A stretch of DNA of 46,927 bases. Source: Methylophilaceae bacterium. Its GTDB lineage: Bacteria; Pseudomonadota; Gammaproteobacteria; Burkholderiales; Methylophilaceae. Made by a program: the position numbers and the translations under genes. Within the stretch, counting starts at the first letter, position 1. Each line of letters starts with the position of its first letter. The stretch is from the NCBI GenBank assembly GCA_029244935.1, contig JAQWQF010000008.1, forward strand, positions 1-46,927, in the 5' to 3' direction. A model generated the notes under the pieces. The model had not been told where the DNA came from. It worked only from the letters and a program-made list of their open reading frames with translations, and ran no database searches. Positions 1 through 46,927 of this stretch are shown in pieces.

Positions 1-318
1 GGCGCTTTAACAACTGCTTCAGACTTAGTTTTCTACGGTACTTTAGATCGTTGGTTTAAAGCTCTTGACGCGAAAAGCGGTAAAGAACTTTGGAAATTCC
101 AAGTTGGTTCAGGTGTGATTGGTAATGCATTCACATATGCAAACAAAGGTAAACAACACGTTGGTGTGCTTTCAGGCATCGGTGGTTGGGCTGGCGTTGC
201 AATGAACTTAGGTTTAACTAATCCTACAGACGCTCTTGGCGCTGCTGGTGGTTATGCTGAACTAACAAAATACAACGCTGCTCCTGGCGGCGGTGCATTA
301 ACAGTATTTAGCCTATAA
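1..318 (+). CDS. xoxF: Lanthanide-dependent methanol dehydrogenase XoxF, C-terminal fragment
   Basis: This is the 3' end of a gene cut by the window edge, read in frame 1 to the TAA at 316-318 (105 codons). The fragment has the closing blades of a PQQ beta-propeller alcohol dehydrogenase, with GALTTASDLVFYGTLDRWF, the WKFQVGSG repeat and the GGGALTVFSL tail typical of methanol dehydrogenase large subunits. The periplasmic enzyme oxidises methanol with PQQ and passes electrons to a cytochrome c. The call XoxF rather than MxaF rests on the xoxJ and xoxG genes that follow, without an mxaI small subunit. The lanthanide-ligand region lies outside the window, so metal type is inferred. Confidence 0.9.
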   Translation, partial: GALTTASDLVFYGTLDRWFKALDAKSGKELWKFQVGSGVIGNAFTYANKGKQHVGVLSGIGGWAGVAMNLGLTNPTDALGAAGGYAELTKYNAAPGGGALTVFSL

Positions 319-366
319 TCAGATCGAAAGATCTTTTGTAGAACTAATTACAGTTAAGTTAGTCTT

Positions 367-399
367 AAAACACCCTACTTCGGTAGGGTGTTTTTTTTT
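367..399 (+). terminator. Rho-independent terminator after xoxF
   Basis: An 8-bp GC-rich stem (CACCCTAC at 371-378, GTAGGGTG at 383-390) closes a TTCG tetraloop. It is flanked by A4 on the left and a run of nine T on the right. This is a textbook intrinsic terminator 48 bp after the xoxF stop codon. It implies that xoxF is transcribed largely apart from xoxJ and xoxG. Confidence 0.95.
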
Positions 400-458
400 A
401 CCTAAATGGAATTGAAATATTAAAGATTATCATTAGGTGATACATGCCAATTTAAATG

Positions 459-464
459 TATAAT
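459..464 (+). promoter_or_regulatory. Candidate -10 box for xoxJ
   Basis: A perfect TATAAT lies 27 bp before the xoxJ start codon and downstream of the xoxF terminator. No good -35 hexamer is present at 16-18 bp spacing, so an activator may be needed, or the match may be chance in AT-rich DNA. Confidence 0.4.
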
Positions 465-491
465 TGAGCCCAACAAAATTAAGGAAATATT

Positions 492-1349
492 ATGTTTAAA
501 ATTATATTAAAAGTTTTTTTACTGGTAGCAATAAGTTTTCCAGTATTTGCTGATAGTGTTGATACAGACATTGGTCGTCCTGGACAAGCAATGAGAGTTC
601 CAAAAGACAATGAATTTAAAGTATGTGCTGATCCAAATAACCTACCTTTTTCAAATAAAAATCTAGATGGATTTGAAAATAAAATAGCCGCAGTTCTAGC
701 TAAAGATCTAAAGAAAGAATTAAGTTTTCAATTTTGGCCAGATCGTTTCGGCTTTATCAGGAATACGTTAAAGGCCAGGAGATGTGACGTTTTGATTGGA
801 ACATCAACTGCGGTTGATATGGTTAAAACATCAACCCCATATTACCGGTCAGGTCATGTATGGATTTATAGGAAAGATAGCGGATATAACATCAAAGATT
901 GGAAGTCACCAGATTTAAGAAAAGCGACCATAGGAATTGTTGATAAAAGTCCTGTAGCAATGTCTCTACATATGAACGATTTAATGGCAAATGCTAAGCC
1001 ATATAGATTGATGAGAGATTTAACAAAAGATCCAGGTCAACTTGTAACTCACGTAGAGGAAGGAAAAATAGATATTGCAATTATGTGGGGACCAATAGGT
1101 GGATATTATGCTAAAAAATCATCAGTACCAATGGAAGTAGTATTGATTCCAGAATTTGAAAATACTAAACTTTCAGGTAAAACATATTGGAACATTTCAG
1201 CTGCAGTGCGCCATGGTGAAAACGATCGTTTAAAGATGATTGAAGGCGCAATTGCACGAAATAAAGATAAGATTTTAAAAATTCTAGATGATTTTGGTGT
1301 TCCTCATACGGAACCTGAATTTAATAATAAATTAGATGGAAAAAAGTAA
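492..1349 (+). CDS. xoxJ: XoxJ/MxaJ-like periplasmic binding protein of the methanol dehydrogenase locus
   Basis: The 285-residue product has an N-terminal signal peptide (hydrophobic residues 4-19, probable cleavage after A20) followed by a type-3 solute-binding fold starting at FKVCADPNNLPFSN. Conserved stretches include the GFEN and RCDVLIGTST regions typical of MxaJ/XoxJ. Such proteins are encoded beside methanol dehydrogenase genes and are thought to help activate or mature the dehydrogenase; no transport role is implied. An AAGGA ribosome site at 481-485, 6 nt before the ATG, supports the start. The gene sits between xoxF and xoxG, the expected xox order. Family assignment is from recognition; exact function is inferred. 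Confidence 0.88.
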   Translation: MFKIILKVFLLVAISFPVFADSVDTDIGRPGQAMRVPKDNEFKVCADPNNLPFSNKNLDGFENKIAAVLAKDLKKELSFQFWPDRFGFIRNTLKARRCDVLIGTSTAVDMVKTSTPYYRSGHVWIYRKDSGYNIKDWKSPDLRKATIGIVDKSPVAMSLHMNDLMANAKPYRLMRDLTKDPGQLVTHVEEGKIDIAIMWGPIGGYYAKKSSVPMEVVLIPEFENTKLSGKTYWNISAAVRHGENDRLKMIEGAIARNKDKILKILDDFGVPHTEPEFNNKLDGKK

Positions 1350-1515
1350 ATAAATTTTTTTCATCAAAAGCAGTGACAAAAAAATAAAAAAAAAGTAAGA
1401 TTAGCGATTAAGAATTAAATAATCATCGTTTTATTTAACCCCTTATTTTTTGAAACTATTTGCTAGTTTGTTGTCATACAGATGTAGGGCAATAGAACTA
1501 AAATTAGGAGAAACT

Positions 1516-2037
1516 ATGTTAGCAAAAAAGATTTTAATATCAACATTACTCGCATCCCTTATTGGTTTTACAGGTATGGCAAATGCGCAAATTAAATTAG
1601 TTAAAACTACGGATGGTTCAGAGCTAAAAATAACTGATCCAAAATCTTTTGGTGATACTAAGAAAAAAGATAATGTAATGACAGCAGCTGAAACTGAGTT
1701 TTTAAAGACAGGTAAAAATATTTATATTGGTGACGCTGAAGCTATCAAGCGTGGTAAGAAGAGATTTGGATGGTGGTCATGTACCCAATGTCACGGACCA
1801 ACTGCTGGCGGTCAAGTTGGACCAGGCTTACTAGGCCCAACATTTAGATACCCTAAAGATGCCACTAATAAAGGTATGTTTGAAACTGTATGGGCTGGCT
1901 CTAACGGGGGTATGGGTGGAAAAGGATACGGTATTATGGCAGCAGATGATGGTATGACTGTTGATGAGCTCCTGAAGACAATTGCTTGGATTCGTGCTCA
2001 ATCAGATTCTGGTCTTACTGGAAACGAAGGTTTATAA
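1516..2037 (+). CDS. xoxG: Cytochrome c XoxG (cytochrome cL-type electron acceptor)
   Basis: The product is a 173-residue periplasmic c-type cytochrome and the probable electron acceptor of XoxF. The signal peptide ends at ANA-24/Q25. The haem motif CTQCH gives C89, C92 and H93, followed by GPTAGGQVGPGLLGP and a Met-rich GGMGGKGYGIM region that could supply the axial Met. The start at 1516 is chosen over an upstream in-frame ATG at 1450. It has GGAG at 1507-1510 at good spacing and yields a clean signal peptide, whereas the longer form would place 22 cysteine- and arginine-containing residues before it. It ends just before a strong terminator. Confidence 0.9.
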   Translation: MLAKKILISTLLASLIGFTGMANAQIKLVKTTDGSELKITDPKSFGDTKKKDNVMTAAETEFLKTGKNIYIGDAEAIKRGKKRFGWWSCTQCHGPTAGGQVGPGLLGPTFRYPKDATNKGMFETVWAGSNGGMGGKGYGIMAADDGMTVDELLKTIAWIRAQSDSGLTGNEGL

Positions 2038-2065
2038 GTTAAGTTACAAAGCAGAAACATAATTT

Positions 2066-2102
2066 AAAAAAGACTGAGTTATAATGACTCAGTCTTTTTT
2101 TT
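2066..2102 (+). terminator. Rho-independent terminator after xoxG
   Basis: A 10-bp perfect stem (AAGACTGAGT at 2070-2079, ACTCAGTCTT at 2087-2096) with a 7-nt loop is followed by a T-rich run. It lies between xoxG and its paralogue, only 13 bp before the next start codon. It should separate the two genes or act as a read-through attenuator. Confidence 0.93.
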
Positions 2103-2115
2103 ATCTATTCGATAA

Positions 2116-2682
2116 ATGCCTCAATTTTATATAAGCTTACTTTTTATTTTTTTGTTAATCTCATGTTCTGAGTCACCTCAAGAAGAAGTGAAAAATATTA
2201 AATTACATTCCGGAACAGCGAATAAAAATTTAGTATTAATTGAACAAAAAAAATATGATACTGATAAATCTGTGAGAGTGACTTTTAAAAAAACTACTGA
2301 CGGGAGCAATATAAAAATTCCCATTGAATGGTTTCATACAAAAGCTGCTAAAGAATTCTTAAATAGTGGAAAAAATAATTATATTGGTAATCCTGAAATG
2401 ATTTCCCAAGGAAAAAAAAGATATAACATGTGGTCATGTTCGCAATGTCATGGACCAACAGCAAGAGGTCAAGTTGGACCAGGTTTAACAGGCCCTAATT
2501 TCAAGTATGCAAAAAATGCAACAAATATAGGTATGTTTGAAACTATATGGGCAGGAACCAATGGTGGTATGGGAGCTAAAGGATTTGGTTTAATGACATC
2601 AGATGATGGAATTAAACCAGATGAATTATTAAAAATAATTGCATTCATTAGAAGCAATGGTAAATTAGGCGGAAATCAATAA
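2116..2682 (+). CDS. XoxG-like cytochrome c, probable lipoprotein
   Basis: This 188-residue protein is a clear paralogue of the preceding XoxG. Its haem motif CSQCH (C108, C111, H112) is followed by GPTARGQVGPGLTGP and a GGMGAKGFGLM region, in the same order as XoxG. It differs at the N-terminus: a hydrophobic stretch ends in LISC at C17, a plausible lipobox, so the mature protein may be lipid-anchored rather than soluble. A linker of about 50 residues separates this from the conserved domain. There is no clear Shine-Dalgarno site and the xoxG terminator ends 13 bp upstream, so expression probably depends on read-through. It could be an alternative or membrane-bound electron acceptor for XoxF; this is inference. 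Confidence 0.85.
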   Translation: MPQFYISLLFIFLLISCSESPQEEVKNIKLHSGTANKNLVLIEQKKYDTDKSVRVTFKKTTDGSNIKIPIEWFHTKAAKEFLNSGKNNYIGNPEMISQGKKRYNMWSCSQCHGPTARGQVGPGLTGPNFKYAKNATNIGMFETIWAGTNGGMGAKGFGLMTSDDGIKPDELLKIIAFIRSNGKLGGNQ

Positions 2683-2687
2683 TATAA

Positions 2688-4007
2688 ATGGATAATAAAA
2701 AACATAAAATTGTAATCATAGGCGGGGGGGCTGGAGGCTTAGAGCTAGCTACTAAACTTGGAGATACCCTGGGAAAACAAAAAAAAGCTGAAATTACCTT
2801 AGTTGATGCTAAGAAGACACATATATGGAAACCATTACTCCATGAGATTGCAGCGGGCAGTTTAAATGCAGATAAAGATGAACTAGATTATTTAGCTCAA
2901 GCTCATTGGCATCATTTTAATTTTCGACTAGGCTCCATGGATGCTTTAAATAAAGAAAAAAAAGAGATTTCTTTAGCTCCCTTTATCGCTTTAGATGGAT
3001 CAGAAATTATTCCTCGAAGAAGGTTTAGCTATGACACATTAATTATTTCTGTAGGGAGCACAATTAATGATTTTGGAATAGATGGGGCTGCTGAATATGC
3101 AATTGCATTAGATAATCAGAAGCAAGCACAAAAATTTCACCAGAAACTTCATAACGCTATCTTGAAAGCTCAAACTCAAAAAGATGTAATTAGTCAAGGT
3201 CAGCTAGAAGTTGTCATTGTGGGAGCAGGTGCAACAGGAGTTGAATTAGCTGCAGAGCTTCATAAAGCAACGCGGGAGATGACAGCATATGGGTTAGATA
3301 AAATTAATCCAGATAAGGATATTAGAATTTCTTTAATTGAGGCAAGTGATCGATTATTGCCTGCTCTTCCAGAAAGAATGAGTTCTTCTGTTAATCGAGA
3401 ACTAAAGAAGTTAAATGTAAATCTATATTTGGGAGAGAGAGTAACTAACGTATCTACTGAAGGGGTTATGACTCATACAGGGCGATTTATTCCTTCTGCA
3501 TTAGTTGTCTGGGCGGCAGGTATTAAGGCCCCAGAATTTCTAAGAAATTTGGGTTTAAAGGTTAACGGAATAAATCAGATCATAGTGAAATCAACACTTC
3601 AATCTATGGATGATGATTCTATTTTCGCATTTGGTGATTGCGCGGCTTGTCCCGTTAAACCAGGTGCTAAAGAGTTTGTTCCGCCAAGAGCTCAATCTGC
3701 TCACCAACAAGCATCTTTATTAAAAAAAACTATGAAGCGTTTGATAACAAGCAATAATAATCTTCCTCAATATAGTTATAAGGATTATGGGTCATTAGTT
3801 AACCTCGGTCGATACTCTACCGTAGGAAATCTGATGGGTTCCTTAACAGGTGGGAGTATGTTTATTGAGGGGCTTGTTGCTAGAGCAATGTACCTTATGC
3901 TCTATCAAATGCATTTAATGGCACTTCACGGTGTGACTATTGTTTCTTTAAGATTGATTGCAAAGTTTATTACAAGAAGAACTGAAACACATGTTAAATT
4001 ACATTAA
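2688..4007 (+). CDS. ndh: Type II NADH:quinone oxidoreductase (non-proton-pumping)
   Basis: The 439-residue product is an FAD enzyme of the NDH-2 family that oxidises NADH at the inner membrane face and reduces quinone. The FAD-binding Rossmann motif GGGAGG is at 12-17, the NADH-binding VGAGATGVELAAE at about 178-190, and the second FAD contact at FAFGDCAACP. The C-terminal approximately 60 residues are amphipathic or hydrophobic (GLVARAMYLMLYQMHLMALHG), as expected for membrane attachment. It begins 5 bp after the lipoprotein cytochrome gene, suggesting co-transcription. A G7 run at 2724-2730 encodes part of the FAD motif with GGG codons, unlike the GGA/GGT used nearby. The stop shares TTAA with lplT. 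Confidence 0.9.
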   Translation: MDNKKHKIVIIGGGAGGLELATKLGDTLGKQKKAEITLVDAKKTHIWKPLLHEIAAGSLNADKDELDYLAQAHWHHFNFRLGSMDALNKEKKEISLAPFIALDGSEIIPRRRFSYDTLIISVGSTINDFGIDGAAEYAIALDNQKQAQKFHQKLHNAILKAQTQKDVISQGQLEVVIVGAGATGVELAAELHKATREMTAYGLDKINPDKDIRISLIEASDRLLPALPERMSSSVNRELKKLNVNLYLGERVTNVSTEGVMTHTGRFIPSALVVWAAGIKAPEFLRNLGLKVNGINQIIVKSTLQSMDDDSIFAFGDCAACPVKPGAKEFVPPRAQSAHQQASLLKKTMKRLITSNNNLPQYSYKDYGSLVNLGRYSTVGNLMGSLTGGSMFIEGLVARAMYLMLYQMHLMALHGVTIVSLRLIAKFITRRTETHVKLH

Positions 4008-5191
4008 TCATTTTTTGCATAGTATTGGCTAGCTACAGTCATTGCTAGGATAACAAAGAATCCAAATATAAATACTATAGCGTTAATAGGTATATTAAAT
4101 TTAACCATCATTGTATAGGTACCACTAAGGAATAATATCCCTAAATTTTCACTAAAATTCTGAACAGCAATTGAGTGGCCTGCACCAATTAATTTGTGAC
4201 CTCTTAATTGGAGTAATGCATTAAGTGGAACAATAAGTAATCCACTTAAAATACCAATAAGAATTAAAATAATAGCAGCTGTTTGCCAAGTTTCAATAAA
4301 AATTATTGAGCAGACTAGTGTGCCCATAACAATCCCAGCAGGTAAAATTTTAATAGAATCTTTCATTAAAATATAACGAGCTGCAATTATCGCTCCAACT
4401 CCAACTCCTAATGCAACAATTGCTGTTAGTAGTGTTGATTTATCAAGACCATAATTTAGAGCATATGCAGCCCATGCAATAATTACGAGTCTAAGTGTTG
4501 CGCCGGCACCCCAGAATAATGTTGTAATTGCTAATGAAAGTTGCCCTAAAGGGTCTCTCCATAACCTTCCATAAGAACTAAAAAAATCTTTTATTAGAAG
4601 CCATGGATTAGTGTGCTTAATTTTATGGATAATCGGTAGGGTTGGGATATACCGATTAAATATTGCAGCTAGTATGTAGAGGATACTTATTAAAAGTATT
4701 GCTAAATTAACATCATAAGAGCCTGCAATTCCACCTATAATAGCACCTAAAATAATAGCGGTTACTGTTAATGCCTCAACCCATGCATTTGCAGGAACTA
4801 GAGATTTTTCTGGAAGCAATTCAGTTAAGATTCCATATTTAGCTGGGGAATATGCTGCTGCACCGATTCCGACAATAGCATATGCGTAAAGTGGTTGCAT
4901 TCCAACTAACATTGCAAGGCATCCAAAAAGTTTTATTCCATTAGAGATAAACATCACTTGACCCTTAGGTCTTGAGTCTGCAAATGCTCCAACAAAAGGA
5001 GCAAGAATAATGTAAGCAAGAACAAAGAACTGCAGTAGTAATGGTTGATGCCAGTCTGGTGATTGCATATTAGAAAGTAGTGCTATAGCTGCAAACAATA
5101 GAGCATTATCAGCTAATGCAGATAAAAATTGGGCTGAAAGGAAATAGTAAAATCCTTTAGTTGTTATTGGTTCAGAGCGCTTCTGCAGCAT
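4004..5191 (-). CDS. lplT: Lysophospholipid transporter LplT (MFS)
   Basis: The 395-residue product is hydrophobic along its whole length, as expected for a 12-helix major facilitator. The start SAQFLSALADNALLFAAIALL and the motif AYSPAKYGILTELLPEKSLVPANAW are characteristic of LplT, which flips lysophospholipids inward across the inner membrane for reacylation. The partner acyltransferase Aas is not next to it here. The start codon overlaps the end of the phoH gene by 20 bp on the same strand, suggesting translational coupling. The stop overlaps the convergent ndh stop by 4 bp. Substrate is inferred from family. Confidence 0.85.
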   Translation of the reverse strand: MLQKRSEPITTKGFYYFLSAQFLSALADNALLFAAIALLSNMQSPDWHQPLLLQFFVLAYIILAPFVGAFADSRPKGQVMFISNGIKLFGCLAMLVGMQPLYAYAIVGIGAAAYSPAKYGILTELLPEKSLVPANAWVEALTVTAIILGAIIGGIAGSYDVNLAILLISILYILAAIFNRYIPTLPIIHKIKHTNPWLLIKDFFSSYGRLWRDPLGQLSLAITTLFWGAGATLRLVIIAWAAYALNYGLDKSTLLTAIVALGVGVGAIIAARYILMKDSIKILPAGIVMGTLVCSIIFIETWQTAAIILILIGILSGLLIVPLNALLQLRGHKLIGAGHSIAVQNFSENLGILFLSGTYTMMVKFNIPINAIVFIFGFFVILAMTVASQYYAKND

Positions 5192-6563
5192 GATCCGCTA
5201 ACCTCGATCTTTCACCTCGCATGAGGGTAATGTGTCCATTATGTTGCCATCCCTTAAAGCGATCCACGACATAAGTAAGCCCTGAACTTCCTTCTGTTAG
5301 GTATGGAGTATCAATTTGGGCTATATTGCCTAAACAAACTACTTTAGTCCCTGGACCAGCTCTAGTAATTAAAGTCTTCATTTGCTTTGGAGTTAAATTT
5401 TGTGCTTCATCAATAATAAGATATTTACTTAAAAAAGTTCTTCCTCTCATAAAATTGAGAGATTTTACCTTAATTCTGGATCTGATTAAATCCTGAGTAG
5501 CAGCATGACCCCAATCTCCTGCAGCATCATCCGTTTTATTTAAAACGTCTAAATTATCATCTAATGCCCCCATCCATGGATTCATCTTTTCTTCTTCTGT
5601 CCCTGGAAGAAACCCTATATCTTCTCCAACTGGAACTGTAACTCGCGTCATAATAATCTCACTATATATCTTTTTTTCTAGAACTTGATGCAGTCCAGCA
5701 GCCAGAGTGAGAAGAGTTTTTCCTGTTCCAGCTTGGCCTAGTAAAGATACAAAATCAACTTCAGGATCAAGCAATAAGTTCAGTGCAAAATTTTGTTCTT
5801 TATTTTTTGCACTAATTCCCCATACATTAAAGTTTGGATTTGCATGGTCCTGGACAACTTGTAATGTAGCAGTATTTCCTTTAACACTTCTAACAATTGC
5901 ATGAAAAGGTTTATCAAATTCATAGTGTACAAATTCATTTATCAATAAGCTCTGACAAATTGGTCCAGTTATTCGGTAAAACATTTTATTTTCTTCTTGC
6001 CAGGATTCCATAGCTTTACTATGAAGCTCCCAAAAATTTTCAGGAAGAGAAGTAGTCCCAGAATAAAGTAATTCTGTATCATCCATTACCTTATCATTAA
6101 AATAATCTTCTGCTAAGATGCCTAAAGCTCTAGCTTTAATTCGAATATTAATATCTTTGGAAACAAGGATTACATTTCGTTTTAAATTTTTATTTTTTAA
6201 ATTATAGACAATACCAAGAATTTGATTATCTGCTTTACTGCCAGCTAGTATTGGTAGATCAAACTCTACTGGGTCTGTTTGAAGAAATAATCGACCAGAT
6301 ACATGATTATTTTTTTCTGACTTAAGTAGGCAGCCTAGCTCAAGATTATTAAGGCTTGAACTCATAATTTCTTCTAGATAGCGGCTTGTTTGCCTAGCAT
6401 TTCTGGCAACTTCAGTAAGCCCTTTTTTACCATTATCCAACTCCTCAAGAGTTACCATTGGTAGATAAATATCATGTTCTTCGAATCGGAAAAGTGCAGA
6501 TGGATCATGCATTAATACATTAGTATCCAAAACAAATAGTTTGGTCGTTACTTTTTTAATCAT
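5172..6563 (-). CDS. PhoH-family ATPase with N-terminal PIN domain (PhoH2 type)
   Basis: The 463-residue protein has two domains. Residues 1 to about 150 form a PIN ribonuclease domain (VLDTNVLMHD with D13, then EELD and conserved acidic residues near D112 and D136). The C-terminal half is a PhoH P-loop ATPase with Walker A GQAGTGKT at 276-283 and Walker B YLIIDEAQN near 381-389. Members of this PhoH2 class have been reported as RNA helicase/ribonucleases. The N-terminal MIKKVTTKLFVLDTN is a normal start. It lies in a minus-strand group with bcp upstream and lplT downstream. Biological role in this organism is unknown. Confidence 0.9.
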   Translation of the reverse strand: MIKKVTTKLFVLDTNVLMHDPSALFRFEEHDIYLPMVTLEELDNGKKGLTEVARNARQTSRYLEEIMSSSLNNLELGCLLKSEKNNHVSGRLFLQTDPVEFDLPILAGSKADNQILGIVYNLKNKNLKRNVILVSKDINIRIKARALGILAEDYFNDKVMDDTELLYSGTTSLPENFWELHSKAMESWQEENKMFYRITGPICQSLLINEFVHYEFDKPFHAIVRSVKGNTATLQVVQDHANPNFNVWGISAKNKEQNFALNLLLDPEVDFVSLLGQAGTGKTLLTLAAGLHQVLEKKIYSEIIMTRVTVPVGEDIGFLPGTEEEKMNPWMGALDDNLDVLNKTDDAAGDWGHAATQDLIRSRIKVKSLNFMRGRTFLSKYLIIDEAQNLTPKQMKTLITRAGPGTKVVCLGNIAQIDTPYLTEGSSGLTYVVDRFKGWQHNGHITLMRGERSRLADHAAEAL

Positions 6564-6578
6564 ACTTTCCTGTTTGAT

Positions 6579-7043
6579 TTAATTTTTTAAGAATTCTAAA
6601 ATTTGCTGAATATGGTCATTTACTTTTACAGCTCGCCACTCTTTAATCAATTCTCCTTTTTCATTGATTAAGAATGTACTCCTTTCTATCCCTCTTACTT
6701 TTTTACCGTACATATTTTTCATTTTTATGACATTAAATAAATTACATGCAAGTTCATCTGGATCACTCAGTAAGTTAAATGGGAAGTTATATTTTTTTTT
6801 GAAGTTCTCATGCGATTTAATACTATCTCGTGACACACCATAAATCTCAACATTTAAATCTTTGAATTGACTATATGCTTCTGTAAAAGCAACTCCTTCA
6901 TTGGTACATCCTGGGGTTGAGTCTTTGGGGTAGAAATAAATGATTAATTTTTTACCCTTAACATCAGACGGGATCGTGATTGAGCCATTCGTTCCGTCCA
7001 GTACCAAGGATGGAACAGTTTTATTTATTTGTAAATCACTCAT
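6579..7043 (-). CDS. bcp: Peroxiredoxin of the Bcp/PrxQ family
   Basis: The product is a 154-residue thiol peroxidase that reduces peroxides, usually with thioredoxin as reductant. The active-site segment YFYPKDSTPGCTNEG places the peroxidatic cysteine at C46, with the conserved T43 and P44 before it. Many Bcp proteins have the resolving cysteine five residues later; here position 51 is valine. The only other cysteine is C100, in the following helix, so the disulfide partner is either C100 or an external thiol. It ends 15 bp before the phoH gene and probably belongs to the same transcript. Confidence 0.92.
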   Translation of the reverse strand: MSDLQINKTVPSLVLDGTNGSITIPSDVKGKKLIIYFYPKDSTPGCTNEGVAFTEAYSQFKDLNVEIYGVSRDSIKSHENFKKKYNFPFNLLSDPDELACNLFNVIKMKNMYGKKVRGIERSTFLINEKGELIKEWRAVKVNDHIQQILEFLKN

Positions 7044-7087
7044 AAGTTTATCTAATACCTCACAATAATTAAGAAACCTTCTAAGAA

Positions 7088-7093
7088 ATTATA
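7088..7093 (-). promoter_or_regulatory. Candidate -10 box upstream of bcp
   Basis: On the minus strand TATAAT lies in the 82-bp gap between moeA and bcp, about 45 bp upstream of the bcp start codon. No convincing -35 element is seen, so this is only a candidate. Confidence 0.3.
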
Positions 7094-7125
7094 GCTGAAA
7101 TAGCCCAAAAAAAAGGTATTTAATC

Positions 7126-8400
7126 TTATATAAATCCTTCCATAAGTTGAACATTTACTATACCCCCACAATCAATTGAGTTTTCATGAATTCCTAATAC
7201 AATAAAACAATTTGCTTGACTCATAGAGCTTAAAATTGCTGAACCTTGATGACCTGTAGGTTTAACCAACCATTCATTATTTCTTTGAAACAATACACCT
7301 CTTTGAAACTCCATGCGACCTGGTTTTTTAAAGATAGTTTCTGAAGTTTTTACTTCTAAAAGCGGTGGAGGCTGGTAATTAAATTCACCCATTAATACTT
7401 TGAGTTGTGGTTGAACGATTTGATAAAAAGAGACCATAGATGCTACAGGGTTGCCAGGCAAACCAAAATAATGCGTTTGATTAATTTTTCCGTAAGCTAA
7501 TGGTCGTCCTGGTTTAATTGATAGCTTCCAAAATAAGACTTCCCCAATATCATTTAAAACTTCTTTCATATAGTCTGCAGCTCCAACAGACACTCCTCCA
7601 CTTGTGATAATGACATCAACATCATCGGCAATTGATAACAAAGACTCTTTAATCTTTTTTTTATCATCCGGGATAATTCTAAGATTTATTATATCTGCAC
7701 CTATACTTTTTAACATTGCCTCGATAGTATGATTGTTGCTGTCATACACTTGACCAACTTTTAATATATTACCAACTTCTACTACCTCATCTCCAGTCGA
7801 AAAAAAAGCAACTCTTATTTGGCGGTATACATTAACTTTTGAGTGCCCTAGTGAGGAAAGCAGACCAATTTCAGACGGCCTAATAAGCTTACCTTTCTTT
7901 AAAATCAATTCACCTTTTTTTACATCTTCACCAATTTTTCTAATATTGGCACCTACTTTAGAGGTTTTATTTATTGAGATCTTATTATCCTCAAAAGTGA
8001 CTAATTCGATTGGAACGACTGTATTTCCACCTTTAGGAATTCTTGCCCCTGTCATAATTTGAAGTGCCTGACCTGGTAGAATATTTTTGTTCAAGGATTT
8101 CCCAGCGAACTCTAAACCTATAACATCAAGTGATGTGGGTGAATTTTCCTCTGGTTGATAAAAGACAAAGCCATCCATTGCTGAATTATCATAATTAGGT
8201 ACATCAATAGGAGAATAAATATCTTCCGATAAAATTTTTCCTAAAGAATCTCTAATGGGAATTGTAATCGTTTGATTCACTGGCTCAATAAATTGCTTAA
8301 TCCATTTTAGAGCATCTTGGTATTCCATAGCATTAGGATCATATTCAGTTAAACAGCCTGGATCTTTTGCTAACTTTTTTAGTGTAATTTTTTCTTCCAT
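7126..8400 (-). CDS. moeA: Molybdopterin molybdenumtransferase MoeA
   Basis: The 424-residue product inserts molybdate into adenylated molybdopterin in the last step of Moco synthesis. Recognisable motifs are VPNYDNSAMDGFVF near residue 70, ITSGGVSVGAADY in the MoCF-like domain, and KPGRPLAYG followed by FGLPGNPVASMVSF. The leader DPGCLTEYDPNAM before the first domain is a feature I recall from betaproteobacterial MoeA. It is the last gene of moaA-mobA-mobB-moeA (3-bp gap after mobB) and supports the divergently encoded molybdenum formate dehydrogenase. Confidence 0.95.
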   Translation of the reverse strand: MEEKITLKKLAKDPGCLTEYDPNAMEYQDALKWIKQFIEPVNQTITIPIRDSLGKILSEDIYSPIDVPNYDNSAMDGFVFYQPEENSPTSLDVIGLEFAGKSLNKNILPGQALQIMTGARIPKGGNTVVPIELVTFEDNKISINKTSKVGANIRKIGEDVKKGELILKKGKLIRPSEIGLLSSLGHSKVNVYRQIRVAFFSTGDEVVEVGNILKVGQVYDSNNHTIEAMLKSIGADIINLRIIPDDKKKIKESLLSIADDVDVIITSGGVSVGAADYMKEVLNDIGEVLFWKLSIKPGRPLAYGKINQTHYFGLPGNPVASMVSFYQIVQPQLKVLMGEFNYQPPPLLEVKTSETIFKKPGRMEFQRGVLFQRNNEWLVKPTGHQGSAILSSMSQANCFIVLGIHENSIDCGGIVNVQLMEGFI

Positions 8401-8403
8401 TAT

Positions 8404-8919
8404 CTACTTAATTAAATTTAATATGAATTTACAGACCTCTTTAGGGTTATTAATATTTAATGAGGTAATCATTTCCTTATCATTGGTATCTGTTGCTATA
8501 GCGATGATGCTTTTATTACTAGTATAAAGTTTTTCTTTTGATATACCTTTTCGAAAAACTTCAATCTTTTTATACGGTAATGTTTTTAATCCTTCTATTA
8601 AAATCATATCAACATGTTGGTCCATTTGCTCGATCATACAGTCAATGTCACTTTTATTCTTATGATCTTCTGTAATTAATACAGAACGCTCTGGGTTTAG
8701 AACGAGAGTTTGATAGCCACCAGATTTTCTCAATCTATAGCTATCTTTTCCTGGAGTGTCAATGTCAAAGCTGTGATGAGCATGTTTTACAACTGAAATC
8801 ACAAGACCATTGAGTTTAAGCATTGGAATAATTTTTTCAAGTAAGGTTGTTTTTCCACTTCCGCTTGACGACGAACAGAACCCAAGAATTAATGGCTTTG
8901 TCTTTTTATTATGGCTCAA
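8404..8919 (-). CDS. mobB: Molybdopterin-guanine dinucleotide biosynthesis adaptor MobB
   Basis: This is a 171-residue P-loop GTP-binding protein that assists MobA in forming the guanine dinucleotide form of Moco. Walker A SSGSGKTT is at about 18-25. The VKHAHHSFDIDTPGKDSYRLRKSG stretch and LIEGLKTLPYKKIEVFR are characteristic of MobB. Its start overlaps the end of mobA by 11 bp, and moeA follows after 3 bp. MobB is not strictly essential in other bacteria, so retention in a compact genome is notable but unexplained. Confidence 0.93.
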   Translation of the reverse strand: MSHNKKTKPLILGFCSSSSGSGKTTLLEKIIPMLKLNGLVISVVKHAHHSFDIDTPGKDSYRLRKSGGYQTLVLNPERSVLITEDHKNKSDIDCMIEQMDQHVDMILIEGLKTLPYKKIEVFRKGISKEKLYTSNKSIIAIATDTNDKEMITSLNINNPKEVCKFILNLIK

Positions 8920-9475
8920 TTTTTTTTAGATCCTTCTTATTATTTATATTGTAGAATTCTTTTGGATTATCAAATACTACTGTTTCAAAATTATTTTGAT
9001 TAATCCAGTCTGTTATTTTCTTTTTCTTACTAAAGATAAATGCCTTCAATCCTTCTAATGCAGATTTATGACACAAGCTAAATACGGGTTCAATTTCCCC
9101 ATTCACCATAGGGACAATAATAACGCTACGTGTATTTTTAGTTTTTTCGAATAACTTTTTAACTAAATTGCAAGGTAATAGAGGTGTATCAGTTGGACAA
9201 AATTGTACCCACTCAGTTTGAGCTGATTTTAATCCGGTATAAATACCTACTAAAGGCCCAGCATCTGAAAGTAGCTCATCTCTGAATTGTTGATCTTTAG
9301 GAAATTGCTCAAGAAAAACATTACTATTAATCCATACTTTATTTACTTGGGGACTCAATCTGTCATGAACATGCTCAATCAGCAGTTTTTTCTTGAATAC
9401 AACCAAAGACTTATTTGTTCCCATTCGGCTAGAAGCACCTCCAGCAAGGATTACTCCATCAATTAACTTTGTCAA
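8909..9475 (-). CDS. mobA: Molybdenum cofactor guanylyltransferase MobA
   Basis: The product is a 188-residue nucleotidyltransferase that adds GMP to Mo-molybdopterin, making the MGD cofactor used by DMSO-reductase-family enzymes such as formate dehydrogenase. The N-terminal GTP-binding signature GVILAGGASSRMGTNKSL is intact, as are FRDELLSDAGPLVGIYTGL and CPTDTPLLP. It abuts moaA with no spacer and overlaps mobB, so the genes are co-transcribed. Confidence 0.94.
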   Translation of the reverse strand: MTKLIDGVILAGGASSRMGTNKSLVVFKKKLLIEHVHDRLSPQVNKVWINSNVFLEQFPKDQQFRDELLSDAGPLVGIYTGLKSAQTEWVQFCPTDTPLLPCNLVKKLFEKTKNTRSVIIVPMVNGEIEPVFSLCHKSALEGLKAFIFSKKKKITDWINQNNFETVVFDNPKEFYNINNKKDLKKIEP

Positions 9476-10468
9476 TTAACCACCTGTATGAGACATAAAA
9501 CGAATAACAGCTGGCTTTTCTTTACTTAAATCAAATTCATGAGATTTTGGTTTTATTTTCATGCTATTGATTATTGCATCCTTAATAGGATCGTCATTAT
9601 TAGGAAATAATCGCAGAAGAGGCATTAACTCAATTTTAGTTTCTTGTCCTAAGCATAAAAATAACTCCCCCTTACAACTTATTCTTATTCTATTACAGTC
9701 GCTACAGAAATTATGGCTATGTGGAGATATTAATCCTATTTTTGTATTTGTATTCTTTATTGACCAATACTTTGCTGGCCCACCTGTTTTGTATAATGTA
9801 TCTTCTAGGTCGAAGTTTTCATCTAATTTTTTGAATATTTCATCATTACTAATAGATGTTATTTTTCTTTCATAATTAGTTGCACCTAAAGGCATCTCCT
9901 CAATAAATGATAAGTCTAAACCTCGTTTAATAGCAAAATTTGTTAAATCAAAGATTTCAGAATCATTAATATCTCGCATCAACACAGTATTTAATTTAAT
10001 TTTATCAAAACCTACATTAAGTGCATGATCAATTCCATTAACTACTTGGTCGAGGTTACCAATACGAGTCATTTTCTTAAATGTAAGAGGATTTAGACTA
10101 TCTAAACTAATATTTATTCTCTTAACTCCAGCCTCTTTTAGCATTTGAGCCTTATGAATTAACTGACTTCCATTAGTTGTTAAAGTTAAATCTACTATGT
10201 TTTTATTTTTTGAAAGATTGTGAAATAGAGAGTCTATGTTTTTTCTTACTAGAGGCTCGCCCCCAGTAATTCTTATTTTTGTAACACCTAAGGTGGTGAA
10301 AATATTTGCCAGACGATTTATCTCTTCCAGAGTAAGTACGTCATTCCTAGGTAAGAATTTTATTTTTTCGGACATACAGTAGATACAGCGAAAGTCGCAT
10401 CTATCTGTTACAGAAATTCTAATATAATTAATAGTTCTATTGAACTGATCTATCAAATTTGTAGTCAT
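9476..10468 (-). CDS. moaA: GTP 3',8-cyclase MoaA (radical SAM, first Moco step)
   Basis: The 330-residue product converts GTP to the cyclic intermediate that MoaC turns into cPMP. The N-terminal radical-SAM cluster CX3CX2C is C24, C28, C31. The second C-terminal [4Fe-4S] ligand set appears as CSDCNRIRISC. The chain ends in Gly-Gly, the conserved tail needed for activity in this family. It is the first gene of the minus-strand Moco operon and faces fdsG across a 112-bp promoter region. moaB, moaC, moaD and moaE are not in this window. Confidence 0.96.
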   Translation of the reverse strand: MTTNLIDQFNRTINYIRISVTDRCDFRCIYCMSEKIKFLPRNDVLTLEEINRLANIFTTLGVTKIRITGGEPLVRKNIDSLFHNLSKNKNIVDLTLTTNGSQLIHKAQMLKEAGVKRINISLDSLNPLTFKKMTRIGNLDQVVNGIDHALNVGFDKIKLNTVLMRDINDSEIFDLTNFAIKRGLDLSFIEEMPLGATNYERKITSISNDEIFKKLDENFDLEDTLYKTGGPAKYWSIKNTNTKIGLISPHSHNFCSDCNRIRISCKGELFLCLGQETKIELMPLLRLFPNNDDPIKDAIINSMKIKPKSHEFDLSKEKPAVIRFMSHTGG

Positions 10469-10533
10469 ATAAATGTTATTTTAAATTATGATAATAGTGT
10501 ATTTTTTAATATCATTACCCTTTAATCTTAAAG

Positions 10534-10539
10534 TATAAT
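10534..10539 (+). promoter_or_regulatory. Candidate -10 box for the fds operon
   Basis: TATAAT lies about 40 bp before the fdsG start, within the 112-bp gap between the divergent moaA and fdsG genes. The -35 region is poor (AT-rich without TTGACA-like sequence), which would fit an activated promoter. It is the most plausible start for fdsGBA-fdhD-fdsD. Confidence 0.4.
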
Positions 10540-10580
10540 TAGACTTTATAAAAATTACAGCATTTAATAGCAATAAAACT

Positions 10581-11057
10581 ATGACATTAACTGAAATACA
10601 AATAAAAAAAATAGAACAGCACGTCTCAGCATTTAAAGATACTCCTGGCGCATTACTTCCGCTAATGCATGCAATTCAGGATGATTTAGGGTATGTGCCT
10701 GAGGATTCTTATCCAATAATTTCAAAAGCTTATAATTTATCAATTGCTGAAATACATGGCTTTGTAACTTTTTATCACCATTTTAGAACGCATCCAGTTG
10801 GAAAAAACATATTACAAGTGTGCCGGGCAGAATCATGCCAAGCAATGGGCGGCGATGAAATTGAAATGTATTGTAAAAATACTTTAGGAATTGATTACCA
10901 CCAAACTACAGATGATAATGCAATTACATTAGAGCCAATTTATTGCCTAGGAAATTGTGCATGTTCTCCAGCGGTAATGATTAATGATAACGTTATTGGC
11001 AGAGTATCAAAGAAGAAAATTGACGATATTATTCAAATGACTAAAGAAAAATCATGA
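10581..11057 (+). CDS. fdsG: NAD-dependent formate dehydrogenase gamma subunit FdsG
   Basis: This 158-residue NuoE-like protein carries a thioredoxin-fold [2Fe-2S] cluster. The ligands C81, C86, C122 and C126 sit in CRAESC and CLGNCAC. Within the soluble cytoplasmic Fds complex it forms an electron-transfer module with FdsB. It is the first gene of the operon and overlaps fdsB by 4 bp (ATGA). NuoE itself is an alternative, but the neighbouring FdsA, FdhD and FdsD settle the assignment. Confidence 0.95.
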
Positions 11058-12607
11058 CCTCGAAAATTTATATACCTATAGATTCAACTGCTCTTTCCCT
11101 TGGTGCTGAGGAAGTTTATCGCGCTATCTTACTAGAGTCTAAAAATAGAAATCTTGAGATAGAAATTGTTAGAAATGGCTCCCGAGGTTTATTTTTTTTA
11201 GAGCCCTTAGTTGAAGTAGAAACAAATAAAGGAAGACTGGCTTATGGTCCAGTAGATGTTTCTGACGTGCCATCTTTATTTGATAGTGAGTTTTTCTTAG
11301 GTAAGTCTCACGAATTATCTTTAGGTCTAACAGAAGAAATTGACTGGCTAAAAAAACAGGAGCGATTAACATATGCGCGGGTTGGTATTACAGACCCAAT
11401 AGATATTATTGATTATGAAAAATATGATGGATTTAAAGGTTTAAAGAATGCAATCAAATTAGATCCTCAGCTGATTGTAAAAGAAGTAACTGATTCTGGG
11501 TTGAGAGGACGAGGTGGAGCAGCTTTTCCAACGGGTATCAAATGGCAAACAGTTCTTGACACCCCATCAGAAAAAAAATATATCGTGTGTAATGCTGATG
11601 AAGGAGATTCTGGAACTTACTCTGACAGAATGATCATGGAAAATGATCCTTTTGTTTTAATCGAAGGTATGATTATTGCTGGGATAGCTGTAGGGGCAGA
11701 TAAGGGTTATATTTATCTCCGTTCAGAATATCCTCATGCACTTGCTGTTCTGAATAAAGCTATTAATATTGCAAAAGAAAAAAATTATCTAGGTAATAAT
11801 ATTTTAGGAACAAACTATAATTTTGAATTAGAAGTGACTCGAGCAGCAGGGGCTTATATTTGTGGTGAAGAAACTTCATTGTTAGAAAGCTTGGAGGGTA
11901 AAAGAGGTATGGTTCGTTACAAGCCTCCATTACCTGCGATAGAGGGACTATATGGAAAACCAACTGTTGTTAATAATGTTATTTCTCTAGCTACTGTGCC
12001 AATTATTATGGATAAAGGCGCAGCTTATTATGCAGATTTCGGTGTAGGGCGTTCAAAAGGAACACTTCCTATTCAATTGGCTGGTAATTTAAAAAAAACA
12101 GGATTAATTGAAAAAGCTTTTGGAATAACGTTAAAAGAACTTTTATATGATTTTGGTGGTGGGTCAGCAACTGGAAAGCCAATTAAAGCTGTTCAGGTTG
12201 GTGGTCCTTTAGGAGCTTTTTTACCAGAAGCTCAATTTGATATTCCTTTAGATTATGAAAAGTTTAGCGAAATAAAAGCAGTTGTTGGTCACGGTGGAAT
12301 TGTTGCATTTGATAGTAGTGCTGACATGTCAAAATTAGCTCGGTATTCATTTGAATTTTGTGCGATTGAGTCTTGTGGAAAGTGTACTCCATGTAGGATT
12401 GGTTCGACGCGGGGTATGGAAGTTATCGACAAAATAAAATCGGGTAAAGAACAAGAAAAGAATATAAAACTATTAAGAGATCTAGGTGATACTATGGTTG
12501 ATGGATCACTTTGCGCCATGGGAGGAATGACTCCATTTCCGGTAATTAGTGCGCTAAATTTCTTCCCACAGGATTTTGGGGTTGAAAAGAAAGAAACTTC
12601 GGCATAA
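11054..12607 (+). CDS. fdsB: NAD-dependent formate dehydrogenase beta subunit FdsB (FMN, NAD site)
   Basis: The 517-residue NuoF-like diaphorase subunit has a thioredoxin-like N-terminal domain of about 100 residues and then the FMN/NADH-binding core starting at [14 protein letters not shown]. It includes [14 protein letters not shown] and the [4Fe-4S] ligands in [16 protein letters not shown]. It passes electrons from formate to NAD+, producing NADH. The gene overlaps fdsG by 4 bp; fdsA follows after 42 bp. Length and domain order match FdsB rather than NuoF, which lacks the fused N-terminal domain. Confidence 0.95.
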
Positions 12608-12649
12608 AATTGAAAATAATTGATTTAAATTAATGGCTTACTAAAAAAT

Positions 12650-15493
12650 ATGGATGATACAAAAGATTTCGGCACCCCAAAGAAAAACTCTGAAAAGTTA
12701 GTAACACTTTCCATTGATGGAATAGATATTTCTGTGCCTGAAGGCAGTTCATTGATGAGGGCTGCATCTGAAGCCGGTATTAGTGTCCCAAAGTTATGTG
12801 CAACTGATAGCCTAGACCCCTTTGGTTCATGTCGTTTATGCTTAGTAGAAATTGAAGGTCGACGCGGCTATCCAGCCTCATGCACCACTCCAGTTGCTGA
12901 AGGACTTAAAGTATCTACCCAAACTCCAAAACTAGAAGATTTAAGAAGGGGAGTGATGGAGCTTTATATTTCAGATCATCCTCTAGATTGCCTTACTTGT
13001 GCTACAAACGGTGATTGTGAGCTTCAAGATATGGCAGGAGCAGTGGGATTAAGAGATGTTCGTTATGGTTATGAAGGCGAAAATCATTTAGATTCGGCAA
13101 AAGATGAAACTAATCCTTATTTTACTTTTGATCCATCAAAATGCATTGTGTGTTCTAGATGTGTAAGGGCTTGTGAGGAAGTTCAAGGAACATATGCATT
13201 AACTATTGACGGAAGAGGATTTGAGTCAAAAGTATCTGCTGGAAATAAAGACTTTATGGATTCAGAGTGTGTTTCTTGTGGAGCCTGTGTTCAGGCTTGT
13301 CCAACAGCAACATTAATTGAAAAATCTATTGTGGATCATGGTACGCCTGATAGATCCGTTACTACAACATGCGCCTACTGTGGTGTAGGTTGCTCATTTA
13401 ATGCAGAATTACAGGGTGATAAAGTTGTTAGAATGACTCCAAATAAAGATGGTGGAGCAAATCATGGCCACTCCTGTGTAAAAGGAAGGTTCGCTTGGGG
13501 TTATACAACTCATAAAGACAGAATTACTACACCTATGATTCGTAAAAGTATAAAAGATCCATGGCAGCAAGCAACATGGGATGAAGCAATTAATTATGCG
13601 GCTTCAGAGATTAAAAGAATACAAAAAAAATATGGTTTTGATTCTGTTGGGGCAATTTCTTCATCAAGGTGTACTAATGAAGAAACTTACTTAATGCAAA
13701 AGATTGTTAGGGCAGGATTTGGTAATAATAATATCGATACATGTGCAAGAGTTTGTCATTCACCAACTGGATATGGTCTAAAACAAACAATTGGCGAGTC
13801 ATCTGGAACACAAAATTTTGATTCAGTCATGAAGTCTGATGTGATTGTATTGATTGGAGCTAATCCAACTGATGGCCATCCTGTTTTTGCTTCACAAATG
13901 AAAAGACGTCTTAGGGAAGGTGCAAAACTAATAGTAATTGATCCACGTGAAATTGATTTAGTTAAAAATACACCACATGTTAAAGCTGATTTTCATTTAA
14001 AACTTAAGCCTGGAACAAATGTAGCGATCATAAACGCAATTGCACATGTGATTGCAACAGAAAAGTTGATGGATAACGAGTTTATCAAATCTAGATGTGA
14101 AGATGAGGCATATAACTATTGGTATGATTTTGTATCTGAAGAGAGAAATTCACCTGAGACACTTGAATCTGAAACTGGCGTTCATCCAGAAACAATTCGT
14201 CGGGCTGCTAGGCTCTTTGCAACAGGTGGTAATGGTGCAATTTATTATGGTTTAGGTGTAACTGAGCATAGCCAAGGGTCAACAATGGTTATGGGAATCG
14301 CTAACCTAGCAATGGCAACTGGTAATATTGGACGTGAAGGTGTTGGAATTAATCCATTGCGCGGACAAAATAATGTTCAAGGTGCTTGTGATATGGGCTC
14401 ATTCCCACATGAATTTCCTGGGTATAGACATGTATCTGACTTATCAACTCGTGCTTTATTTGAGAATGCATGGGACACAAAGTTATATGATGAGCCAGGA
14501 CTAAGGATCCCTAATATGTTAGATCAGGCAATATCTGGAAGCTTTAAAGCTGTATATTGTGAAGGGGAAGATATAGCACAATCAGATCCTGATACTCAGC
14601 ATGTCACAAATGCTCTTGAGTCTATGGAATGTGTAATTGTTCAAGATTTATTTCTTAATGAAACTGCAATGTATGCACATGTATTTTTTCCAGGGTCATC
14701 TTTTTTAGAAAAGAATGGCACATTTACCAATGCAGAAAGAAGAATATCTCGAGTAAGAAAAGTAATGGCTCCCAAAAATGGATACGAGGATTGGGAAATT
14801 ACTGCCATGCTTTCAAAAGCACTTGGCTATCCAATGAATTATAAGCATGCCAGTGAAATAATGGATGAAATTGCTATGTTAACGCCAACCTTTAAAGGTG
14901 TTAGCTTTGATAAGATTGATGAATTAGGCAGTATTCAATGGCCATGTAATGATGAGCATCCTCAGGGAACTCCCACCATGCATGTTGATGAGTTTGTTAG
15001 GGGTAAAGGAAAATTCTTTATTACAGAATATATCCCTACTACGGAAAGAGTAAATAATAAATACCCACTAATCCTCACCACAGGACGTATTCTTGCACAT
15101 TATAATGTTGGTGCACAAACTAGAAGGACTGATAATATTAACTGGCATGATGAAGATCAAATAGAGATTCATCCACATGATGCAAATGATAGAGGCATAA
15201 AAGAAGGAGATTGGGTTGGAATAAATAGTCGTGCAGGAGATACAGTATTGAGAGTAAAGATAACTGATCGTGTTCAACCTGGAGTTGTATACACTACTTT
15301 CCACCACCCCGTATCTGGAGCTAATGTTATTACAACTGATAATTCAGACTGGGCAACTAATTGTCCTGAATTTAAGGTAACAGCAGTCCAGGTGTCAAAA
15401 GTATCTCAGCCCTCGGAATGGCAAAAAAATTACAAGAATTTTAGTGAAAAACAAAAAGAATTTGTAAAAGAAGATTCAGAAAAAGTCATGTAG
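12650..15493 (+). CDS. fdsA: NAD-dependent formate dehydrogenase alpha subunit FdsA (Mo-bisMGD)
   Basis: The product is a 947-residue catalytic subunit that oxidises formate to CO2. Visible clusters in order are the N-terminal [2Fe-2S] (C50, C61, C64, C78), a His-Cys [4Fe-4S] (H110, C114, C117, C123), two ferredoxin-type [4Fe-4S] (C165, C168, C171, C175 and C207, C210, C213, C217), and one at the Mo domain (C241, C244, C248, C276). The predicted Mo ligand is C369 in RVCHSPTGYG, followed by H370, so this is a cysteine rather than a selenocysteine enzyme. All expected ligands are present. fdhD follows after 8 bp. Confidence 0.97.
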   Translation: MDDTKDFGTPKKNSEKLVTLSIDGIDISVPEGSSLMRAASEAGISVPKLCATDSLDPFGSCRLCLVEIEGRRGYPASCTTPVAEGLKVSTQTPKLEDLRRGVMELYISDHPLDCLTCATNGDCELQDMAGAVGLRDVRYGYEGENHLDSAKDETNPYFTFDPSKCIVCSRCVRACEEVQGTYALTIDGRGFESKVSAGNKDFMDSECVSCGACVQACPTATLIEKSIVDHGTPDRSVTTTCAYCGVGCSFNAELQGDKVVRMTPNKDGGANHGHSCVKGRFAWGYTTHKDRITTPMIRKSIKDPWQQATWDEAINYAASEIKRIQKKYGFDSVGAISSSRCTNEETYLMQKIVRAGFGNNNIDTCARVCHSPTGYGLKQTIGESSGTQNFDSVMKSDVIVLIGANPTDGHPVFASQMKRRLREGAKLIVIDPREIDLVKNTPHVKADFHLKLKPGTNVAIINAIAHVIATEKLMDNEFIKSRCEDEAYNYWYDFVSEERNSPETLESETGVHPETIRRAARLFATGGNGAIYYGLGVTEHSQGSTMVMGIANLAMATGNIGREGVGINPLRGQNNVQGACDMGSFPHEFPGYRHVSDLSTRALFENAWDTKLYDEPGLRIPNMLDQAISGSFKAVYCEGEDIAQSDPDTQHVTNALESMECVIVQDLFLNETAMYAHVFFPGSSFLEKNGTFTNAERRISRVRKVMAPKNGYEDWEITAMLSKALGYPMNYKHASEIMDEIAMLTPTFKGVSFDKIDELGSIQWPCNDEHPQGTPTMHVDEFVRGKGKFFITEYIPTTERVNNKYPLILTTGRILAHYNVGAQTRRTDNINWHDEDQIEIHPHDANDRGIKEGDWVGINSRAGDTVLRVKITDRVQPGVVYTTFHHPVSGANVITTDNSDWATNCPEFKVTAVQVSKVSQPSEWQKNYKNFSEKQKEFVKEDSEKVM

Positions 15494-15501
15494 GCTAATA
15501 G

Positions 15502-16320
15502 GTGAGCCAGAAAAAATTAATTCAAACTAAAAGCTCATCATTAGAGTTTATGGCTTACAAGAATCAGTCTAAAAAAAGCTCAGAAGAAACTCTTGCAGAA
15601 GAAACTCCAATAGCATTTGTTTATAATGGAATATCACATGTAGTGATGATGGCATCACCAAATGATCTTGAAGATTTTGCGCTGGGATTTTCTATTACCG
15701 AAGAAATTATTAACTCACCTACTGATTTTTATTCAGTAGAAATTAACTATATAAATGATGGGATTGAACTTAAGATCGAGATTTCATCTGAATGCTTTGC
15801 TTATCTTAAAGAAAAAAGACGAAACTTAACAGGAAGAACAGGATGTGGATTATGTGGAGCAGAGTCGCTTACTCAAGTAATAAAATATAAAAAGAATAAG
15901 ATAATAAGCCATGAAAAATTCAGCCACGATCAAATAAGATATGCTCTTGATCAATTTTCAAGTAATCAAATATTACAAAAGAAAACAGGTGCGACCCATG
16001 CTACTGCCATATGCAATAATTTAGGAAAAATTTTGTTAATTCGTGAAGATGTAGGAAGGCACAATGCGTTTGACAAACTAATTGGCGCTGCAATAAAACA
16101 AAGGGTATCTAGTAAAAATTCTTTTGTTATTACATCTAGTAGAGCAAGCTATGAGATGATTCAGAAATTATCATATCTTAATTTAAGATTGATTGCCGCT
16201 ATTTCTGCTCCGACTGCGCTAGCTGTAAGATTGGCAGATAAAATTGGTATAACATTAATTGGGTTTGCAAGAGAAGATCGCTATACGATCTATAGCCACA
16301 AGGAAAGGATAATAGAGTAA
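15502..16320 (+). CDS. fdhD: Formate dehydrogenase sulfurtransferase FdhD
   Basis: The 272-residue accessory protein transfers sulfur to the Mo-bisMGD cofactor before insertion into formate dehydrogenase. The sulfur-carrying CxxC pair is C115 and C118 in RTGCGLCGAES, and the C-terminal GFAREDRYTIYSH is conserved. It is read from a GTG codon at 15502, 8 bp after the fdsA stop; no better ATG precedes the conserved region. It lies inside the fds operon, between fdsA and fdsD, as in the classic fdsGBACD order. Confidence 0.96.
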   Translation: MSQKKLIQTKSSSLEFMAYKNQSKKSSEETLAEETPIAFVYNGISHVVMMASPNDLEDFALGFSITEEIINSPTDFYSVEINYINDGIELKIEISSECFAYLKEKRRNLTGRTGCGLCGAESLTQVIKYKKNKIISHEKFSHDQIRYALDQFSSNQILQKKTGATHATAICNNLGKILLIREDVGRHNAFDKLIGAAIKQRVSSKNSFVITSSRASYEMIQKLSYLNLRLIAAISAPTALAVRLADKIGITLIGFAREDRYTIYSHKERIIE

Positions 16321-16329
16321 AATCACGGC

Positions 16330-16554
16330 ATGAAAGATAACACTTTAATAGCAATGGCAAACCAGATAGGAGCTTTTTTTAAAAGCTATCCTGATAAAGA
16401 GCAAGCAACAAAAGACATAGCTGGACATCTAAATAAATTTTGGCCACCTGTGATGCGAAAAAAAATAGTTGAAATTATTACATCGGAGAATTTTAAGAAT
16501 GATGATCTAGATCAGATGGTTATTAAAGCAATAAAAAAATATTTAAAGCACTAA
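16330..16554 (+). CDS. fdsD: Formate dehydrogenase delta subunit FdsD
   Basis: This small 74-residue protein closes the fds operon. The pattern IAMANQIGAFFKSYPD, then HLNKFWPPVMRKKI, matches the FdsD family, a structural or assembly subunit of NAD-dependent formate dehydrogenases. It starts 9 bp after fdhD. Its stop codon is one base away from the stop of the convergent glycosyltransferase gene, so there is no room for an intrinsic terminator. Confidence 0.92.
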   Translation: MKDNTLIAMANQIGAFFKSYPDKEQATKDIAGHLNKFWPPVMRKKIVEIITSENFKNDDLDQMVIKAIKKYLKH

Positions 16555-16555
16555 T

Positions 16556-18157
16556 TTAAAAATCTTTTCTAACAAGTACAAAATAATTTTTGTCTCGTAA
16601 ACGCTTTCCTGTCCAAATTTCCTCCCATTCTTTGTATTCAGAAGGAAATTCGGATTCCTCTGGTAATGCAATTAATGCTAAATAACAATTCTGATTAGTA
16701 GAATTTATACTTCCTTTAACCCCAGTATAATAATGTAATAAATTAGTTTGCTTTGCTGATAGATTGTGCAAATAAACACAACTTGTTGATTGAACAAGAT
16801 GTTGTTTTACTTCATTAAAAATTATTTTATGACTTTTACGATTGTCAATAAATGGCCCCCATAACATAACCAGGCATAGCCAAATCATTGAAATACCAAT
16901 TGCCCAATTAGAAATAGCAGTCCGATTTGTTATTCTATGTTTAAATATGGATAGCCCCCAATAAGAAGTAAATATAAGGCAAATGATTAATGGAATAATT
17001 TCTAAATTCGCACTAAAATTTGAAGACAAGAAAAACATGCGTTCAAAAATTTTACTTGGCATCCCAATTTGCATGGCTAACCATCCTAGCCAAATTAGAA
17101 TTCCTATAAAACCAAAAATTAAAATACCAAATAAATTTAATGCACTTGCTGCACCTCTTCTTAATGTATCGATGGATCCGACACTTATAATGCAAAAAGG
17201 AATCAAAAAAGGCATTAGAATCATTTGGTTTTGTTTGTCTGTGTATGAGGCAACAACAAAATAAACTAATATAAATAAGAGTGGTAGCAGTATTTTTTTT
17301 TGTTTAAAAATACTTTTGTATCTGTGAAATAAGGTTAAAAATACTAGAGGTAAGGAGGGCCATGTGAACCAACTTAGACCAGATAATATGTATAAGAATG
17401 ATGGGCTGCTGATGAAAATTTCTTTATCTAACCAATTACTAAGTAACTGAGGGTGTAAATAATTCATAGCAAGTAGCCATGGGGATATAATTACTGAAGC
17501 AATAACAAAAGAGAGGCTAATAAATGTTAAATATCGGTTATTTCTCCAAAATCTAAAGAAATATAAAATAGTTGAGGTTATCACTATAGATATTAAAGGT
17601 ATAAACCCTCCAGACAAGAAGGAAATGCCTAGACCTGAACCCATTAATACACTTGATCTAAAAGGCCTTCTATAATACAAAGTAAAGCTATAAAAGCATA
17701 ATGAAAGCCCTGATAATGTTGTAAGATCAGGAATGAGACTATGCACATTTATTATTAAACCAATCGAGGCAATAAATAATAAGCCGGCCTGTCTTCCATA
17801 ACCTATACCCCAAAGTTCCCTTGTAGCTAGTCCTATTGATATTAGTGTGATAGAAACCCATAGGGCATTAGATAGACGTGCACCATCATGTAACGGCAAA
17901 ATAAATGCAAATACTTTTGCAAAACCAGCAGCAACAAAAGAATATAAAGGTGGATTATTTAAGGAGAGGTTGCTGGCAGCTAAAGGAGCAATAAATTCAT
18001 TATGCTGAATTACATCAAGTATCTGACTAATCGAGTCTGATTCAATTGATTGCCATAATCCGTGCCCTGTGAGCCCGGTAAAAATCCAGATAACTGTTAG
18101 TATTAAAAAAAGTTTTAGTTTAGTTTTTTCCCCTAAATTTTTTCTAGGAGTAGCCAT
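16556..18157 (-). CDS. GT-C type membrane glycosyltransferase (PMT/ArnT-like, GT39/83)
   Basis: This hydrophobic protein of about 533 residues has many transmembrane segments. After the first helix comes a periplasmic loop with IESDS, followed by NNPPLYSFVAAG, resembling the acidic loop and PPL(Y) motif of ArnT/PMT_2 glycosyltransferases that use polyprenyl-phosphate sugars. The C-terminal approximately 80 residues look like a small soluble periplasmic domain. The start at 18157 (MATPRKNL) is preferred because AAGG lies 4 nt upstream; an in-frame ATG at 18193 would add 12 residues but has no ribosome site. The acceptor is unknown (lipid A, another lipid or protein are possible). No LPS genes are adjacent. 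Confidence 0.7.
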   Translation of the reverse strand: MATPRKNLGEKTKLKLFLILTVIWIFTGLTGHGLWQSIESDSISQILDVIQHNEFIAPLAASNLSLNNPPLYSFVAAGFAKVFAFILPLHDGARLSNALWVSITLISIGLATRELWGIGYGRQAGLLFIASIGLIINVHSLIPDLTTLSGLSLCFYSFTLYYRRPFRSSVLMGSGLGISFLSGGFIPLISIVITSTILYFFRFWRNNRYLTFISLSFVIASVIISPWLLAMNYLHPQLLSNWLDKEIFISSPSFLYILSGLSWFTWPSLPLVFLTLFHRYKSIFKQKKILLPLLFILVYFVVASYTDKQNQMILMPFLIPFCIISVGSIDTLRRGAASALNLFGILIFGFIGILIWLGWLAMQIGMPSKIFERMFFLSSNFSANLEIIPLIICLIFTSYWGLSIFKHRITNRTAISNWAIGISMIWLCLVMLWGPFIDNRKSHKIIFNEVKQHLVQSTSCVYLHNLSAKQTNLLHYYTGVKGSINSTNQNCYLALIALPEESEFPSEYKEWEEIWTGKRLRDKNYFVLVRKDF

Positions 18158-18210
18158 GTTACCTTGCCAGTCATGTTCTAAATCAAATCTCATATATAGC
18201 TATGGTATAT

Positions 18211-18239
18211 AAAAAAAGGCAGCTTAGCTGCCTTTTTTT
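18211..18239 (-). terminator. Rho-independent terminator after rpmE
   Basis: A nearly perfect hairpin is formed by GGCAGC (18218-18223) and GCTGCC (18227-18232) with a TTA loop, flanked by A7 and T7. Read on the minus strand it ends the trxA-rho-rpmE group 16 bp after the rpmE stop. The symmetric A/T flanks would also allow termination in the plus direction. Confidence 0.92.
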
Positions 18240-18254
18240 ATAGATTTTTAGGAT

Positions 18255-18455
18255 TTACATACCATATTTTTGCTTAAATCTTTCTACACGACCACCTGTA
18301 TCAAGTATTTTTTGTTTGCCTGTGTAGTAAGGATGGCACTTAGAGCAAACTTCTATATTCATATCTTTGCCAATAGTTGATTGGGTTTTAAATTTCTCTC
18401 CACAACTACAAGTTACATTAACTTCAGGATATGCTGGGTGTGTATCTTTTTTCAT
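18255..18455 (-). CDS. rpmE: 50S ribosomal protein L31 (zinc-binding type)
   Basis: The 66-residue L31 retains all four zinc ligands: C16 and C18 in CSC, then C37 and C40 in CSKC, followed by HPYYTGKQK. It is therefore the zinc-containing C+ form rather than the zinc-free YkgM type. It lies 78 bp downstream of rho and ends at a strong terminator. Confidence 0.97.
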
Positions 18456-18533
18456 AATGTTTTATACAGTTTTAAATTTGAGGCGTAATTATTATTGAAA
18501 TTTGATAAAAAATCAATGGTTTCTTTAACTTTA

Positions 18534-19793
18534 TCATCTTCTCATACTGTCAAAGAAGTCCGCATTGTTCTTCGTAGATTTAACTTTATCTAATAAAAAC
18601 TCCATAGCTTCTAATTCATCCATTGGATGAAGTAACTTTCTTAATACCCAAATTTTCTGAAGGACATCTTGGGGTATTAATAATTCTTCACGTCGCGTTG
18701 ATGATTTATTAACATTAATAGCAGGGTAAACTCTTTTTTCTGCCATTCTTCTATCTAAATGGATTTCCATATTTCCTGTCCCTTTGAATTCTTCATAAAT
18801 AACATCATCCATTCGCGAGCCAGTGTCAACTAATGCAGTCGCTAAAATTGTGAGCGAACCACCTTCTTCAATATTTCTTGCAGCACCAAAAAAACGTTTT
18901 GGTTTTTGTAATGCATTTGCATCAACACCACCAGTTAAGACTTTTCCTGATGATGGTATAACAGTGTTATATGCTCTTGCTAATCTTGTTATTGAATCTA
19001 GAAGAATAACAACATCTTTCTTATGTTCGGTTAATCTCTTAGCTTTTTCTAAAACCATTTCAGCTACCTGGACATGTCTTGTTGCAGGTTCATCGAATGT
19101 AGAAGCAACAACCTCTCCTTTTACAGACCTTGTCATTTCAGTAACTTCTTCTGGTCTTTCGTCAATTAATAAAACAATTAATGAGGTATCTGGATGGTTG
19201 GAGGTAATTGCATGAGCAATATTTTGCATCATAACTGTTTTACCACTTTTGGGGCTGGCAACTATTAAGCCTCGTTGTCCTTTACCAATAGGCGAAATCA
19301 TATCAATAACCCTGCTGGTATTGTTTTCTTCTCCACCTCCAGTGTCTCTCTCAAGCACCATTGGCTCTGTTGGAAATAATGGGGTTAGATTTTCAAAGAG
19401 TATTTTATTTTTTGTATTGTCCGGAGCATCATTATTAACTTTATCAACTTTAACAAGTGCGAAATATCGTTCACTATCTTTTGGAGTTCTAATTTCACCT
19501 TCTATAGTATCTCCAGTATGAAGATTGAATCTTCTAATTTGAGAGGGGGAAACATAAATATCATCTGGGCCTGCAAGGTATGAAGCACTCGGCGATCTTA
19601 AAAATCCAAAGCCATCTTGAAGTATTTCTAATGTACCATCACCAAATAATGTATCTCCGTTTTTTGCTTTATTTTTAAGGATAGCAAAAATTAAATCCTG
19701 TTTACGCATCCTCCCAGCATTACTTATCTCGTCACCAACTGCCATATCGACGAGTTCAGGTACTGGAAGATGTTTTAGGTCAGATAAGTGCAT
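18534..19793 (-). CDS. rho: Transcription termination factor Rho
   Basis: The product is a 419-residue hexameric RNA-dependent ATPase, full length for the family. The RNA-binding cold-shock-like domain contains [14 protein letters not shown]. Walker A is SPKSGKT in [16 protein letters not shown], Walker B is [16 protein letters not shown], and the Q- and R-loop regions ([22 protein letters not shown]) are intact. It is preceded by trxA (10-bp gap) and followed by rpmE. Several convergent gene pairs in this window have no room for hairpins, so Rho-dependent termination is probably important here. Confidence 0.98.
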
Positions 19794-19803
19794 ATTTTTC
19801 CAT

Positions 19804-20130
19804 TTAAATTGTGCTATCTATAAAAGTAATAAGGTCTGATTTTGATAAGGCACCAATTTTAGTAGATTCAACATTGCCACCTTTAAAAATCATTAAAGTC
19901 GGTATGCTTCTTACTCCATATTTAATAGGAGTTTGTGAATTCTCATCGATGTTAAGTTTAGCAATTTTAATTTTCCCATCATATTCAGCTACTAACGAAT
20001 CTAATATAGGAGCTACCATTTTACAAGGCCCACACCAATCTGCCCAGTAGTCTACAAGAACTGGAATAGATGATTCTAAAACTTCTTTTTTGAAGGTGTC
20101 ATCACTTAGATGAATAATTTTATTGCTCAT
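19804..20130 (-). CDS. trxA: Thioredoxin TrxA
   Basis: The 108-residue thioredoxin has the redox motif WCGPC at 32-36 and the cis-proline region [12 protein letters not shown]. It is a cytoplasmic disulfide reductant and a likely electron donor for the Bcp peroxiredoxin encoded nearby. Its position directly upstream of rho is conserved in many proteobacteria. Confidence 0.97.
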
Positions 20131-20226
20131 AATTTATAAGATTTTATTGGTATTTGATTTCTATCTTGGGAAATATTGGTTTGCTTCTGAACAAATGATA
20201 AAACATAAATCAACGATAATCAATAA

Positions 20227-20829
20227 TTATTTTTTAAAGCCCTCATTAATTTCAAATAGTGGGATAATTTTTTTTGCACCTTTTGATGACTTTGCTATCT
20301 TTATAGCTACATCAGCCTCTTCTTTTGTAACTAAACCCATCAGATAAACCTCTTGTCTTTCAGTAAAGACCTTTATGTGTGTTGCAGAAATTTTATCCTT
20401 ATACTGCCCCGCATTTGTTTTGGCAAATATCCTTGATTTAACATTAGCAGTAGATATAACGTCAAGACTCTTAGATCTAAGTGAACTATTTTTACCTACT
20501 ATTAAGAAGTTTTTTACTTCTTCAACCCCTTCAACATTTTTAGCTAAACCTTCTACCTTAGTTTTTAATTCATCTGAGGGTACTTCCCCAGTAATAACTA
20601 GCGTTTGGTTAAAAGAAACAAAAGAAACATTTGCATCTTTATAGGTTTCCTGGATTTCTATAATAGCTTTGAATTCATTTTTTTGGTCAATGATTTGGAT
20701 CTCTGTTGACCTTCTATCAGCAAAACTTAAAGGGGGAGCGACTACGCCTGTGACTCCAACAGCAGCACAACCTACTAATTGTGTTATAAAAAGAAATATT
20801 AAGATAAAAAAGTTGTATGATTTAATCAT
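20227..20829 (-). CDS. BON-domain outer-membrane lipoprotein (DolP/YraP-like)
   Basis: The product is a 200-residue lipoprotein with a signal peptide ending in LVGC (C21 lipidated). Two BON domains follow, roughly at residues 45-115 and 120-195; each has the typical alpha/beta pattern with glycine-containing turns (VITGEVPSDE and YLMGLVTKEEAD). DolP proteins help keep the outer membrane intact at division sites. It is divergent from rsmI; in E. coli yraP also lies in the rsmI neighbourhood, which supports the orthology call. Confidence 0.88.
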   Translation of the reverse strand: MIKSYNFFILIFLFITQLVGCAAVGVTGVVAPPLSFADRRSTEIQIIDQKNEFKAIIEIQETYKDANVSFVSFNQTLVITGEVPSDELKTKVEGLAKNVEGVEEVKNFLIVGKNSSLRSKSLDVISTANVKSRIFAKTNAGQYKDKISATHIKVFTERQEVYLMGLVTKEEADVAIKIAKSSKGAKKIIPLFEINEGFKK

Positions 20830-20873
20830 TATAAATAATTATATATTGAATTTTTTATAGAGCCAATCAAAAA

Positions 20874-21719
20874 TTGAAAGCAACCTTATATTTAATCGCA
20901 ACGCCTATTGGTAATTTGCAGGACATAACTTTTCGGGCCATAGATATTTTAAAAAATGTTGATTTAATAGCCTGTGAGGATACAAGGCATACAGGTCAAT
21001 TATTAGCTTATTTCTCGATTAAAAAGAAATTGACCTCTCTTCATCAGCATAATGAAAAAGAAAAATCTATGTCTATAATAAAGACTATTAAAGATGGAGG
21101 TTCAGTTGCTTATGTATCAGATGCTGGTACTCCTGCTGTTAGTGATCCAGGTGCATTTTTAGTTAATCAAGCTCACCTTAGTAATTTACATGTTGTGCCT
21201 ATTCCAGGACCTTCTGCATTAACAACTATATTCTCAGCAGCAGGAATCTTATCTAATCAGTTTCAATTTGTTGGTTTTCTTCCGAGCTCAAAGAGTAAGT
21301 GCAGGCAGGCTTTACAAGGCATATTTAGCATTAACATGACAACAATATTTTACGAGTCTCCTCATAGGGTAATTAAAACTCTAACAGCTATTATTGATAT
21401 ATTTGGGCCTGAACAAGAAGTTGTTATTGGTAGAGAACTGACTAAACTATTTGAAACTATTTATAAAGATAATGCAATATCATTGCTAGAACGAATCACT
21501 AATAACCCTAATGATCAGAAGGGAGAATTTGTATTTATTTTAAGTAGACCTGAGAAAAACACCCCAGCTCAGTCTACTGGTATATCTGATGATCATTTAT
21601 TAAGGGTTTTACTAAGTGAATTACCATTAAATAAAGCGGTAAAATTAACTGCAACAATTTTAAATAAAAAGAAGAAGGAAGTTTATAATCAAGCCTTGGA
21701 AATAAAAAATGATAAATGA
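20874..21719 (+). CDS. rsmI: 16S rRNA 2'-O-methyltransferase RsmI (C1402)
   Basis: This 281-residue tetrapyrrole-methylase-fold SAM enzyme methylates the ribose of C1402. Diagnostic sequences are LYLIATPIGNLQDITFRAI at the N-terminus, CEDTRHTGQLL, SDAGTPAVSDPG and VPIPGPSALTT. The start is TTG at 20874, which leaves only three residues before the conserved LYLIATP; no ATG is available. The end overlaps pyrC by 11 bp. Confidence 0.96.
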   Translation: MKATLYLIATPIGNLQDITFRAIDILKNVDLIACEDTRHTGQLLAYFSIKKKLTSLHQHNEKEKSMSIIKTIKDGGSVAYVSDAGTPAVSDPGAFLVNQAHLSNLHVVPIPGPSALTTIFSAAGILSNQFQFVGFLPSSKSKCRQALQGIFSINMTTIFYESPHRVIKTLTAIIDIFGPEQEVVIGRELTKLFETIYKDNAISLLERITNNPNDQKGEFVFILSRPEKNTPAQSTGISDDHLLRVLLSELPLNKAVKLTATILNKKKKEVYNQALEIKNDK

Positions 21720-22734
21720 ATTAATAATAAATAAGCCAGATGATATGCATCTTCATTTAAGAGAGGGTGAGATATTAGGTTTTGTATTGAAGGATACTGC
21801 TCGTCAGTTTGCTAGGGCAATTGTAATGCCAAACTTAAATACACCTGTAACCACTGTAGCGTTAGCTGAAAGTTATTATGAGTCAATTAAAGACTATGGC
21901 TATAATTTTGAGCCATTAATGACATTGTATTTAACAGATGCATTATCAAAAACAGAGATAAGAAAAGCTAAAGACTCTAAAATTATTCATGGGGTAAAGT
22001 TATATCCAGCAGGTGTTACAACTAATTCAAAAAATGGAATTGTCTCTGTAGATTCTTGTTTTGATCTCTTTGAGGAAATGGAAAAAAATGACTTACCATT
22101 GTTGGTTCATGGTGAAGTAAGTGATCCAAAGGTTGATATTTTTGATAGGGAAAAAATGTTTATCGATAAGTATCTCACTAGAATATGTGAAAATTTTCCA
22201 TCACTAAGATTAGTTTTTGAACATATTTCAACAAAAGATGCGGTAGAATTTGTTGTAAATTCTTCTTCTAAGGTTGCGGCGACGATTACTCCACAACATG
22301 CAATGTTAAGCCGAAATGATTTGTTATCAGGAGGAGTTAAGCCTCATAATTATTGCTTGCCAGTCTTAAAGAGAGAAATACACCAAAAAGTAATTCTAGA
22401 AGCAGCAATTTCAGGCAACTCAAAATTTTTTTTAGGAATAGATAGTGCCCCTCACCTAACATCTGAAAAAGAAAGTGCATGTGGATGTGCGGGTATTTAT
22501 TCAGCAAAAACTGCAATTGAACTTTACGCTGAGATATTTGATAAAAACGATGCTTTAGATAAACTTTCAGATTTCAGCAATAAATTTGGCGCAGACTTCT
22601 ATAATCTCCCATATAATGAAGAAAAGATAAGGCTTATAAGAAAAGAATATCAAATACCGCAGCAATTAGAATTTAACAATAATCAAATTACTCCGTTTTT
22701 AGCTGGACAAACCATTCATTGGCAAATTTCATAA
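21709..22734 (+). CDS. pyrC: Dihydroorotase PyrC (class II)
   Basis: The 341-residue product is a zinc amidohydrolase of pyrimidine synthesis that closes carbamoyl-aspartate to dihydroorotate. The metal ligands H14 and H16 lie in DDMHLHLREG, the carboxylated lysine is K97 in GVKLYPAG, and further ligands are in LVHGE and FEHIST. Length matches the E. coli-type enzyme. It starts inside the end of rsmI and is followed by rnpB. Confidence 0.97.
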   Translation: MINELIINKPDDMHLHLREGEILGFVLKDTARQFARAIVMPNLNTPVTTVALAESYYESIKDYGYNFEPLMTLYLTDALSKTEIRKAKDSKIIHGVKLYPAGVTTNSKNGIVSVDSCFDLFEEMEKNDLPLLVHGEVSDPKVDIFDREKMFIDKYLTRICENFPSLRLVFEHISTKDAVEFVVNSSSKVAATITPQHAMLSRNDLLSGGVKPHNYCLPVLKREIHQKVILEAAISGNSKFFLGIDSAPHLTSEKESACGCAGIYSAKTAIELYAEIFDKNDALDKLSDFSNKFGADFYNLPYNEEKIRLIRKEYQIPQQLEFNNNQITPFLAGQTIHWQIS

Positions 22735-22760
22735 ATTTATATTCAATAAATGATAAAATA

Positions 22761-23050
22761 AGTCAAGTTGACCAGGCAGTCGCTATATTTATTTATAGAG
22801 GAAAGTCCGGGCTCCAAAGAGCAGAGTGATGGCTAACAGCCATACGTCGCGAGACGAGGAATAGGGCCACAGAGACGAGCGTATTAAGTTACGGTGAAAC
22901 GCGGTAACCTCCACTCGGAGCAAGGCCAAATAGGGTAGCATTGACACTGCTCGTGTTGCTACCGGGTAGGCTGCTTGAGCGATTAAGTAATTGATCGCCT
23001 AGAGGAATGACTGTCCACGACAGAACCCGGCTTATCGGTCAACTTATCTA
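22761..23050 (+). ncRNA. rnpB: RNase P RNA, bacterial type A
   Basis: The sequence contains the universally conserved GAGGAAAGTCCGGGCTCC at about 22798-22815 and the matching 3' segment GACAGAACCCGGCTTATCGGTC ending at 23040. The ends pair: AAGTTGACC at 22765-22773 with GGTCAACTT at 23037-23045 forms P1. The length, about 290 nt, is short for type A, mostly through small peripheral helices. Exact ends are estimated from P1. An intrinsic terminator follows at 23087. Confidence 0.95.
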
Positions 23051-23086
23051 ATAATCTAACTCACTGAAGAATAAAGAAAAAGGTGT

Positions 23087-23113
23087 AAAAAAGTGCTTGC
23101 AAAGCACTTTTTT
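23087..23113 (+). terminator. Rho-independent terminator after rnpB
   Basis: The stem AAGTGCTT (23091-23098) and AAGCACTT (23102-23109) has a three-base loop, A-rich on the left and T-run on the right. It ends the RNase P RNA transcript. Its loop and right arm also contain the -35 box of the next promoter. Confidence 0.9.
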
Positions 23114-23125
23114 ATTGCCTATAGT
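23097..23125 (+). promoter_or_regulatory. Sigma70-type promoter of the dcw cluster (Pmra)
   Basis: TTGCAA at 23097-23102 and TATAGT at 23120-23125 are separated by exactly 17 bp, a good consensus match. The predicted start is near 23132, about 85 bp before mraZ and just upstream of the MraZ boxes. The -35 hexamer lies inside the rnpB terminator hairpin. Confidence 0.7.
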
Positions 23126-23134
23126 GTTCCTGTA

Positions 23135-23159
23135 AGGGGAAAAGTGGTAATTTGTGGGA
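23135..23159 (+). promoter_or_regulatory. MraZ operator boxes (three direct repeats, 10-bp period)
   Basis: AGGGG (23135), TGGTA (23145) and TGGGA (23155) fall at exact 10-bp steps just after the predicted transcription start. MraZ is known to bind TGGGN repeats with 5-nt spacers in the mra 5' leader. The last box is a perfect match; the others are degenerate. This points to autoregulation of the cell-division operon. Confidence 0.65.
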
Positions 23160-23198
23160 AATTATTTAACGAAACTAAGGGCGTTCAGTAATTTCCCA
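23155..23198 (+). repeat. Perfect 10-bp inverted repeat in the mraZ leader
   Basis: TGGGAAATTA at 23155-23164 is repeated in inverse orientation as TAATTTCCCA at 23189-23198, with a 24-nt spacer, ending 18 nt before the mraZ ATG. The left arm overlaps the best MraZ box. It could be a leader hairpin near the ribosome site or a pair of opposed protein sites. Confidence 0.6.
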
Positions 23199-23216
23199 TC
23201 TTTTTAGGTAGACACT

Positions 23217-23663
23217 ATGTATAGAGGCGCAACGATTCTAAATTTGGACGGTAAAAATAGATTTGCCGTGCCGACTAAATATAGAGAGCATTTACTAATA
23301 GAATCAAATGGCGCAATGGTTTTAACTGCTCACCCTCATGGCTGCCTTCTTCTTTATCCTAAAGATGCATGGACACCGATTCAATCAAAAATAATGCAAC
23401 TCTCAAGTTTTGATAAAAAATCTAGTGGGCTTCAGCGCTTACTTGTAGGATATGCCGAAGATAATATAGTTGATGGAGCTGGAAGGCTTTTAATTTCGCA
23501 GGCATTAAGAGACTATGCAAATATTCAAAAGACAATAATGTTTGTTGGGCAAGGGACACACTTTGAAATATGGAATCAAGAAATATGGAACCAAGAAATA
23601 AATCAAATTAACACAAATGACAATGATGACTTACCAGATGAGCTTGGAGGTTTTGCATTATGA
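23217..23663 (+). CDS. mraZ: Transcriptional regulator MraZ
   Basis: The 148-residue AbrB-like DNA-binding protein has two SpoVT/AbrB repeats: MYRGATILNLDGKNRFAVPTKYR at the N-terminus and the second around VDGAGRLLISQALRDYA. It represses the dcw operon in other bacteria and is the first gene here, behind matching boxes. The C-terminal helix carries a 15-bp tandem duplication (EIWNQ twice, residues 117-126, then EINQ), partly expected from the conserved W-x4-W of the family. It overlaps rsmH by 4 bp. Confidence 0.97.
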   Translation: MYRGATILNLDGKNRFAVPTKYREHLLIESNGAMVLTAHPHGCLLLYPKDAWTPIQSKIMQLSSFDKKSSGLQRLLVGYAEDNIVDGAGRLLISQALRDYANIQKTIMFVGQGTHFEIWNQEIWNQEINQINTNDNDDLPDELGGFAL

Positions 23664-24598
23664 CAAGCAGCCCAAAAAAGCATATTCCAGTTTTATTAAA
23701 AGAAGCTATTACTGGGTTATCAATTAAGAAAAGCGGCATTTATCTTGATTGTACATTTGGTAGAGGTGGTCATTCGAGAGAAATATTAAAGAGTCTTGGC
23801 CCTAATGGCAGGTTAATTTCAATGGACAAAGACCAGGCTGCAATCAGTTCAGCAGAAGAGATCAATGACAAAAGATTTGAGATTATAAATTCAAGCTTTT
23901 CCCAAATGGGAGAATTTCTAAAAAAAAAAAAAATCAAAAAACTTGATGGAGTATTAATGGATCTCGGCGTATCTTCTCCGCAACTTGATGAAGCAAGTAG
24001 AGGATTTAGCTTTCAGTCTGATGCTGTTTTGGATATGAGAATGGACCAATCACAAGAATTAACTGCAGCGGATATAGTGAACTCTTATGAAGAAAAAGAG
24101 TTAATAGAACTACTTTTTCTGTATGGAGAAGAGAAGTTTTCAAAAAGAATAGTGCGTTCGATTTTAAATTATAGAGAGAGTACTGGGCCAATAACTAGGA
24201 CTCATGAGCTCGCTAAAATTATTAAGCAGGCAGTTCCAAAAAGAGAGCCTGGAAGAGATCCTGCTACTAGAACTTTCCAGGCGCTGAGAATAAAAGTAAA
24301 TGAAGAGATAGAAGAAGTTGAAAAAGCATTACCTATTGCGTTTGATTTTTTAAAACCTAAAGGTAGGTTAGTAGTTATTAGCTTTCATTCCTTGGAAGAC
24401 AGAATTGTGAAAAATTTTACAAAATTTAAAATGGAAACAGATCTAATTCCAAAATATATTCCAATCAGAGCAAACGAAATTAAATTATCTTCAGTTAAGA
24501 AGGTTGGAAAAATGATTACACCTTCAATAGAAGAAATAAAATTAAATCCAAGATCTCGGAGCGCTAAATTAAGAATTATTGAAAAGGTATCAGAATAG
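23660..24598 (+). CDS. rsmH: 16S rRNA m4C1402 methyltransferase RsmH (MraW)
   Basis: The 312-residue SAM enzyme N4-methylates C1402, the same base whose ribose is methylated by RsmI encoded about 2 kb upstream. Motifs are HIPVLLKEA, LDCTFGRGGHSREIL, LMDLGVSSPQLDEASRGFSF, DMRMDQ and the C-terminal RSRSAKLR. A run of 14 A at 23920-23933 encodes four lysines and is a possible slippage site. It starts inside mraZ (ATGA) and abuts ftsL. Confidence 0.97.
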   Translation: MTSSPKKHIPVLLKEAITGLSIKKSGIYLDCTFGRGGHSREILKSLGPNGRLISMDKDQAAISSAEEINDKRFEIINSSFSQMGEFLKKKKIKKLDGVLMDLGVSSPQLDEASRGFSFQSDAVLDMRMDQSQELTAADIVNSYEEKELIELLFLYGEEKFSKRIVRSILNYRESTGPITRTHELAKIIKQAVPKREPGRDPATRTFQALRIKVNEEIEEVEKALPIAFDFLKPKGRLVVISFHSLEDRIVKNFTKFKMETDLIPKYIPIRANEIKLSSVKKVGKMITPSIEEIKLNPRSRSAKLRIIEKVSE

Positions 24599-24853
24599 AT
24601 GAGGTTAAATTTGACTCTTTATATCATTTTAATTTTTTTTGCGATGGCTACAGTGAATTCTGAACATCAATATAGAAATAACTTTTCGCAATTAGATGTT
24701 GAGAAAAAAACTATGTTGGAACTGAAAGATGAAAAAACAAAGCTAGAGGTTGAGGAGTCAGATAAGTCGGGTAATCAGAGAATACAAACAATAGCTTTAG
24801 AAAAATTAAAAATGTATACCCCTAACAAAAAAGAAATAAAAGTTATTAGATGA
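24599..24853 (+). CDS. ftsL: Cell division protein FtsL
   Basis: This is an 84-residue bitopic protein with one N-terminal membrane helix (about residues 4-19) and a periplasmic, charged, coiled-coil-like segment. It ends in the typical A-x-x-x-L-x-M-x-x-P pattern (ALEKLKMYTPNKKEI). FtsL forms a complex with FtsB and FtsQ that activates FtsWI septal synthesis. It is short and diverged, and position between rsmH and ftsI is the main support. Its ATG directly follows the rsmH stop. Confidence 0.9.
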   Translation: MRLNLTLYIILIFFAMATVNSEHQYRNNFSQLDVEKKTMLELKDEKTKLEVEESDKSGNQRIQTIALEKLKMYTPNKKEIKVIR

Positions 24854-24865
24854 AAAAAATAAAAA

Positions 24866-26587
24866 ATGATTAATACAAGAAAAAAACAGCAAGAATTTTT
24901 TGAGCTCTCAAAGATAAGACGCCGTTTTGTTTTATTAATACTTCTTTCCTTGTTCTTTGCATTATTTTCAAGGGCGATTTATGTGCAGGGAATAAAAAAA
25001 GATTTTTATCAGAAAGAAGCTAAAGATAGAAGTGACCGTACGATTAAATTGCATGCCTATCGAGGAAAAATAATTGACAGGAATAATAATGTATTTGCAG
25101 TAAGTACTCCTATTGAAGAGATAACTGTAAATCCATCTATTTTAGTAATAACAGCTAAGCAAAAGAATAAGCTTGCAGGATTATTATCATTAAGTCGTGG
25201 TGAACTAGAAAGAAGATTACAAAAGAAAAAAGAGTTCGTATATTTAAATCGACAATTATCCCCAAAAAAAGCAGCCCAAGTGATGGCGCTTAATATTCCT
25301 GGTATTTCTTCCAAAAAAAAATATAAAAGATTTTATCCTGCTAAAGAAATATCAGCACATCTAGTTGGCTTTACTGGAATAGATGGCGACGGTTTAGAAG
25401 GTATTGAATACTTTTCAAATAAATTATTGGCAGGAGAGCCTGGTAAAACAAGAATATTAAAAGATATTTCAGGAAGAATTGTTGATAAGATTCAGGATGT
25501 AAAAATACCACGAGACGGGCAAGACATTCAATTATCAATTGATAAAAGACTTCAATATACTGCTTATAGGGCTCTAGAGAAGGCTGTTGAAAAACATGCA
25601 GCAATATCTGGTTCAGCAATATTATTGGATGCTAAATCTGGTGAGATATTAGCGATGACAAATTACCCTTCATATAACCCTAATACTAAATTAAAATCAA
25701 AAGACTTTTTAAGAAATAGAGTAATCACAGATATTTTTGAGCCAGGCTCAACAATAAAGCCTATTTCAGTTAGTGCAGCATTAGAAAGTAAATCAATAAT
25801 GCCTCATAGCATTATTGATACAACTGCCCGTTATTATAAAGTAGGAAGACACATTGTTAGAGATACTCATGATCATGGAAAAATATCAGTTGCAGAAGTT
25901 ATTCAAAAATCTTCAAATATAGGGGCAATTATTATTGGGGACAAAGTAGAGTCTAAGTATTTATGGAATACATTAAACAATTTTGGTCTCGGAAAAAAAA
26001 CAAAAGTTAGTTTTCCTGGGGAAGTGACAGGAACATTAAAGCATTATAAGAATTGGAGGAAAACAGATCATGAAAGTGCGACATTTGGCTATGGTATGAG
26101 CACTACTCTAATACAACTAGCTCATTCATACACTGTCTTTGCTAACGAAGGTAAAATAAAAAAAGTCTCCCTTTTAAAGACAGAAGGTCCGTCAATAGGG
26201 CGAAGAGTAATTTCTATAAAGACGAGTAATCAAATGTTAAAGATGCTTGAATCTGTGGTTAAAGATGGAACTGCCGAACACGCTAGAGTAAATGGATACA
26301 GAGTTGCTGGAAAAACTGGAACATCGAAAAAATTAGGCCCAGATGGAAAATATGAGGATACCTATATTGGGTCATTTGTTGGTATTGCACCTGTTTCAAT
26401 GCCAAAATTTGTTATAGCAGTGATGATTGATGCACCTTCAGAAGGTAGTTATTATGGAGGTAATGTTGCAGGCCCAGTATTTAGCACGTTAATGGCAGAA
26501 GCACTTAAAATATATTCAATACCACAAGATGGTTTTTTAGAAATTGATAAACAAAAAAGAGAAACTAAGCCTGATAGCATAATATGA
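24866..26587 (+). CDS. ftsI: Septal peptidoglycan transpeptidase FtsI (PBP3)
   Basis: The 573-residue class B penicillin-binding protein has an N-terminal membrane anchor (about 20-40), a pedestal domain and a transpeptidase domain. The active-site motifs are complete: S295-x-x-K298 in GSTIKP, S349-S350-N351, and K483-T-G-T486. It crosslinks septal peptidoglycan with FtsW, encoded in the same operon. It overlaps murE by 4 bp. Confidence 0.97.
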   Translation: MINTRKKQQEFFELSKIRRRFVLLILLSLFFALFSRAIYVQGIKKDFYQKEAKDRSDRTIKLHAYRGKIIDRNNNVFAVSTPIEEITVNPSILVITAKQKNKLAGLLSLSRGELERRLQKKKEFVYLNRQLSPKKAAQVMALNIPGISSKKKYKRFYPAKEISAHLVGFTGIDGDGLEGIEYFSNKLLAGEPGKTRILKDISGRIVDKIQDVKIPRDGQDIQLSIDKRLQYTAYRALEKAVEKHAAISGSAILLDAKSGEILAMTNYPSYNPNTKLKSKDFLRNRVITDIFEPGSTIKPISVSAALESKSIMPHSIIDTTARYYKVGRHIVRDTHDHGKISVAEVIQKSSNIGAIIIGDKVESKYLWNTLNNFGLGKKTKVSFPGEVTGTLKHYKNWRKTDHESATFGYGMSTTLIQLAHSYTVFANEGKIKKVSLLKTEGPSIGRRVISIKTSNQMLKMLESVVKDGTAEHARVNGYRVAGKTGTSKKLGPDGKYEDTYIGSFVGIAPVSMPKFVIAVMIDAPSEGSYYGGNVAGPVFSTLMAEALKIYSIPQDGFLEIDKQKRETKPDSII

Positions 26588-28035
26588 TTAAATCATTACA
26601 ACAGCTATTAAATAATTGTGATGAAATTAGTATAGATAGTAATCAAGTAACAAAAAAAACATTATTCATTGCTTACCCAGGCAATAATTTCGATGGAAGA
26701 GACTTTATAGATCAAGCAATTCAAGCAGGGGCAGTAGGTGTTCTTTATGATAAAAATAATTTTCATTGGAAAAAAGAATGGGAAATACCGCATTTAGGCA
26801 TAGATAAATTAAAAAAAATACTTCCAGAAATTGCAGGTAGCTTTTATGGTAACCCTTCTGCTGATTTAAAATTAGTTGGTGTAACTGGAACAAACGGAAA
26901 AACAACAAGTGTCCACTGGTTATCTTCGTGCTTAAACCGACTTGGAAAAAAAACAGGATTTATTGGGACAACAGGTTATGGAGACGGCACTAATATAAAC
27001 CCTACAAAAAATACAACACCAGATATTCTTACAATCCAAAAGATTCTCAGAGATTTCAAAAAAAAGAATACAAGTCATATAGCAATGGAGGTATCTTCGC
27101 ATGCTATAGATCAAGGTAGAATTGATAATCTAAAATTTGATATTAAGTTGTTAACAAACATTACAAGAGACCATCTTGATTATCATGGAAATATTGAAAA
27201 TTATATTGAATGTAAGTCTAATTTTCTCTTAAATTCTGGATCAGGTGAGTGTATTGTTATTAATAATGATGATCCAGTTGGGCACCAGATAATTGAAAAA
27301 ATAAATAAGAAAAAAAACAACTTAAAAGTATTATCATTTGGAATTAAAAATGCTTCTTATTTAATGGCGAGAAACATTTCTGTATCAAACGGTAGAACAA
27401 TATTCAATTTAGATCATAATGAAGAAAGATATAAATTTGATGCCCCAATTTTTAGTAGATATAATCTATATAATATCCTTGGTGTTATTGGATGTCTTCT
27501 AGAACTTAAGATTAATATAAAAGATATACAATCTGTTATTAGTCGTATTGAAGGTGTAGAAGGTCGGGCCGAAGTAATTAATCTAAATTCTAGTAATCGA
27601 CCAAACATATTTATTGATTACGCACATACACCTGATGCATTAGAAAATATCTTAGAGTCATTACGGCAACATAATCCCCAAAATCTAACTTTATTATTCG
27701 GCTGCGGTGGAAATAGAGATAAAGGAAAAAGACAAGAAATGGCGAAAGTTGCAAATCAACTAGCTGATAATGTAATCATTACTTCAGATAACCCAAGAGA
27801 TGAGAATCCAATTGATATTATTAATGAAATTAGTAGAAATATTAATATTCCATTTAAAAAAATTGAGAAAAGAGAATCAGCAATTATTCATGCAATAAAT
27901 AATATGAATGATGATGATATTTTATTGATTGCTGGAAAAGGACACGAATGTTACCAGGAAATAAAAGGAAAAAAATACCCATTTTCTGATAAGAAAATTG
28001 CACTAGATAATATTAGGAAAACTGTAATTAGATGA
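26584..28035 (+). CDS. murE: UDP-MurNAc-L-Ala-D-Glu:meso-DAP ligase MurE
   Basis: The 483-residue ATP-dependent Mur ligase adds the third amino acid. The P-loop TGTNGKTT is at 101-108. The DNPR motif near residue 401 (SDNPRDENP) is the recognised signature for meso-diaminopimelate rather than lysine, as expected in a Gram-negative wall. It overlaps both ftsI and murF by 4 bp, so translation is probably coupled. Confidence 0.97.
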   Translation: MIKSLQQLLNNCDEISIDSNQVTKKTLFIAYPGNNFDGRDFIDQAIQAGAVGVLYDKNNFHWKKEWEIPHLGIDKLKKILPEIAGSFYGNPSADLKLVGVTGTNGKTTSVHWLSSCLNRLGKKTGFIGTTGYGDGTNINPTKNTTPDILTIQKILRDFKKKNTSHIAMEVSSHAIDQGRIDNLKFDIKLLTNITRDHLDYHGNIENYIECKSNFLLNSGSGECIVINNDDPVGHQIIEKINKKKNNLKVLSFGIKNASYLMARNISVSNGRTIFNLDHNEERYKFDAPIFSRYNLYNILGVIGCLLELKINIKDIQSVISRIEGVEGRAEVINLNSSNRPNIFIDYAHTPDALENILESLRQHNPQNLTLLFGCGGNRDKGKRQEMAKVANQLADNVIITSDNPRDENPIDIINEISRNINIPFKKIEKRESAIIHAINNMNDDDILLIAGKGHECYQEIKGKKYPFSDKKIALDNIRKTVIR

Positions 28036-29375
28036 TAAAAATAACATTAAATGATATATCTTCTCTTTTAGAGCTCCCGGTAAGTAATATAAATTATGAC
28101 GCACCAATATCAGATTTTTCAATTGATTCTCGGACAATAAAAAAAGGTGATGCTTATATTGCTATTGAAGGTGAAAAATATAATGGAAATGATTTTGTTC
28201 TTGATGCAATAAAAAATGGAGCAACTATCGCATTTACTTCAAATAAGAAATATCTTGCACCAAATATATTTTACGTAAAAGATGGCAAAGAGTTTCTGAA
28301 AAAAATAGCAGGATTCATTATGAAAATAATAAATCCAAAAGTAATTGCAGTAACCGGAAGTAATGGCAAAACTACTACAAAAGAAATTATTGCATCTATT
28401 CTTCAACAAGAATATTCAGAAAAAGAATTATTAATCGCTCAAGGAAATTTTAATAATGATATTGGCCTACCATTAACAATTTTAAGGCTTAATGAAAGTC
28501 ATAAAATAACTGTTCTTGAGATGGGAATGAATCATAAGGGTGAGATTGAAGATCTAACAAGAATTACCCCTCCTGATGTAGCAGTGATTACAAATATTGG
28601 AGATGCTCATATAGAAAATTTTGAATCAAAAGATGGAATTGCTGCAGCAAAAAAAGAAATTCTAACTAATATCTCAAAGAAGAGTTTTGTAATACTGCCA
28701 AGGGATGATAAGTATTTTGAATTTTTGGTTACAGATTTATTATCCGCAAATATTATTACATTTGGAAAAAGTAACGAAGCTGATATACGTTACGCTACTA
28801 AAGATAATTTAATTACCCGATATTTTTTGTTAGATAAATTCTTGGATGCTAAATGCAGCATGATAGGAGATCATAATATAATGAATATTATGGCTGCTAT
28901 TAGTGTTGCTCAAGCTCTAAAAATCTCAATTAATTCAATCAAGAATGGAATAGAATCATTTAAGGGGGTTGCTGGGAGGCTAGAACTCAAGTATGCAAAG
29001 AATGGCGCAACAATTATTGATGATAGTTATAATTCTAACCCCTCATCGATGATTGCTGCCATTGATGTTCTTGCTTCACACACTAATTCGCATAAACTAT
29101 TAGTAATAGGTGATATGGCAGAACTAGGAAAGCAAAGCCAAAGACTGCATAGCGACATAATTAAATATATTAATGATTCGGACATTAGTCATACGTTTGC
29201 AATTGGAGATTGCATGAAGCAGCCAATAACAAATAATATTAAGTATGGCAGTTGGTATAACTCAAAAAATGATTTAATTAAGGAATTGAGAGCTTTAATG
29301 AGAGAGGATAGTGTAGTACTTTTCAAAGGTTCTCGATTAATGAAAATGGAAGAAATTATTCATATAATCATATAG
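28032..29375 (+). CDS. murF: UDP-MurNAc-tripeptide:D-Ala-D-Ala ligase MurF
   Basis: The 447-residue Mur ligase adds D-Ala-D-Ala to complete the pentapeptide precursor. The P-loop TGSNGKTTT lies near residue 107, MGMNHKGEI in the central domain, and DDSYNSNPSSM and IGDMAELG in the C-terminal part are MurF-specific. It overlaps murE by 4 bp; a 25-bp gap with an AGGGA ribosome site precedes mraY. Confidence 0.97.
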   Translation: MIKITLNDISSLLELPVSNINYDAPISDFSIDSRTIKKGDAYIAIEGEKYNGNDFVLDAIKNGATIAFTSNKKYLAPNIFYVKDGKEFLKKIAGFIMKIINPKVIAVTGSNGKTTTKEIIASILQQEYSEKELLIAQGNFNNDIGLPLTILRLNESHKITVLEMGMNHKGEIEDLTRITPPDVAVITNIGDAHIENFESKDGIAAAKKEILTNISKKSFVILPRDDKYFEFLVTDLLSANIITFGKSNEADIRYATKDNLITRYFLLDKFLDAKCSMIGDHNIMNIMAAISVAQALKISINSIKNGIESFKGVAGRLELKYAKNGATIIDDSYNSNPSSMIAAIDVLASHTNSHKLLVIGDMAELGKQSQRLHSDIIKYINDSDISHTFAIGDCMKQPITNNIKYGSWYNSKNDLIKELRALMREDSVVLFKGSRLMKMEEIIHIII

Positions 29376-29400
29376 TTAAAATAAAAACAGGGATCATAAT

Positions 29401-30504
29401 ATGTTATTAAATTTTTTTAATTTTTTAGCTAACGAGCATAGCTTTTTTAATGTTTTTAGCTATATATCAATAAGAGCGGTACTTGCAATTATCACAGCGC
29501 TCATTATTTCATTCATTTTAGGCCCTTGGTTTATTAGAAAATTAGGTGATTATAGTTTTGGTCAATATGTCAGAACAGATGGAATTGAGTCCCATATTAT
29601 AAAAACGGGGACCCCGACAATGGGAGGTGGATTAATTTTAATTTCTATTCTTATTTCTACATTATTGTGGGCTGATTTAAATAATCGGTATATTTGGTTG
29701 CTAATTATTGTGACTATTGCATTTGCTGTAATAGGATTAGTGGACGATTACAGTCAGATTAAGAATAAAAAATCAGATGGGTTATCAGCATTGCAAAAAT
29801 ATGGGCTCCAGTCATTTGTTGGGTTTAGTGTTGCAGCATATATTTTAGTAACCGCTACAACTCCGGAGTCAACAGAGTTATTAATCCCTTATCTTAAAGA
29901 TGTAAGCATACCTTTGGGGACTACAGGCTTTATTCTACTCGCATATATAGTTATTGTAGGGAGTAGTAATGCAGTTAACCTAACAGATGGCCTAGATGGC
30001 TTAGCTATAATGCCTGCTGTAATGGTAGTAAGTGCGCTCGGGCTCTTTGCATATCTAAGTGGTAATACAATTTTTTCATCCTATTTAAGTATTCCCTATA
30101 TTCAAGGGGCAGGAGAACTAACTATTTTTTGTGCAGCACTCGCGGGTGCGGGTTTAGGTTTTTTGTGGTTTAACGCATACCCTGCAGAGGTATTTATGGG
30201 TGATTTAGGTTCATTATCCATTGGGGCTGCTATGGGGACAATTGCAATTATCGTTAGACAAGAGATTGTTTTAATGATTATGGCTGGCGTATTTGTTGTT
30301 GAAACAATATCTGTAGCACTCCAGGTATCCTACTTTCGATACACTAAAAAAAGGTTTGGAGTTGGTAAAAGAATTTTTTTGATGGCACCTCTACATCATC
30401 ATTATGAGAAAAAAGGATGGAAAGAGACGCAGGTTGTTGTTCGATTTTGGATTATTACTATGATGTTAGTTTTAATTGGTCTGGCCAGCTTAAAAATTAG
30501 ATAA
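29401..30504 (+). CDS. mraY: Phospho-MurNAc-pentapeptide translocase MraY
   Basis: The 367-residue polytopic membrane enzyme forms lipid I from undecaprenyl phosphate. Conserved signatures are GTPTMGGG, the catalytic [38 protein letters not shown] and [12 protein letters not shown]. Length and motif order fit the family exactly. The final base is shared with the murD start codon. Confidence 0.98.
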
Positions 30505-31847
30505 TGATTATAGATAATTATAATCATGTCTTAATAGTTGGTATGGGAAAAACTGGTTATTCAATCGCTAAATTTTTAAAAAATAAAAATATATTTATTT
30601 CAGTTTATGATTCTGAAAAATCAATTCATGATATTCGAAAAGAATTAAAAGATATCAATATTACAAATTATTATGATGGCCCATTAGAAGAAAAGTATCT
30701 TAACAGTATAGATTGTATTGCACTAAGTCCTGGCGTAGATCTGAGAAATCCTGTCCTTAAAAACGCAATAAAAAATAAAATTCCTATTATTAATGATCTG
30801 ACATTATTTTTTAAGGAAATTAATCATGAGAAAACAAAAGTTATTGGTGTGACAGGCACAAATGGAAAAACAACAGTATGTACATTATTAGAATACCTTT
30901 TTTTAAAGGCTGGATATAAAGCTGTTTCTGCAGGCAATATAGGCTTACCAATGTTAGGAATTGAAAATATAAATGATCTGGATTTCATTATTCTGGAGCT
31001 ATCTAGTTTTCAATTAGAAATCAAAAATCAATTAACTCTTGATGTTGGAGTAATTCTAAATATTACAGAAGATCATATGGATAGATATGATACTTTTGAC
31101 GATTATGCTATGGCAAAACACTCAATACTTGAGCATTCTAAGAAAAAGATTATATGTGTCGATGACGAAGTGATAAAGAAATGGAACATTGAAGATGCAA
31201 TTGTATTTTCTGAGCGTATACAAAATAATAAAAAAGCTTATGGCATTAAGATTGAGAAAAATAAGAAATATATTGTGGATCAATCAAACTTAAAAATTGA
31301 GATAACTAATGTGAATTTATTAGGCCGACATAACCAATTAAATTTTATGGCTGCAATTGCTACCTTTAAACAATTTGATAATAAATTTGATGAAATTGAT
31401 AGCGTACTTCAGAGATTTCCAGTAATAAATAATCGATTAGAATGGGTAAAAGAGGTGAATGGAATTAATTTTTATAACGACTCTAAGTCTACTAATGTTT
31501 CGTCAGCAATTGCCGCAGTTAATGCATTTGAGAAAAAAAATATTTTTTTAATTGCTGGAGGAGATAGTAAGGGACAAAATCTTTCTCTTTTCTCTAAGGC
31601 TCTAAAAAATAAAATAAGAAAACTATATTTAATTGGTAAAGATGCGGAGTTAATTAAAGATGCATGTAAAAGCCTCGAAGTAGAAATAAAAATACTTAAA
31701 ACAATGAAGGAAGCGACTCTTCAAGCTTTTAATGATGCAAAACCAGAGGATATTATTTTGTTAGCACCAGCTTGTGCTAGCTATGATATGTATAGAAATT
31801 ATATAGAAAGAGGCAATGACTTTAAGTCAATTGTAGCTGATTATTAA
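30504..31847 (+). CDS. murD: UDP-MurNAc-L-Ala:D-Glu ligase MurD
   Basis: The 447-residue Mur ligase adds D-glutamate. It has the N-terminal Rossmann motif LIVGMGKTGYSIAKFL, the P-loop TGTNGKTT near 115-122, LELSSFQLE and FYNDSKSTN. The C-terminal LLAPACASYDMYRNYIERG matches the family tail. It sits between mraY and ftsW with 2 bp to the latter. Confidence 0.97.
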   Translation: MIIDNYNHVLIVGMGKTGYSIAKFLKNKNIFISVYDSEKSIHDIRKELKDINITNYYDGPLEEKYLNSIDCIALSPGVDLRNPVLKNAIKNKIPIINDLTLFFKEINHEKTKVIGVTGTNGKTTVCTLLEYLFLKAGYKAVSAGNIGLPMLGIENINDLDFIILELSSFQLEIKNQLTLDVGVILNITEDHMDRYDTFDDYAMAKHSILEHSKKKIICVDDEVIKKWNIEDAIVFSERIQNNKKAYGIKIEKNKKYIVDQSNLKIEITNVNLLGRHNQLNFMAAIATFKQFDNKFDEIDSVLQRFPVINNRLEWVKEVNGINFYNDSKSTNVSSAIAAVNAFEKKNIFLIAGGDSKGQNLSLFSKALKNKIRKLYLIGKDAELIKDACKSLEVEIKILKTMKEATLQAFNDAKPEDIILLAPACASYDMYRNYIERGNDFKSIVADY

Positions 31848-31849
31848 CC

Positions 31850-33007
31850 ATGAAAATATTCTCATTTAAAAATAAGTACAACATACCTAGTGTGGATTAT
31901 GGGTTAATTTGGACATCATTATTGTTACTTGGAATTGGCTTAGTGATGGTTTATTCTGCGTCTATTGATATAGCAGCTTCACGTAATGCATTTAACTATC
32001 AGAATTATTATTTTTTAATAAGGCAATCAGTCTATATATTAATTGGCTTTATGTTTGGATATATAACATTTTTAATACCTGTCTATTTCTGGCAGAAAAT
32101 GGCTCCATTTTTATTTGTATTAGGCATAATATTATTAATTGTTGTGTTGGCTATAGGAGTTGAAATTAATAAATCGCAGAGGTGGATACCATTAGGGGTG
32201 GTTAATTTTCAGCCATCTGAACTAGTTAAATTATTCACAATTATGTACGCCTCTGATTATGTCTTGAGAAAATCAAAGCAAATGAGGACAATTGTGAAAG
32301 GTTTTCTGCCCATGCTAGGGGTAATTGTGTTAACGGGAATCTTACTACTTAAACAACCAGATTTTGGAGCGTTAGCTGTAATCACTATGATTGCAATGGG
32401 AATTTTATTCTTAGGAGGTATCTCGTATAAAGTTATCACAGGATTAGTAATTTCGGCGCCAATCATTATCTATTTTTTAATTACATCATCTCAAGAGCGA
32501 ACAAATAGGATTACCGCATGGGTGGATCCATGGTCTGTCCCTTTGGGCGAAGGGTATCAATTAGTTAATGCATTAATGGCTTTTGGTCGGGGAGAATTTT
32601 TTGGGGTTGGATTAGGAGGAAGTGTAGCAAAAATGGGATATTTACCTGAAGCACATACAGATTACCTATTGGCTATTTTAGGAGAAGAATTTGGTTTATT
32701 TGGCGTTACTATTATCATAGGGCTTTTTTCTTATTTAGTGCTAAAGATATTTGGTATTGCTAAAGAATCAATACAAAACAAGAAACATTTCTCTGCACTC
32801 ATGGCACAAGGCATTGCAATTTGGTTTGCAGTTCAGGGGCTAATAAATATGGGGGTGAATTTAGGCGCAGTACCTACAAAAGGTATAACCCTTCCCCTTA
32901 TGTCTTATGGAGGTACTGGAATTTTAGTAAATATGGTTGCCCTTGCAATTATATTAAGAATTGATAATGACAATAGAAGCAATATGAGGGGCCAGTATTA
33001 TAAATAA
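31850..33007 (+). CDS. ftsW: SEDS septal peptidoglycan polymerase FtsW
   Basis: This 385-residue polytopic membrane glycosyltransferase polymerises lipid II at the septum with FtsI. SEDS motifs include VNFQPSELVKLF, LLLKQPDFGALAV, EAHTDYLLAILGEEFG and KGITLPLMSYGGTGILVNM. The 3' end runs past the probable murG start by 11 bp. Confidence 0.97.
   Translation: MKIFSFKNKYNIPSVDYGLIWTSLLLLGIGLVMVYSASIDIAASRNAFNYQNYYFLIRQSVYILIGFMFGYITFLIPVYFWQKMAPFLFVLGIILLIVVLAIGVEINKSQRWIPLGVVNFQPSELVKLFTIMYASDYVLRKSKQMRTIVKGFLPMLGVIVLTGILLLKQPDFGALAVITMIAMGILFLGGISYKVITGLVISAPIIIYFLITSSQERTNRITAWVDPWSVPLGEGYQLVNALMAFGRGEFFGVGLGGSVAKMGYLPEAHTDYLLAILGEEFGLFGVTIIIGLFSYLVLKIFGIAKESIQNKKHFSALMAQGIAIWFAVQGLINMGVNLGAVPTKGITLPLMSYGGTGILVNMVALAIILRIDNDNRSNMRGQYYK
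32986..32991 (+). promoter_or_regulatory. Ribosome-binding site supporting a non-ATG murG start
   Basis: GAGGGG lies at the end of ftsW, 5 nt before ATT at 32997 and 8 nt before ATA at 33000. There is no ATG, GTG or TTG in the murG frame between the upstream stop TGA (32985-32987) and 33126. This is the only strong Shine-Dalgarno-like sequence near the required start. Confidence 0.6.
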
Positions 33008-34070
33008 TAGACATATATTAATTGCTGCTGCTGGTACTGGAGGACATATATATCCAGGTATAGCTGTAGCCAATCAATTCAAGAAAAATAATTTCAAAAT
33101 TTCATGGTTAGGTACGAAAGAAGGAATGGAAAATCATTTGGTTAATAAAAACGAAATTCAATTCGCACAAATTACCATGCAAGGCTTTAGAGGAAAAGGG
33201 ATAGGGAGATGGCTAAAATTACCATTTATAGTTACATTTGCAACTGTCCAAGCGATGAAGGTAATTAAAAAATGGAAACCTTCAGTTGTTTTAGTTATGG
33301 GAGGTTATATTTCTGTTCCAGTAGCAATTGCTGCAAGAATTCTAGGGGTACACCTTATCATTCATGAACAAAATGCTTTAGTAGGTTTGAGTAATAAAGT
33401 AATCAATAAAATATCAAATATTAGTTTTGCTGGGCTTAAATCTAATATAAAAAGTATGAAGTTAATAGGAAATCCAATAAGAGAAGAAATATATAAAATA
33501 AGTAGTCCCTCTAAAAGATTTTCTGGAAGAAAGGGGCCACTGAGAATATTAGTGCTAGGCGGAAGTTTAGGTGCTCAGCAATTTAATAATTATTTACCAA
33601 AAATATTCAACGATATAAGTGAAAAAAAAGCAATTACTATAATTCATCAGTCTGGTGATAAGCATCATGATGAATTAATCAAAAATTATGCACATTATAA
33701 TTTAAAGGTCGAAATTAAGAAATTTATTTATGATATGGATAAAAAATATGAATGGGCTGATTTAATTATTGCAAGATCTGGAGCTCTTACGGTAAGTGAA
33801 GTTTGTGAGGCAGGCATTGCAAGTATTTTATTACCATATCCTTATGCTGTTGATAATCACCAGCTATTTAATGCAAAAATTATTAAAAATAAAAAAGGAG
33901 GGTTTATTGTTCTCCAAGAAAATATGATGATGGAATTAAAATCTATGCTTAGCAATATAACTCGTAAGCAATGTCTCATAATGGCTAACAATGTAAAAAA
34001 TAAAAAAAGGCAGAACGCTGCAAAGGATATTTTTAATTACTGTGTAAAAATATTGGGCTATGAAAAATAA
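32997..34070 (+). CDS. murG: UDP-GlcNAc:lipid I N-acetylglucosaminyltransferase MurG, probable AUU start
   Basis: MurG makes lipid II on the inner face of the inner membrane. The frame encodes the essential GTGGH loop (residues 13-17 in the numbering used here) in RHILIAAAGTGGHIYPG, then HEQNALVGLSNK, VLGGSLGAQ and the UDP-GlcNAc-binding RSGALTVSE. An ATG-based start at 33126 would delete the first 43 residues, including GTGGH, and give an inactive protein. In frame, only ATT (32997) or ATA (33000) follow the GAGGGG site, so AUU is the best start, giving 357 residues, normal for MurG. It overlaps ftsW by 11 bp and murC by 11 bp. Confidence 0.85.
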   Translation: MINNRHILIAAAGTGGHIYPGIAVANQFKKNNFKISWLGTKEGMENHLVNKNEIQFAQITMQGFRGKGIGRWLKLPFIVTFATVQAMKVIKKWKPSVVLVMGGYISVPVAIAARILGVHLIIHEQNALVGLSNKVINKISNISFAGLKSNIKSMKLIGNPIREEIYKISSPSKRFSGRKGPLRILVLGGSLGAQQFNNYLPKIFNDISEKKAITIIHQSGDKHHDELIKNYAHYNLKVEIKKFIYDMDKKYEWADLIIARSGALTVSEVCEAGIASILLPYPYAVDNHQLFNAKIIKNKKGGFIVLQENMMMELKSMLSNITRKQCLIMANNVKNKKRQNAAKDIFNYCVKILGYEK

Positions 34071-35433
34071 AATAAAGAATATACATTTTGTAGGTATTGG
34101 TGGTTCTGGTATGTCTGGAATAGCCGAAGTAATGCATAATTTAGGATTTTCAGTAACAGGGTCAGACTCTGGTAATTCAATTATCATTGAGCATCTGAGG
34201 AAAGTAGGCATTAATATTTATCCTAGTCACAATGAAAAAAATATCATAGGGATTGATGTGTTAGTTGTATCTAGTGCAATTAAAAATACAAATCCTGAAA
34301 TTAAATCAGCTAAGAATAAAAAAATTCCAATAATTCCCAGGGCTGAGATGCTTTCAGAGTTGATGAGATTTAAAAGGGGAATAGCTATTGCCGGAACACA
34401 TGGAAAGACAACTACAACAAGTCTTACAGCTGCCATCTTATCAAAAGGTAATTTAGATCCAACCTATGTAATTGGGGGCAGACTTAATGTAATTAATATG
34501 AATGCAAAACTTGGTTCGGGAGAATTATTTATTGTTGAAGCCGATGAATCAGATGCGTCATTTTTACATTTAAATCCAATTGATGCAGTTATAACTAATA
34601 TAGACAGTGATCACCTTGAAACATACCAGGGAGATTTTGAAAGATTAAAAAAAACATACGTAGACTTTATTCATCAAACACCATTTTATGGAACAGTTTT
34701 TTTATGCCTAGATGACTCAGAAGTTAAAAGTATCATTCCATTAATTGCTAGACCAATCGTAACTTATGGGACAGCTAATGATGCGCAGATACAGGCTATC
34801 GATATTACTCATCATCAAGAAAAAATGTCATTTACAGTAATTGATAAATATTTTAAAAAAACTAAATTTAAAGTAACGATTAATTTACCCGGCCTGCATT
34901 ATGTAAATAATTCCTTAGCAGCAATTGCAATTGGATTAGATAATGGAGTCACAATTAAAAATATTCAACTAGCACTATTAAACTTTCAAGGTGTATCAAG
35001 ACGTTACGACATATATAAAAATATACAAATTGGTAAAAAAGAAATGATGGTTATTGATGATTACGGCCATCATCCGACTGAGATTAAAGCAGTTATTGAG
35101 GCAACAAAGAAAGGATTCCCAGGCAAAGAAATTTCGTTGGTATTTCAGCCTCACCGTTATTCCAGGACAAGAGATTGTTATGCAGATTTTATAGAGATAT
35201 TGAAAATACCAGAGAAATTATTTTTATTCGATATTTATTCTGCAGGTGAGCAGCCGCTAGAAAATATTTCATCCTCTAAAATAATAAAAGATATAGATAA
35301 AGAACAAACTTTCTATCTTCAGAAATTTGAGGACGCAAAGAAAATTGTTTCTACTAACATATCTGAAAATAGTATTTTGATTGTTATGGGGGCAGGGTCA
35401 ATCGGTAATTTTGCTAAGGAATTAATTGGTTAA
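34060..35433 (+). CDS. murC: UDP-MurNAc:L-alanine ligase MurC
   Basis: The 457-residue first Mur ligase begins with HFVGIGGSGMSGIAEVMHNLG. It has the P-loop AGTHGKTTT near 110, VEADESDASFLHL and DDYGHHPTEIKA, and FQPHRYSRTRD. These are specific for MurC rather than Mpl. It starts inside the end of murG and is followed by murB after 8 bp. Confidence 0.97.
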   Translation: MKNKIKNIHFVGIGGSGMSGIAEVMHNLGFSVTGSDSGNSIIIEHLRKVGINIYPSHNEKNIIGIDVLVVSSAIKNTNPEIKSAKNKKIPIIPRAEMLSELMRFKRGIAIAGTHGKTTTTSLTAAILSKGNLDPTYVIGGRLNVINMNAKLGSGELFIVEADESDASFLHLNPIDAVITNIDSDHLETYQGDFERLKKTYVDFIHQTPFYGTVFLCLDDSEVKSIIPLIARPIVTYGTANDAQIQAIDITHHQEKMSFTVIDKYFKKTKFKVTINLPGLHYVNNSLAAIAIGLDNGVTIKNIQLALLNFQGVSRRYDIYKNIQIGKKEMMVIDDYGHHPTEIKAVIEATKKGFPGKEISLVFQPHRYSRTRDCYADFIEILKIPEKLFLFDIYSAGEQPLENISSSKIIKDIDKEQTFYLQKFEDAKKIVSTNISENSILIVMGAGSIGNFAKELIG

Positions 35434-35441
35434 ATAACATA

Positions 35442-36317
35442 ATGGAAAAAAATACTTTATACAAAAATATCGCCTTAAAAAAATATAATAGCTGGAAGGT
35501 TGGCGGTACAGCTGAAAAATTATATATATGCGCAGACAAGGAATTACTTTCAGAGGGTATTAATCATAAAAGAATTACCCCCCCATTTACATTTATTGGG
35601 TTAGGTTCTAATTTACTTATAAGGGATGGAGGGGTTAAAGGAACTGTAATAATAATGCACGGTGGATTATCAAAGATAAATCTTGAAAAAGATATATTTT
35701 ATGCTGAGGCGGGAGTGAGTTGTTCAAAATTATCAAAATTTATTGCTAGAAATAGCTTTATACATTCTGCATTCCTAGCAGGAATCCCTGGCACAATAGG
35801 TGGCGCATTAGCAATGAATGCTGGTTGTTATGGTTCAGAGACATGGGATTTTGTTGAAAATGTTTTAGTTATTAATGATAAAGGTGAGCAATTCAAAAGG
35901 ACTAAAAATGAATATATTACTCAATACAGAAAAGTAATTAATAAGAAAAAACTAGATGAATATTTTCTAGCTACATGGATGAAATTTCCCAAAGGTATAA
36001 AAGAAGATGCAGAAAAAGATATCAAGCTTCTTCTAAAAGAAAGAAAAGAAGCTCAGCCATTAAATTGGCCAACAGCTGGCTCAACCTTTAGAAACCCTCC
36101 AAATCATTTTGCAGCAAAATTAATTGAGGAATGTGGCTTAAAGGGATTCACTATAGGAGGGGCGCAAATATCTAATAAACATGCAAATTTTATTATCAAT
36201 TTAGGAGATGCTTCTGCATCTGATATTGAAAAATTAATTGATTACACAATAAAAAAAGTTTTAGAAATTACAAATATTTGTTTAGAGACTGAAATTAAAA
36301 TTATCGGAGAATATTGA
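35442..36317 (+). CDS. murB: UDP-N-acetylenolpyruvoylglucosamine reductase MurB
   Basis: The 291-residue FAD enzyme reduces UDP-GlcNAc-enolpyruvate to UDP-MurNAc. Motifs are NSWKVGGTAEKLY, GLGSNLLIRDGGVKG, GIPGTIGGALAMNAGCYG, and the catalytic serine region PTAGSTFRNP. The size fits the shorter class of MurB found beside murC and ddl, not the longer E. coli type. Confidence 0.96.
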   Translation: MEKNTLYKNIALKKYNSWKVGGTAEKLYICADKELLSEGINHKRITPPFTFIGLGSNLLIRDGGVKGTVIIMHGGLSKINLEKDIFYAEAGVSCSKLSKFIARNSFIHSAFLAGIPGTIGGALAMNAGCYGSETWDFVENVLVINDKGEQFKRTKNEYITQYRKVINKKKLDEYFLATWMKFPKGIKEDAEKDIKLLLKERKEAQPLNWPTAGSTFRNPPNHFAAKLIEECGLKGFTIGGAQISNKHANFIINLGDASASDIEKLIDYTIKKVLEITNICLETEIKIIGEY

Positions 36318-36318
36318 G

Positions 36319-37230
36319 TTGAGCTATAAATTTGGAAAGGTAGCTGTGCTTTTGGGAGGTATATCTAATGAAAGAGAAATATCCCTTAAAAGTGGAAGTG
36401 CTGTACTAGCTGCATTAATAAGTGAGGGTATTGATGCGCATCCAATAGACCCAATGCATGATGATTTAAATGACTTAAAGGCAAAAGATTTTAATAGAGT
36501 TTTTATTTGTCTCCATGGTAAGGATGGTGAGGATGGCAAAGTACAGGGTATTCTCGACGAGATGAATATCCCATATACAGGAAGTGGCAAGTCTGCATCA
36601 GCAAAGGGAATGGATAAATTAATTTCAAAGTCTATTTGGAAAGATAATAATTTATCTACTCCTGATTTTTTAAGGGTTAACAGCGTAAATGATTATGGAT
36701 CAATTGTCTCAAGATTAAATTTACCATTTTTTGTGAAGCCAGCAAATTCTGGTTCGAGTATTGGTATTAATAAAGTAAATTCAGAAAAGGATTTTAATAG
36801 AGCATTTCAGGAAGCAATTATTATTGATAAAAATATTATTGCCGAGAAAATGATTGTTGGTAGAGAATATACATTGACTATTATAGGCCAAGAGCTCCTA
36901 CCTATAATCGAAATTCAAACAAAAACCGAATTTTATGACTATGCAGCTAAATATTCAAGAGACGATACAAGGTTTATTTGCCCTACGGATTTACCTCTAA
37001 AACTGGTTCAGGATGCAAATGCAATATGTCTAAGAGCCTTCAATTTGATTGGCTGTAAAGGTTGGGGAAGAGTTGATTTCATAATAGATAATAATAATAA
37101 TTTTTTTATTATTGAGATTAATTCAATTCCAGGAATGACAAATCATAGCCTTGTCCCACTTTCTGCAGAAAATATAGGAATAAGTTTTGAAGAATTAACA
37201 CTTAAAATACTTGAGACAAGTTGTGCCTAA
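36319..37230 (+). CDS. ddl: D-alanine--D-alanine ligase
   Basis: The 303-residue ATP-grasp enzyme supplies D-Ala-D-Ala to MurF. Motifs are KVAVLLGGISNEREISLKSG, LHGKDGEDGKVQG, YTGSGKSASAKGMDK, PANSGSSIGI and EINSIPGMTNHSLVP. The start is TTG at 36319, one base after the murB stop; the conserved N-terminus begins only five residues in, so no other start fits. It is the DdlB type usual in dcw clusters. Confidence 0.96.
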   Translation: MSYKFGKVAVLLGGISNEREISLKSGSAVLAALISEGIDAHPIDPMHDDLNDLKAKDFNRVFICLHGKDGEDGKVQGILDEMNIPYTGSGKSASAKGMDKLISKSIWKDNNLSTPDFLRVNSVNDYGSIVSRLNLPFFVKPANSGSSIGINKVNSEKDFNRAFQEAIIIDKNIIAEKMIVGREYTLTIIGQELLPIIEIQTKTEFYDYAAKYSRDDTRFICPTDLPLKLVQDANAICLRAFNLIGCKGWGRVDFIIDNNNNFFIIEINSIPGMTNHSLVPLSAENIGISFEELTLKILETSCA

Positions 37231-37954
37231 CTTATTAGATAACATAAAGAAAATTACGCTAATAATTTATGTATTTATTTTTCTATTATCTATTTTTGTA
37301 GTTCTTCAATTATTATCAAGAGTAGATTTACCAATAAGACAGATATCTATAATAGGAGAATATCAGCATATTGATAAGGAACAGGTGGATTTAATTGCTG
37401 ATGAATATATTAAAGGTAATTTTTTCTCACTTAACCTAGATCTAACAAGGCAAGCATTTAAGAAGCTTGCATGGGTCAGAGAAATTGCTATAAGGAAAAA
37501 ATTTCCAGATACACTTGTAGTTACCGTTGAGGAACATAAACCAATCGCTAGGTGGGGAAGGATAGGATTGGTAAATAGTCATGGGGAAATATTTAATGCT
37601 GCAAGCCAAGAAGAACTTCCAAGTTTTATAGGATATGAACCTTTTGCAAAGGAAATGACAGAAAAATTTATGGAAATGAATAAAATACTTAGTAAAGAAT
37701 TGATGCAAGTTGGTACAATCACATTATCTGAAAGATTGTCATGGGAAATAACTACGGATAATCAAGTGAAGGTTATTTTAGGTAAAGAAAATATCATTAA
37801 AAAATTAAACTTATTTACAAATAATTATCAAAATATTCTTGCAGAATTAAAAAATAGAATTGAATATGTTGACCTTCGTTATAAAGATGGATTCTCTGTA
37901 AAAAAATTAAAGGAAAGACCAATTACTAAGCCTAAAGAAAAAAATATTTTATGA
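37223..37954 (+). CDS. ftsQ: Cell division protein FtsQ
   Basis: This is a bitopic division protein of about 243 residues. A membrane helix at about residues 10-29 is followed by a POTRA domain (QISIIGEYQHIDKEQVDLIADEYIKGNFFSLNL) and the beta domain including WVREIAIRKKFPDTLVVTVEEHKPIARWG. It anchors the FtsQLB complex. The GTG at 37223 is chosen over a TTG at 37211 (four more residues) because GTG is the stronger start and gives the short overlap with ddl typical here. Neither has a clear ribosome site. It overlaps ftsA by 4 bp. Confidence 0.93.
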   Translation: MPNLLDNIKKITLIIYVFIFLLSIFVVLQLLSRVDLPIRQISIIGEYQHIDKEQVDLIADEYIKGNFFSLNLDLTRQAFKKLAWVREIAIRKKFPDTLVVTVEEHKPIARWGRIGLVNSHGEIFNAASQEELPSFIGYEPFAKEMTEKFMEMNKILSKELMQVGTITLSERLSWEITTDNQVKVILGKENIIKKLNLFTNNYQNILAELKNRIEYVDLRYKDGFSVKKLKERPITKPKEKNIL

Positions 37955-39189
37955 TTAAAGTTAAAGAAGAAAAAAATTTAATAGTTGCTTTAGATGTTGG
38001 AACATCAAAAATCGTAGTTATAGTATCTGAGATTCAACCTGACGGCATTTTAAAGATAATTGGTTTAGGTCAGCATGTTTCAAAAGGCTTAAAGAAAGGT
38101 GTTGTTATAAATATTGAAAGTACCATGCAAGCAATTCAGAGGGCAATTGAAGAAGCTGAATTAATGGCAGATTGTAAAATTAAGGATGTTTATACTGGTA
38201 TAGCTGGAAGCCATATTCAAAGTTTAAATTCTCATGGCATGGTTACAGTTAAAGACTCAGAGGTATCACAGATGGATGTTGATCGAGTTATTGAAACCGC
38301 TTCGGCAATGGTACTTCCTCCCGATCAGCAAGTTCTCCACATATTAACCCAAGAATATATAGTTGATAAGCAAGAAGGGATCCGTGAACCACTTGGAATG
38401 AGTGGAATGCGTTTAGAGGTTAAGGTACATATTGTATCTGGCGCTATTACTGCTGCACAAAATATCATTAAATGTATTAAGAGATGTGGATTAGATGTAG
38501 TGGAATTAATACTTCAGCCATTAGCATCATGTGAAGCTGTGTTAACTAAAGATGAAAAAGAATTAGGAGTCTGTTTAGTTGATATTGGCGGTGGGACAAC
38601 AGATATAGCTATTATAAAAAATGGTTCGATACAACATACTGCAGTTATTCCAATTGCTGGAGACCAAATAACTAATGATATTGCAGTTGCTTTTAGGACA
38701 CCAACACAATCAGCAGAAGATATTAAGATTTCCCATGGTTCTGCTATTTCATATATGGCGTCAGCAAATGAAAAAATACAAATTCCACTTGTTGATGGAC
38801 ATGATCCAAAAGAAATTACAACTGATAAATTATCCGAAGTAATCGAACCAAGAATTACTGAGCTTTTTGAGTTAGTTAGGAATGAATTACAAGGAAGTAG
38901 AATGGGTAATGCTATTGCATCTGGTATTGTTATAACAGGTGGAACATCAATGATGAAGGGAATAACAAATTTGGGTGAAACTGTTTTTAATATGCCAGTT
39001 AGAATAGGAGTTCCTAGAGATATTGACGGATTATTACAAGTTGTAGAAAATCCAAGATATGCTACTGGAATTGGCCTACTTAAAATTGGTAGGGATGATC
39101 TTGAAAAGCAATTAAATTATAAGTTGAATGGAAATTCAGTAAGTCAGATTTTCAAGAGAATGAAAATTTGGTTTCAGGGGAATTTTTAA
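37951..39189 (+). CDS. ftsA: Cell division protein FtsA
   Basis: The 412-residue actin-like ATPase tethers FtsZ to the membrane. The phosphate-binding motifs VALDVGTSKIVVIV and LVDIGGGTTDIAII and the adenosine motif GIVITGGTSMMKG are intact. The C-terminal VSQIFKRMKIWFQGNF is the amphipathic membrane-targeting helix. It overlaps ftsQ by 4 bp and precedes ftsZ. Confidence 0.98.
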   Translation: MIKVKEEKNLIVALDVGTSKIVVIVSEIQPDGILKIIGLGQHVSKGLKKGVVINIESTMQAIQRAIEEAELMADCKIKDVYTGIAGSHIQSLNSHGMVTVKDSEVSQMDVDRVIETASAMVLPPDQQVLHILTQEYIVDKQEGIREPLGMSGMRLEVKVHIVSGAITAAQNIIKCIKRCGLDVVELILQPLASCEAVLTKDEKELGVCLVDIGGGTTDIAIIKNGSIQHTAVIPIAGDQITNDIAVAFRTPTQSAEDIKISHGSAISYMASANEKIQIPLVDGHDPKEITTDKLSEVIEPRITELFELVRNELQGSRMGNAIASGIVITGGTSMMKGITNLGETVFNMPVRIGVPRDIDGLLQVVENPRYATGIGLLKIGRDDLEKQLNYKLNGNSVSQIFKRMKIWFQGNF

Positions 39190-39207
39190 TGAAACATGGA
39201 GTTACAT

Positions 39208-40362
39208 ATGTTTGAGGTAGTTGAGAAAAAATCACAGGAAGCTAATATAAAAGTTCTTGGTGTTGGTGGCTGTGGAGGTAATGCGGTAGACCATATGATT
39301 GAAAAAAATGTAATGGGCGTCGAATTTATGTGTATAAATACTGATCTTCAGGCACTAAAAAAGAGCCAAGCTAGTTCAATTATACAAATTGGTGAAATTT
39401 TAACTAAGGGTTTGGGAGCAGGCTCAAGGCCAGATACAGGTAAGCAGGCAGCAATAGATGATAGAGAAAAAATTATTCAAGCAATTGACGGTGCGGATAT
39501 GCTATTTATCACTGCTGGAATGGGTGGCGGAACAGGTACTGGAGCTACCCCTGTTATCGCAGAAATTGCAAAAGATATGGGAATTCTTACAATTGCTGTT
39601 GTTACAAAGCCGTTTGACTTTGAAGGAAGTAGAAGTCAGGTTGCCAAAGATGGTATTAATGAATTGGTCAATTATGTTGATTCGTTAATAGTTATTCCAA
39701 ATGAGAAATTGATGGGTGTGCTTGGTGAAGACGTTACATTCATCGATGCATTTGGTGCTGCTAATGATGTTCTTTTTAGCGCGGTTGCAGGCATAGCTGA
39801 AATCATTAACAGTCCTGGCCTTATAAACGTTGACTTTGCTGATGTGAAAACAGTAATGAGTGAAATGGGAATGGCAATGATTGGCTCAGGGTATGCTGAT
39901 GGATCAGATCGAGCATTAATTTCTTCTAAAGCAGCTATGGCATGCCCACTTCTTGAGGACGTAAATTTAAATAATGCAAAAGGTATACTAGTAAATATTT
40001 CAGCAAGCCAAGATTTTAAAATGAAGGAATATTTTGAAATTATGAATGTAGTCAAGCAATATGCTGCAGAAGATGCAAATATTATAGTAGGTAATGTAAT
40101 TGATGATTCTATCGCAAGCGGTATTAGAGTGACAATGGTTGCTACTGGATTATCAGTTGCTAAGGGTGAGTCTCCTGACCCAATAAATTTAACATCTCAA
40201 TACAATTATGATGATTCAGAAACACCAGGTGAAGCAATCATCAAGGATGAAGATGAAGAGTTAAATGTATTTAGTAATAACTCGGAGGAAGCTCTCAACC
40301 AACCAAATAACTTTGGTGATGATGAATATGACATTCCAGCATATCTCAGAAAAAACAAATGA
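39208..40362 (+). CDS. ftsZ: Cell division GTPase FtsZ
   Basis: The 384-residue tubulin-like GTPase forms the division ring. The nucleotide-binding [10 protein letters not shown] and the tubulin signature [17 protein letters not shown] are present. The last residues [14 protein letters not shown] form the conserved C-terminal peptide that binds FtsA. The start at 39208 (MFEVVEKK) is preferred over ATG at 39196, because GGAG at 39198-39201 lies 6 nt upstream and MFE is the usual beginning. It overlaps lpxC by 4 bp. Confidence 0.98.
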
Positions 40363-41309
40363 TACTTCAGCGAACAATTACAAATTCAGTAAGTACTACA
40401 GGCGTAGGTCTTCATACAGGAGAAAAGGTAACCCTAAAACTTCATCCTGCCAACGAGGATCAAGGAATAATTTTTACTAGGAGTGATCAAGAGAGCCCAA
40501 TACAAATTCAGGCATCCCCATTTATAATATCTGAAACTAAATTATGCACTACAATTGGTAATGATAAATTCAAAATTTCTACAGTTGAGCATATTATGTC
40601 TGCCCTATCTGCTTCCGGAATTGATAACATTATAATAGATGTTAATGGCTCAGAAATTCCTATAATGGATGGAAGCTCTATTGCATTTATTCATCTAATA
40701 AAATCTGCAATTATTAAAGAGCAAAAAAAACCCAAAAAATTTGTTGTAATTAATAAATTAATTGAAGTTAATGACGGAGATAAATTTGCTAAATTCGAAC
40801 CTTACAAAGGATTTATAATTGATTTTATGATTGATTTTCCACATCCGGCTTTTGAAGATGGGGACAGCCATGTGGTTATAGACTTTTTTAAAGATTCATA
40901 TATTAAAGATATTAGTAGAGCCCGCACATTCGGTTTTATGCAGGAGGTTGAGTATCTAAGAACAAATGGATTGGCAAGAGGAGGTTCACTTGATAATGCC
41001 ATAGTACTTGATGAATATAGAATTATTAATGAAGATGGATTAAGGTATTCAGATGAGTTTGTAAGGCATAAGATACTTGATGCAGTTGGTGATTTATATA
41101 TGTTGGGCAGCCCAATCATAGGAAAATTTACTGCATATAAATCTGGACATGAACTAAATAATAAATTGTTGAGAGCACTTGTAGAGAACCCGAAATCATG
41201 GTCATTAGACAATTTAGATATAAATGATATAGAAATGACCGAGCTAGCAAAAAATTACTTATCAATGGCCAATGAATTTAATAATGATAAAGTTGAAAAA
41301 CTACAATGA
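40359..41309 (+). CDS. lpxC: UDP-3-O-acyl-N-acetylglucosamine deacetylase LpxC
   Basis: The 316-residue zinc enzyme catalyses the committed step of lipid A synthesis. Motifs are QRTITNSVSTTGVGLHTGEKV, the zinc histidine in STVEHIMSALSASGIDN, EIPIMDGSS, and HKILDAVGDLYMLG with the second metal and catalytic site. Its position after ftsZ is the classic dcw ending. The stop overlaps a small downstream ORF (ATGA). Confidence 0.97.
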   Translation: MILQRTITNSVSTTGVGLHTGEKVTLKLHPANEDQGIIFTRSDQESPIQIQASPFIISETKLCTTIGNDKFKISTVEHIMSALSASGIDNIIIDVNGSEIPIMDGSSIAFIHLIKSAIIKEQKKPKKFVVINKLIEVNDGDKFAKFEPYKGFIIDFMIDFPHPAFEDGDSHVVIDFFKDSYIKDISRARTFGFMQEVEYLRTNGLARGGSLDNAIVLDEYRIINEDGLRYSDEFVRHKILDAVGDLYMLGSPIIGKFTAYKSGHELNNKLLRALVENPKSWSLDNLDINDIEMTELAKNYLSMANEFNNDKVEKLQ

Positions 41310-41485
41310 TTTTTATTCTCATACTGATTTTGCTATTAATTACTTTGGTTACACTCTGTGTGTTTTATGTAGTTTCTAAAAATAAAAAATATATATTTAT
41401 TATTCGCTCAATTATGAACTACTCAATATATTTTGGTGTTTTCTTTGGTGTTATGTATTTACTTCTAAGGGTGGTGCGCTTTTAA
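41306..41485 (+). CDS. Unrecognised 59-residue two-helix membrane protein
   Basis: An ATG overlapping the lpxC stop (ATGA at 41306) opens a 59-codon frame ending in TAA at 41483-41485, four bases before the next gene's ATG. It therefore fills the gap exactly. The product has two hydrophobic stretches (about residues 2-24 and 39-54) separated by a basic hinge (SKNKK), and a basic C-terminus (RVVRF), so both ends are probably cytoplasmic or it forms a hairpin. I recognise no family. Coupled translation by the ATGA overlap is the main support, since many genes in this window are joined the same way. Confidence 0.6.
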   Translation: MIFILILILLLITLVTLCVFYVVSKNKKYIFIIRSIMNYSIYFGVFFGVMYLLLRVVRF

Positions 41486-41489
41486 GAGG

Positions 41490-42365
41490 ATGAAAACAGT
41501 ATCAATTTTTGGAGGTACAGGTTTTATTGGTTCAGAACTAATTGATCATCTTGCGAAAAAAAGAATTAATATTAATGTATTCACTCGAAAATCCAGTAAA
41601 GCAGAAAAATTTAATGATTTGCCAAGAGTTAAAATAATTGAGATAAATCAGTCAGTAGACATCTCTGAATTATTAAAAGATTCGGATATTGTTATTAATT
41701 TGGTTGGAATTCTTCATGAAACAAAATCACTTAAATTTTCATCTGTTCATAAGGATTGGGTAAATAAAATTGCTAAAGCTGCAAAAAAGGAAAATATAAG
41801 TCATTTTATTCATTTAGGAGCGCTTCAATCAACTAAGTATGCTCCAAGCAGGTATCTTAAATCCAAGTATGAGGCCGAAGAAGAGATAAAAAAAATTCTA
41901 AAAAAGCAACCATGGACAATTTTAAGGCCTTCAATTGTATTTGGAAAAGAAGATATCTTTATTAATCTTTTTAGAAAAATGATAGCTTATTTACCTATAA
42001 TTTTAGTTGTATCACCAAATGCAAAATTTCAACCTATTTATGTAAAGGATTTAGTAGGGATAATTATTCAAAGTATGAATGACAATAAATCATATGGAAA
42101 AATATATAACATTGCCGGCCCCAAAGCATATAAGTTTATTGAAATTATTAAATTAATAGCAAAAACTGATAAAAAGAAGGTTTTGATTGTGCCTTTGAAT
42201 AAATTTTTTTCATACATTATGGTTATGCTCATAGAGCTTCTACCATTCAAAATTATAACTAGAGATAATTTAAAATCTATGGAGCTTGATAATGTTACGG
42301 ATATTAATGATGCATATCTCTTTAAATCACATTTTTTATCACTCCCAAGTTACCTTAGAAAGTAG
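41490..42365 (+). CDS. NAD(P)-binding SDR protein of the NDUFA9-like group
   Basis: The 291-residue extended short-chain dehydrogenase-like protein has an N-terminal nucleotide site [49 protein letters not shown] with the Y-x3-K pattern, and [14 protein letters not shown] match proteins annotated as complex I NDUFA9-like NAD(P)H-binding proteins. Its substrate is unknown. Here it is linked to the end of the dcw cluster, next to cca; a role in quinone or respiratory metabolism is only suggested by the family name. An AAGAGG directly abuts the ATG, which is too close for an ideal ribosome site. Confidence 0.85.
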
Positions 42366-42385
42366 ATAGGTTAAAACAAATTATT

Positions 42386-43549
42386 ATGAAAATATATTTA
42401 GTTGGCGGTGCTGTTAGAGATAAAATATTAGGGATTCCAGTAAAGGATCGGGATTACTTAGTTGTGGGTAGCACCCCTGAAGAAATGGTTGAATTGGGAT
42501 ACAAGCCTGTTGGAAAAGATTTTCCTGTATTTATACATCCTAGAACTAAAGAAGAATATGCGCTTGCAAGAACAGAAAAAAAGGTTGGCAAGGGCTATCA
42601 TGGATTTAAATTTTATACATCACCTGATGTAACTCTTGAGGAAGACCTGAGTAGAAGAGATATTACGATAAATGCAATAGCCGAAGATGAGGATGGAAAT
42701 ATCTATGATCCATTCAATGGTAAGGACGATATAAAAAATAAAATTATTCGACATGTTACTGATGCTTTTATCGAAGATCCTTTAAGGGTACTCAGAGCAT
42801 CGAGATTTGCAGCATTAGATGTTAAATTTAGAATCCAGACAGAGACATTTGAATTAATGAGTGCAATGGTCTTAAGTGGCGAGCTAAAGTCGCTGTCAGT
42901 AGAGCGCGTAGTTAAAGAGTTAAAAAAGGGATTACAAGGAAGAAATCCAGAAATTATGCTTCATTATCTCTGTGAGTGTGGTGCATTGAATGAAGTTTTC
43001 CTAGACCTTCCAAACCCAATGACTCCATCTTTTTCTAAAGACTTTGTTAGCGTAGGTTTAGCTATGAAGCAATCCTCAAAACCTTTGGAGGCTGAATCTA
43101 AATTGATTATGTTGCTACTGGTTTCATACTTTGGTAAACATTATCCAACTGAGTCTCATAAAATTTGGATAGAGAAACAAACATATTTATTAAAAGACTT
43201 AAAAATATCGAGCCTGTCAGTTAAAATATTTTGGAATATTATAGATGAAGAGCTAAACCTTAAAGAGTTTTTAACATTAAAAGTAGAAGATAAATTAGAT
43301 TGTTTATATCGACTTGATTTTTTTAGGCGCCCAAATATTATTTCAGAGATTTTGAATATAATCACAGTATTTTATAAAGCATTTGAAATAAAGGCTTCAA
43401 CATTTGAAGATCTTAATAAACTCCTAGTTCTTTTTTCTAATGAAATAAATCAATTAAAAATTAAGTTAGATACTTCAAAATCTGGGGATGAAATCAAGGA
43501 GTTTGTTTATCAGGAAAGGCTTTCATTGCTCAAAAAAATTAGTAATTAA
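42386..43549 (+). CDS. cca: CCA-adding tRNA nucleotidyltransferase
   Basis: The 387-residue class II enzyme adds or repairs the CCA end of tRNAs. The N-terminal catalytic motif is [25 protein letters not shown] with the metal-binding D-x-D in [20 protein letters not shown] and the ATP/CTP-selecting [14 protein letters not shown] follow. It is slightly shorter than the E. coli protein and I see no clear HD-domain metal motif in the C-terminal part. Its stop shares TTAA with the convergent HAD gene. Confidence 0.95.
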
Positions 43550-44157
43550 AATAAATCACTGAGCCTAAATATTTTTTTATCAATATATTGGAATTCATCT
43601 TTCTTGTTGGTTAGCCAAATTGTAGATAATCCAAATTGTTTGGCAGTTTTAAGATTTTCTTTTACATCATCTACAAAATAAGCTTTATTTATATTATATT
43701 TTTTTAAAAATAAGCTCATAGAGTCTTCGTTTGGTTTTGGTCTAAAATTGGAGTCTTCGATAGTAAAAATCTCATCAAAATATTCTTCAATCTTACATAT
43801 CTTCATAACTTGGTTAGTGTAATTTCTAGGTGCATTTGTGTAAATAATTTTCCTTCCCTTAATAAGTGAAAGAGTTTCCTTTAAGCATGGCATAGGAATA
43901 ACATGCTCCTTAAAGTTATTTATTGTATGGGTCTTTTTTAGAAAATCAATTGGATCTATATTGAAATTTTCAATTAAGCCCTGGAGTGTAGCACCATATT
44001 TATTCCAATACTGCTCTCTTAAAATACTGGCTTCTTTGATACTTATTTTGAAATTTGAGCTAATGTATTGATTCATTTTGTTATTTACAATCGGGAAAAT
44101 TCTTGATTGTGCATCATGCAGTGTATTGTCTAGATCAAAAATCCAGGTAGAACTCAA
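43546..44157 (-). CDS. HAD-superfamily pyrimidine 5'-nucleotidase-like hydrolase
   Basis: This 203-residue HAD phosphatase has motif [11 protein letters not shown] (D8 nucleophile, D10), motif II in YTNAPRNY, a lysine in FRPKPNE and motif IV in FVDDVKENL. The [12 protein letters not shown] beginning and helical cap resemble the Sdt1/pyrimidine 5'-nucleotidase group often found near argB in betaproteobacteria. The true substrate is unproven. It starts one base after the argB stop and is probably the last gene of the rsmE-argA-argB transcript. Confidence 0.82.
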
Positions 44158-44158
44158 C

Positions 44159-45031
44159 TTATTGTGCTTTTATTAAAGTACCCACGCCTTGATCGGTTAA
44201 TATTTCAAGTAGTAATGCATGCTCAACCCTACCATCAATTATGTGGACACTATTAACGTTAGTCTTTGCAGCTAGAAGCGCTGCTTGAATTTTTGGTAGC
44301 ATTCCTCCTGAAAGAACTTCTTTTTTTATCAGGCTTTCGATTTCTTTTGGAACAAGTCCAGTTATTAGATTTTTTTCTTTGTCTAATACCCCTTTAGTAT
44401 TTGTCATGAGCACTAACTTCTCAGCATTAATTACTTCTGCAAGTTTGCCAGCGACTAAATCTGCATTTATGTTGTACATTTTATTATCCTTACTAAAACC
44501 GATTGGCGATATAACTGGGATAATTCCGTGATCAGTAAGAGCCTCAATAAATAGTGGGTTAATACTCTCTATTTCACCAACATGACCAAGGTCTATGCTG
44601 CCGCTCTGTGTATTTTTTCTATCAACTATTAATTTCTTTGCTCTTATAAAGCCTAACGCTTCTTTTCGAGAGAGGCTATTCGCCTTACCCCCAATAGTTT
44701 TTATTAAATTTACTATCTCACTGCTAATTGATGTTAAAACTTCATAAACTACAGACATCGTTTCCTCATCCGTTATTCTCATTCCATTATAAAACTCACC
44801 TTTCTTACCTATCTTATCGAGGTTTTCATTTATCTGGGGACCACCACCATGAACAATCACTGGATTCATACCAACCAGTTTAAGTAATACAACATCTTTT
44901 GCAAATGAGTGCTTTAGATTCTCATCTATCATAGCGTTCCCACCATATTTAATGACAATAGTTTTACCAGAGAATTTTTTTATATAAGGCAATGCCTCGC
45001 TTAAAATTTTTGCTTTTTCATTTGGTGTCAT
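44159..45031 (-). CDS. argB: Acetylglutamate kinase ArgB
   Basis: The 290-residue amino-acid kinase phosphorylates N-acetylglutamate in the second step of arginine synthesis. Motifs are [11 protein letters not shown] with the catalytic lysine, [23 protein letters not shown] and [11 protein letters not shown]. The N-terminal extension ahead of IVIKYGGNA is long enough to hold the helix seen in arginine-inhibited, hexameric ArgB enzymes, so feedback inhibition is plausible but not shown. It lies 33 bp downstream of argA and uses its product. Confidence 0.97.
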
Positions 45032-45064
45032 TTTTTAGACCACATTGTATTTATTTCCAACATT

Positions 45065-46627
45065 TTATAGCTTTTTTGTGAAAAATTTTGAGTTTCGCTC
45101 AACATGGTAAATTTTTCTTCTTTCAGCGGGCATTGAATCTATATGAGTTTCGACAAAACCTTTTTCTTTAAACCAATGCTCAGACTGTGTTGTAAGAATA
45201 AAAGCATATCTAGAATTTATTTTTTTCTCACAATAATTCAATAATTTCATTCCAAAACCTTGTCTTTGGTAATTAGTGTGAATTGCAAAACAAGAAATTT
45301 CTGACATATTCTTGTATGGATATAGAGCAGCACACCCAATCAAATCATGATTATATTCAATAACAATAAAATTCTTTAAATCTTGCTCAATTTGCTCATT
45401 TGCTCTTGTTATTAATTTTCCATTCATACCTAATGGCTCAATAAGTTGATATATTGCTTTAACATCTTTGACTGATGCAGGCCTTATTTTCTCTAATGCA
45501 TATTCAGTTAAAATCGTACCAGATCCTTTGTCCGTATAAAGCTCTTCAATTAATGAGCCATTAGTATTTCTATTAATAAGATGTATTTTTTCGACGTTTT
45601 GCTTAATAGCAAATAAGCTACTTTTAAGAATATTAAGGTCTTTATATGAAATATGTGCTGCATTCTCTGGTGAAGAATTTTTTTCAATATTTTGTATTAA
45701 ATTTTTAGCTTTTTTAGTTGTCATTTCAGGGATTAATTCTCCTCTTTTATTGAGAACTCCATCTGAGTCTACAAAGTAGATAAGCTTATCTGCCTTAATA
45801 GATCCAGCAATATAAGCTGCAGTTTGTTCGTAGGATAGATTAAATATTTCACCAACCGGTGAAAATCCTATTGGAGAAATAAGTACTATTTCGTTTTGAG
45901 ATAGCTTGTCTAAAATTGCATTGTTATCGACTTTTCTGATCTGACCCGTATATTCCATATCAACGCCATCAATAACGCCTATAGGCTTGGCTGTTATAAA
46001 ATTACCACTTGATACTTTAATATCGCTCCCTGCCATTGGTGACCCAGACATACTTGATGATAAGGTAGCTTGAATTTCAGTGTGAATTCGACCATTAACT
46101 TCAATGATATGTTCTAGCGATTGCTTATCAGTAACTCGTTGATTTCTAACTAAACGCGTTGGCTGTTTGGTGGCAATTAATTTATGATCAATGTGAGGTC
46201 TAATACCGTGAATCAAAACAAGTTTAATATTCAACGAATGAAGTAAATTAATGTCGTGACTTATTTGTTTTAATTGCTCGTCTTTAAGAACCTCCGCACC
46301 AAAAGCAATTACAAATATTTTTTTATTAAATTGATAAATAAACTTTGCAGATAATCTAAAATGCTCAACAAATGAATTTCTTGGTCCACTCAGATCTTTT
46401 TGAAGAGGAGTTGAATCAAAAAATATTTGCGGAGACACATTGAGTGTTTTAGCTATTCTTTCAAGGAGGTCGACAGATATATTAATTTCACCCCGCTCAA
46501 TGCGGGACAAGCTACTAGTATTTATTTCTACTTTTTTCGCTAATTGATTTAAAGTCAATTTTTGTTCTTTACGCAAAAATTTTATTATATCTGGTATTTT
46601 ATTTTTAATATTTTGCATATATCGCAA
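45065..46627 (-). CDS. argA: N-acetylglutamate synthase ArgA fused to an N-terminal XRE helix-turn-helix
   Basis: The single 520-residue frame has three parts. Residues about 13-70 form a Cro/C1-type helix-turn-helix (LTLNQLAKKVEINTSSL, then SRIERGEINISVDLLERIAK, ending NVSPQIFF). From about 86 (FVEHFR) to 375 is the amino-acid-kinase-like domain of ArgA, with LLHSLNIKLVLIHGIRPHID and SSGNFITAKPIGVIDGVD. Residues about 380-520 form the GNAT acetyltransferase with RQGFGMKLL and LTTQSEHWFKEKGF. E. coli ArgA is 443 residues and starts at the equivalent of residue 85 here, so the HTH is an addition. An alternative start at M4 keeps the HTH. The enzyme makes N-acetylglutamate from glutamate and acetyl-CoA and is usually arginine-inhibited. 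The DNA-binding role is inference. Confidence 0.92.
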   Translation of the reverse strand: MRYMQNIKNKIPDIIKFLRKEQKLTLNQLAKKVEINTSSLSRIERGEINISVDLLERIAKTLNVSPQIFFDSTPLQKDLSGPRNSFVEHFRLSAKFIYQFNKKIFVIAFGAEVLKDEQLKQISHDINLLHSLNIKLVLIHGIRPHIDHKLIATKQPTRLVRNQRVTDKQSLEHIIEVNGRIHTEIQATLSSSMSGSPMAGSDIKVSSGNFITAKPIGVIDGVDMEYTGQIRKVDNNAILDKLSQNEIVLISPIGFSPVGEIFNLSYEQTAAYIAGSIKADKLIYFVDSDGVLNKRGELIPEMTTKKAKNLIQNIEKNSSPENAAHISYKDLNILKSSLFAIKQNVEKIHLINRNTNGSLIEELYTDKGSGTILTEYALEKIRPASVKDVKAIYQLIEPLGMNGKLITRANEQIEQDLKNFIVIEYNHDLIGCAALYPYKNMSEISCFAIHTNYQRQGFGMKLLNYCEKKINSRYAFILTTQSEHWFKEKGFVETHIDSMPAERRKIYHVERNSKFFTKKL

Positions 46628-46629
46628 TT

Positions 46630-46659
46630 TTTATTTAATAAATACTATATTTTATACTA
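46630..46659 (-). promoter_or_regulatory. Candidate promoter/operator region of argA
   Basis: The 43-bp gap between rsmE and argA is almost pure AT. It holds a 13-bp odd-centred palindrome (46630-46642, arms TTTATT/AATAAA) and two direct ATACTA repeats at 46642 and 46654, 12 bp apart; on the minus strand the latter read TAGTAT. A TATAAA-like -10 overlaps. Such motifs occur by chance in AT-rich DNA, but the region is where a site for the HTH of ArgA would be expected. Confidence 0.25.
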
Positions 46660-46670
46660 AATTTATCTAA

Positions 46671-46927
46671 TTATGAAAAATCACCATATTTAAATTGTAT
46701 TATCGATAAAATACTTAAGGGGGCTGTTTCTGTTCGAAGTATTCGGGGCCCTAGTTTTAAAGAGGTGTATTTATAACTATTAGCTAGCTTCAACTCCTCT
46801 TCTGAAAATCCACCCTCTGGCCCAATAAATATAATAATATTACCTTCATTTAGAGCCCCTAAATTTTCTATAGAAGCCTGACCGCTTGGAGTTAGAATTA
46901 ATTTAAGAGTTTTTTTATTGAATTCAT
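46671..46927 (-). CDS. rsmE: 16S rRNA m3U1498 methyltransferase RsmE, C-terminal part
   Basis: The frame enters at the right window edge and reads leftward to TAA at 46671-46673, giving about 84 codons. The SPOUT-methyltransferase signature IGPEGGFSEEEL is followed by LGPRILRTETAPLSILSIIQFKYGDFS, the knotted SAM-binding end of RsmE. It N3-methylates U1498 of 16S rRNA. The 5' part is outside the window. It lies 43 bp upstream of argA on the same strand, so the two may share a transcript. Confidence 0.93.
   Translation of the reverse strand, partial: EFNKKTLKLILTPSGQASIENLGALNEGNIIIFIGPEGGFSEEELKLANSYKYTSLKLGPRILRTETAPLSILSIIQFKYGDFS

Follow-up and report, generated by a model that had tools for sequence, protein, structure and literature searches.

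Does an enzyme of arginine synthesis in Methylophilaceae carry a DNA-binding head of its own, and if so, what does that head control? The question is raised by one gene of the window, the whole stretch of 46,927 nucleotides that was analysed (contig JAQWQF010000008.1 of assembly GCA_029244935.1), whose host genome (1.25 Mb in 32 contigs) is 95% complete. Positions 45065-46627 of the minus strand form a single uninterrupted ORF of 520 aa counted from a TTG codon; an ATG at residue 4 (46616-46618) is the likelier start. The first-pass annotation had described this frame as a helix-turn-helix (HTH) followed by a full-length ArgA with kinase-like and GNAT domains, and a search with Pfam and NCBIfam profiles agrees. 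The HTH_3, AA_kinase and GNAT matches each lie above their Pfam cut-offs (55.8 bits against 23 for HTH_3, with a conserved recognition helix), and residues 84-520 match the ArgA equivalog NF003641 with 507.2 bits against a cut-off of 344. The gene, its parts and its neighbours are as follows:

45065..46618, minus strand: coding sequence of HTH-argA, with the ATG as probable start; the ORF extends to the TTG at 46625-46627
46424..46585, minus strand: XRE-type helix-turn-helix, residues 15-68 of the 520-aa frame (Pfam HTH_3, E 4.8e-15; conserved in 32 aligned proteins)
46376..46420, minus strand: variable linker from the HTH to the ArgA N-terminal helix, residues 70-84 (from the alignment; dN above that of the HTH)
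45572..46321, minus strand: amino-acid-kinase-like domain, residues 103-352 (Pfam AA_kinase, E 1.8e-25)
45515..45544, minus strand: arginine-binding motif ELYTDKGSGT, residues 362-371 (published motif, with Y at the third place)
45149..45376, minus strand: GNAT acetyltransferase domain, residues 418-493 (Pfam Acetyltransf_7, E 4.9e-10; substrate and catalytic residues mapped)
44159..45031, minus strand: argB, the next gene and probable operon partner (TIGR00761, 221.7 bits, cut-off 151.3; 33-base gap to argA)
46671..46925, minus strand: rsmE-like rRNA methyltransferase gene (3' end), lying upstream of argA (Pfam Methyltrans_RNA, E 2.2e-22)

In the loci of the small-genome genera 1 and 15, argB directly follows argA in all cases but one (L031, whose ORF list skips argB). 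A gene for a HAD-type pyrimidine 5'-nucleotidase lies after argB in the window (43546-44157), and a similar HAD gene starts downstream in L031, L055 and L214.

An artefact joining two genes had been named as a possible refutation, and this proved not to be the case: the same fusion is found in relatives 44-86% identical, two of which share 83-86% identity with the window protein, the HTH has a dN lower than its dS, and the HTH is present on ArgA in 24 of the 24 Methylophilaceae genera sampled, among the matches listed. The presence of the HTH in a genus was judged from matches beginning within it, from the sequences themselves (genus 16) or, for genera 8 and 9, with a second query. ArgA matches were obtained in 28 of the 31 genomes of the host's genus and, among the matches listed, in 179 of 187 Methylophilaceae genomes (24/24 genera) and in all 119 with a completeness of 90% or more and a contamination of 5% or less. 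With the second query, 26 of 30 further Methylophilaceae genomes matched, several of them partially. Some genomes of the family gave fragments or no match only, and in G055 and G027 argA is apparently frameshifted or fragmented. G013 and G181, which seemed to have lost the HTH by deletion or frameshift, were discarded as exceptions, as both genes contain runs of N.

Outside the family, no HTH was found on ArgA among the matches listed, either in 300 genomes of the order (ten of them Methylophilaceae), where matches start at query residue 45 or later, or in 370 genomes of the class (with the host genome itself as the only member of Methylophilaceae), where they start at profile position 41 or later. 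Rare exceptions beyond the matches listed could exist. Likewise, none of the 17 loci that were read (sixteen HTH-less argA loci of the order, plus L024) has an HTH in the argA frame. The classical ArgA of Neisseria gonorrhoeae (2r8v and further entries) shares with the fusion the enzyme portion in full, the arginine motif and most of the catalytic residues, but aligns only from fusion residue 81 and hence lacks the HTH.

Two separate frames deserve mention. In L089 (G246, from another family of the order) a 374-aa XRE-like protein (198-1322, minus; HMM E 0.0064) is encoded on the strand opposite to an HTH-less argA and ends ∼220 bases from it; the pair is possibly a two-gene form of the same control, or a product of chance. 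In G128 a stand-alone frame of 143 aa (G128:C20:89153-89350) is 42% identical to residues 1-66 of the L062 HTH and, from this resemblance, might be a source or a paralogue of the HTH of ArgA.

The HTH is well preserved. In the recognition-helix region (numbering from the ATG), L37, S38, E41 and G43 are invariant in 32 aligned proteins, and R39, R42 and N36 are nearly so, N36 being Ser in the window protein. In all 11 pairs computed the dN of the HTH was below its dS, with values of 0.094 and 0.608 for the window protein and L003, and of 0.069 and 0.148 for the weakest pair (L008/L009); the ratio was at most 0.16 in ten pairs and 0.47 in the remaining one. In contrast, the linker, which differs in length and sequence between genera, had a dN above that of the HTH in all ten pairs that have a linker. 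Judged from these rates, the HTH is under purifying selection. The second residue after ERG in the recognition helix is Gln where the variable base of the operator (see below) is C, and mostly Leu or Ile where it is T, with exceptions within the window's genus. The raw p of this covariation is about 1e-6 without correction for descent; only two independent changes occurred on the tree (median p 0.5), and for this reason it was rejected as evidence.

The enzyme part keeps most of the residues expected of an N-acetylglutamate synthase (NAGS). The gonococcal enzyme (ngNAGS) uses R316, E353, C356, S392, R416, R425 and S427 for substrate binding and catalysis, as given in a portion of PMC4490483; six of the seven are identical in the fusion, and S392 corresponds to Thr479. 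The same portion gives the arginine-binding motif as E-(L/I)-(F/M)-(T/S)-x-x-G-x-G-T, whose E, T, G, G and T are invariant in the 32 proteins, although the window protein (ELYTDKGSGT) has Y for F/M. In ngNAGS arginine binding moves the N-terminal helix (excerpts of PMC4490483 and PMC3236213) and reshapes the hexamer (PMC4490483, likewise in excerpt), with interdomain contacts R255-D334, Y17-N336 and R274-Q362 triggered by arginine (sections of PMC3236213). These contacts are not conserved in the fusion, where the pairs are K-N, F-D and D-N (Tyr17 being Phe96); they are a regulatory detail and do not define the NAGS family. From its residues, an arginine-responsive enzyme-regulator is plausible.

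If the head binds DNA, a target should be sought. Repeated palindromes were seen in the 160 bases before the fused argA genes, and a conserved palindrome, TTTGYATTAAATRCAAA, usually in two copies, could be derived from them; its occurrence upstream of the fused argA is new here. A de novo search for a palindromic motif with two sites per sequence in 48 non-redundant upstreams gave this consensus with 26.9 bits per sequence, whereas 12 dinucleotide shuffles gave 13.5 (sd 0.16). Since shuffles ignore kinship, other arg genes from the family supplied control upstreams, and with 22 upstreams each the motif test gave 28.4 for argA, 19.4 for argC, 17.3 for argG and 15.5 for argJ. The best site reached at least 13 bits in 69 of 76 argA upstreams (the other 7 have none of 13 bits) and two sites of at least 10 bits were present in 60, compared with 0.8% of shuffled argA upstreams reaching 13 bits. 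In the whole argC, argG and argJ loci (66 loci, 271,683 positions, coding regions included), a single position reached 13 bits and ten reached 10. From these counts L005 was left out for want of a recognised HTH word, though it carries an HTH, and so were the duplicates L002, L022, L023 and the window copy.

No operator was found upstream of the 17 HTH-less argA genes (best 2.2 bits), whose GC content is 0.45-0.68 against a mean of 0.31 for the HTH-argA upstreams, and part of this contrast is due to composition; among the 11 HTH-argA upstreams whose GC is 0.40 or higher, 8 nonetheless reach 13 bits. In 17 loci outside the model the spacing was 29-31 bp in all, and in 16 the best site scored 13 bits or more; as a check on independence this carries little weight, because 13 of the 17 come from genus 18, already in the model. 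Among loci L184-L213, 17 passed the HTH search, L191, L197 and L202 were added for the covariation, and the others are fragments or other genes. Where the gene upstream of argA differs, the operator sites remain with argA. In the window the candidate elements are:

46612..46628, minus strand: candidate operator ATTGCGATATATGCAAA (17.4 bits in the motif model; overlaps the ATG; the strict pattern lies at 46613-46627)
46662..46680, minus strand: first operator, weak and probably decayed, on the promoter-like -35 (6.4 bits in an earlier, fuzzier motif model; not among the two best window sites in the final one)
46649..46677, minus strand: promoter-like TTCATA-17-TAAAAT (9/12 matches; weak alone, with 2 in the region and 2.4 in shuffles)

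In seven loci of the host genus, from two branches (L001, L003, L004 and L015-L018), an operator extends over the start codon, and its partner further upstream is either weak or unusually spaced.

Both sites exceeded 7 bits in 64 of the 76 upstreams. Their centres are 28-31 bp apart in 28 of these, 41-43 bp in 8, 50-52 bp in 22 and at other distances in 6, so that the spacing classes step by about one helical turn. In the 30-bp class (29 non-redundant sequences) the match to a -10-like hexamer is best exactly 17 bp downstream of the TTGYAT in site 1, with a mean of 3.93 matches out of 6 and with A2 and T6 in 22 of the 29 (next best offset 12). The peak lies one base further in the 51-bp class (6 sequences), and no clear -10 peak was seen in the 42-bp class (3 sequences). 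Thus in the 30-bp class site 1 sits on a -35-like hexamer and site 2 on the start region, with the -10 in between, which is the layout of a repressor.

The fusion had also been suggested to control other arg genes. For the three genes examined, argC, argG and argJ, this found no backing, as their 155-base upstreams (GC 0.36-0.39) are without the site family, with one site of at least 10 bits in 66; argF starts were covered only where they fall inside the argG loci. Just one site in the 66 control loci reaches 13 bits; it lies 139 bases before argJ in L176 (G081), and the argJ locus of G095 (L173), of the same genus, has no site above 10 bits. With a strict operator pattern, the host genome gave 10 matches against 1 for the reversed control, and 22 genomes gave 115 against 46 (forward counts per genome summed, argA sites included). 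Seven of the nine non-argA matches of the host genome fall inside genes. When 21 of the 22 non-argA matches in G000, G005, G007 and G012 were read, 18 lay inside genes and three between genes (L102, 8.4 bits; L105, 14.9; L112, 11.3); with 18 of 21 inside genes, the non-argA matches are taken to be mostly chance. The intergenic match of L105 (position 1471, contig 29 of the host genome) stands ∼90 bases before a large ORF. The fusion's own gene is its likely target, with room left for a wider regulon.

It had further been proposed that in a compact genome the fusion replaces a separate ArgR, and here the genomes tell otherwise. The arginine pathway is present in the family, since argC, argG and argJ were found in 22 of the 22 Methylophilaceae genomes examined. 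No ArgR (PF01316) match above the cut-off was obtained in 187 Methylophilaceae genomes (two weak matches, in G048 and G175, fall below it) or in 150 genomes of the order, at least five of them Methylophilaceae, with a search that does detect ArgR in E. coli and B. subtilis; PF01316 is not among the Pfam matches of the fusion protein either. As ArgR is missing across the order sample, its absence is not tied to the fusion. Nor is the fusion limited to streamlined genomes: among the matches listed, the near-complete Methylophilaceae genomes with a match span 1.2 to 3.7 Mb, and the fusion also occurs in those of 2-3.7 Mb.

We propose, with a probability of about 0.72 and from sequence comparison, that the fusion functions as an N-acetylglutamate synthase and, in addition, as repressor of its own argA(-argB) operon, arginine being the most likely signal. 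The XRE head would bind one or two palindromes TTTGYATTAAATRCAAA that cover the -35, the -10 and the stretch as far as the start codon, and in so doing would exclude RNA polymerase. The head is joined through the variable linker just ahead of the ArgA N-terminal helix, which in the gonococcal enzyme is mobile on arginine binding; when arginine is plentiful the ring of subunits would be reshaped, inhibiting the enzyme and letting the heads take hold of the operator pair. Five points of this picture are inferences: binding of the operator by the HTH, repression as the outcome, a hexameric ring, an active enzyme, and arginine as the signal. The case for arginine as co-repressor comes from the position of the HTH, directly ahead of the helix that shifts in ngNAGS when arginine binds. 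As a counterpoint, the window gene has one strong operator and a weak upstream partner. The idea of an arginine- or acetyl-CoA-responsive self-repressor, already contained in the first-pass annotation, fares in two ways: repression of its own operon is favoured by the operator over the argA promoter, and a response to arginine is plausible only. A more specific version is that one arginine site governs both catalysis and transcription, ArgA being in itself an arginine repressor, a hexamer with heads that span a pair of operators separated by about 3, 4 or 5 helical turns; this we propose tentatively, at somewhat less than even odds.

The same operator evidence also fits plain autoregulation, in which the head would repress argA according to the amount of ArgA and hold its level steady without a small-molecule signal, arginine acting on the enzyme only. 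The loss of the arginine-triggered interdomain contacts, with Phe in place of Tyr17, is in keeping with this, and a linker varying in length and sequence across genera does not suggest a tight mechanical coupling. Against it speak the arginine motif, in which E, T, G, G and T never vary among the 32 aligned proteins, and the location of the HTH directly before the helix that arginine displaces in ngNAGS; we regard a signal-free circuit as unlikely, if a serious contender. Self-regulation could also respond to a substrate or product (acetyl-CoA, glutamate or N-acetylglutamate) and not to arginine. In PutA-like enzymes the substrate state decides between DNA and catalysis, and the glutamate-site and catalytic residues of the fusion are conserved; but its HTH adjoins the kinase-like, arginine-sensing part and not the GNAT domain, which makes such a signal rather improbable.

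It is also conceivable that the palindromes serve another, unlinked regulator and that the HTH of ArgA acts elsewhere, e.g., on distant genes. The binding protein is assigned here from sequence, and the 115 strict matches against 46 reversed over 22 genomes, argA sites included, would agree with a regulator of wider reach. Yet 18 of 21 other strict matches in four genomes lie inside genes, the sites accompany the HTH-bearing argA and not the 17 HTH-less ones (which are GC-richer), and they stay with argA when the upstream gene changes; we give this explanation a small chance. Smaller still is the chance that the HTH, as a relic or as a domain serving assembly, does not bind DNA: L37, S38, E41 and G43 are invariant in 32 proteins and R39 and R42 nearly so, dN/dS is at most 0.16 in 10 of 11 pairs (0.47 in the other), and a conserved operator adjoins the gene.

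The proposed self-repressing synthase has relatives in kind. PutA, NadR and BirA are enzyme-repressors, in which a DNA-binding domain on a metabolic enzyme regulates the enzyme's own pathway; they differ from HTH-ArgA in the enzyme, partly in the DNA-binding fold, and in the signal. A conserved candidate operator at the own promoter, a feature of self-controlling enzyme-repressors, is found with HTH-argA. ArgR is a hexameric arginine repressor that faces two operator boxes (cf. excerpts of PMC7248756). HTH-ArgA resembles it in the arginine-linked repression proposed, and possibly also in acting as a hexamer at two operator boxes; the two proteins are unrelated, and the HTH-ArgA operator occurs at argA only, among the four arg genes examined. 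The nearest architecture is that of BzdR, termed a repressor in a portion of PMC4985591, which carries an XRE head on a shikimate-kinase-like domain whose enzyme activity is lost (excerpts of PMC3602430). As far as these excerpts go, both proteins consist of an XRE head, a linker and a kinase-type metabolic domain, but the enzyme domain is inactive in BzdR, whereas the enzyme residues are kept in HTH-ArgA. The shikimate-kinase-like C-terminal domain of BzdR/BoxR has no Pfam counterpart in the fusion, which matches AA_kinase and GNAT instead. Excerpts of PMC3602430 also tell of Q1, a bifunctional regulator of HTH plus enzyme that was built artificially; set beside them, HTH-ArgA looks like its natural counterpart. 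The suggestion that such a fusion had not been described before holds for the literature searched on the fusion and its host and on NAGS structures, BzdR and ArgR, mostly open-access and with bioRxiv outside its scope, in which no description of an ArgA with a DNA-binding domain was found; the main text of the NAGS review PMC4490483 has no mention of helix-turn-helix or DNA binding.

To our knowledge enzyme-repressors are few, and each is a model of metabolism talking directly to genes. HTH-ArgA links a DNA-binding head to the enzyme of the first, feedback-inhibited step in arginine synthesis, and is a natural case on which to test the transition from enzyme to regulator. The predicted operator and its spacing rule are directly testable. 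If a single arginine site does serve catalysis and transcription, the fusion would be a living intermediate between enzyme and regulator, of the kind built artificially according to excerpts of PMC3602430. The methanol-eating Methylophilaceae include abundant aquatic methylotrophs, and among the matches listed the fusion is present in every genus sampled; it suggests how argA may be controlled in an order without ArgR in the genomes sampled.
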